From Rhizobium sp. Q54 (lineage in GTDB: Bacteria; Pseudomonadota; Alphaproteobacteria; SMXS01), in the NCBI GenBank assembly GCA_945907245.1, contig CAMDTB010000030.1:1-38768 (forward strand): a stretch of 38,768 nt of DNA, given 5' to 3'. This document shows positions 1 to 38,768 of the stretch, one piece after another; position 1 is the stretch's first letter; each line of letters opens with the position of its first letter. The notes under the pieces were generated by a model. The model was not told the origin of the DNA, made no database searches, and saw only the letters and a list, made by a program, of their open reading frames with translations. The translations under genes were made by a program, and so were the position numbers.

Positions 1-319
1 ACAACCCCGTCATTCCCGAATGGTAGGCGTTGTACGCCGCATCGGGTTTGGGCACCGCAGGCTCGGCTGGAACCGCCGCCTGCTCTTGCGCCACCCGTTG
101 GCGTTCGCGGCGGCGTTTTCGCACGCCGCCCAGCCACACTGCAAGCCCGCCGCACAGCGCGCCGAGAAAAAACCCGCCAAACGCCACCGCCGACAGCGGC
201 AGGTCGACGGCATAGGGGAGCGGCCAGAAATTGACGGGCACGGGTTTGCGATTCACCACCGCGAACAGCACGACAATGAGCAGCAATGGCAGGGTGAAGA
301 ACAGGCGGAAGCGACTCAT
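1..319 (-). CDS. LapA-domain inner-membrane protein, 3' end cut by window edge
   Basis: At least 106 residues, open to the left window edge with no stop. Residues 5-22 form a hydrophobic segment, followed by NRKPVPVNFWP, then a second membrane segment (about residues 42-66) and a basic stretch GGVRKRRRERQR. Two membrane spans split by an 'N-x-x-P-V-x-V-N-F' turn are typical of the LapA (lipopolysaccharide assembly protein A) domain family, which helps assemble or regulate the LPS biosynthesis machinery in the inner membrane of enterobacteria. After the second span comes an Ala/Pro-rich tail. It lies 41 bases downstream of ihfB on the same strand, a common arrangement in proteobacteria, so it may be cotranscribed. 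The family assignment is from pattern recognition; the exact role in this organism is unknown. Confidence 0.75.
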   Translation of the reverse strand, partial: MSRFRLFFTLPLLLIVVLFAVVNRKPVPVNFWPLPYAVDLPLSAVAFGGFFLGALCGGLAVWLGGVRKRRRERQRVAQEQAAVPAEPAVPKPDAAYNAYHSGMTGL

Positions 320-360
320 GACGCCAGCCTAGTACGGATGACAATGTCGCGAAACGACCG

Positions 361-642
361 TTACTTGTCGTTCAGCCGCTCGCGCAGTTCCTTGCCGGTC
401 TTGAAGAACGGCACCGCCTTGGCGGAGACGTCGACCGCGTCGCCGGTGCGCGGGTTGCGCCCCAGCCGCGATGGCCGGTATTTGACGGAAAACGCACCGA
501 AGCCCCGGAGTTCGACCCGGTCGCCACGCGCCAGGGCGCTGGTGATCTCGTCGAACACGGTCGAGACGATTCGTTCGACGGCGCGCTGATACAAATGAGG
601 ATTGTCTTCAGCAAGCCGCTGGATAAGCTCTGACTTGATCAC
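361..642 (-). CDS. ihfB: Integration host factor subunit beta
   Basis: 93 residues, the usual length. IHF-beta pairs with IHF-alpha to bend DNA sharply in nucleoid organisation, recombination and sigma-54 promoter activation; rpoN is also in this window. The HU/IHF fold is clear throughout: N-terminal [12 protein letters not shown], the core [24 protein letters not shown], and the DNA-intercalating proline in the beta-arm at about residue 64 (GRNPRTG). The start is GTG at 642, supported by a GGGGG Shine-Dalgarno seven bases upstream. It is downstream of rpsA and sppA, but a 70-base gap follows sppA, so it may have its own promoter. Confidence 0.97.
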
Positions 643-712
643 GTAACTACCCCCGTCGGCAAGAGACGACCGACCCCCAGCACGTCTCGCTCTACCTCTT
701 GTCTCGGAAACA

Positions 713-1612
713 TCAAGGTTGCCAGAGTGCTAGCACGCCGTCAAGCGAAAGCCGGTCGGCCAGATGGCTATCGCCGAGCACCATGGCCATGGCCTTTTCC
801 ATGAACGGAAACTCCTTGTCCTTGTCGGCGTCGATCACCGGAAGGTCCTTGCCGATCTTCTTTTCCTTTTCCAGCCACGCGATCGCGTCCTGCTCGCCGC
901 CCAGGGCGTCGATCAGCTTGAGCGGCACGGCCTGCCGCCCGGAATAGACCCGGCCGTCGCTGACCGCCGCCAGTTCCTCGGGCGTCAGCTTGCGGCGCTC
1001 CTGGACGATGCCCTTGAACCAGTCGAAGGCGTCGTCGATCATTACCTTGATGCTCTGGCGCATGTCGTCGGACATGGGCTCGAACGGCGACGGCCCGCCC
1101 TTCAGCGGCGCCGTCTTCACCTCGTTGATGCCGATGCCGATATTGCCCATCAGCTTGGAGAACTCCGGCGACTGGAAGATCACGCCGATCGACCCCGTAA
1201 GCGAGTTGTCGCGGGCATAGATGCGGTCGGCGCCCAGCGCCGCGATGTAGCCGCCCGACGCGCCCATGCTGCTGATCACCGCGACCACCGGCTTGTCCTC
1301 GGCGATCCTGCGCAGCCCCTTGTAGATGATCTCCGAGCCGACCACCGTGCCGCCAGGGCTGTCGATGCTGACGATCACCGCCTTCACCGTGCCGTCCTCG
1401 GCGATGTCGTTGAGCACTTTCTCGCGCTTCTTCTCGTCCATGATGACGCCGTCGATATTGACGCGCGCGATGTGCGGCAGCACGCCCTTGCCCTTGGAGC
1501 CGAACACGGCGATCGCCAGGCCCACCACCAGCACCAGCGCCGCCACCCGCCAGAACGCCAGCCGGCGCTTCAGCTTCCTGCGGGCGAGCAGTTCGTCGAC
1601 ATCGATGGCCAT
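713..1612 (-). CDS. sppA: Signal peptide peptidase SppA (S49 family)
   Basis: 299 residues, the short single-domain type of SppA. It degrades signal peptides left in the inner membrane after secretion. An N-terminal basic stretch ([10 protein letters not shown]) and one transmembrane helix (about 20-37) anchor the protein, with the catalytic domain outside the cytoplasm. The Ser/Lys dyad typical of the family is visible: the nucleophile is Ser119 in SSMGASGGY and the likely general base is Lys166 in [15 protein letters not shown] at 83-88 is the conserved ClpP-fold loop. The ATG at 1612 has GGGAG six bases upstream. A hairpin separates it from rpsA, so it probably has its own promoter. Confidence 0.95.
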
Positions 1613-1647
1613 GCGTCACTCCCTGAAATGCGGGTCCATCATAGAGA

Positions 1648-1681
1648 AAGCCCTCCCGCCTAGGAACAGGCGAGAGGGCTT
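1648..1681. terminator. Imperfect hairpin between rpsA and sppA
   Basis: A 14-bp stem with one C-A mismatch (arms 1648-1661 and 1668-1681) and a 6-base loop. Read on the minus strand the stem is followed by TTTCTC rather than a clean T-tract, so it is a weak intrinsic terminator at best. It lies 35 bases before the sppA start and could end the aroA-cmk-rpsA transcript or attenuate sppA. Confidence 0.5.
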
Positions 1682-1733
1682 CCGAAGTTCGCCCCTCCCG
1701 AAGGAAGGCTAGCTTTGGTGGCGGCTTTCGGAC

Positions 1734-1755
1734 GGCAAGGCGATTCCGCCTTGCC
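1734..1755. terminator. Perfect 9-bp hairpin just after rpsA stop
   Basis: Perfect inverted repeat (arms 1734-1742 and 1747-1755, 4-base loop) 11 bases downstream of the rpsA stop. The flanks GCTTTC/GAAAGC extend the pairing after a small internal bulge. There is no T-tract, so it may stabilise the 3' end of the rpsA message rather than terminate by itself. Together with the hairpin at 1648-1681 it fills most of the 153-base gap before sppA. Confidence 0.45.
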
Positions 1756-1765
1756 TGAAAGCGCT

Positions 1766-3481
1766 TTAGTCGTTGGCTTCCCGGCGGGCCTTGTCCATGG
1801 CCGCGCCCAGGATGTCGCCGAGGCTGGCGCCGGCGTCGGCAGAACCGTACTGGGCCACTGCCTGCTTCTCTTCCTCGATTTCCAGCGCCTTGATCGACAG
1901 GGTGATCCTGCGCGACGCCTTGTCGACATTGGTCACCAGCGCATCGACCTTGTCGCCGACGGCGAAGCGGTCGGGACGCTGGTCGCCGCGGTCGCGGGCC
2001 AGGTCGTTGCGGCGGATGTAGCCGGGGAAGTCGCTGTCACCGAACTTCACCTCGAGACCGTTGTCGGTCACGGCGGTGATGATGCAGGTGACGATCGAGC
2101 CCTTCTTGGTGCTGGAAGACACGCCGGCGAAGGGATCGCCGCCGAGCTGCTTCACACCGAGGCCGATGCGCTCCTTCTCCATGTCGATGTCGAGGACGAT
2201 CGCCTTGACGGTATCGCCCTTCTTGTACTCCTTGATCGCCTCGTCGCCCGAACGGTTCCAGTCCAGGTCCGACAGATGGATCATGCCGTCCAGATCGTTG
2301 TCGAGGCCGATGAACAGACCGAACTCGGTGATGTTCTTGACCTGGCCTTCGACGGTCGACCCGACCGGGTGCTGTTCGGAGAACGAGTCCCACGGATTTT
2401 CCTGGACCTGCTTGAGGCCGAGGCTGATGCGGCGCTTCGACGGATCGACGTCGAGGACCATGACCTCGACTTCCTGGCTCTGCGACACGATCTTGCCGGG
2501 GTGGACGTTCTTCTTGGTCCACGACATTTCGGAGACGTGCACCAGGCCTTCGACACCGGGCTCCAGCTCCACGAAGGCGCCGTACTCGGTGATGTTGGTG
2601 ACACGGCCGGTGAAGGTCGCGCGGACCGGATACTTGACGTCGATGCCGTCCCACGGATCGGTCTCGAGTTGCTTCATGCCCAGGCTGATGCGCTGGCTTT
2701 CCGGGTTGACCTTGATCACCTGGACCTTGACGGTCTGGCCGATGTTCAGCACCTCGGACGGATGGTTGATGCGGCGCCACGACATGTCGGTGACGTGCAG
2801 CAGGCCATCGATGCCGCCCAGGTCGACGAACGCGCCGTAGTCGGTGATGTTCTTCACGACACCGTCGAGCACCTGGCCTTCATGCAGGTTCGACAGCAGC
2901 TCGCTGCGCTGCTCGGCGCGGGTCTCTTCGAGGACGGCGCGGCGCGACACCACGATATTGCCGCGGCGGCGGTCCATCTTCAGGATCTGGAAGGGCTGCG
3001 AGATGCCCATCAGCGGGGTCACGTCACGGACCGGACGGATGTCGACCTGGCTGCCCGGCAGGAACGCCACGGCGCCGTCGAGATCCACGGTGAAGCCGCC
3101 CTTGACGCGGCCGAAGATAATGCCGTCGACGCGCGAGCTGTCACCGGCGGCGTCTTCCAGGCGGTCCCAGGCCTCTTCGCGGCGGGCGCGCTCGCGGCTG
3201 ATCACCGCTTCGCCCATGGCGTTTTCCATGCGCTCGAGGAACACCTCGACGGTGTCGCCGATGTTCAGGCTCTGGCGGCTGCCGACGGGGCCGAATTCGG
3301 AAACGGGGACTCGACCTTCGGCCTTCAGGCCGACATCGATGACGACGACGTCATTCTCGACGCCGACGACGGTGCCCTTCACGACGGTGCCTTCGATGGC
3401 ATCGCCGCCGCCGAAGCTTTCATCCAGAAGGGCCGCGAACTCGTCGCGAAGCGCGGTGGCCGCGCCGGTGTTGGTAGACAT
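1766..3481 (-). CDS. rpsA: 30S ribosomal protein S1
   Basis: 571 residues, the usual six-domain length. S1 binds mRNA on the 30S subunit and promotes initiation on structured or weak leaders. Six S1/OB repeats can be followed: two degenerate N-terminal ones that dock on the ribosome, then repeats carrying the family signature, for example ITDYGAFVDLGGIDGLLHV, ITEYGAFVELEPGVEGLVHV and ITEFGLFIGLDNDLDGMIHL. The C-terminal tail (AGASLGDILGAAMDKARR) is typical of alphaproteobacterial S1. It follows cmk by 28 bases, the standard cmk-rpsA order. Likely cotranscribed with aroA-cmk and possibly from an additional promoter of its own. Confidence 0.98.
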   Translation of the reverse strand: MSTNTGAATALRDEFAALLDESFGGGDAIEGTVVKGTVVGVENDVVVIDVGLKAEGRVPVSEFGPVGSRQSLNIGDTVEVFLERMENAMGEAVISRERARREEAWDRLEDAAGDSSRVDGIIFGRVKGGFTVDLDGAVAFLPGSQVDIRPVRDVTPLMGISQPFQILKMDRRRGNIVVSRRAVLEETRAEQRSELLSNLHEGQVLDGVVKNITDYGAFVDLGGIDGLLHVTDMSWRRINHPSEVLNIGQTVKVQVIKVNPESQRISLGMKQLETDPWDGIDVKYPVRATFTGRVTNITEYGAFVELEPGVEGLVHVSEMSWTKKNVHPGKIVSQSQEVEVMVLDVDPSKRRISLGLKQVQENPWDSFSEQHPVGSTVEGQVKNITEFGLFIGLDNDLDGMIHLSDLDWNRSGDEAIKEYKKGDTVKAIVLDIDMEKERIGLGVKQLGGDPFAGVSSSTKKGSIVTCIITAVTDNGLEVKFGDSDFPGYIRRNDLARDRGDQRPDRFAVGDKVDALVTNVDKASRRITLSIKALEIEEEKQAVAQYGSADAGASLGDILGAAMDKARREAND

Positions 3482-3509
3482 ACTGTTTAAGCTCCTGCTT
3501 CTTCAGATG

Positions 3510-4175
3510 TTACAGGCCAGCCGGTTTGTCCGGCGGTCTTTCTGCCGCTGATTGATGCACGGCAGACTCGATGACGGCTTTCGCCGCTTCAAAGGCGGCT
3601 TCTATAGACAGATTCGAGGTATCGAGCAAGTGCGCGTCCGCCGCGGGCCTGAGCGGGGCGACCGCCCGTTCCGCGTCGCGCCGGTCGCGCGCCTCGATAT
3701 CCTCCAGGATGCGACGGTCGTCCGCCGTCTCTCCCCGCGCCCTGAGTTCGTCGGCGCGCCGCTTCGCCCGGACCGCCGCGGCCGCCGTTACGAACAGCTT
3801 GGCGTCGGCTTCCGGGCAGATCACGGTCCCGACGTCACGCCCATCCAGCACCGCCCCGCCGGACTGGTGCGCGAACGTCCGCTGATACTCCAGAAGCGCC
3901 GCTCGCACCCCCGGCATGGCGGAAACGATGGACGCGGCCTCGCCGGTCTCCTCGTCGCGCAGTCGCGGATCGCTCAGATCGGCTTCCGTCAGGGAACGCG
4001 CCGCGTCCTCCGCCATCACCGTATCGTGTAGGTCGGCGCCGTCCTTCAGCAACCGGCGCGCCACCGCCCGGTAGAGCGATCCGGTATCGAGATGCGGCAG
4101 GCCGTAATGCAGGGCCAGCTTCCTGGCCAGGGTGCCCTTGCCCGACGAGGCCGGCCCGTCGATGGCGATGATCAC
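3510..4175 (-). CDS. cmk: Cytidylate kinase
   Basis: 221 residues. Phosphorylates CMP/dCMP to the diphosphate using ATP in pyrimidine salvage and recycling. The P-loop GPASSGKGT is at residues 7-15; [11 protein letters not shown] (about 35-45) and [19 protein letters not shown] carry the CMP-binding and lid-region motifs; the Arg/Asp-rich lid [16 protein letters not shown] follows. The start codon is GTG, overlapping the aroA stop by four bases (GTGA), so translation is probably coupled to aroA. Good length for the bacterial Cmk family. Confidence 0.97.
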
Positions 4176-5494
4176 GCCGCCTCCAGCCTGGCCCCGGCGC
4201 TGGCCATCAGGCCGGCGAAGTCGGGGAAGGAGGTGGCGATCATCTCGTCCTCATCGACAGTCACCGGCGTGCGCGCGGCGCAGCCCAGCACCAGGAACGA
4301 CATGGCGATACGGTGGTCCATGTGGGTTTCGACCGTGCCGCCGCCCGGCACGTCACCGGGCCGTCCGTCGACGATCAGGCCGTCCTCCAGTTCCAGGGCG
4401 GCGATTCCGTTGGCGGCGAGGCCCTTCGCCATGGCGGCGATCCGGTCCGATTCCTTGACCCGCAGCTCGCCCAGCCCGCGCATGGTGGTGCGGCCCTCGG
4501 CGAAAGCGGCGGCGATGCAGAGGATGGGGTATTCGTCGATCATGCTCGGCGCCCGCTCGGCGGGGACGTCGACGCCGCGCAGCACGCTGGAGCGCGCCGT
4601 GATGTCGGCGACCGGCTCGCCGCCCTCGACCCGGCGGTTGGTGATCTCCAGTGAGGCGCCCATCTCGACCAGCGTCTCGAACAGCCCGGCGCGCAGCGGA
4701 TTGACCGAGATGCCGGTGACGGTGATCTCGGAGCCCTCGGTGATCAGCGCCGCCACCAGCGGGAACGCGGCCGACGACGGGTCGCCCGGCACCGCCATGT
4801 GACGGCCGCGCAGCTCCGGCTGGCCGTCCAGCACGATCACGTCGCCCTCATCGGTGCGCTCGACGCTCACGGTCGCGCCGAAATGGCGCATCATGTTTTC
4901 GGTGTGGTCGCGGGTCGCCTGCTTCTCGACCACGATGGTCTGCCCCGGCGCGTTGAGACCGGCCAGCATCACGGCCGACTTCACCTGCGCCGACGGCACC
5001 GGCACCGTGTAGCGGATCGGCATGGCCATCGACGCGCCTTCGACGGTGACCGGCAGCCGGCCACCCTCGGCGGCGGTGAAGCGCGCGCCCATCTGGCGCA
5101 GCGGCGCCATCACCCGCTCCATGGGTCTTTTGCGCAAGGACGCGTCGCCGGTGAACACCGTGGTGAACGGATGGGTGGCGACCACGCCCATCAGCAGCCG
5201 CACGCCGGTGCCCGCGTTGGCGAGATCGAGGATGTCCGCCGGCGGGCGCAGGCCGCCGACGCCGGTGCCGTAGACGGTCCAGGCGCCGTCGGCGCCCCGC
5301 GTCACCTCGGCGCCCAGCCCGCGCATGGCCCGCGCTGTCGCCAGCACGTCCTCGCCCTCCAGCAGACCGGTGATGCGCGTCTCGCCCACCGCCAGCCCGC
5401 CCAGCATCAGCGAGCGGTGCGAGATCGACTTGTCGCCCGGCGCGGCGTAGGTTCCGGTAAGGCCGGTGATCCGGTGTGAAGTGCGGACGCCCAT
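4172..5494 (-). CDS. aroA: 3-phosphoshikimate 1-carboxyvinyltransferase (EPSP synthase), class II-like
   Basis: 440 residues from the chosen start. Joins phosphoenolpyruvate to shikimate-3-phosphate in aromatic amino-acid synthesis. PGDKSISHR (19-27) and LRVKESDR are the conserved substrate-binding segments; [14 protein letters not shown] and RDHTENM match the CP4-like class II enzymes rather than E. coli AroA. The PEP-site motif reads NAGTG, with Gly where CP4 has the Ala that blocks glyphosate, so the enzyme is likely of the ordinary glyphosate-binding kind (inference). An in-frame ATG at 5527 would add 11 residues, but I prefer 5494: GAGG lies 11 bases upstream and the sequence from there fits the family N-terminus. 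First gene of an aroA-cmk-rpsA operon. Confidence 0.96.
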
Positions 5495-5650
5495 AATTGT
5501 CTTGTCCTCGAGGTTGCGGCGCTCCATCTAGCACAGCCTGGCCGGCGGGCCAATTCCAGGCTCGCCGCCAAATAGTGCTTTGACACCCGGTGCCGCACGT
5601 GGCAATGGGTTTCGCCGAACTCCAAAGAAGATCACAGAGAGAGGACAAAG

Positions 5651-5977
5651 GTGGCCAAGCCTGAGCTGGGAACCAAGCGGCAGTGCCCGAAGTGCGGCAC
5701 CCGCTTCTACGATCTGGGCAAGTCCGATCCGATCACCTGCATCAATTGCGGTCAGACCTTTCTGCCCGAGACCATCCTGAAGCCGCGCCGGCCCACCGCC
5801 GAGCCGGTCGAGGAAAAGGTCGTCAAGAAGCCGGACCCGGAGGTCGATGTCGACGACATCCTCGAAGATGACGACGATGGCGACATGGACCAGATTCTCG
5901 AGATCGAGGACGAGGAAGACGAGATCGACGTCGATGTCGAGGTGGATGTGGACAGCGACACGGACGAGGACAAATAG
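5651..5977 (+). CDS. TIGR02300 family zinc-ribbon protein with acidic tail
   Basis: 108 residues starting at GTG, preceded by AGAGAGGACAAAG. Residues 8-40 are a small zinc ribbon with paired cysteines Cys12/Cys15 and Cys30/Cys33 and the family motif RFYDLGKSDPITC. From about residue 50 the protein is overwhelmingly Asp/Glu (VDVDDILEDDDDGDMDQ and onward), ending DSDTDEDK. This 'FYDLN acid' architecture is nearly restricted to alphaproteobacteria; no function is established. The acidic tail suggests binding to a basic partner or metal, which is inference only. It is divergent from aroA; a TTGACA at 5580-5585 is a possible -35 but its -10 is poor. Confidence 0.9.
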   Translation: MAKPELGTKRQCPKCGTRFYDLGKSDPITCINCGQTFLPETILKPRRPTAEPVEEKVVKKPDPEVDVDDILEDDDDGDMDQILEIEDEEDEIDVDVEVDVDSDTDEDK

Positions 5978-5981
5978 GCGC

Positions 5982-6010
5982 TTGACCTTCAAGCGCACCC
6001 CGCGCATATA
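5982..6010 (+). promoter_or_regulatory. Candidate promoter of tRNA-Ala
   Basis: TTGACC at 5982-5987 and CATATA at 6005-6010 are spaced by 17 bases. The -10 lies 43 bases before the mature tRNA, suiting a short precursor leader. The match is to the general housekeeping-sigma consensus. Confidence 0.6.
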
Positions 6011-6053
6011 GACGCGGCTTCGGCAGCCCGACGGTTGCCGAAGCCACTCCTGG

Positions 6054-6129
<76 letters not shown>

Positions 6130-6146
6130 GAACCCCAAGATAAATC

Positions 6147-6187
6147 AGAGGCTTAGCAGTATGTCTGCTGAGCCTCTTGTTTTTTGG
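6147..6187 (+). terminator. Rho-independent terminator after tRNA-Ala
   Basis: A 12-bp stem (6147-6158 with 6166-6177) with a single T-G wobble, 7-base loop, then TGTTTTTTGG. This is the cleanest intrinsic terminator in the window and directly ends the tRNA-Ala transcript. Confidence 0.9.
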
Positions 6188-6374
6188 TTGGAGTGAGACT
6201 GATTTCTGAATCAACCCATTGAACATTCCATCGACCGCTGCGTGGATGGTTCCCCGCGTCGGCGTGGTGCTGATTGCCGCAAAAAGCTTTGAATTTTGGA
6301 ACACAGCGTCGATTACTGCGGCCATCAACGAACCTTGCTTCGGATGGCTAATTCACTGGCAATCATTCGAGATT
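6188..6374. other. Low-GC unassigned stretch
   Basis: About 190 bases between the tRNA terminator and the tadC fragment, visibly poorer in G+C than the rest of the window. No convincing reading frame: short frames exist on both strands, but neither has a ribosome site nor a product I recognise. It may be a remnant of whatever carried the tadC fragment here. I saw no integrase and no repeat of the tRNA 3' end within the window. Confidence 0.4.
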
Positions 6375-7066
6375 TCAACTTTTGGTTATGGTTCTCAGAA
6401 TCTGAATGAAGGCAGGCCCGACGACGATCATCAGAAGCGGATAGATGGTCAGCATCACCATGGTGATCGCCAGTTTCACCGGCATCAGATTGGCACGTTC
6501 TTCGGCTTTCACGAAGCGACGATCACGCATTTCCTTGGCGTAAGTCCGCAGCGTATCGGCAATGCTGACGCCGAACCTGTCAGCCTGTCTGATAACGGCC
6601 GTTAACGATATGATGCCGGGCACGTTGGTCCTGTCGACCAGGGCGTTGAGCGCTTCGGCCCGAGGCCTTCCCGCCGCGAGTTCGGCCACCAGGACGGACA
6701 ACTCTTCGGAAAGAGTCGGGTTGGAACGATAGGTCTCGCGCGAAACTCTCGCGAACCCCTGGTCCAAGCTGTGTCCTGCATCGAGACAGACCAGCAGTAG
6801 ATCAAGCAGTTCCGGCAACCCGTTTTCAATTTGCTCCTTTCTCCAGGCGATCCGGCGATCGATCCAAAAATCGACGGCGAATAGGCTGGCCAGGGACCCA
6901 AGCACATAGATTGGTATGGAGATCGTGGCGCGGACGCCGGCCAACAGTCCCGGCAGCAACAGGCTGACGGCCATAACGCCCGCGACAGCGATGGTCCACT
7001 TATAGATATAGTAGAGGCGCACCGCAGCACCGCCTCGGTATCCCGCCCGCCTCAGCTTCGCGCGCG
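6375..7066 (-). pseudogene. tadC: TadC-like type II secretion system F protein, N-terminally truncated
   Basis: The frame encodes the C-terminal two thirds of a TadC/GspF-family inner-membrane platform protein of tight-adherence (Flp) pili. From the left break it reads RAKLRRAGYRGG, two membrane segments (about 7010-6880), then the T2SSF domain with LPELLDLLLVCLDAGHSLDQGFARV and IIRQADRFGVSIADT-like segments, and a last membrane helix before TKS-stop. Roughly the first 90 residues of a normal TadC are missing; coding similarity stops at about 7055-7072, where the sequence becomes the end of an amino-acid permease. The nearest internal start is GTG at 7022 (215 residues). No other tad gene is present. 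Base composition looks lower in GC than neighbouring genes. Probably non-functional. Confidence 0.75.
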
Positions 7067-8203
7067 CCTGACGATCGCGAAGATGACCAGCGTGAAGCGG
7101 GCGGTGAAGTCGGCCAGGCCGGCGATCGGCGCCAGCAGCGCGAGCGCCAGGATGGCTCCGGCTCCGATCAGCGTCGCGCGCGTCGGCGTTCCGGTCGCGG
7201 GATGCAGCCGTGCGAGCCAGCCCGGCAGGTTGCCCTGCGTGGAAAGGCCGTACAGCACGCGGGCAATCATGATCATGTGGACGATGATGCCGTTCAGCGT
7301 CGCGATGATGGCGATCAGGCTCATCACCAGCAGCGGCAGGCCCGTAAGGCGCTGGAAAACAGTGGCGAGCGGCGCTTGCGAGCGTGCCAGTTCGCCGGGC
7401 GGCACGGTCACCACCGCGACCCACATCACCGCCGCGTAGATCGCGGCAGAGATGCCCACCGTGAGGAAAAGCGCCCGGGGAAGAGTCTTGCTCGGCTCCT
7501 TCAGCTCCTCGGCCACGTTCACCAGGTGTTCGAAGCCGGTATAGGCGAACACGGCGATCAGCATGGTGCCGGAAAGCCCGGCCCAGACCGCCAGGTCGCC
7601 CAGGTCGGGAACCATCTCGGGCAGCCGGCCGACCACGTCGGGACCCGCGAGCAGGCCCGCCGCGACGATCAGCAGCAGGCCGCCGATCTCGATCACCGTC
7701 ATGATCGCGGCGAACGTGACCGACTGGACCGTCGCGAGACACGCCACGGCGCCCATGGAGACGACGACACCGGCGATGATCAGGGGTGCGGGGATATGCA
7801 GGAGCGCGCCGACGTACCCGGCGCTGCCGACGCTGATGGTGGCGGCCGAGATCATGGCGGTCGCGACGACCAGCAGTCCGACGGCAAGGCTGAGGCGCCT
7901 GCGATGGAATGCCGCCTGCGCATAGGCGGCCTCGCTGGCGCTCACCGGCATGCGCGTGCCAAGCTCGGCGAACGACGCCGCGCTGAGCGCCATGACCAGC
8001 GCCGCGCCGACGAAGGCGAGCGGCGCATGCATGCCGCTACGGCCGGCCGCGACGCCGACGAGAACATAGATGCCGGCGCCGATCGTCACGCCGAGCCCGT
8101 AGAGTGTCGCGTGGGTCAGGCTCAGCGCGCGGACGAGGACCGGCTGCGGCCTGTCGCCTACGCCCGGTGCGATTTGGTCGCTCCGGCGCAGCCCGCGCAC
8201 TGC
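7052..8203 (-). CDS. APC-family amino-acid permease, C-terminally truncated
   Basis: About 383 residues. The signature LTHATLYGLGVTIGAGIYVLVG at the N-terminus (first helix with the GxG(I/V)xxGAGI-type substrate loop) places it in the amino acid-polyamine-organocation family of inner-membrane transporters. Nine to ten membrane helices can be counted. The protein stops at FTLVIFAIVRRARS, where family members continue for the last helices and a cytoplasmic tail; the final RRARS is read out of frame from the tadC fragment. The start is uncertain: GTG at 8203 is my choice, an ATG at 8263 is further inside the upstream zinc-finger gene, and neither has a good ribosome site. Overlaps that gene by 46 bases. 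Substrate unknown; function doubtful because of the truncation. Confidence 0.7.
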   Translation of the reverse strand, partial: AVRGLRRSDQIAPGVGDRPQPVLVRALSLTHATLYGLGVTIGAGIYVLVGVAAGRSGMHAPLAFVGAALVMALSAASFAELGTRMPVSASEAAYAQAAFHRRRLSLAVGLLVVATAMISAATISVGSAGYVGALLHIPAPLIIAGVVVSMGAVACLATVQSVTFAAIMTVIEIGGLLLIVAAGLLAGPDVVGRLPEMVPDLGDLAVWAGLSGTMLIAVFAYTGFEHLVNVAEELKEPSKTLPRALFLTVGISAAIYAAVMWVAVVTVPPGELARSQAPLATVFQRLTGLPLLVMSLIAIIATLNGIIVHMIMIARVLYGLSTQGNLPGWLARLHPATGTPTRATLIGAGAILALALLAPIAGLADFTARFTLVIFAIVRRARS

Positions 8204-8502
8204 ATCGCCGTGGGGACCGCGGCCAGCCTCGCGGGCGCGATGCTGTCGCCGCACGTCACGCACGTGCCGTAGGTCCAGTCATCGAGTCTCGCCAGTGCCG
8301 CGCGGATCCGGGCGATCTCGCCGCGCCCCGCATTCTCCAGAGCCGCGATCGCCTCGTCGTCCTGCAGGTCGACGGCCTGCTCCTCGAAGTCGGCATCCAG
8401 GGGCTGCCGCAGTTCGGCCTCGAGATCGTCGACCCTGTGGGTCAACGCCTCGAGCCGGGCCCGTAGCGCGAGAGCGATCGATTGGTGCGATGTCAAAGCC
8501 AT
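8158..8502 (-). CDS. TraR/DksA C4-type zinc-finger protein
   Basis: 114 residues from the ATG at 8502, which is preceded at very short distance by AAGGGAG. A coiled-coil-like N-terminal half (RLEALTHRVDDLEAELRQ) leads to the C-terminal zinc finger YGTCVTCGDSI...AMQCAGC, a Cys4 finger of the TraR/DksA family. Such proteins insert into the RNA polymerase secondary channel and modulate transcription, DksA with ppGpp; small C4 members are poorly characterised. The sequence upstream of 8502 stays open but looks non-coding. It sits between the permease and a host-attachment-family gene on the same strand, an accessory stress-type context. Confidence 0.85.
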   Translation of the reverse strand: MALTSHQSIALALRARLEALTHRVDDLEAELRQPLDADFEEQAVDLQDDEAIAALENAGRGEIARIRAALARLDDWTYGTCVTCGDSIAPARLAAVPTAMQCAGCAGATKSHRA

Positions 8503-8581
8503 CTCCCTTATTTGCTGATCCGCCAATTGTCCGATGGGTGTCCCGCCGGCCCGCAGCCGGTTAGACGAAGCGGGCGACTGG

Positions 8582-8986
8582 CTAAGCCGCCTGGACTGTT
8601 TCGAGGACGTCCTTGCCGCTGCGGCCGGCAAGATCCTTCGCGATTTCCTTCAGAAGCGCGCCTTCCAGGTGGCTGCCGTAGTGGCGCCGCAACTCGCCCA
8701 GCGCTTTCGGCGGGGCAATGACCACCAGATGCGCGATCTTGCCGCCCCGGACCTGTCCGTTGAGCCACTCGGCGACAGCCGCGACATGCGCGTCCTCGTC
8801 AGCCAAGTGCCCCGTTGGATTCGCCGAGCTGGAATGATGACGGGTGCCGGCACCCTTGTTGTGCTCGTCGAGCTTCGGTGACGCCATGTCCGAGAGAACC
8901 GGATCGGCCTCGTTCCCGCTGTTGCGGTGCAGTTCGAAGTGACGGCCATCGATGACCGCGAGGACGGTTCCGTGGGGCAACAACAT
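8582..8986 (-). CDS. Host-attachment family protein (first of two paralogues)
   Basis: 134 residues. The start at 8986 is well supported by AAGGAG six bases upstream, and the sequence before it does not resemble the family. N-terminus LPHGTVLAVIDGRHFELHRN, then a variable GAGTRHHSSSANPTGH loop, HVAAVAEWLNGQV and the conserved HLVVIAPPKALGELRRHYGSHLEGALLKEIAKDLAGR. This is the family named 'protein required for attachment to host cells' from an Agrobacterium mutant; a real biochemical role is not established, and a relation to release-factor-like folds has been proposed. The copy at 25570-26055 shares the VIADG/VIDG, LVxxAPxKALG and KDL segments. A possible Fnr/FixK site lies upstream at 9127-9140. 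Confidence 0.85.
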   Translation of the reverse strand: MLLPHGTVLAVIDGRHFELHRNSGNEADPVLSDMASPKLDEHNKGAGTRHHSSSANPTGHLADEDAHVAAVAEWLNGQVRGGKIAHLVVIAPPKALGELRRHYGSHLEGALLKEIAKDLAGRSGKDVLETVQAA

Positions 8987-9126
8987 GTTGATCTCCTTGA
9001 AGTTAGGCAATTGATACATGCCGTTGATCACGGACCGTGGGGAACGAATCTCCCCGATTGCGATTTCTCGGCCGCTGAAACCTCCAGCACTTGATTGCAT
9101 GGTAGAAGCCGGCGCCGCGTCGTTCA

Positions 9127-9140
9127 TTGATCTGCCTCAA
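9127..9140. promoter_or_regulatory. Fnr/FixK-like box
   Basis: TTGATCTGCCTCAA fits TTGA-N6-TCAA and differs by one base from the Fnr consensus TTGAT-N4-ATCAA. It lies 141-154 bases upstream of the minus-strand host-attachment gene and about 200 bases before modA. A similar box precedes the second host-attachment gene. Pattern match only. Confidence 0.45.
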
Positions 9141-9291
9141 GCACGACCGCGATCAAGTGTTCCTGGCCGGTCCAGCCCGGGAAGCCATGCGGCACTATCT
9201 GCGCACCGGGGCACGGGAACCGGCGGCGTCACAAAATTCCTCCGACCGGCGGTGGAAATGCCCGATCCAGCGAATTTTACTTGCCGGCAGT

Positions 9292-9315
9292 CGATATAGT
9301 CAGACAGATATAGCG
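9292..9315. promoter_or_regulatory. Mo-box-like operator before modA
   Basis: A 24-base near-palindrome with CGATATA and TATAGCG half-sites separated by 10 bases. ModE-type molybdate repressors bind operators of this length with CGnTATA-type ends. It ends 21 bases before the modA start, where a bound repressor would block transcription. No modE gene is in the window. Confidence 0.6.
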
Positions 9316-9336
9316 AACCAAAATCTGGAGGGGATC

Positions 9337-10137
9337 ATGCTGTTCAACAACGCCGCGCGCCGCGCCGCGCTGGCCGGCCTGGCGGCCGTCGCGCTGGCAA
9401 TGGCGACGCTTGTGCCGGTCACCGGAGCCCGGACAAATCAAGAGCAGGTCTCGGTGTTCGCCGCCGCCTCGCTGACCAACGCGATGCAGGATCTGGGCAA
9501 GGCCTATACGGAAAAGACCGGCGTGAAGGTGGTGTTCTCCTTCGCCTCCAGCTCGGCCGTCGCCCGCCAGATCGAGGCCGGTGCGCCCGCCGACCTGTTC
9601 ATCTCCGCCGATGCGGAATGGATGGATTACCTGCAGCAGCGCAGCCTGATCGACGTCGCGACCCGCAAGGACATCCTGTCCAACCGGCTGGTGCTGATCG
9701 CGCCGGCGGACAGCAACGTCCAGCTGAAGATCGCCCCGGGTTTCGCGCTGGCTGCGGCACTGGGCACCGACGGTCGCCTGTCGACCGGCGATCCGGACTT
9801 CGTGCCCGCCGGGCGCTATGCCCGCTCGGCGCTGTCAAACCTTGGCGTTTGGAACGACGTTACCGACCGGCTGTTGCGCGCCGAGAACGTGCGCACGGCC
9901 CTGGCCTTCGTCGCCCGCGGCGAGGCGCCGCTCGGCATCGTCTATCTCAGCGATGTGGGTGTGGAAAAGAAGGTGCGGATCGTCAACACATTCCCCGCGA
10001 GCAGCCACCTGCCGATCGTCTATCCGGCGGCCATCGTCAAGGGCGCCAGGCCCGGCGCGGCGGCGTTCTACGCCTTCATTCGCGCGCCTGAAGCGCGGGC
10101 CGTGTTCGAGAAGTACGGCTTCATCAATCCGCAATAG
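9337..10137 (+). CDS. modA: Molybdate ABC transporter substrate-binding protein
   Basis: 266 residues from the ATG at 9337, which has GGAGG five bases upstream; an in-frame ATG at 9127 is too far and lacks a ribosome site. Residues 1-30 are a signal peptide (RRAALAGLAAVALAMATLVPV). The mature protein begins with the ModA signature VSVFAAASLTNAMQDL, followed by SFASSSAVARQIEAGAPADLFISADAEWMDYL, whose serines bind the oxyanion, and DRLLRAENVRTALAFVARGEAPLGIVYLSD. Delivers molybdate (or tungstate) to a ModBC permease for molybdenum-cofactor synthesis. modB and modC do not follow: 48 bases on is a broken glutamine amidotransferase. The upstream Mo-box suggests molybdate repression. Confidence 0.95.
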   Translation: MLFNNAARRAALAGLAAVALAMATLVPVTGARTNQEQVSVFAAASLTNAMQDLGKAYTEKTGVKVVFSFASSSAVARQIEAGAPADLFISADAEWMDYLQQRSLIDVATRKDILSNRLVLIAPADSNVQLKIAPGFALAAALGTDGRLSTGDPDFVPAGRYARSALSNLGVWNDVTDRLLRAENVRTALAFVARGEAPLGIVYLSDVGVEKKVRIVNTFPASSHLPIVYPAAIVKGARPGAAAFYAFIRAPEARAVFEKYGFINPQ

Positions 10138-10185
10138 GCCGCCGAATCCCGCTGGCGCCGGAACCGCGGATGGCGGTAAGCCGCC

Positions 10186-10485
10186 GTGCCGGTGCTGCAC
10201 TGGCACGGCGACACCTTCGACCTGCCACCCGGCGCGGTGCTGCTGGCCGGTTCAAACCTCTATCCGCACCAGGCATTCAGCATCGGCTCCGCCGTCCTCG
10301 GTCTCCAGTTCCACGCCGAGGCCGATCCGGCCCGGATCGAGCAGCGGCTGATCGGCCACGCCGCCGAACTGGCCGCCAGTGGCGTCGACGTCCCGGCCCT
10401 GCGTGCCCAAACTGCCGAGGCGGGCGGCAAGGTGGAACCGGCCGCGGCCGCACTGCTGAACAGCTGGTTGGACGGCTGGTGCTGA
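10186..10485 (+). pseudogene. Class I glutamine amidotransferase, C-terminal fragment
   Basis: 99 residues opening at GTG, directly after an in-frame TAA. PVLHWHGDTFDLPPGAVLLAG and LGLQFHAEADPARIE are the C-terminal part of a GMP synthase-like class I glutamine amidotransferase, including the catalytic His43 and Glu45 of the Cys-His-Glu triad. The first half of the domain with the nucleophilic cysteine (about 130 residues) is absent, and the 48 bases between modA and this frame contain nothing like it. Without the cysteine the product cannot release ammonia from glutamine. Likely a remnant left by a deletion that also removed modBC, though that link is inference. Confidence 0.75.
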
Positions 10486-10503
10486 GCAGTCCGAGGTCTG
10501 CGG

Positions 10504-12090
10504 CTACGGCTTGGTCGCTGTCACGAAGCAGTCGACCTTGCGGGCCTTGAGCCGCTCGCACAGGCCGATCGCCGCCGGACGGGTGCCGAAACCGCCAATC
10601 TGCACCCGGTAGAACACGCCTTTCGGCCCCAGGTCGGCCTTGAAGATGTAGAGTTCGGCGGCATCGAGCAGATCGGCGTTGGCGCCCATCAGCCGCGCCC
10701 AGCGGAACCGGGCCTCCTCCTCGGTCCGGCCGGCGCCGATCTGTACCCTCCAGTTGTCGCTGCCATGCTCCGCCCTGGGTTCGGGTTCGGGTTCGGGCTC
10801 GGGTTCCGGCTCGGCTTCCGGCTTCGGCTGTTCGACCGTCTGCGGCGTCGCCGCGGGCGGCGGGACGGCCGGCGCCGGCGGAGCGACCTGGGCTGCGAGA
10901 GGTGCTGGCGCGGGCGCTGCTTCCGGTTCCTGCTTCACGGCAACCGAAACGCGGATGCTCTTGGCCGGCTGGCACGAGATCGCGTCGGCCTCGGTGCTGG
11001 CGCACAGCGCCTTTGCCGCCGCTTCGCCCTTCAACGGTCCTGTCCTGACCCGGTAGACCGCCGACTGCGGGCCGCCGCCGTCCAGTCTCTCGACCTCGAC
11101 GCCGGCGCCGGACAGCAGCCGGGCGTACTTGCCTTCCAGGGTCCGCCGCAGATCCGACGCCTCGCGCTCGGTCGGGAAACTTGCGAACTGCGCCCGGTAC
11201 TCCGCGTCCCTGGGATCGGCGGCCTTGGGATCGGTGGCCGTGGGATCGGCGGCCTTGGCGGGTGCCTGTGCCGGCGCCGGTACGGGCGGTGGCGCGGTAC
11301 TGGCGGCCGGCTGCGTCTCGTCGCGCAGCGGGATGGGGAGCGCGCCCTGGACCGCGTCCGGGCTGATGAGCGACAGGTCGGCGGTCACGAGGTCGTCGAC
11401 CGGATGCCGAAGCACGGCGCCGTCGAGCTGGGCGGCATCGGACTCGGCCCGGGTGCGGATGACTGGCGCGGCCGCGGCCTGCGCGGGCGGAGTCACCAGC
11501 GTGTCCGCGAGCCTGGTCGCCTCCTCGATGGCGGGCGCTTCCAGATAGGTCCGGGTGGTCGCGAGCGCCTCGGCGGCTTCGCGGATGCCGGCCCTCGACG
11601 CAAGGCTCAGCCAGGCATAGGCCTGCACGTAATCGCGCGTGACGAACTCGCCGTTGAAAAACTGCACACCCAGCAGGTACTGCGACTTGACGTCGCCGCC
11701 GCGCGCCGCCTGACGCCACAACGCGACCGCCTCGGTTCCCTGCCGCGGCGTACGGTCGTAGAGCATGGATCCCAAATTGGCCTGAGCGCCCACATGACCG
11801 AGTTCGGCAGCGCGCCGGTAATACTGCTCGGCCTTGACCAAGTCCTTGTCCGCGCCGAGTCCCAGCCGGTACATCTGCCCCAGATTGAACAGTGCGCGCG
11901 GGTCGCTGTTGGCCGCGTAGGGAAGCCACTCGTCGATCGCGGTCTTGTAGTCGCCCCGTGCATAGGCTTCGGCGCCCGCCTGGAAATTAGCATGGGCGGG
12001 CGCGGCCGACATGGCGAGCAGCAGCAGCGCGGTACGGAGCAACCACGCGGCAACGCGCCGGGGGCCGGGCCCGATGCCCGCGCCACACAT
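10504..12090 (-). CDS. Sel1-repeat / SPOR-domain envelope protein
   Basis: 528 residues from the chosen ATG at 12090, which gives a clean signal peptide (RRVAAWLLRTALLLLAMSAAPAHA). In-frame ATGs at 12114 and 12123 are possible; none has a strong ribosome site. The N-terminal half carries Sel1/TPR-like repeats (ALFNLGQMYRLGLGADKD, AQANLGSMLYD, SQYLLGVQFFNGE). A Pro/Ala linker follows, then two SPOR-like modules, the second (NWRVQIGAGRTEEEARFRW ... VFYRVQIGGFGT) the clearer. SPOR domains bind denuded peptidoglycan at division sites, so a periplasmic cell-wall or division role is plausible. Between the SPOR modules is a Glu-Pro repeat encoded by imperfect hexamers (about 10777-10827). Confidence 0.8.
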   Translation of the reverse strand: MCGAGIGPGPRRVAAWLLRTALLLLAMSAAPAHANFQAGAEAYARGDYKTAIDEWLPYAANSDPRALFNLGQMYRLGLGADKDLVKAEQYYRRAAELGHVGAQANLGSMLYDRTPRQGTEAVALWRQAARGGDVKSQYLLGVQFFNGEFVTRDYVQAYAWLSLASRAGIREAAEALATTRTYLEAPAIEEATRLADTLVTPPAQAAAAPVIRTRAESDAAQLDGAVLRHPVDDLVTADLSLISPDAVQGALPIPLRDETQPAASTAPPPVPAPAQAPAKAADPTATDPKAADPRDAEYRAQFASFPTEREASDLRRTLEGKYARLLSGAGVEVERLDGGGPQSAVYRVRTGPLKGEAAAKALCASTEADAISCQPAKSIRVSVAVKQEPEAAPAPAPLAAQVAPPAPAVPPPAATPQTVEQPKPEAEPEPEPEPEPEPRAEHGSDNWRVQIGAGRTEEEARFRWARLMGANADLLDAAELYIFKADLGPKGVFYRVQIGGFGTRPAAIGLCERLKARKVDCFVTATKP

Positions 12091-12244
12091 CGCCGTACCA
12101 TGACAAGGGGCCATCTGGGGCATGATCCGTTGGTGTACGTCAGCACCATTTATAGCGGCATCATCACGTCCAGGCCACAATATAAGCCCCGAGTCGCGCA
12201 GATGCTGTGGTCGGCGCATGCGTCGGCCGCAGGGCGGCGGCCTC

Positions 12245-12274
12245 TTGAACCAGGCCGTGCCGTAACCACATAGA
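12245..12274 (+). promoter_or_regulatory. Candidate heat-shock (RpoH-type) promoter of hsp20
   Basis: CTTGAAC (12244-12250) followed after 15 bases by CCACATAGA (12266-12274). This resembles the sigma-32 pattern CTTGAA...CCCCAT and suits an Hsp20 gene 86 bases downstream. It could equally be read as a housekeeping promoter (TTGAAC, 17 bases, ACATAG). Confidence 0.45.
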
Positions 12275-12359
12275 ATGCAAGCGGTGCCGGGTTCCGGGCC
12301 GCGACTCAATGGGCGCCTTCGGGGCCCGAACACTGCCCGCTTCGAGGAAGGAGGCCAGA

Positions 12360-12773
12360 GTGACGCGTGTATCCTTGTTGTCGAGCCCGTTCCTGCTCGG
12401 CTTCGAGCGGCTGGAAGGCATGCTCGAACGTGCCGCCCGCTCGGCGGACGACGGCTATCCGCCCTATAATATCGAGCAGACCAGCGAGACCAGCTGGCGC
12501 ATCGTGTTGGCGGTCGCCGGATTCCTGCCCGAGAACCTGAGCGTCACGATCGAGGACAACCAGCTGATCGTCGCCGGCGCGCAGCCCGACGACAAGACGC
12601 GGACCTTTGTTCACCGCGGCATTGCAACCAGACAGTTCCAGCGGCGTTACGTATTGGCCGACGGCATCGAAGTCGTCCATGCGGGTGTCGCGAACGGTCT
12701 GCTGACCGTGGATCTGACGAGACCGAAAAGCCAACCGGTCATCCGCAAGATCGACATCGTCGCCAAGTCCTGA
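12360..12773 (+). CDS. Small heat-shock protein Hsp20
   Basis: 137 residues from the GTG at 12360, chosen because AGGAGG lies five bases upstream and the product then begins MTRVSLLSSPFLLGFERLE, as in alphaproteobacterial homologues. An upstream ATG at 12309 adds 17 unrelated residues. The alpha-crystallin domain spans roughly 38-130: YPPYNIEQTSETSWRIVLAVAGF, SVTIEDNQLIVAGA, and the closing A-x-x-x-N-G-x-L motif (AGVANGLLTVDLTRP). A cytoplasmic holdase that keeps heat-damaged proteins soluble. Resembles IbpA/HspA-type proteins. Followed 30 bases later by a DUF1150 gene, an arrangement conserved in alphaproteobacteria. Confidence 0.95.
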   Translation: MTRVSLLSSPFLLGFERLEGMLERAARSADDGYPPYNIEQTSETSWRIVLAVAGFLPENLSVTIEDNQLIVAGAQPDDKTRTFVHRGIATRQFQRRYVLADGIEVVHAGVANGLLTVDLTRPKSQPVIRKIDIVAKS

Positions 12774-12803
12774 ACCTTCGGACCGGCTCACAGGAGAGGT
12801 CTA

Positions 12804-13019
12804 ATGACGACTACTGAGGTAATGAAGCAGATGACCCCGGAGGCCTTCGCGGCCCTGGGCGCCGAAAACACCATCTACCTGCGCCCGATCATGCAGGACG
12901 GTGTTGTGGCATTCGCCGTGCATACCGCGGCCGGCCAGCCGATCGGGCTGATGGAAAGCCCGGAGCTTGCCCGCGCGGCCGCACTCCAGCATGACATGAC
13001 CCTGGTCAGCGTCCACTAA
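12804..13019 (+). CDS. DUF1150 family protein
   Basis: 71 residues. MTPEAFAALGAENTIYLRPI and the tail MESPELARAAALQHDMTLVSVH match the DUF1150 family of short alphaproteobacterial proteins usually encoded directly behind hsp20. GGAGAGG precedes the start by about five bases. No function is known; conserved linkage suggests a role connected with the heat-shock protein (inference). Cotranscription is likely given the 30-base gap. Converges with ptsN 36 bases on. Confidence 0.9.
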   Translation: MTTTEVMKQMTPEAFAALGAENTIYLRPIMQDGVVAFAVHTAAGQPIGLMESPELARAAALQHDMTLVSVH

Positions 13020-13055
13020 CCGGTCGCGTACCGAGGAAACAGGATCGGATCCGGT

Positions 13056-13523
13056 TCAGGCCGCGTTGGTCTGGGCCGGATTCTGCGTCAGCAGGGCATA
13101 GAGAGCGGCCGAGCCATCGGCCCCGCGGAGCTTGTCGCACATGGCCCGGTCGCGCAGCAGGCGCGACACCTTGGCCAGCGCCTTCAGGTGGTCCGCGCCC
13201 GCGCTTTCAGGCGCCAGCAGCATGAAGACGAGGTCCACCGGCTGATCGTCAATGGATTCGAAATCGATCGGGTCGTCGAGGCGGGCAAACAGGCCGAACA
13301 GCCGGTTGATCTTCTCCAGCCGGCCGTGCGGGATGGCGACGCCCTGGCCGACGCCGGTGGTGCCCAGCCGCTCGCGACCCAGGATGGTCTCAAGGATTTC
13401 CCGCGCCGGTATGCCGGTGATGGAAGACGCGCGCTCAGCCAGCTCCTGCAGCGCCTGTCGCTTGCTGCTGGCCTTCAGCCCGGAATAGACGGAATCAGGC
13501 GATAGAAGCTGTTCAATTTCCAT
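13056..13523 (-). CDS. ptsN: PTS-Ntr IIA-like regulatory protein PtsN
   Basis: 155 residues from the ATG at 13523; upstream in-frame sequence is unrelated to the family. An EIIA-Ntr domain: MEIEQLLSPDSVYSGLKASSK, then GVAIPHGRLE with the phosphorylatable His66, and DDQPVDLVFMLLAPESAGADHLKALAKVSRLLRD. It accepts phosphate from NPr and regulates potassium transport, sigma-54-linked and nitrogen functions rather than sugar uptake. Last gene of the rpoN-hpf-ptsN group, 41 bases after hpf, the conserved order in proteobacteria. Confidence 0.96.
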   Translation of the reverse strand: MEIEQLLSPDSVYSGLKASSKRQALQELAERASSITGIPAREILETILGRERLGTTGVGQGVAIPHGRLEKINRLFGLFARLDDPIDFESIDDQPVDLVFMLLAPESAGADHLKALAKVSRLLRDRAMCDKLRGADGSAALYALLTQNPAQTNAA

Positions 13524-13564
13524 GGCGCATCCGTTCGTCAGCGGGACAATGCCCACCGCATGGC

Positions 13565-14140
13565 CTAGTTCTGGGCCTGCGGATCGATCCAACCGATATT
13601 GCCGTCGGGACGGCGGTAGACAACGTTCAGGCGACCGTGTGCCGAGTTACGGAACATCATGACCGGCGCATCGGACAGATCAAGCCGCATCACCGCGCCG
13701 CCGACCGTGGTCGTGGGAATTTCCATCTTCGTCTCAGCGACGATGAGCGGCTGCAGGTCATCCGGCTCCTCGCTGCCCTCCTCCTCGGCTTCCAGGACGT
13801 AGGTCGACGCCGCCACCAGCTCGGCGGCCGCCGCCTTCGAGGCGTTGTGATGATTGCGCAGGCGGCGCTTGTAGCGCCGCAAGCGGGTCTCGATCCGCTC
13901 GAGCGCCTGGTCGAACGCCGAATAGGGCTCGCCAGCCGAGGCGTGGCTCTGCATGACGATGGCATGGCCCGCATGCACCGAGCAGTCGACCCGGATCATG
14001 TGCGCGTCGCGCGAAAAGGTGACGTGGGCATCGACCGCGCGGTCGAAGTACTTGCTCACCCGCTCATCGATCCGATCCGTAACGTGCTCGCGGAGAGCCT
14101 CGCCGATGTCGATCTGCTTGCCGTTGACCTGAATTTCCAT
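13565..14140 (-). CDS. hpf: Ribosome hibernation promoting factor (long form)
   Basis: 191 residues from the ATG at 14140, where the family N-terminus MEIQVNGKQIDIGEALREHV begins. The N-terminal S30AE/RaiA domain (1-100) binds the decoding site; an acidic linker EAEEEGSEEPDD follows; the C-terminal domain (about 130-188, ETKMEIPTTTVGGAVMRLDLS...VVYRRPDGNIGWIDP) is the dimerisation module found only in long HPF. Long HPF alone can pair 70S ribosomes into 100S particles in stationary phase. Lies 128 bases downstream of rpoN. Confidence 0.95.
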   Translation of the reverse strand: MEIQVNGKQIDIGEALREHVTDRIDERVSKYFDRAVDAHVTFSRDAHMIRVDCSVHAGHAIVMQSHASAGEPYSAFDQALERIETRLRRYKRRLRNHHNASKAAAAELVAASTYVLEAEEEGSEEPDDLQPLIVAETKMEIPTTTVGGAVMRLDLSDAPVMMFRNSAHGRLNVVYRRPDGNIGWIDPQAQN

Positions 14141-14268
14141 GCTGCTCGCTACACCCTGTGATCTTCGACCCAAGTTCCAGGACGTGTTATCGCCATCAGT
14201 AAGGAATCATGCGCCCGCCGGGAGGCGCGGACCATAGTGACGAGAACACCCGCTGTCAAACTCCCACC

Positions 14269-15750
14269 CTACCGTCCCGCCTTCAGGCGCCGCCGCTGGA
14301 CGGATGAAGATATGTGCATCGCCTCCCGGTACTTCGCGACCGTCCGACGCGCGATGTCGATGTCGTCGGCCAGCAGCAGTTCCACGATCTTGTCATCGGA
14401 CAGGATCGCTTTCGGATCCTCCCTGTCGATCAGCTCCCGGATGCGGTGGCGGACGGCCTCGGCCGAATGGGACTCGCCGCCGTCGGCCGCCGCGATCGCA
14501 GCGGTGAAGAAATATTTCAGCTCGAACGTGCCGCGCGGACAAGACAGATATTTGCCGGCTGTGACGCGGCTGACCGTGCTTTCGTGCATGCCGATGGCGT
14601 CGGCCACCTGCTTCAGGTTGAGCGGTCGCAGATGCGAGACGCCGTGGGCGAAGAAACCGTCCTGGCGGCGCACCAGTTCGCTGGCGACCTTGAGGATGGT
14701 CTTGGCCCGCTGGTCGAGCGCCTTCACCAGCCAGCTCGCATTGCTGAAGCAGTCCGACAGGTACGCCCGGTCATGCTTGGACCGGCTGGCGTGGCGTACC
14801 TCGGCATAGTAGTGGGCGTTGACCAGCACCCGGGGCAGCACGTCGGCGTTTAGCTCCACGCCCAACGCGCCGTCGCCGCGGCGCGAGATCAGCACATCCG
14901 GGACGACCACATCGGCGTGAGGGCTGTCGAACGCCAGTCCCGGCTTGGGATCGAGCGCCCGCAGTTCGGCCAGCATGTCGGCGAAATCCTCGTCGCCGAC
15001 GCCGCATTGCCGCTTGAGCCACTCGGTCCGGCCCTCGGCGAGTGCCTCCAGGTTGCCGACCAAGGTCGCCATCGCCGGATCGAACCGGTCGCGGTCCTTG
15101 AGCTGGAGCGCGAGGCACTCCGCCAGGTTGCGGGCGCACACGCCGGGCGGGTCGAACTGCTGCAGCATGGCCAGGGTTTCCTCGACATCGGCTACCCGGC
15201 AGCCAAGCCGCTCGGCCACGTCGCCCAGCGGCTCGCGCAGGTAGCCGGCATCATCGACCATGTCGATCAGGTAGCGGCCGATCATCTTGAGCCGGCCGTC
15301 ATCCACCGTCATGCCGAGCTGTTCCGACAGATGGCTGCGCAACGTCGTCGGAACCGCGAGGCGCGACGAGGCGTCCATCGGCAGCCCGGACTCGCCGCCG
15401 CCCGAACCGGCGGTCCACGGACTGGCAGGCAGCGACTGGATGCCGTCGTCGGCGCTGGGCGCGGGCGCCAGGTCGCGGTCGTCGTTGGTGAATACATTGT
15501 CGTAGCGGCTGTCGAGCGGTGCGTCGCCGTCACCCGCGGGCGTTACGGCCGGCGTCTCCGTCGCCACAGGCGGCGCACCTTCGGCCGGCGCATAGTCGAA
15601 CTCCAGCAGCGGATTGGATTCAACCTGCTGTTCGACAAAGGAGACGAGATCGAGGCTGGAGAGCTGGAGCAGCTTGATGGCCTGCTGCAATTGTTGCGTC
15701 ATGACCAGTTGCTGGCCTTGTCGCAGGACTTGCCGCAATCCGGTTGCCAT
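14269..15750 (-). CDS. rpoN: RNA polymerase sigma-54 factor
   Basis: 493 residues. Region I is the Gln/Leu-rich N-terminus (LRQVLRQGQQLVMTQQLQQAIKLLQ) that contacts activators. An acidic linker follows (about 60-115), then the core-binding region and helix-turn-helix (LKQVADAIGMHESTVSRVTAGKY). The RpoN box ARRTVAKYREAM near the C-terminus recognises the -24 element. Directs nitrogen, motility and other activator-dependent promoters. It sits 53 bases after lptB and ahead of hpf and ptsN, the usual alphaproteobacterial order. Confidence 0.97.
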   Translation of the reverse strand: MATGLRQVLRQGQQLVMTQQLQQAIKLLQLSSLDLVSFVEQQVESNPLLEFDYAPAEGAPPVATETPAVTPAGDGDAPLDSRYDNVFTNDDRDLAPAPSADDGIQSLPASPWTAGSGGGESGLPMDASSRLAVPTTLRSHLSEQLGMTVDDGRLKMIGRYLIDMVDDAGYLREPLGDVAERLGCRVADVEETLAMLQQFDPPGVCARNLAECLALQLKDRDRFDPAMATLVGNLEALAEGRTEWLKRQCGVGDEDFADMLAELRALDPKPGLAFDSPHADVVVPDVLISRRGDGALGVELNADVLPRVLVNAHYYAEVRHASRSKHDRAYLSDCFSNASWLVKALDQRAKTILKVASELVRRQDGFFAHGVSHLRPLNLKQVADAIGMHESTVSRVTAGKYLSCPRGTFELKYFFTAAIAAADGGESHSAEAVRHRIRELIDREDPKAILSDDKIVELLLADDIDIARRTVAKYREAMHISSSVQRRRLKAGR

Positions 15751-15803
15751 TCAACTCCACCTGCCGGCTCGGCTGGCGCCGCCAAGTGGCAGGGCGCATG
15801 CGG

Positions 15804-16655
15804 TCACCGGATAAATCTCTCTCCCAGATACACCCGGCGAACGTCCTCGTTGGCGACGATCTCGTCGGGTGTGCCGCTCATCAGCACAGTTCCGTCGTAG
15901 ATAATATACGCCCGGTCGGTGATGTCGAAGGTTTCCCGCACGTTGTGATCGGTGATCAGAACCCCGATCCCGCGGTCCTTCAGATGCGCGACCAGGTCCC
16001 GGATATCGCCGATGGCGATGGGATCGATACCCGCGAACGGCTCGTCGAGCAGGATGATGTTCGGCTTGCCGGCGAGCGAACGGGCGATCTCTACCCGGCG
16101 CCGCTCGCCGCCCGACAGCGACAGCGAGGGCGCATGCCGCAGCCGCTGGATGCCGAACTCGTTGAGCAGGTTGTCCAGCATCTCCTCGCGCGTCCGGCGG
16201 TCGGGCTCGACCAGCTCCAGCACCGCCATGATGTTGTTCTCGACCGACATGCCCCGGAAGATCGACGCCTCCTGCGGCAGGTAGCCGATGCCCAGCCGCG
16301 AGCGCCGGTACATGGGCAGCGAGGTGACGTCGAGGCCGTCGAGCACGATCTGGCCCGAATCGGGCCGGATCAGCCCGACGATGGAATAGAAGCAGGTGGT
16401 CTTGCCGGCGCCATTGGGTCCGAGCAGGCCGACCACTTCGCCGCGGTGCACGTCGAGAGTTACGCCCTTGAGCACCGGACGGCCCTTGAAGCTCTTGCTG
16501 ATACCGGCGACGAACAGGCCCTCGCGACGCTGCGCCGGATCGACCGGCGGCTCAACGGCGCCATCGTCCTGGACGGTTGCCGCGATAGTATCGAACACCC
16601 TGGACGGATTCTGTTCGAACAGATCGCCGGGTTTGAGCTTGCCGTCGCTGGTCAC
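15804..16655 (-). CDS. lptB: LPS export ABC transporter ATP-binding protein
   Basis: 283 residues, about 40 longer at the N-terminus than E. coli LptB; the extension (residues 1-45, DGKLKPGDLFEQNPSRVF...) is rich in acidic residues. The ATPase core has Walker A GPNGAGKTT, signature LSGGERRRVEIARSLAGK, Walker B IILLDEPFAGID and the switch His in ITDHN. It powers LPS extraction from the inner membrane with LptFG and LptC. GTG start at 16655 with AAGGCGG just upstream, nine bases after the lptA stop. In an lptC-lptA-lptB operon. Confidence 0.97.
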   Translation of the reverse strand: MTSDGKLKPGDLFEQNPSRVFDTIAATVQDDGAVEPPVDPAQRREGLFVAGISKSFKGRPVLKGVTLDVHRGEVVGLLGPNGAGKTTCFYSIVGLIRPDSGQIVLDGLDVTSLPMYRRSRLGIGYLPQEASIFRGMSVENNIMAVLELVEPDRRTREEMLDNLLNEFGIQRLRHAPSLSLSGGERRRVEIARSLAGKPNIILLDEPFAGIDPIAIGDIRDLVAHLKDRGIGVLITDHNVRETFDITDRAYIIYDGTVLMSGTPDEIVANEDVRRVYLGERFIR

Positions 16656-16664
16656 GGAACCGCC

Positions 16665-17273
16665 TTAGTTCTTCGTCGGGGCGGCCGGCTTGGCGTCGGT
16701 CGTCCCCTCCTGGGTCTTCGGCGCCGGGGTGAACTCGCCCCGCACCCGCTGGTCGCCCTGGGCGCTCGCCATGCCCTGGACCCGGGTCTGCCCGCTGTCC
16801 AGGTTCAGCTCGAGCCGGCTGCCGCGGACGACGCTGCCGCCCTGGTGCAGGACCACCCTGCCGCCCATGGTGATGAGCTGGCGGCCGACGTCATAGACCG
16901 CCCAGTCGCCTTCGGCCGTATCGCCGCGCGAAGTGATCCGCACATTGCCCCGGGAATCGATGCGGGTCACCGAGCCGGTCAGGCCGGTGTCGCCCGCTCC
17001 GGACTTGTCCTTGCCGGTCTGGTAGTAGACGCGGACCTCGTCGCTGAGCAGGCGCATCTCGCCCTGGATCGCCTCGACCTTGCCGAGGAACATGGCGACG
17101 CTGCCTTCCTTCTGGACCTCAAGCCGGTCGGCCGAGAACTCGATGGGATCCTTGGCGTTGTGGTTGCTGAAGCCGGTCTTTGCCGCCAGCGCCGCAGGCA
17201 CCGCGACCACCATCGACAGTGCGAGCGCCAGCATCAGGCGGGAGGGCATCTGCAGTTTTCCGTCGAGCATCAT
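16665..17273 (-). CDS. lptA: LPS transport periplasmic protein LptA
   Basis: 202 residues. Residues 1-30 are a signal peptide (RLMLALALSMVVAVPAALA). The OstA/LptA domain follows: DPIEFSADRLEVQKEGSVAMFLGKV, QGEMRLLSDEVRVYY, GNVRITSRGDTAEGDWAVYD and GGRVVLHQGGSVVRGSRLELNLDSG. It forms the periplasmic bridge carrying LPS from LptC to LptD. The tail is Pro/Lys-rich. Seven bases separate it from lptC, with AGGCGG as ribosome site, so translation is tightly linked. Confidence 0.94.
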   Translation of the reverse strand: MMLDGKLQMPSRLMLALALSMVVAVPAALAAKTGFSNHNAKDPIEFSADRLEVQKEGSVAMFLGKVEAIQGEMRLLSDEVRVYYQTGKDKSGAGDTGLTGSVTRIDSRGNVRITSRGDTAEGDWAVYDVGRQLITMGGRVVLHQGGSVVRGSRLELNLDSGQTRVQGMASAQGDQRVRGEFTPAPKTQEGTTDAKPAAPTKN

Positions 17274-17280
17274 GCCGCCT

Positions 17281-17928
17281 TCAGTCGACCGCGCGGGGAT
17301 AGACAGTCATCTTCACCCCATTGCGCAATGTTATGTTTTCCGTCTTCGTGTCGACGTCGAGGCCGCCGGCGGTGAACTTGCCGAACGGACCCTGGCCATG
17401 AACCGCTTCGTTGCTCGTGCCCTTGCCCTCGGCCAGGTTCATCGTCAGCTTCGGCGTGTGGACTTCCATGCCCGAGTCCGAGAATACATTCACTTGTCCG
17501 GTCAAATCCAGAACCTCGGACTTGGTGTGGAACGTGCCCATCGGCGCGTCCACGGTCACCCACGATCCGTCCTTCGACTTCAGGTCGGCCGCGATGGTGT
17601 CGAGCGTCACCAGCTCATCGTTCGCGGCGTCGTGATAGGCCGAATTGGCGGTCACCGAGAACGAGCGGTCCTCGGTATCGGTTCCGACGAATCGCGGCGA
17701 CACCATGCGCGCCTTGTCGTCGGATTCCTTGAGCTCCGAGAAGGCCAGCGTGAAGCCGGTGCTCGAGCCGCGGATCGCCGGCACGATCAGGATACCCAGC
17801 AGCAGGAGCGTCGCGCCCGCCGGCAGCACGCGCTTCATCAGCCGCACATAGCGGCTGTACCGATCCTCTCGATGAACGAGGAGGTCGTAGCGGGGCTCCA
17901 AGGGCGTTCTCCATCCGGTCGTCGCCAT
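17281..17928 (-). CDS. lptC: LPS export protein LptC
   Basis: 215 residues from the ATG at 17928. An in-frame GTG at 17961 would add 11 residues; neither has a clear Shine-Dalgarno. One membrane helix (about 37-55, LPAGATLLLLGILIVPAI) is followed by a periplasmic beta-jellyroll: MVSPRFVGTDTEDRSFSVTA, YHDAANDELVTLDTIAADL, VTVDAPMGTFHTKSEVLDLTG. This is the DUF1239/LptC family, which receives LPS from LptBFG and hands it to LptA. First of three lpt genes, 76 bases after rnd. Confidence 0.92.
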   Translation of the reverse strand: MATTGWRTPLEPRYDLLVHREDRYSRYVRLMKRVLPAGATLLLLGILIVPAIRGSSTGFTLAFSELKESDDKARMVSPRFVGTDTEDRSFSVTANSAYHDAANDELVTLDTIAADLKSKDGSWVTVDAPMGTFHTKSEVLDLTGQVNVFSDSGMEVHTPKLTMNLAEGKGTSNEAVHGQGPFGKFTAGGLDVDTKTENITLRNGVKMTVYPRAVD

Positions 17929-18004
17929 GGTTAGACATAGGACGACTTTGGTTAGAGGCACTATCTATGGGTAAGCGGCGCAACGATCAAGGCGCGCGGC
18001 GCGC

Positions 18005-18619
18005 TCACGCATGCGCGAAGATGTCTTCCTCGGCCCAGCCGGCCAGGTCGAGACGCGCGCGCATCGGCAGGAAATCGAAACACGCCTGTGCCATGGCGGT
18101 ACGGCCTTCGCGTTCCAGCATGACGTCGAGCCGGGCCTTGATCTCATGCAGGTAGAGCACGTCCGACGCCGCATAGGCACGCTGCGCGTCGCTCAGATCC
18201 TCGGCGCCCCAGTCCGAGCTCTGCTGCTGCTTCGACAGGTCGATGCCCAGCAGTTCGCGGCACAGTTCCTTCAGCCCGTGGCGATCGGTATAGGTCCGCA
18301 CCAGCCGCGAGACGATCTTGGTGCAATAGACCGGCTGCGGCATCACACCCAGCCGAGCGAACAGCGCGGCCAGGTCGAAGCGCGCGAAATGGAACAGCTT
18401 GAGCACGGCCGGATCGGCCAGCAACGCCGACAGGTTGGGCGCGTTCACCGGCCCTTGCGGGATCTGCACCAGATGGGCCGAGCCATCGCCCGAGGACAGC
18501 TGCACAAGGCACAGCCGGTCGCGGCCGGGCTTCAGGCCCATGGTCTCGGTGTCGATCGCAACGGACGGCCCGAAGCTCAGACCGGACGGAAGATCGCCAC
18601 GATGCAGGATAACTGTCAT
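18005..18619 (-). CDS. rnd: Ribonuclease D-like 3'-5' exonuclease (short form)
   Basis: 204 residues, lacking the HRDC domains of E. coli RNase D (about 370). The DEDDy exonuclease motifs are present: VAIDTETMGL (Asp, Glu), HFARFDLAALF (Asp), and YAASDVLYL (Tyr-x3-Asp). It trims structured RNA 3' ends, tRNA precursors in particular. Short RNase D genes next to lptC are typical of alphaproteobacteria. A tRNA-Leu gene lies just upstream on the same strand; read-through of the tRNA transcript into rnd is possible. Confidence 0.93.
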   Translation of the reverse strand: MTVILHRGDLPSGLSFGPSVAIDTETMGLKPGRDRLCLVQLSSGDGSAHLVQIPQGPVNAPNLSALLADPAVLKLFHFARFDLAALFARLGVMPQPVYCTKIVSRLVRTYTDRHGLKELCRELLGIDLSKQQQSSDWGAEDLSDAQRAYAASDVLYLHEIKARLDVMLEREGRTAMAQACFDFLPMRARLDLAGWAEEDIFAHA

Positions 18620-18657
18620 TTGGGGAGATTTCCGCGGGCCGAAACAACTTCGGCGAT

Positions 18658-18744
18658 TGGTGCCCAGGAGAGGACTCGAACCTCCACGACCTTGCGATCA
18701 CTAGCACCTGAAGCTAGCGCGTCTACCAATTCCGCCACCTGGGC
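18658..18744 (-). tRNA. tRNA-Leu (anticodon CAG)
   Basis: 87 bases with encoded CCA. Acceptor stem GCCCAGG/CCTGGGC; anticodon stem CTAGC/GCTAG with loop TTCAGGT gives anticodon CAG for CTG codons; a long variable arm marks a class II tRNA; T-arm GGTTCGAGTCC. The CTG-decoding leucine tRNA is heavily used in this GC-rich coding. Confidence 0.97.
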
Positions 18745-18772
18745 AACTCCGTGTCTGTCACGGTGGACGCAG

Positions 18773-18801
18773 TTCCTATTGCCCGGCACGATGCTTGTCA
18801 A
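18773..18801 (-). promoter_or_regulatory. Candidate promoter of tRNA-Leu
   Basis: On the minus strand a perfect TTGACA (18796-18801) is followed after 17 bases by TAGGAA (18773-18778), 28 bases before the mature tRNA. The -35 is ideal, the -10 only partly matches. Confidence 0.6.
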
Positions 18802-18927
18802 CAATCCAATCGCAACAACCGTGCAACAGGGCCGTCATGCGGCCCGCGCCGGGAAGTTTCAGGTGGCAATCCTGCAGTCCGTCGGTATTTTAACGACGAA
18901 TTTCACGTCCGCGCGAACAGGCACCCC

Positions 18928-19884
18928 ATGACTCGTGATCTCGTTACGGTGATCGGCGGCTCCGGCTTCATCGGCCGGTATGTCGTGCGTCTGCTGGCCA
19001 GGCAGAAGCATCGCATCCGGGTGGCCGTGCGCCATCCCAACGAAGCCCTGTTCCTGAAGCCCATGGGCGACGTGGGGCAGATTCAGCTGCTGCCGACCAA
19101 CATCCGCAATGCCGCATCGGTGGCGCGCGCGGTCGACGGCGCCGACGCCGTCGTCAACCTGGTGGGCATCCTCCAGCCGTCGGGCCACCAGAACTTCGGG
19201 TCGGTCCACGTGGCGGGCGCCGACTCCGTGGCGAAGGCCGCCGCCGCGGCAGGTGTTCGCCGGCTGGTACAGTTGTCCGCCATCGGCGCCGACCGCCGGT
19301 CCGAATCGGATTACGCCCGGACCAAGGGCGAGGGCGAGATGGCGGTGCGCGCGGCCTTCCCCGCCGCGACCATCATTCGCCCGTCGATCGTGTTCGGCGC
19401 CGAGGACGAGTTCTTCAACCGCTTCGCCCGCATGGCCTGCATGCCGTTGCTGCCGCTGCCGCTGATCGGTGGCGGCAAGACCCGTTTCCAGCCGGTCTAT
19501 GTCGGCGACGTGGCCGAGGCGATCGCCCGCGCCGCGACGCAGGACGGTCTCGCCGGGCAGACGTTCGAGCTGGGCGGCCCCAAGGTCTTCAGCTTCCGGG
19601 AAATCCTCGAGCTGGTCCTGGCCGAGATCCGCCGCGACAAGATGATGCTGCCGGTGCCGTTCTTCGCGGCCAAGATCGTCGCGTTCTTCACCGGCATCCT
19701 GCCCAACGCGCCGCTGACCATGGACCAGGTCGAGCTGCTCAAGCACGACAACGTGGTTGCCGGAGACGCACGGACGCTGCGAGACCTGGGGATCGAGCCG
19801 ACGCCGGCCGACGCCGTCGTCGGCGCCTATCTCGATCGCTTCCGCAGGCAGGGCCAGTTCAGCAAACCCGCCGAGGCAGCCTGA
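18928..19884 (+). CDS. Complex I NDUFA9-subunit-like NAD(P)-binding reductase
   Basis: 318 residues from the ATG at 18928 (MTRDLVTVIGGSGFIGRYVV); upstream in-frame sequence does not resemble the family. The atypical short-chain/epimerase Rossmann fold shows GGSGFIG at 9-15, then VVNLVGIL, VRRLVQLSAIGADRRSESDYARTKGEGE with the Tyr-x3-Lys pair, and TIIRPSIVFGAEDEFFNRFARM, which is characteristic of NDUFA9-like proteins. Mitochondrial NDUFA9 is an accessory complex I subunit; bacterial members have no firmly assigned activity. It precedes the fzlA-queG pair on the same strand. Confidence 0.87.
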   Translation: MTRDLVTVIGGSGFIGRYVVRLLARQKHRIRVAVRHPNEALFLKPMGDVGQIQLLPTNIRNAASVARAVDGADAVVNLVGILQPSGHQNFGSVHVAGADSVAKAAAAAGVRRLVQLSAIGADRRSESDYARTKGEGEMAVRAAFPAATIIRPSIVFGAEDEFFNRFARMACMPLLPLPLIGGGKTRFQPVYVGDVAEAIARAATQDGLAGQTFELGGPKVFSFREILELVLAEIRRDKMMLPVPFFAAKIVAFFTGILPNAPLTMDQVELLKHDNVVAGDARTLRDLGIEPTPADAVVGAYLDRFRRQGQFSKPAEAA

Positions 19885-19954
19885 TCCCTTCCACGCGCTT
19901 TGTGGCGGGCGGGGCAGTTGTGCTAGGGTCTGCGTCGTTTCGGGAGGGTTTCAC

Positions 19955-20047
19955 ATGGGTTCTGCCCGGTTCGGCGCGGGTCACCAGGGTTCGCGCGTCA
20001 TATTCGCTTCGTCCGGCCGGCATGTGACAGGACCTTCCCGATCGTGA
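19955..20047 (+). CDS. Possible 30-codon leader ORF upstream of fzlA
   Basis: ATG at 19955 is preceded by GGGAGGG seven bases upstream, one of the best ribosome sites in the window. The 30-residue product (MGSARFGAGHQG...TGPSRS) has no recognisable family. Its TGA overlaps the GTG start of fzlA in the sequence GTGA, and fzlA has no ribosome site of its own, so reading this frame could couple translation into fzlA. The alternative is that the ribosome site is a chance match. Conservation in relatives would decide. Confidence 0.4.
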   Translation: MGSARFGAGHQGSRVIFASSGRHVTGPSRS

Positions 20048-20715
20048 CTCCCCGCCTTTTCCATCTCTGGCTGTCGCCCTTCTCCCGCAAGGTCCGCATC
20101 GCCATGGCCGAGCTGGGCGTGGAGGTGAAGCTGGTGATCGAGCCGGTCTGGGAACGCCGGCCCGAATTCCTCGCCCTCAATCCGGCGGGAACCGTACCCG
20201 TGCTGGTCGAGGACGACGGCACCGCCATCGCCGACAGCGCGGTGATCTGCGAGTACCTGAACGAAACCGTCGCCGGCAGGACCCTGTTCGGCAAGGACGC
20301 GCTCACCCGCGCCGAGGTCCGCCGGCTGGTGTGCTGGTTCGACCAGAAGTTCCACCGCGAGGTCACCGACAATCTGGTGACCGAGAAGGTCATGAAGCGA
20401 TTCATGAAGATGGGCACGCCCGACAGCAGCGCCATCCGCGCCGGGCTGCACAACATCGGCTATCACCTGGACTACATCGCCTATCTCACCGAGCGGCGCC
20501 GCTGGCTGGGCGGCGACGAGTTCTCGCTGGCCGATATCGCCGCCGCCGCCCATCTGTCGTGCGTGGACTATCTCGACAACGTGCCGTGGGACAGCCACCC
20601 TGAGGCCAAGGACTGGTATGTACGGGTCAAGTCGCGGCCCAGCTTCCGTCCGGTGCTGATGGACCGGATCCCCGGCCTGTCGCCGCCCGCCCATTATGAC
20701 AACCTCGATTTCTGA
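20044..20715 (+). CDS. fzlA: FzlA-like glutathione S-transferase-fold cell-division protein
   Basis: 223 residues starting at GTG. Thioredoxin-like N-terminal domain ([52 protein letters not shown]) and all-helical C-terminal domain ([26 protein letters not shown]). The [17 protein letters not shown] ending resembles FzlA, the GST-fold protein that binds FtsZ and controls constriction in Caulobacter. A generic GST is the alternative. It overlaps queG by 20 bases, so the two are translationally linked. The start is preceded by a short ORF with a strong ribosome site. Confidence 0.72.
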
Positions 20716-21832
20716 AGCGTCGGCAGCCCAGAGCCTCAAGCGGGACATCATCGACCGCCTGCTCGCGGAGGGCTTCGACGTGGCGGCCGTCACCTCGCCC
20801 GGCAGCATCCCGCTGGTGCCCGAGCGGCTCGCCCGGTTCATTGGCGAGGGCCGACACGGCGTCATGGGATGGATGGCGGAAAAGGCCGACCGGCGCGGCG
20901 ATCCGCGCGTCCTTTGGCCCGAGGTGCGCAGCATCATCGTCGCCGGCATGAACTACGGCCCCGCCGACGACCCGATGGCGCGGCTGGTGCACAGGGACAA
21001 GGGCGCAATCTCGGTCTACGCCCGCAACCGGGATTATCACGACGTCATCAAGAAGCGGCTGAAGCGGGTCGGCCGCTGGCTCGGCGAGAGCAAGGGCGCC
21101 AGCCTGAAGGTCTTCGTCGACACCGCTCCGATACCTGAAAAGCCGCTTGCCGAGGCCGCCGGGCTCGGCTGGCAGGGCAAGCACACCAATCTGGTATCGC
21201 GCGGCTTCGGCTCGTGGCTGTTCCTGGGCGCGATCTACACCGACCTCGACCTGCCGGCCGACCGGCCCGAGCCCGACCATTGCGGTCAGTGCCGCAACTG
21301 CCTCGACGCCTGCCCCACGAATGCGTTCCCGGCGCCGTACCAACTCGACGCACGGCGCTGCATCTCGTATCTGACCATCGAATATGACGGTCATATCCCG
21401 CTGGAATTCCGCCAGCCCATGGCCAACCGGATCTATGGCTGCGACGACTGCCTGGCCGTGTGTCCGTGGAACAAGTTTGCCAGCGAGGCGCGCGAGGCCG
21501 CCTTCCACGCTCGCGACGAGCTGGCCGCGCCGTTGCTGACCGAGCTGGCGATGCTGGACGATGCGGCCTTCCGGGCGCTGTTCTCCGGCTCGCCGATCAA
21601 GCGTATCGGCCGCGACCGGTTCGTGCGCAACGTGCTGATCGCGCTGGGCAACAGCGGCGACACTTCGTCGGTCCAGGTGGTGGAGTCCTTGCTGGACGAC
21701 GCCTCGCCGCTAGTGCGGGCGATGGCCGCCTGGGCGCTCAGGGCGCTGGCGCCGGCGCGGGCTGAGGCGCTTCGGCCGGCGCGGCTGGCTTCGGAAGCTC
21801 AACCCGATGTGCGGCGGGAGTGGATGGCTTAG
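20696..21832 (+). CDS. queG: Epoxyqueuosine reductase
   Basis: 378 residues. Catalyses the last step of queuosine synthesis in tRNA, reducing epoxyqueuosine with cobalamin and two [4Fe-4S] clusters. The N-terminal reductase-like domain ([27 protein letters not shown]) is followed by [18 protein letters not shown] and [14 protein letters not shown], which hold the two clusters, and a C-terminal HEAT-like segment ([23 protein letters not shown]). The last ~30 residues are Ala/Arg-rich and read antisense to the end of the TPR gene; the two genes overlap by 95 bases tail to tail. Lies behind fzlA with a 20-base overlap. Confidence 0.95.
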
Positions 21833-22679
21833 CCGGTTGCGCCGCCTCTTCGGCCTGCATCGCGCGGACCTTGTTGACGCTGTCGGCGGCGGCCTTGGCC
21901 GACGGCGTGTCGGGCGCCAGCTTCATCACCTGGATCCAGTCCATCACCGCCGCGTCGCCGTTGCCGATGGCGTAATTGAGGTTGGCGCGTTCGAGCAGCG
22001 CGTCGACGTTTTCACCATCGAGCATCAGCGCCTTGTCGATGTCCGCGCGGGCCGACTCGAAGTGGCCAAGCGCCCGGTGCGCCGCCGCGCGGAACGAATA
22101 GGCAGTCGAGCGCGGGCCGCCGCGCTGTAGCGCGACGTCGAGATCCTTCACCGCGCCTTCCAGATTGCCCATCTCGACCTGCGCGCGCGCCCGGTCGATC
22201 AGGATTTCGGCCGCCTGGTCGTCGTCGATCCCGCTCATGCCCAGCGCCTCCGACAGTACCCGAAACGCCTTCTCGTTGTTCTCGGCCATCAACCAGGCGT
22301 TGCCCGCCTGCGCCTGAAGATCGACGGCAAGGCCCGGCGGCAGCACCTCGGGCTCGGGTTCGGGCTTGCCGTCCTTGCCCAGCTTGACCTCGGCCGCGCC
22401 CTGCGCCGGCCGTGCCTTCGCCTGCTGCTGGGCGCGACTGGCCAGGTCTTCCAGCATGACGGCGGCCTTCTCGTACTGAGCCTGGGCGAACAGCGACAGC
22501 GCCATGCAGTGCTCGGCCGGGATGCCGCCGCTGTAGTCACGCCACTGGGTGGCCAGCTCGTAGGCGCGCTTGGGCGCCATGTCGACGAGCTTCATGCACT
22601 CGCTGTAGTTGTTGGCGGCGGCGGGGAACGAGGCGAAACCGGCCGCGGCGGCGCCCAGCAGGGCAAGGATCTTTCTCAA
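21738..22679 (-). CDS. TPR-repeat exported protein
   Basis: 313 residues. Signal peptide at 1-22 ([20 protein letters not shown]). About four tetratricopeptide repeats lie between residues 60 and 265, clearest at [15 protein letters not shown]-like and [51 protein letters not shown]. The C-terminal 40 residues are Pro/Ala-rich. TPR scaffolds bind other proteins; the partner is unknown and the location is periplasmic by the signal peptide. It converges with queG, overlapping 95 bases, and diverges from the epimerase-like gene with a 68-base shared upstream region. Confidence 0.82.
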
Positions 22680-22747
22680 GCGTGAGCCTTGTTAGGTTCC
22701 GGGAAGGGCTTCTAATCTGCGAGGCAACATATAGGAGATCGGACCTC

Positions 22748-23617
22748 ATGAAGCGACTCTTCGTCTTCGGGCTGGGCTACACGGCGCAGATTGCCGGCCG
22801 GCAGCTGCGTGCCGACGGCTGGACGGTTGCCGGCACCTGCCGGTCACAGGCGTCGAAGACGGCGCTGGAGGCGCAGGGCTTCGAAGCATTCCTGTTCGGC
22901 GGCGACCGGCCCATCGACAATCCGGCGAAGGCGCTCGACGGCACGACGCACATCCTCGCCTCGGTTCCGCCCGGCGAGTCCGGCGATCCGGTGCTGCGTC
23001 ACCACGCCGCCGACATCGCCTCGCTGCCGCGCCTCGCCTGGGTCGGCTACCTGTCGACCACCGGCGTCTATGGCGACAAGGACGGCGGCTGGGTGGACGA
23101 GACCACGCCGCGATCCCCCTCGACCAGCCGCGGTCGCAAACGGGCCGAGGCGGAGATGGGCTGGATGAGCCTTCATGAGATGGGCCGGGTGCCGGTGCAC
23201 CTGTTCCGCCTGCCCGGCATCTATGGCCCGGGTCGCAGTGCCATCGACGCGGTGAAGGCCGGCCGCACGCGGCGGGTGTTCAAGGAAGGCCAGGTATTCT
23301 CGCGCATCCATGTGGACGACCTGGCCGCCGCGCTGATCGCATCCATGGTCCAGCCCCGCCCCGGCGCCATCTACAATCTCTGCGACGACGAACCGGCGCC
23401 GCCCCAGGACGTCACTGCCTATGCCTGCGACCTGCTGGGCGTGCCGGTCGAGCCGCTGACACCCATCGAGCAGGCCGACCTCACGCCCATGGCCCGCAGC
23501 TTCTATGAGGAGAGCAAGCGGGTGCGGAACGACAAGATGAAGCGGGAACTGGGGGTGACGCTGATCTATCCGAATTATCGGGATGGGTTGCAGGCGATCC
23601 TGAAGCAAACAACATAA
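22748..23617 (+). CDS. NAD(P)-dependent epimerase/SDR-like oxidoreductase
   Basis: 289 residues from the ATG at 22748, preceded by AGGAG ten bases upstream. The N-terminus RLFVFGLGYTAQIAG is a Rossmann GxGxxG-type loop; WVGYLSTTGVYGDKDGGWVDE and SRGRKRAEAEMGW carry the extended-SDR catalytic region, in which the usual Tyr-x3-Lys pair looks replaced; HLFRLPGIYGPGRSAIDAVKAG and SRIHVDDLAAALIASM are typical of extended SDRs of the YeeZ/SDR_a5 type. Substrate unknown. Stands alone, divergent from the TPR gene and convergent with the hydrolase. Confidence 0.83.
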   Translation: MKRLFVFGLGYTAQIAGRQLRADGWTVAGTCRSQASKTALEAQGFEAFLFGGDRPIDNPAKALDGTTHILASVPPGESGDPVLRHHAADIASLPRLAWVGYLSTTGVYGDKDGGWVDETTPRSPSTSRGRKRAEAEMGWMSLHEMGRVPVHLFRLPGIYGPGRSAIDAVKAGRTRRVFKEGQVFSRIHVDDLAAALIASMVQPRPGAIYNLCDDEPAPPQDVTAYACDLLGVPVEPLTPIEQADLTPMARSFYEESKRVRNDKMKRELGVTLIYPNYRDGLQAILKQTT

Positions 23618-23619
23618 AT

Positions 23620-23649
23620 CGTCATTGAGAGCGCAGCGAAGCAATGACG
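23620..23649. repeat. Short intergenic palindrome (degenerate dispersed repeat)
   Basis: Perfect 8-base arms CGTCATTG (23620-23627) and CAATGACG (23642-23649) around a GC-rich core containing GAGCGCAGCGAAG. It sits between two convergent genes and may act as a bidirectional stem-loop. The CGTCATTG...GCGAAGC pattern recalls dispersed repeats of many proteobacterial genomes; a related core occurs at 31189-31277. Confidence 0.65.
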
Positions 23650-23668
23650 GGGATGTTATAGCATCGGC

Positions 23669-24409
23669 CTAAACCAACCCCTCCAGCACCGTCCACAACC
23701 GAGCGATATCCTCCGGCTCCGACATCCGGTGATCGCCGCTCTTTACGAGAACAACTTCCACATCGTCGCCGTCGATGTGCTCGGCCAGTCGCAAAGCCGT
23801 ACGCCACGGGACATCCGGGTCCTTCATGCCCTGGATCAGCCGAACCGGGAACGGCAGCGCCAGCGGCGACCTGAGCACCAGGTGTTCCCTGCCCTCCTCG
23901 ATCAGCCGAAGGGTGATCGTATAGGGCTCGCCGTAGTCGGATGGCTCGAGATAGACGCCGTCGCGGCGCAGGGTTTGCTTCACGTCTTCCGGATACCCCG
24001 CCCACATCAGGTCCTCGGTGAAGTCGGGCGCGGCGGCGATGCCGACCAGCGCCGCGATCCGTTGCGGCCGGGCGCGTGCCGCCAGCAGCGCCATCCAGCC
24101 GCCCATGCTCGATCCGACCAGGATCTGCGGGCCTGCCGTGACCCGGTCGAGAATGGCGACGGCGTCCGCAGCCCACCGTCCGATGGTGCCGTCCTCAAAT
24201 TTTCCGGTCGAACTGCCGTGCCCCGAATAGTCGAATCGGGTGAAGGCCTGGCCGCGTTTCATGCACCAGTCCCGTAGCGCCATGGCCTTCGTGCCGGTCA
24301 TGTCGGACTTGAAGCCGGGCAGGAAAATCACCCCGGGCGCGCGGCCCGGAAGGGCCTCGTACGCAAGCTGGTGACCGTCCACGGAAATGGTGCTAAGTGA
24401 CGATTCCAT
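23669..24409 (-). CDS. Alpha/beta hydrolase
   Basis: 246 residues from the ATG at 24409. GxSxG nucleophile elbow at ILVGSSMGGWMALLA, oxyanion-side VIFLPGFKSDMTG, acid residue in QGMKDPDVPW and the catalytic His in KSGDHRMSEPEDI complete the triad. The FDYSGHGSSTG loop is typical of small esterase/lipase-like or BEM46-type hydrolases related to palmitoyl thioesterase ABHD10. Substrate unknown. It is divergent from the glycosyltransferase with almost no space: the two coding signals begin within about 15 bases of each other. Confidence 0.88.
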   Translation of the reverse strand: MESSLSTISVDGHQLAYEALPGRAPGVIFLPGFKSDMTGTKAMALRDWCMKRGQAFTRFDYSGHGSSTGKFEDGTIGRWAADAVAILDRVTAGPQILVGSSMGGWMALLAARARPQRIAALVGIAAAPDFTEDLMWAGYPEDVKQTLRRDGVYLEPSDYGEPYTITLRLIEEGREHLVLRSPLALPFPVRLIQGMKDPDVPWRTALRLAEHIDGDDVEVVLVKSGDHRMSEPEDIARLWTVLEGLV

Positions 24410-24568
24410 CCCACCATGTAGCCAGCGCCGGGGGCCGTCTTCAACCTTCTCGATCATCCGAATGCCGGGCCAGCACCCCGGATTCTCCAGATCCTGCCCC
24501 GCCTCGACGCGGATGGAGCGTCGCGCAACGCCGTCGACATTGCCCGGGCCGCCATCGCCGCCGGCGGC

Positions 24569-25600
24569 GTGGTGGTCGCCGCCTCGCGGCACGGCGCGCT
24601 GGTCGGCGAGTTCCGCCAGTCCGGCGGTATCCATCTCGCCCTGCCGTTCGACGCGGTTTCGCCGCTGACCCGCTGGCGGATCGCCCGCCGCCTCAAGGCC
24701 GCGGTCGCGGCGCACCGCATCACGGTGATCCATGCCTATGGAAGGCGCGGCGCGCGGCTGGCGCGGGCCGTGTCGAAATCGACCGGCGTGCCGTTCGTGG
24801 CGTCGCCCATCGCCCACGAGCACCACGAACCGGAGAAGTGGGTCGTGCCGGAGATGGCCGCCGCCCGCGCCATCATCGCCGCCTCGGACTTCGTCGCCGC
24901 GCTGGTGCCCCAGGCGCTGTCGGCCGCGACCCGGGTCGAAGTGATTCCGCGCGGCGTCGACCTGCGCCGTTTCGATCCGGCGGCGGTGCGCACCGAGAAG
25001 CTGGTGCGCCAGATGCAGGACTGGCGTGCCGACGACCTGTCCGCCGTGATCCTGATGCCGGGCCGCGTGGCGCCCGGCAAGGGCCACGACATCCTGCTGC
25101 GGGCGATGGCGCGCATGAACAACAAGCACGCCACCTGCCTGATTGTCGCCCGCGACGAGGACAACCCGAAATACCGCGAGACACTGCTGAAGCTGATCGC
25201 CGAGTTGGAACTGGAAGGCCGGGTGCGCTTCGTCGGCTACGCGCCCGACATGCCGGTCGCGTACATGCTGGCCGATGTTGTCGCGGTGCCGTCGCGCACG
25301 CCGGAGGCGTTCAACAGCATCTGCGCCGAGGCGCTGGCCATGGGACGGCCGGTGGTCGCCTCAACCGCGGGCGGAACGCCCGGCATCGTCATCGAGGGCA
25401 AGACCGGCTGGCTGGTGCCGCCGGCCGACCCGGAGGCGCTGGCCCGGGCGCTCGACGACGCCCTGTCGCTGGACGAAACCGCCCGGGTGCGGCTCGGCGA
25501 CGCCGCACGCATGCACATCGCCGCCCATTTTTCCCTCGCCATGGTCGGCGAGCGGATGATCGGACTGTATCAGGAACTGGCGGCGCCAACCGGCCGCTGA
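24569..25600 (+). CDS. Glycosyltransferase family 4 protein, start unresolved
   Basis: 343 residues from the first usable start (GTG 24569). GT-B fold: RVEVIPRGVDLRRFDP, VILMPGRVAPGKGHDILLRAMARM, VRFVGYAPDMPVAYMLADVVAVPSR, and the donor-site E-x7-E segment TPEAFNSICAEALAMGRPVV, then EGKTGWLVPP. Transfers a sugar from a nucleotide-sugar to an unknown acceptor, perhaps LPS. Coding similarity plainly continues upstream in the same frame to about 24470 (APRILQILPRLDADGASRNA and DIARAAIAAGG, the first beta-strand and helix of the fold). No ATG, GTG or TTG lies in this frame between 24422 and 24568, and the only nearby ATG (24416) is followed at once by TAG. Either an unusual start is used or the gene is damaged. 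Confidence 0.85.
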   Translation: MVVAASRHGALVGEFRQSGGIHLALPFDAVSPLTRWRIARRLKAAVAAHRITVIHAYGRRGARLARAVSKSTGVPFVASPIAHEHHEPEKWVVPEMAAARAIIAASDFVAALVPQALSAATRVEVIPRGVDLRRFDPAAVRTEKLVRQMQDWRADDLSAVILMPGRVAPGKGHDILLRAMARMNNKHATCLIVARDEDNPKYRETLLKLIAELELEGRVRFVGYAPDMPVAYMLADVVAVPSRTPEAFNSICAEALAMGRPVVASTAGGTPGIVIEGKTGWLVPPADPEALARALDDALSLDETARVRLGDAARMHIAAHFSLAMVGERMIGLYQELAAPTGR

Positions 25601-26055
25601 GCCCGCCAGCCCTGGACGACGTCGGACAAATGGCCGGGCAGCTGTCCGTCCGGAACGCGCGTCAGGTCCTTGCGCAACCGCGCGGTCACCGACGCTTCCG
25701 TTTCATCATCGAGCGCCTCCATGAGATGGCCCAGCGCCTTGGCCGGCGCGACCAGCACCAGGTGGTCGAACTCGCCGCGCCGATGAGCCGCATTCAATTC
25801 GCCGCCGATCCCGCGCAGGAAGTCGATCTTGCCTGCGGTATGCAGGTCCAGCCTGGGCTCCATGGCGTGACGCGTCGGACCGCTGCTTTCGTGGCTTCGG
25901 CCCGGACGGTCGGCCCCCAGGCGGCGGGTCATCTCGTGGACGACCGGCGAGTCGAATTCCGTCACCGTGTCGAAGACCATTTCGCCGACACGTTTCTCGA
26001 CGAACCGCACGCGGCCGCCATCCGCGATCACGAACAAGGTCCTTTGCTTCTTCAT
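25570..26055 (-). CDS. Host-attachment family protein (second paralogue)
   Basis: 161 residues from the ATG at 26055; the ribosome site is weak. Begins MKKQRTLFVIADGGRVRFVEKR, then LHTAGKIDFLRGIGGELNAAHRRGEFDHLVLVAPAKALGHLMEAL, EASVTARLRKDLTRVPDGQL and a proline-containing tail. Same family as the gene at 8582-8986, longer in the middle. Function not established. Its stop lies inside the 3' end of the glycosyltransferase gene (31-base convergent overlap). An Fnr/FixK-like site precedes it at 26117-26130. Confidence 0.82.
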   Translation of the reverse strand: MKKQRTLFVIADGGRVRFVEKRVGEMVFDTVTEFDSPVVHEMTRRLGADRPGRSHESSGPTRHAMEPRLDLHTAGKIDFLRGIGGELNAAHRRGEFDHLVLVAPAKALGHLMEALDDETEASVTARLRKDLTRVPDGQLPGHLSDVVQGWRAQRPVGAASS

Positions 26056-26116
26056 GGCAGGTCCGTCCAGATCAGGTTTGATCCGGACAGGATAGCGACC
26101 TCCGCCGCCGGTGTAT

Positions 26117-26130
26117 TTGCGCAGGATCAA
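26117..26130. promoter_or_regulatory. Fnr/FixK-like box
   Basis: TTGCGCAGGATCAA fits TTG(A/C)-N6-(T/G)CAA, the FixK2-type pattern, and 8 of 10 positions of the Fnr consensus. Centred about 68 bases before the second host-attachment start, a suitable place for an activator. The matching site before the first paralogue strengthens the case. Pattern match only. Confidence 0.45.
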
Positions 26131-26194
26131 CAGGCGAGGGCCGATATTCAGCGATCGTCGCTGCCCCGGCCGTACGGCCCGGCAGCGGACAGGC

Positions 26195-27256
26195 TCACTC
26201 CCTGACTGGCTGGCAGACCGCGCGCACGTCCTTCCACTGCTGATCGGTGAGGGCCGGCCGGGTCGCCCCCGGCGGCTTGTGGCCGTGCATCAGCGCCGAC
26301 CGGTCGGCGAGCGGCGGATGGGTGCGCAGGAAACCGGTGAAGTTGATCCTGTCCTTCTGCTTCTCCGCCATCCGGTCGAAGAAGTCGGCCAGCCCGTTCG
26401 CCCTGATGCCTGCCTTGTCCAGCAACTCGAGCGCGGCACTGTCGGCCTGCGCCTCGTCCCTGCGACCGTAGTTCAGCATCAGCACCATGGTGCCCACCGC
26501 GCCGACGTCGCCGCTGATGCCGGTGACGATGAGCTGGATGCCGGCCACGTCGATCAGCCGCTTCAGCGGGTGCCGGTGCTTCACATGGCCGATCTCGTGG
26601 GCGAGGACGCCGGCCACCTCGTCGGGCGTCGCCGCCTGCTGGATCAGCCCGTCGAGCAGGACGACGTGCCCGCCGGTCGCGGCGAAGGCGTTGACCTCGT
26701 CGCCCGCGCGCACATGCACGGTGATCGGCTGGCGCAGGCCGGCGCCCTCGCTCAGCCGTTCGGCGAGATCGTCGAGTGCGGCGAGGCCCGCCGCGCCGGT
26801 GCAGGGCTTGTCGAACATGGCCTCGTCATTGACCATCTCCGCGCCGATCCTGTTGGACCATGCCGCCGGAAACACCGCGACGAGACCATCCTTGATCAGC
26901 GGATATCCTGCCCACACCAGCGCCAGCACGGCGACGATGGCGCCGGCGGTCAGCGCCGCCATGCGGTATCCCCGCGTCGGCTGCTGATCGCCCAGCGAAG
27001 GTACCACCGCCAGCATCGCCCGGAAAACGCCGGGTCCGGTCGCCGTCAGCCGCTCGTCCGCGTCCCGGCCCGGCGCAAGAACGACCCGGTTGCCGTCGCC
27101 CTCGTCGGAGACCAGCGCGAGCGTCGCATAGGGCCAGGAGATCACGTCGCCATCCGGGAAGCGGATTTCCAGCGCATTGATGGTCGGCGCCGCGACGCAG
27201 GCGCGCCCCGCCGCCGAGAGGCCGTCATAAAGCGTGGCTTCGTAGGATTCGCTCAT
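26195..27256 (-). CDS. M48-family metallopeptidase with N-terminal domain and membrane helix
   Basis: 353 residues. A beta-rich N-terminal domain (about 1-75, [21 protein letters not shown]) precedes one membrane helix (about 98-120). The zinc peptidase domain follows: [13 protein letters not shown] with HExxH at 220-224, and the third ligand Glu268 in [14 protein letters not shown]. This is the Ste24/BepA-like group acting in envelope protein quality control. The ATG follows the DUF898 stop by one base (TGAGATG), so the two are an operon and probably act together on the membrane. Confidence 0.9.
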
Positions 27257-27257
27257 C

Positions 27258-28346
27258 TCAGAGGAACGCCTCGCCCAGCCCTTCGCCGAAGCGCGGTTGA
27301 AGCGCCGTGTTCTGGGAGATTTTCGTGAAGTCCGGCTCGCCGTGGATTTCGATGTTCGACGCGGCGAAACGCAGGATGCGCAGCTGCACCCACGGATAGG
27401 CGATGTACTGGGTGAACACCACCAGCAGGAAGTTGACGATCATGAACTTGGCGTATCGGCCGCCGGTCACCGGCGCCGCGAACCGCACGCCCTCGAATTC
27501 CATGCCGGCGAAGATGGTGCGGATCACCGCCGCCCAGTACCAGTACATCGCGATCGCCGACATGAGCAGCACCAGCAGCCCGATGCCGATGGTACCGAGC
27601 CCCTGCAACACAGCCGCCCTCTCGGCGGCGTCCCCTTGTCCCGACGCCTGATTAATCTGGTAGATGGCGAAGCCCATGATGACCAGCGCCACGAGACGCA
27701 GGATTCCTGGCCCGATGTAGTATTTGAACAGCGGCTTCCAGTCGGCGTCGAATGTCAGCCGCCCGCTGCCGAACCAGACATTGTTGAGGATGTAACGGTA
27801 GACCATGATCGTCACGAACGGCGTCGCGAGACCCACGGTCAGTACCTGCAAAAGCAGGCTCAGCATGTAGAGCCCGGTATATTTGAACGCCGAACCGCCC
27901 AGCGCCGCGCGGATGCCGCGCCACTTGGTCCGCGACAGCCGGTAGGTCATCACCCGGTAGATCGCCGCGCCGAACAACGCGAACATGACCAGGTAGGTGC
28001 CGCCCATGATCGTGCCGCCGACCAGCAAATCGCCCGATTTCAGCAGGTAATAGCCGAAGAAATACACGCCCATCAGCGGCGCCACCACCAGCACCAGCAC
28101 AATCAGGAAACCCACGAACAGCTCCAGCCCGCGGCCGGTGTATTCGAACGGATCGCCCTTGTAGGACAGGCTCGACCACAGGTAGCGGCGGACGTTCGTG
28201 CGCCACCAGAAGCGGTAGATGCCCAGCGTCACCAGGGTCAGCAGCAGGCCCATGAGGTGGATCGCCAGGAGGTTGCCGCCATCCCCGCCGGCCTTCAGCC
28301 GGTCAGGCTGCGGCGCGTCGATCCGCGCCTCGAGGACCTCCGACAT
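27258..28346 (-). CDS. DUF898 (YjgN-like) membrane protein
   Basis: 362 residues. Six to eight hydrophobic segments; the family signature is [34 protein letters not shown], repeated in part by [15 protein letters not shown] and [23 protein letters not shown], and [25 protein letters not shown]898 proteins are inner-membrane proteins of unknown function. The ATG at 28346 has a run of eight G residues five bases upstream as ribosome site. Paired with an M48 peptidase, a recurring association in proteobacteria. Divergent from thrS with a 153-base shared upstream region. Confidence 0.88.
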
Positions 28347-28440
28347 CAATTCCCCCCCCAAACCATCATGGATTGCCGAAACCGCCGCGAGGATACCAGC
28401 GGCGGCGGCGCGCAGATAGGCCGTAAAGGGCCCGGGCCGC

Positions 28441-28468
28441 TTGACACCCCGGCAAATCGGACTAGGGT
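28441..28468 (+). promoter_or_regulatory. Candidate thrS promoter
   Basis: TTGACA (28441-28446), 16 bases, TAGGGT (28463-28468), ending 31 bases before the thrS ATG. The -35 is perfect and the -10 matches three of six positions. Confidence 0.5.
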
Positions 28469-28499
28469 TCCCGGCTCTCACCGGAGCAGCTTTTCGACC

Positions 28500-30482
28500 A
28501 TGGACCAGACAGTAGACAGCCCCGTCAAGATCACCCTGCCCGACGGCAGCGCCCGCCAGTTCGATGGCCCCGTCACCGGTGCCGCGCTGGCCGCCGATAT
28601 CGGGCCCGGCCTCGCCAAGGCAGCCCTCGCCGTCCTCGTCGACGGCCAGGAATGGGACCTGACGCGGACGATCGCGAAGGATGCGCGGGTGTCGATCATC
28701 ACCCGCAAGGACGAGGCTGGGCTGGAGCTGCTGCGCCATGACGCGGCCCATGTGATGGCCGAGGCGGTGAAGGAGTTGTATCCGGACACCCAGGTCACCA
28801 TCGGCCCGGCGATCGAGGACGGCTTCTACTACGACTTCGCCCGCAAGGAGCCGTTCACGCCGGAGGACCTGGAGAAGATCGAGCAGCGCATGCGCGAGAT
28901 CGTCGACCGGGACGAGACCATCGTGCGCGAGGAGTGGGACCGCGACGAGGCCGTCGCGTTCTTCAAGAAGATCGGCGAGGACTACAAGGCCGAGATCATC
29001 GCCTCGATCCCGCAGGGCGAGGCCATCGGCCTCTACCGCCAGGGCAATTTCATCGACCTGTGCCGCGGCCCGCACCTGCCGTCCACCGGCAAGCTGGGCA
29101 AGGCGTTCAAGCTGATGAAGCTGGCCGGCGCCTACTGGCGCGGCAATTCCGACAACGAGATGCTCCAGCGCATCTACGGCACGGCCTGGCGCGACGACAA
29201 GGAACTCAAGGACTATTTGTTCCGGCTGGAAGAGGCGGAAAAGCGCGACCACCGCCGCATCGGCCGCGAGATGGACCTCTATCATCTGCAGGAAGAGGCG
29301 CAGGGGTCCGTGTTCTGGCACCCGAAGGGCTATGTCATCTGGCAGGCGCTGGAGCAATATCTGCGCCGCCGGCTGACGGCCCATGGCTATGTGGAGGTAA
29401 AGACCCCGCAGCTGCTGGATTCGCGCTTCTGGGAGCAGTCCGGCCACTGGTCCAAGTTCCGCGAGAACATGTTCGTGGTGCCGGACGAGATCCCCAGCGT
29501 CGATGACGACAAGCCGATCGTGTCCGGCGAGTCCAGGCTGATGGCGCTCAAGCCGATGAACTGTCCGGCGCATATCCAGATCTTCAAGAACGACATCCGC
29601 TCCTACCGCGACCTGCCGATCCGCATGGCGGAATTTGGCTGCTGCCACCGCAACGAGGCCCACGGCGCGCTGCACGGCCTGATGCGGGTGCGGCAGATGA
29701 CGCAGGACGATGCGCACATCTTTTGCCGCGTCGACCAGATCGTCGGCGAGACCAAGGCGTTCTGCGAGCTGCTGGCCAGCGTCTACGAGCACCTCGGCTT
29801 CACCGACGTGGCGGTCAAGCTGGCCACCCGCCCGGACAATCCGGCGCTGCGCGGCGGCACCGAGGAGACCTGGGACCAGGCCGAGCGCCTGCTGGCCGAG
29901 GCGGTCACCGCGGCCGGGCTGGAGTTCAGCTATTCACCGGGCGAAGGCGCGTTCTACGGCCCCAAGCTGGAGTTCCACCTGCGCGACGCCATCGGCCGGT
30001 CGTGGCAGTGCGGCACGCTGCAGCTCGATTTCGTGCTGCCCGAGCGGCTCGACGCCAACTATATCGGCGAGGACGGCGCCAAGCACCGCCCGGTCATGCT
30101 CCACCGCGCGATCCTGGGCTCGTTCGAGCGCTTCATCGGCATGCTGGTCGAGCATTACGCCGGCAAGTTCCCGTTGTGGCTGGCGCCGGTGCAGGCGGTG
30201 GTCGCCACCATCACCCAGGACGGCGACGACTACGCGAGCGAGGTGGTGGCCGCGCTGAAGCAGGCGGGCATCCGCGCCGAGGCGGACCTGCGCAACGAGA
30301 AGATCAACTACAAGGTGCGGGAGCACAGTGTCGCCAAGGTGCCGGTCATCATGGTGATCGGCCGCAAGGAAGCCGAGGAGCGCACCGTCTCGGTACGCCG
30401 CCTTGGCTCCAACGACCAGAAGGTCGAGGGCGTGGACGCCGTCATCGCCGCCTTGCGCGAAGAAGCCGCGCCGCCTGCCTGA
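28500..30482 (+). CDS. thrS: Threonyl-tRNA synthetase
   Basis: 660 residues, full length. TGS domain at about 8-68 ([17 protein letters not shown]), editing domain with the HxxxH pair His80/His84 ([14 protein letters not shown]) and its later Cys/His site [11 protein letters not shown]. The class II catalytic core follows with the zinc ligand in [12 protein letters not shown], motif 2 in [16 protein letters not shown], the His of QDDAHIFC, and motif 3-like [17 protein letters not shown]. The anticodon-binding domain closes the protein. Charges tRNA-Thr and edits Ser-tRNA. Followed 99 bases later by infC, the classic thrS-infC order. Confidence 0.98.
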
Positions 30483-30568
30483 ACGGCTGGACTTGCCTGA
30501 GGGTTGCGCCTATCTTTACGGCTTGCACCGTGGCGCTCACACGCCGCGTGGATGCTTTTGGACACTAC

Positions 30569-30584
30569 GGGAGAGACTTTCATA
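30569..30584 (+). promoter_or_regulatory. infC ribosome site with AUA start
   Basis: GGGAGAG (30569-30575) is followed after six bases by ATA (30582-30584), in frame with infC. The first in-frame ATG (30597) is 21 bases from this site and has no ribosome site of its own. infC genes are known for rare starts that IF-3 discriminates against (AUU in E. coli), a form of autoregulation. Confidence 0.7.
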
Positions 30585-31118
30585 GCCAGACCACCAATGC
30601 AGGCGCCGCCGAACCGGGAGGGTCCGCGCGCCAATGAGGAGATCAGGGTTCCGCGGGTTCGCCTGATCGACGCAACCGGAGAGAATGTCGGGGTTGTCAC
30701 CATCGAGAAGGCGCTCGCCACCGCGGCGGCAGCCGGTCTCGATCTCGTCGAGATTTCGCCCAACGCCGATCCGCCCGTTTGCAAGGTTCTCGATTACGGC
30801 AAGTTCAAGTACGAGGCCCAGAAGAAGGCCAACATTGCCCGCAAGAACCAGAAGGTCATCGAGGTCAAGGAAATCAAGATGCGCCCCGGCATCGACGAGC
30901 ATGACTACCAGGTCAAGCTCCGCGCCATGCACCGCTTCTTCGAGGAAGGCGACAAGGTGAAGGTCACCCTGCGCTTCCGCGGCCGCGAGATGGCCCATCA
31001 GGACATCGGCGTCGATCTGCTCAAGCGGGTCCAGGAAGACCTGACCGAACAGGCCAAGGTGGAAAGCTTCCCGCGCCTTGAAGGCAAGCAGATGACCATG
31101 GTGATGGCGCCCAAGTAA
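30582..31118 (+). CDS. infC: Translation initiation factor IF-3
   Basis: 178 residues if read from the AUA at 30582 (E. coli IF-3 has 180). N-domain: [32 protein letters not shown] and [27 protein letters not shown]-domain: [48 protein letters not shown]-3 keeps 30S and 50S apart and checks start codon and initiator tRNA. From AUA the product starts [20 protein letters not shown], as in homologues. ATG at 30597 (173 residues) is the conservative alternative. Ended by a strong terminator at 31146. Confidence 0.96.
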
Positions 31119-31145
31119 GCGCCGGCTTCACAGAAACGTTCCAGA

Positions 31146-31174
31146 CCCCCGCCAAGTGCGGGGGTTTGTGTTTT
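31146..31174 (+). terminator. Rho-independent terminator after infC
   Basis: A perfect 7-bp stem CCCCCGC/GCGGGGG (31146-31152, 31158-31164), 5-base loop, followed by TTTGTGTTTT. Located 27 bases after the infC stop. Confidence 0.88.
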
Positions 31175-31188
31175 GGGGCCACCTTATT

Positions 31189-31277
31189 GATTTCGCGAGC
31201 GAAGCGACGCGATCCAGCCAAGCCGTTGATGGCTGTGTGGCTGAAGGGCTGGACTGCTTCGCGATGCTCGCAGAATC
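31189..31277. repeat. Degenerate intergenic palindromic repeat
   Basis: Two 31-base arms (31189-31219 and 31247-31277) are inverted copies with about 24 matching positions; they include GCGAGC and TCCAGCC blocks. The centre contains a second small inverted pair. The GCGAGCGAAGCGACGCGATCCAG pattern is like dispersed repeats seen in many alphaproteobacteria. It lies between the infC terminator and the TraB/GumN stop. Confidence 0.65.
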
Positions 31278-31297
31278 ACTCGGGGAAAGCGGATAGG

Positions 31298-32209
31298 TCA
31301 ATACCGCTCGACCGCGTACCCCTTCGCCCGCAGCATGGCGATGACGCTCTGATCGCCCACCAGATGGCCGGCGCCGACCACGACGAAATAGGTGCCGCCC
31401 TGCCTGATCAGAGCCTCGATCTTCGGCACCCAGGCGGCGTTGCGGTGGGTGAGGAAGCGGTCATAGGCGCCTTCGTGCTTGTCCAGGTCCTCGCGGATCA
31501 GCCGGTCCATGGCGTCGGTGTCGCCGGTCCGCCAGGCCGTCAGTGTTTGCGCCAGCAGGCCGGTGGACTCGTCGAGGAACCGGATCATGTCGGTGATCAG
31601 CAGGTCGGGATCCTCCTTCGACAGGGTGTCGAGCACGTCGAGCTGCTCGTCGACGGTTTCGAGGCCGGTGACCTGCTTGCCGGCCGCCTTGGCGTCTCGG
31701 GTCAACGCGCTGTCGACGCCGCTGCTGGGATCGGCGCCCTTGCTGACCATATAGCCGACCAGCAGGCCGCTCGCCGCCAGCCAAGGCTGCATGGGCTCGA
31801 GCCTGGCCATGTCCATGGCGAACCTGCCGGCGGTCGCGGTCAGTTCATTGTAGGTTTCGGCCGTCAGCACCTCGCGCAGCGTCTTGCCGTCGGGCAGCGT
31901 GGCGCGCCTGACCATGTTGGCCGCGACCTCGGGCTTGTCCAGTTCGTCCATGTCGACCTCGAACAGCACGGCCTGCGCCTCGGCAAGCGCCTTGTGGATG
32001 CGCGGGTCGTCGCGCCATGGGACGCTGGGCGGCAGGATGTGGAACGAACCGAGGAAGTAGACCGCCGCCGTGTCGGTCCGCAGCGTCCACATGGCCGGGC
32101 CTTGCACCACGGCGCCGGCGGCAGGCGCGGCGGATGCGGCGCCGCTCCATGCCGTGGCGACCAACAGCCCGATCAGTAGGAGGGCGCGGGTGGTCCAGCG
32201 GTGCGTCAT
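31298..32209 (-). CDS. TraB/GumN family protein
   Basis: 303 residues. Signal peptide at 1-28 (RALLLIGLLVATAWSGAASA). The family's paired motifs are present: YFLGSFHILPP (51-61) with the conserved GxxH, a middle Glu in VLFEVDMDEL, and VVVGAGHLVGDQSVIAMLRAKGY near the C-terminus. Resembles TIKI-type metalloprotease folds; bacterial members are exported but without established substrates. It stands alone on the minus strand in the translation-gene block, divergent from rpmI. Confidence 0.9.
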   Translation of the reverse strand: MTHRWTTRALLLIGLLVATAWSGAASAAPAAGAVVQGPAMWTLRTDTAAVYFLGSFHILPPSVPWRDDPRIHKALAEAQAVLFEVDMDELDKPEVAANMVRRATLPDGKTLREVLTAETYNELTATAGRFAMDMARLEPMQPWLAASGLLVGYMVSKGADPSSGVDSALTRDAKAAGKQVTGLETVDEQLDVLDTLSKEDPDLLITDMIRFLDESTGLLAQTLTAWRTGDTDAMDRLIREDLDKHEGAYDRFLTHRNAAWVPKIEALIRQGGTYFVVVGAGHLVGDQSVIAMLRAKGYAVERY

Positions 32210-32272
32210 ACGGTGTCTCCCGGTCGTCGATGGCCCATCATAGACAGCCGGACGAGCCCGTCGCTACGGCGC

Positions 32273-32301
32273 TTGCAACCGCGAAACGCAGACGCTATAA
32301 C
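32273..32301 (+). promoter_or_regulatory. Candidate promoter of rpmI-rplT
   Basis: TTGCAA (32273-32278), 17 bases, TATAAC (32296-32301). The -10 is among the best in the window. It leaves an mRNA leader of roughly 75 bases before rpmI. Confidence 0.7.
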
Positions 32302-32382
32302 GCGCGCCTTGATCGCCCGGCCGGCAGGGCATGCCGTGGCGGTCTTTATCGCTGAACAACATTCGACCAAAAGGAAAGCGAA

Positions 32383-32580
32383 ATGCCCAAGCTAAAGACC
32401 AAATCGGGCGCTAAGAAGCGCTTTAGCCTCACGGCGTCGGGAAAGGTTCGCTCCAACCAGGCGAACAAGCGGCACGGCATGATCAAGCGGACCAACAAGC
32501 AGATCCGCAATCAGCGCGGCACCACCATCCTGTGTGATGCCGATGCGCGTATCGTCAAAAAATTCCTCCCCTACGGCTAA
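32383..32580 (+). CDS. rpmI: 50S ribosomal protein L35
   Basis: 65 residues, normal length. [21 protein letters not shown] and [20 protein letters not shown] are the L35 signature, very Lys/Arg-rich. AAAGGAAAG precedes the ATG by about four bases. First gene of rpmI-rplT. Confidence 0.98.
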
Positions 32581-32592
32581 GGAGCTCGCAGC

Positions 32593-32958
32593 ATGGCACG
32601 CGTAAAGCGCGGTGTGACGACGCACGCCCGTCACAAGAAGATCATCGATGCGGCGAAGGGCTACTATGGCCGCCGCAAGAATACCATCCGCATCGCCACC
32701 CAGGCGGTGGAGAAGGCCGGTCAGTACGCCTACCGCGACCGCCGGGCGAAGAAGCGCACGTTCCGCGCCCTGTGGATCCAGCGCATCAACGCCGCCGCGC
32801 GCGAGCACGGCCTGACCTATTCGCGATTTATCAATGGGCTCGTCCTCAGCGGCATCGAGCTCGATCGCAAGGTCCTCTCGGATATCGCCGTCCACGAGCC
32901 CGCAACCTTCGCTTCGCTGGCCAAGCAGGCGCAGGACGCGCTGGCGAAGGCCGCCTGA
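32593..32958 (+). CDS. rplT: 50S ribosomal protein L20
   Basis: 121 residues, normal length. [27 protein letters not shown] is the long basic N-terminal tail that threads 23S r[37 protein letters not shown] is the globular domain. L20 is an early 50S assembly protein and in other bacteria represses its own operon. Lies 12 bases after rpmI with AAGGAG ribosome site. A terminator follows 28 bases after its stop. Confidence 0.98.
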
Positions 32959-32986
32959 TCCGGGCCTCCTTGCCTTAGTGTTTCGG

Positions 32987-33013
32987 AAAAGGGGGCTGTG
33001 TGCCCCCTTTTTC
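32987..33013 (+). terminator. Intrinsic terminator between rplT and pheS
   Basis: A 10-bp stem AAAAGGGGGC/GCCCCCTTTT (32987-32996, 33002-33011) with 5-base loop and a T-run of five. It ends 14 bases before the pheS ATG, so it must either end the rpmI-rplT transcript with pheS starting elsewhere or act as an attenuator. I saw no phenylalanine-rich leader peptide. Confidence 0.82.
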
Positions 33014-33027
33014 ATGGGAATTTTCCG

Positions 33028-34104
33028 ATGCAGGACACCGACACTCTCCGCAACGACCTTCTCTCACAGATCGCCGCCGCGTCCGACGCGGCCGCGCTGG
33101 AGCAGATCAGGGTTTCCGCCCTGGGCAAGAAGGGCGTCATCTCCGAACTGATGCGCGGCCTGGGCCAGATGAGCCCGGACGAGCGCAAGGCCGCCGGCCC
33201 CGCCCTCAACCGCCTGAAGGACGACGTCGACGGCGCGCTCCGGTCGGCGAAGGAGAAACTGGACGAAGCCGCGCTCGACGCCCGCCTCGCCGGCGAGCGG
33301 ATCGACGTCACCCTGCCGATGCTGCCCGAGGCGCGCGGCACCATCCATCCGGTGAGCCAGGTGATCGACGAGGTCACCGAGATCTTCGCCCAGATGGGCT
33401 TCTCGGTGGCCGAGGGTCCGGACATCGAGGAGGACTTCTACAACTTCACCGCCCTCAACATTCCGCCGGAGCACCCTGCCCGGCAGATGCACGACACCTT
33501 CTACCTGCCCGAGCGGCCGGACGGGACGCGGCGCGTGCTGCGCACCCACACCAGCCCGGTGCAGATCCGCACCATGCTGAACTCGAAGCCGCCGCTGCGC
33601 ATCATCGCGCCGGGCCGCACCTTCCGCTGCGACAGCGACCAGACACACACGCCCATGTTCCACCAGGTCGAGGCGCTGGTGATCGACGAATCGACCCATA
33701 TGGGCCACCTGAAGGGCTGCATCGAGGCGTTCTGCCGCGCGTTCTTTGAGGTCGACGAAGTGAAGATGCGCTTCCGCCCCAGCTATTTCCCGTTCACCGA
33801 GCCGTCGGCCGAGGTCGACATCGGCTGCCGCCGCGACGGCGGCGAACTGCGCATCGGCGAGGGCGACGACTGGCTGGAGATCATGGGCTGCGGTATGGTG
33901 CACCCGAAGGTGCTGGAGCATGGCGGCATCGACCCGAGCAAGTACCAGGGCTTCGCCTTCGGCATGGGCATCGACCGCATCGCCATGCTGAAATACGGCG
34001 CGCCCGACCTGCGCGCGTTCTTCGACAGCGACCTGCGCTGGCTGCGCCACTACGGCTTTTCGGCCCTCAACGTCCCTACCCTTGGACAGGGAATCAGCCG
34101 ATGA
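33028..34104 (+). CDS. pheS: Phenylalanyl-tRNA synthetase alpha subunit
   Basis: 358 residues from the ATG at 33028. An N-terminal coiled coil (about 1-90) is followed by the class II core: [22 protein letters not shown], motif 2 in [22 protein letters not shown], and motif 3 in [17 protein letters not shown]. Works as an alpha2-beta2 enzyme with PheT. Its only obvious upstream ribosome site, GGGAA, is weak. It overlaps pheT by four bases (ATGA). A terminator-like hairpin lies right before the start. Confidence 0.97.
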
Positions 34105-36503
34105 AGTTCACACTGTCCTGGCTGAAGGATCATCTCGACACCACGGCCGACCTGAAGACCATTACCGACACGCTGACCGCCATCGGCCTCGAGGTCGAGA
34201 GCGTCACCGACAACGGCGCGGCGCTGGCGCCGTTCACCGTCGCCTATGTCCAGAAGGCCGAGCCGCACCCCAACGCCGACAAGCTGCGGGTGTGCGTGGT
34301 CGAGACCGGCACCGAGGTGGTCCAGGTGGTCTGCGGCGCACCCAACGCGCGCACCGGCATGAAGGCGGTGTTCGCCCGCTCGGGCCTCACCGTTCCCGGC
34401 ACCGGCCTGACCCTGAAGCCCAGCGAGATCCGCGGCGTCGCCTCCAACGGCATGCTGGTATCGGAGCGCGAGATGGGCCTGTCGGAAGCCCATGACGGCA
34501 TCATCGAGATGCCCGGCGACGCGCCGCTGGGCGTGCCGTTCGCCCAGGTACTGGGCCTCGACGATCCGGTCATCGAGATCAACATCACGCCCAACCGGCA
34601 GGATTGCCTGGGCGTGCGCGGCATCGCCCGCGACCTGGCCGCCGCCGGCATCGGGTCGCTGAAGCCGGCCACCGCGCTGCCCGTGTCCGGCAAGTTCCCG
34701 AGCCCGGTCGGCATCGCGATGAAGCTCGATCCGCTCGATTCGAGCGCCTGCCCGGTGTTCGTCGGCCGCATGATCCGCGGCGTGAACAACGGGCCGAGCC
34801 CGGCGTGGATGCAGCGCCGGCTGAAGTCGATCGGCCTGCGCCCGATCTCGGCGCTGGTCGACGTCACCAATTACCTGTCCTACGACCGGGCACGGCCACT
34901 GCACGTCTACGATGCCGCGAAGCTGACCGGCGGCATCCATGTACGCGTCTCCAACCCCGGCGAGGAACTGGCCGCGCTCGACGGCAAGACCTACACCCTG
35001 CCCGAGGGCGTCTGCGTGATCGCCGACGACGCCGGCGCGCTGGGCCTGGGCGGCGTCATGGGCGGCGAAGGCTCGGGCTGCACGCCCGAGACCACCGACG
35101 TGGTGCTGGAATCGGCGCTGTTCGATCCGATCCGGACCGCCTACACCGGCCGCATGCTCGGCATCAACAGCGACGCCCGCTACCGCTTCGAGCGCGGCGT
35201 CGACAGCCAGTACGTGATCGGCGGCGCCGAGGAAGCGACAAGGCTGATCCTGGAGATCTGCGGCGGCGAGGCCAGCGACCTGGTGATCGCCGGCGCCGTG
35301 CCCGCCTGGGTCAAGATCGCCGAGATGCGTCCCGACCGGGTCCGCACCCTGACCGGCATCGACATCCCGGCCGCCGAATCCGTGCGACGCCTGGAGTCGC
35401 TCGGTTTCGAGGCCGAGGAAATGGGCAGCGTCATCCACACGCGAGTGCCCAGCTGGCGCACCGACATCGAGGGCGAAGCCGACCTGGTCGAGGAAGTGGC
35501 GCGCATCCATGGCTTCCACGCCATCCCGTCGACCATGCTGCCGCCGGTCAGCGAGACCATCAAGCCGGCGGTGAACGCCCGCCAGCGGCTGGTCCGCAGC
35601 GCCCGCCGCGTGCTGGCCGCGCGCGGCATGAACGAGGCGGTGACCTGGTCGTTCACCTCGTCGGCAAGCGCGTCGCTGTTCGGAGGCGGATCCGCGGCGC
35701 TGGCGCTCGCCAATCCGATCAGCGCGGACCTGGACGCCATGCGCCCGAGCGTGCTGCCCAACCTGGTCGAGGCCGCCGGTCGCAACGCCGACCGCGGCTT
35801 CACCTCGGTCGCCCTGTTCGAGGTCGGTCCGCAATATCTGGGCGACACGCCCGAGGACCAGTCGACGGTCGCCGGCGGCGTGCGCTCCGGCGCCAACCAC
35901 CAGCGCCACTGGTCCGACGCGACCGGCCCGGTCACCGTGTTCGACGCCAAGGCCGACGCGCTCGCCCTGCTCGACGCGCTCGGCGCCGCGACCGCCAATC
36001 TGCGCATCGCCACCGACGCGCCGGGCTGGTATCACCCGGGCCGCAGCGGCCGGCTGATGCTGGGCCCGAAGAACTGCCTCGCCCAGTTCGGCGAGCTGCA
36101 CCCCAAGGTGCTCAAGGCGCTCGACGTCAAGGGACCGGTGGTCGCGTTCGAGGTGTTCATCGACAACATCCCGGTGAAGGAGCGTAAGCGCACCTCCAAG
36201 CCCGCGCTGGTCGCCTCGCCGTTCCAGGCGGTCGAGCGCGACTTCGCCTTCGTCGTCGGCCAGGCCGTCACCGCCCACGAGGTGATGAACGCCGCGTCGG
36301 GCGCGGACAGGCAGCTGATCGAGAGCGTGTCGCTGTTCGACGTCTATGAAGGCCCCGGCGTCGGCGACGGCAACAAGTCGCTGGCCATCGCCGTGCGCCT
36401 GCAGCCGACCGACCGGACCCTGACCGACGCCGACATCGACGCAGTGTCGAAGAAGATCGTCGCCGCCGTCGAGAAGGCCACGGGTGGCAAGCTCAGGGGC
36501 TGA
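34101..36503 (+). CDS. pheT: Phenylalanyl-tRNA synthetase beta subunit
   Basis: 800 residues, the usual bacterial length. An N-terminal EMAP-II-like tRNA-binding domain (about 40-155, [24 protein letters not shown]), B3/B4 editing domain ([26 protein letters not shown]), B5 domain (about 405-475) and C-terminal ferredoxin-fold anticodon-binding domain (about 705-800, [14 protein letters not shown]) are present. Supplies tRNA binding and proof-reading of Tyr-tRNA-Phe. ATG overlaps the pheS stop. Confidence 0.97.
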
Positions 36504-36520
36504 CGGGTCACCTTAATTTA

Positions 36521-36591
36521 TTGTCATCCCGGCGAAAGCCGGGACCCAGACCTTCCGCTGTGCTGGGCCCCGGCCTTCGCCGGTATGACAA
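36521..36591. repeat. Dispersed-type palindromic repeat between pheT and lepA
   Basis: Two 29-base arms (36521-36549 and 36563-36591) are inverted copies with 26 of 29 positions matching, around a 13-base loop. Each arm also contains a nested CCCGGC...GCCGGG hairpin. The TTGTCATCCCGGCGAA pattern is a known style of high-copy intergenic repeat in alphaproteobacteria. Could also serve as the 3' stem of the pheST message. Confidence 0.85.
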
Positions 36592-36663
36592 CTCATATTG
36601 GATGAATCACCCTGCGAATCCGCCGCTTGGCAGCAACCTTCCCCGCGTGTAAAACCCGCCACC

Positions 36664-38466
36664 ATGACCACTGATCCCTCGCTTATCCGCAACTTCGCGA
36701 TCATCGCCCATATCGACCACGGCAAGTCGACCCTGTCCGACCGCCTGATCCAGACCTGCGGCGGCCTGACCGCGCGCGAGATGACGGAGCAGGTGCTCGA
36801 CAACATGGACATCGAGCGCGAGCGCGGCATCACCATCAAGGCGCAGACCGTGCGCCTGAACTACAAGGCCAAGGACGGCAAGACCTACGTCTACAATCTG
36901 ATGGACACGCCCGGCCACGTCGACTTCGCCTATGAGGTCAGCCGGTCGCTGGCCGCCTGCGAAGGCTCGGTGCTGGTGGTCGACGCGTCGCAGGGCGTGG
37001 AAGCGCAGACCCTGGCCAACGTCTACAAGGCCATCGAGAACGACCACGAGATCATCCCGGTCCTCAACAAGATCGACTTGCCGGCCGCCGAGCCCGAGCG
37101 GGTGCGCGAGCAGATCGAGGACGTCATCGGCCTCGACGCGTCCGACGCCATCGCCACCTCGGCCAAGACCGGCGTCGGCATCGACGAGTTGCTGGAGGCC
37201 ATCGCCACTCGTCTGCCGCCGCCGAAGGGCGACCGCGACGCGCCGCTGAAGGTGATGCTGGTCGACAGCTGGTACGACCCCTATCTGGGCGTCATGATCC
37301 TGGTCCGCGTCGTCGACGGCGTGCTCAAGCGCGGCCAGCAGATCCGCATGATGGCCGCCAAGACCACCCATACCGTCGAACGGGTCGGCGTATTCACGCC
37401 CAAGCCGGAAACCATCGACGAGCTGGGCCCGGGCGAGATGGGCTTCATCAACGCCGCCATCAAGGAAGTGGCCGAGACCAACGTTGGCGACACCATCACC
37501 GAGGAACGGCGCCAGGCCGCCGAGCCGCTGCCGGGCTTCAAGCCGAGCCAGCCGGTGGTGTTCTGCGGCCTGTTCCCGACCGATGCCGGCGAGTTCGAGG
37601 AGCTGCGCACCAGCCTGGCCAAGCTGCGCCTCAACGACGCCAGCTTCGAATACGAGATGGAGACATCGGCCGCGCTGGGCTTCGGCTTCCGCTGCGGCTT
37701 CCTCGGCCTGCTCCACCTGGAGATCATCCAGGAGCGGCTGGAGCGTGAATTCAACCTGGACCTGATCACCACCGCGCCCAGCGTCATCTACCGCATGCAC
37801 ATGACCGACGGCACCATGGTCGAGCTGCACAACCCGGCCGACATGCCCGACCCGGTCAAGATCGACCGCATCGAGGAGCCGTGGATCAGGGCCTCGATTA
37901 TCGTCCCCGACGAATATCTCGGCTCGATCCTGAAGCTGTGCGAGGACCGCCGCGGCAGCCAGATCGAGCTGACCTATGCCGGCGCCCGCGCCATGGCCGT
38001 CTACCGCCTGCCGCTGAACGAGGTGGTGTTCGACTTCTACGACCGGCTGAAGTCGGTCTCGCGCGGCTATGCCAGCTTCGACTACACGCTCGACGGCTAC
38101 GAGGAAGGCGACCTGGTGAAGATGTCGGTGCTGGTCAACGCCGAGCCGGTCGACGCGCTGTCGATGATCGTCCACCGCGGCAAGGCCGAGAGCCGCGGCC
38201 GCGGCATGTGCGAGAAGCTAAAGGACCTGATTCCGAGGCAGCTGTTCAAGATCCCGATCCAGGCGGCCATCGGCGGCCGGGTCGTCGCCCGCGAGACCAT
38301 CAGCGCCATGCGCAAGGACGTCACCGCCAAGTGCTATGGCGGCGACGTCACCCGCAAGAAAAAGCTGCTGGAGAAGCAGAAGGAAGGCAAGAAGCGGATG
38401 CGCACCTTCGGCAAGGTCGAAATCCCGCAGGAAGCCTTCATCGCCGCCCTGAAGATGGACGACTGA
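36664..38466 (+). CDS. lepA: Elongation factor 4 (LepA GTPase)
   Basis: 600 residues, normal length. From the ATG at 36664: P-loop AHIDHGKST, switch I region with [10 protein letters not shown]3 DTPGHVDF, G4 NKID. Domains II and III follow, then the LepA-specific C-terminal domain with [21 protein letters not shown], which contacts the ribosome. Binds ribosomes and can back-translocate them or aid 30S assembly. The start has little ribosome-site support. Separated from pheT by the 71-base palindromic repeat. Confidence 0.97.
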
Positions 38467-38768
38467 TCAGGCCGTGTTCGCCATGCCGAGGATCGGGTCG
38501 GCCCGGACGCGGTGGCGGTAGGTCACGTTGACCCGGCGCGAAAGCAGGACGTAGAAGGTCAGCAGCGGCGCAGCCGCCGTCGACGCCATGGTGCCGAACA
38601 GCGCGACCGGCGTCATCAGCCCCAGCACCAGGAACCCGGCATCAAGGGCCACACTCGACCAGATGCAGGCGATCGACGCGGCCGGCATGATCCGCCGCCA
38701 AGCCAGCGACAACAACAGGAAGGGCAGCGGCAATCCCATTCCCCAAGCCAGCAGCATGCTGCTGATCT
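38467..38768 (-). CDS. Probable membrane protein, partial at the window edge
   Basis: At least 96 residues with three hydrophobic segments (about LPFLLLSLAWR, SVALDAGFLVLGLMTPVAL, AAAPLLTFYVLLSR) and a basic C-terminal tail. The first ATG inside the window is at 38757, but the frame is open to the edge, so more may lie beyond. The stop is back-to-back with the lepA stop, with no terminator between. No family recognised. Confidence 0.55.
   Translation of the reverse strand, partial: ISSMLLAWGMGLPLPFLLLSLAWRRIMPAASIACIWSSVALDAGFLVLGLMTPVALFGTMASTAAAPLLTFYVLLSRRVNVTYRHRVRADPILGMANTA

Follow-up and report, generated by a model that had tools for sequence, protein, structure and literature searches.

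The ModE protein of Escherichia coli is a molybdate-dependent repressor of molybdate transport, and Studholme and Pau are said to have described conserved ModE sites in 2003. The E. coli-type consensus is given as ATCGNTATATA-N6-TATATANCGAT in the excerpt of PMC545781 available to us, which also calls molybdate sensing by the single-domain ModE of Desulfovibrio unclear. MopA and MopB of Rhodobacter capsulatus repress transport genes via Mo-boxes when molybdate is present (PMC6925177, in part), and Geobacter metallireducens has lost the DNA-binding domain of ModE while vestigial sites remain (PMC2700814, in part). The portion of PMC6147048 available to us held nothing on a ModE regulator.

Here we describe a putative operator of this kind in Rhizobium sp. 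Q54. The window, that is, the whole stretch of 38,768 nucleotides that was analysed, is contig C30 of a 3.34-Mb draft genome (G000; 136 contigs, 98.3% complete). Positions 9292-9315 of the window, CGATATAGTCAGACAGATATAGCG, read CGATATA-N10-TATAGCG over a 24-bp span. We consider it very probable that a ModE-family repressor uses this repeat as its operator, the regulator most likely being the one-domain ModE of the genus, whose gene probably lies in an assembly gap. The features around the site are as follows.

9128 to 9336, no strand: intergenic region between modA (+ strand) and the divergent ORF 8582-9127 (− strand), with the box at its modA end
9292 to 9315, + strand: predicted ModE-type operator (Mo-box) CGATATA-N10-TATAGCG, from pattern scans and the loci of relatives
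9327 to 9333, + strand: GGAGGGG, likely ribosome-binding site of modA, read directly from the sequence
9337 to 10137, + strand: modA, molybdate ABC transporter substrate-binding protein, 266 aa, from TIGR01256 and other NCBIfam and Pfam models

A preliminary description of this DNA had placed the site 21 bases before the modA start, and this placement was borne out: bases 9316-9336 separate the box from the ATG at 9337, and modA is the sole TIGR01256 match in the G000 genome at E 0.001 (E 1.8e-66). The same description had called the site a 24-base palindrome with CGATATA/TATAGCG ends; its span and ends stood, full palindromy did not. Read directly, the 7-base ends match each other inverted at 6 of 7 positions, and the central 10 bases are asymmetric, so the site is an interrupted palindrome. 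A sigma-70-like match was absent from the + strand of the scanned region and was found by the promoter scan only on the − strand, from 9303 to 9274, where it overlaps the box; the modA promoter was therefore not placed. That promoter-like match lies on the strand of ORF 8582-9127, which runs divergently from modA and encodes a baeRF family 12/Host_attach protein.

The CG-to-CG core of the E. coli-type consensus is 24 bp long, equal to that of the site, and by eye 15 of its 20 specified positions are matched by 9290-9317. The site thus has three features of a Mo-box: two CGNTATA half-sites over a 24-bp span, a position before a molybdate transport gene and conservation at orthologous positions. 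We also examined 80 named loci from other Proteobacteria (the best 80 of 577 relatives), and here the element CGTTATAT-N8-ATATAACG precedes modA in several loci of Serratia and Yersinia.

When CGNTATA-N10-TATANCG was scanned with up to two mismatches, the modA site was the sole match within the window; shuffled windows gave a mean of 0.07 matches, and 7 of 100 held at least one. It was also the sole exact match in the whole G000 genome (3,339,118 bases in 136 contigs). At up to one mismatch the genome held two sites and so did the reversed-pattern control, so that genome-wide enrichment is not shown by the count alone. The expectation of further copies near molybdenum genes was not borne out by the other candidate sites, C1:75752 (one mismatch) and C35:28737 (two mismatches to a longer pattern), which lie by ABM-domain and MFS-transporter genes and by no gene that we recognised as a molybdenum gene. 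This lack of further boxes is explained by the situation in G003 and G004, where the modA site is likewise the sole one genome-wide with up to one mismatch.

Within the genus of Q54, exact half-sites occur in G000, G003, G004 and G006, and those of G002 carry one mismatch, while the spacer and the third base vary; the box of G000 is identical to that of G004. The box of G001 has decayed, and no site was seen in G005, which was left out of the half-site alignment (A1). Beyond the genus, we examined 370 bases around the start of the modA match at 30 loci, with windows of the same loci as controls. A site with up to two mismatches was found at 11 of these 30 loci (our own included) versus 0 of 166 control windows, of which 5 reached three mismatches. 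The 30 loci represent 30 of the 36 modA matches, those of G007, G048, G052, G056 and G057 and the second copy of G050 having no locus. Outside this count, G007 has both ModE and a one-mismatch site, which precedes its modA match by about 12 bases, G048 has ModE, and G034 has ModE and no modA match. Among the 80 named loci (the best 80 of 577), a site with up to one mismatch occurred in 29, which include Serratia and Yersinia loci, versus 8 of 2,556 control windows.

Several sites in the relatives are of interest in their own right. The decayed box before modA on G001:C2 (L017) reads CGCCATAGTCAGACAGATACGGCG; that genome is estimated to be 100% complete and has no ModE match, and here the operator is likely to have decayed once its regulator had been lost. 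G006 has a second perfect box at G006:C82:48182-48205 (L098:1501-1524), directly in front of a gene whose outer-membrane product belongs to the Alginate_exp family (PF13372, E 2.6e-45) and is possibly a molybdate-regulated porin. Tandem boxes with one and zero mismatches stand at G002:C1:1963548-1963598 (L090) closely before the gene of a secreted-looking 170-aa protein that had no match in Pfam or NCBIfam, and this gene is a candidate new ModE target.

Presence of the site went together with presence of ModE, which was called with TIGR00637 at E 1e-6 in 60 genomes and found in 17. Among the 30 genomes with a modA locus, and with up to three mismatches allowed, a threshold chosen after the data were seen, ModE was present in 14 of 16 genomes with a site versus 0 of 14 without (Fisher 8e-7), the two exceptions with a site and no ModE being G000 and G001. 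The corresponding counts were 10 of 11 versus 4 of 19 at up to two mismatches (Fisher 4e-4) and 7 of 8 versus 7 of 22 at up to one (p 0.012); for exact sites they were 4 of 5 versus 10 of 25, which is not significant (p 0.16). Because the compared genomes are related and not independent, these p-values are only a guide. Among the best 80 of 577 named loci, ModE was found in the fetched DNA of 32 of the 39 with a site of up to two mismatches versus 9 of the 41 without; the discordant loci are these 9 and the 7 of 39 with a site and no ModE, and as the fetched stretches range in length from about 5 to 17 kb, the absence of ModE from them is a lower bound. In G006, modE and modA are divergent neighbours, and a perfect box, L068:8331-8354, separates the likely modA start at 8313 from modE at 8484.

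The preliminary description had also found no modB, modC or modE locally. This is right for the window, as searches of the G000 genome for modB, the ModE domain and TOBE gave no place on C30, but the genome does hold modB (TIGR02141) and modC (TIGR02142, with a TOBE domain), together at G000:C88:2359-4133. No box precedes this modBC locus: in the 500 bases ahead of modB, the closest match to the site has five mismatches here and four in the six other genus genomes. In those six genomes modA and modB lie on separate contigs or, in G002, about 1 Mb apart on one contig. The modA/modB split is therefore common to all seven genus genomes examined; the location of modC was determined in G000. In three genomes of the same family, G007, G008 and G009, modA adjoins a modB-like gene, both of those in G007 being distant relatives (27% and 32% identity).

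Of the split pair, modA alone has a box, so the binding protein would be the component under control. When molybdate is plentiful, a ModE dimer would sit on the two CGNTATA half-sites and block transcription of modA, and the periplasmic molybdate-binding protein would be made only when molybdenum is scarce. Both binding of ModE to the box and repression by molybdate are predicted by analogy: ModE should repress modA in molybdate-replete cells as MopA and MopB (PMC6925177, in part) and E. coli ModE repress their targets.

The preliminary description looked to a ModE-family gene in this genome, and none was found in the 136 contigs. TIGR00637 searched in G000 at E up to 1 gave only two weak matches (E 3e-4 and 0.02), and both were rejected as ModE, being HTH_1 proteins with a LysR substrate domain; the four HTH_1 proteins of G000 were rejected as hidden ModE on the same ground, with that domain present in all four. 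A free-standing Mop was also sought among the TOBE proteins and rejected, the best match being ModC. The second TOBE match we take to be another ABC ATPase, and the third, below the cut-off, is presumably a peptidase.

At the same threshold as above, modE is carried by G002, G003, G004 and G006 and not by G001 or G005. In G004 it adjoins a kinase-like gene, whose translation we take to be that of a PAS/histidine kinase. Our contig C107 tracks this modE region of G004 at 94% identity up to its last base, 7951, which falls inside the kinase-like gene; for the roughly 7 kb of the G004 contig past that point, the matches seen were either short, at most about 130 bases, or distant, with no more than 72% identity. 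The DNA searches around the gap scored only 40 of 256, 432 and 309 first-look candidates. The far flank is covered by contig C49, which aligns with G003:C58:604-3631 at 94% and collinearly with G002 over 4.5 kb at 86%, about 0.7 kb from the C49 end; this side is made less certain by repeated genes with several overlapping alignments. The two contig-end matches are about 16 kb apart in G003 and 14.5 kb apart in G002, with modE inside. The missing ModE would thus be explained by its presence in four relatives of the genus and by its expected place here falling between contig ends; an assembly gap is the likeliest cause, and modE is presumably present in the real genome. The G000 contigs C11, C85, C96, C103, C115 and C135 each open with 118-149 bases that share 99% identity with the start of G003:C58, and the repeat at these six contig starts probably breaks assemblies in the genus.

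A true loss of ModE in the species, which would leave the box a recent relic and modA expressed without molybdate control, seems to us quite unlikely. It would account for the lack of ModE in the G000 assembly, and it has parallels in G001, which lacks ModE at E 1e-6 in 40 contigs estimated to be 100% complete and has a decayed box, in G005, which has neither ModE nor box, and in the vestigial sites left after loss of the ModE domain in G. metallireducens (PMC2700814, in part). However, the G000 box is undamaged and identical to that of the ModE-bearing G004, and a contig that ends inside the neighbouring gene, with only short or distant matches for about 7 kb of the G004 contig beyond it, is more in keeping with unassembled sequence than with excision of a single gene. 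A genuine deletion of larger size in G000 is conceivable. That a different, unrelated regulator reads the palindrome is very improbable: ModE went unseen in G000 and four LysR-type proteins are present there, but across genomes this site, at an unchanged span, accompanies ModE, and the 14 genomes that lack a site (more than three mismatches) all lack ModE as well. A chance repeat in a promoter, conceivable for a short site whose genome-wide count at up to one mismatch equals that of the reversed control (2 versus 2), is practically negligible given 0.07 matches expected per window at up to two mismatches and half-sites kept in four other genus genomes (with one mismatch in one) while the spacer and the third base vary.

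We therefore return to the genus ModE as the expected reader of the box. In G002, G003, G004 and G006 it is 117-122 aa long, with 13-15 residues after the HTH match, and matches TIGR00637 at E 2.5e-20 to 1.6e-22; its scores fall short of the curated 98.5-bit cut-off, a value reached by only 1 of the 60 genomes. The C-terminal molybdate-binding domains of a full-length ModE were not found in it: Pfam detected no TOBE in the two proteins tested (G004 and G006), and the full-length ModE of G051 does match TOBE. The preliminary reading of the site as a ModE- or Mop-type operator thus narrows to ModE, for which the span, the ends, the position before modA and the co-occurrence speak; the Mop part falls away with a genus ModE that has no recognised Mop/TOBE domain. 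Among 18 of the 21 ModE matches (all but the three weakest), a long C-terminal part occurred at one locus, L045, with two TOBE stretches. The 32 named loci with both site and ModE, drawn from the best 80 of 577, divide evenly: the ModE frame is short (up to 204 codons) in 16 and long in the other 16. Both forms of ModE thus occur with this box, and the one-domain ModE is not peculiar to the genus of Q54.

Because the genus ModE has no recognised molybdate-binding domain of its own, the molybdate signal may have to come from a partner. This arrangement, an E. coli-type Mo-box read by a one-domain ModE that depends on a partner for the signal, is a tentative proposal that we regard as rather unlikely. 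It is suggested by the TOBE search of G000, in which the best and strong match was ModC, making the TOBE domain of ModC, encoded at the box-less modBC locus, a candidate partner of ModE. If this were true, the transporter itself would tell ModE whether modA may be made. In any case, the short regulator, its site and its target gene together offer a simple setting in which to test molybdate sensing by a one-domain ModE.

The locus adds a well-supported ModE operator, and within the genus the split-off modA is the transport gene that bears the box. The site is ordinary in kind; the split modA and the one-domain ModE are a modest lead. As in G. metallireducens, a site persists where no ModE was found (PMC2700814, in part), but in Q54 the site shows no damage and an assembly gap is the likelier explanation; the closer parallel is G001. 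With the R. capsulatus system (PMC6925177, in part) it would by analogy share the molybdate-dependent repression of molybdate transport genes by ModE-like proteins acting at Mo-boxes, whereas the R. capsulatus operon is mopA-modABC and no Mop-type regulator was found in G000. The ModE of Desulfovibrio resembles that of the Q54 genus in consisting of the DNA-binding domain alone, but its predicted sites are CGGTCACG-N14-CGTGACCG (PMC545781, in part), whereas the E. coli-type box is kept here. Compared with the E. coli-type consensus (PMC545781, in part) and the Mo-boxes of the Serratia and Yersinia loci, the site has the same CGNTATA half-sites, the same 24-bp core and the same position before modA; unlike in those systems, modA stands apart from modBC, and modBC has no site.
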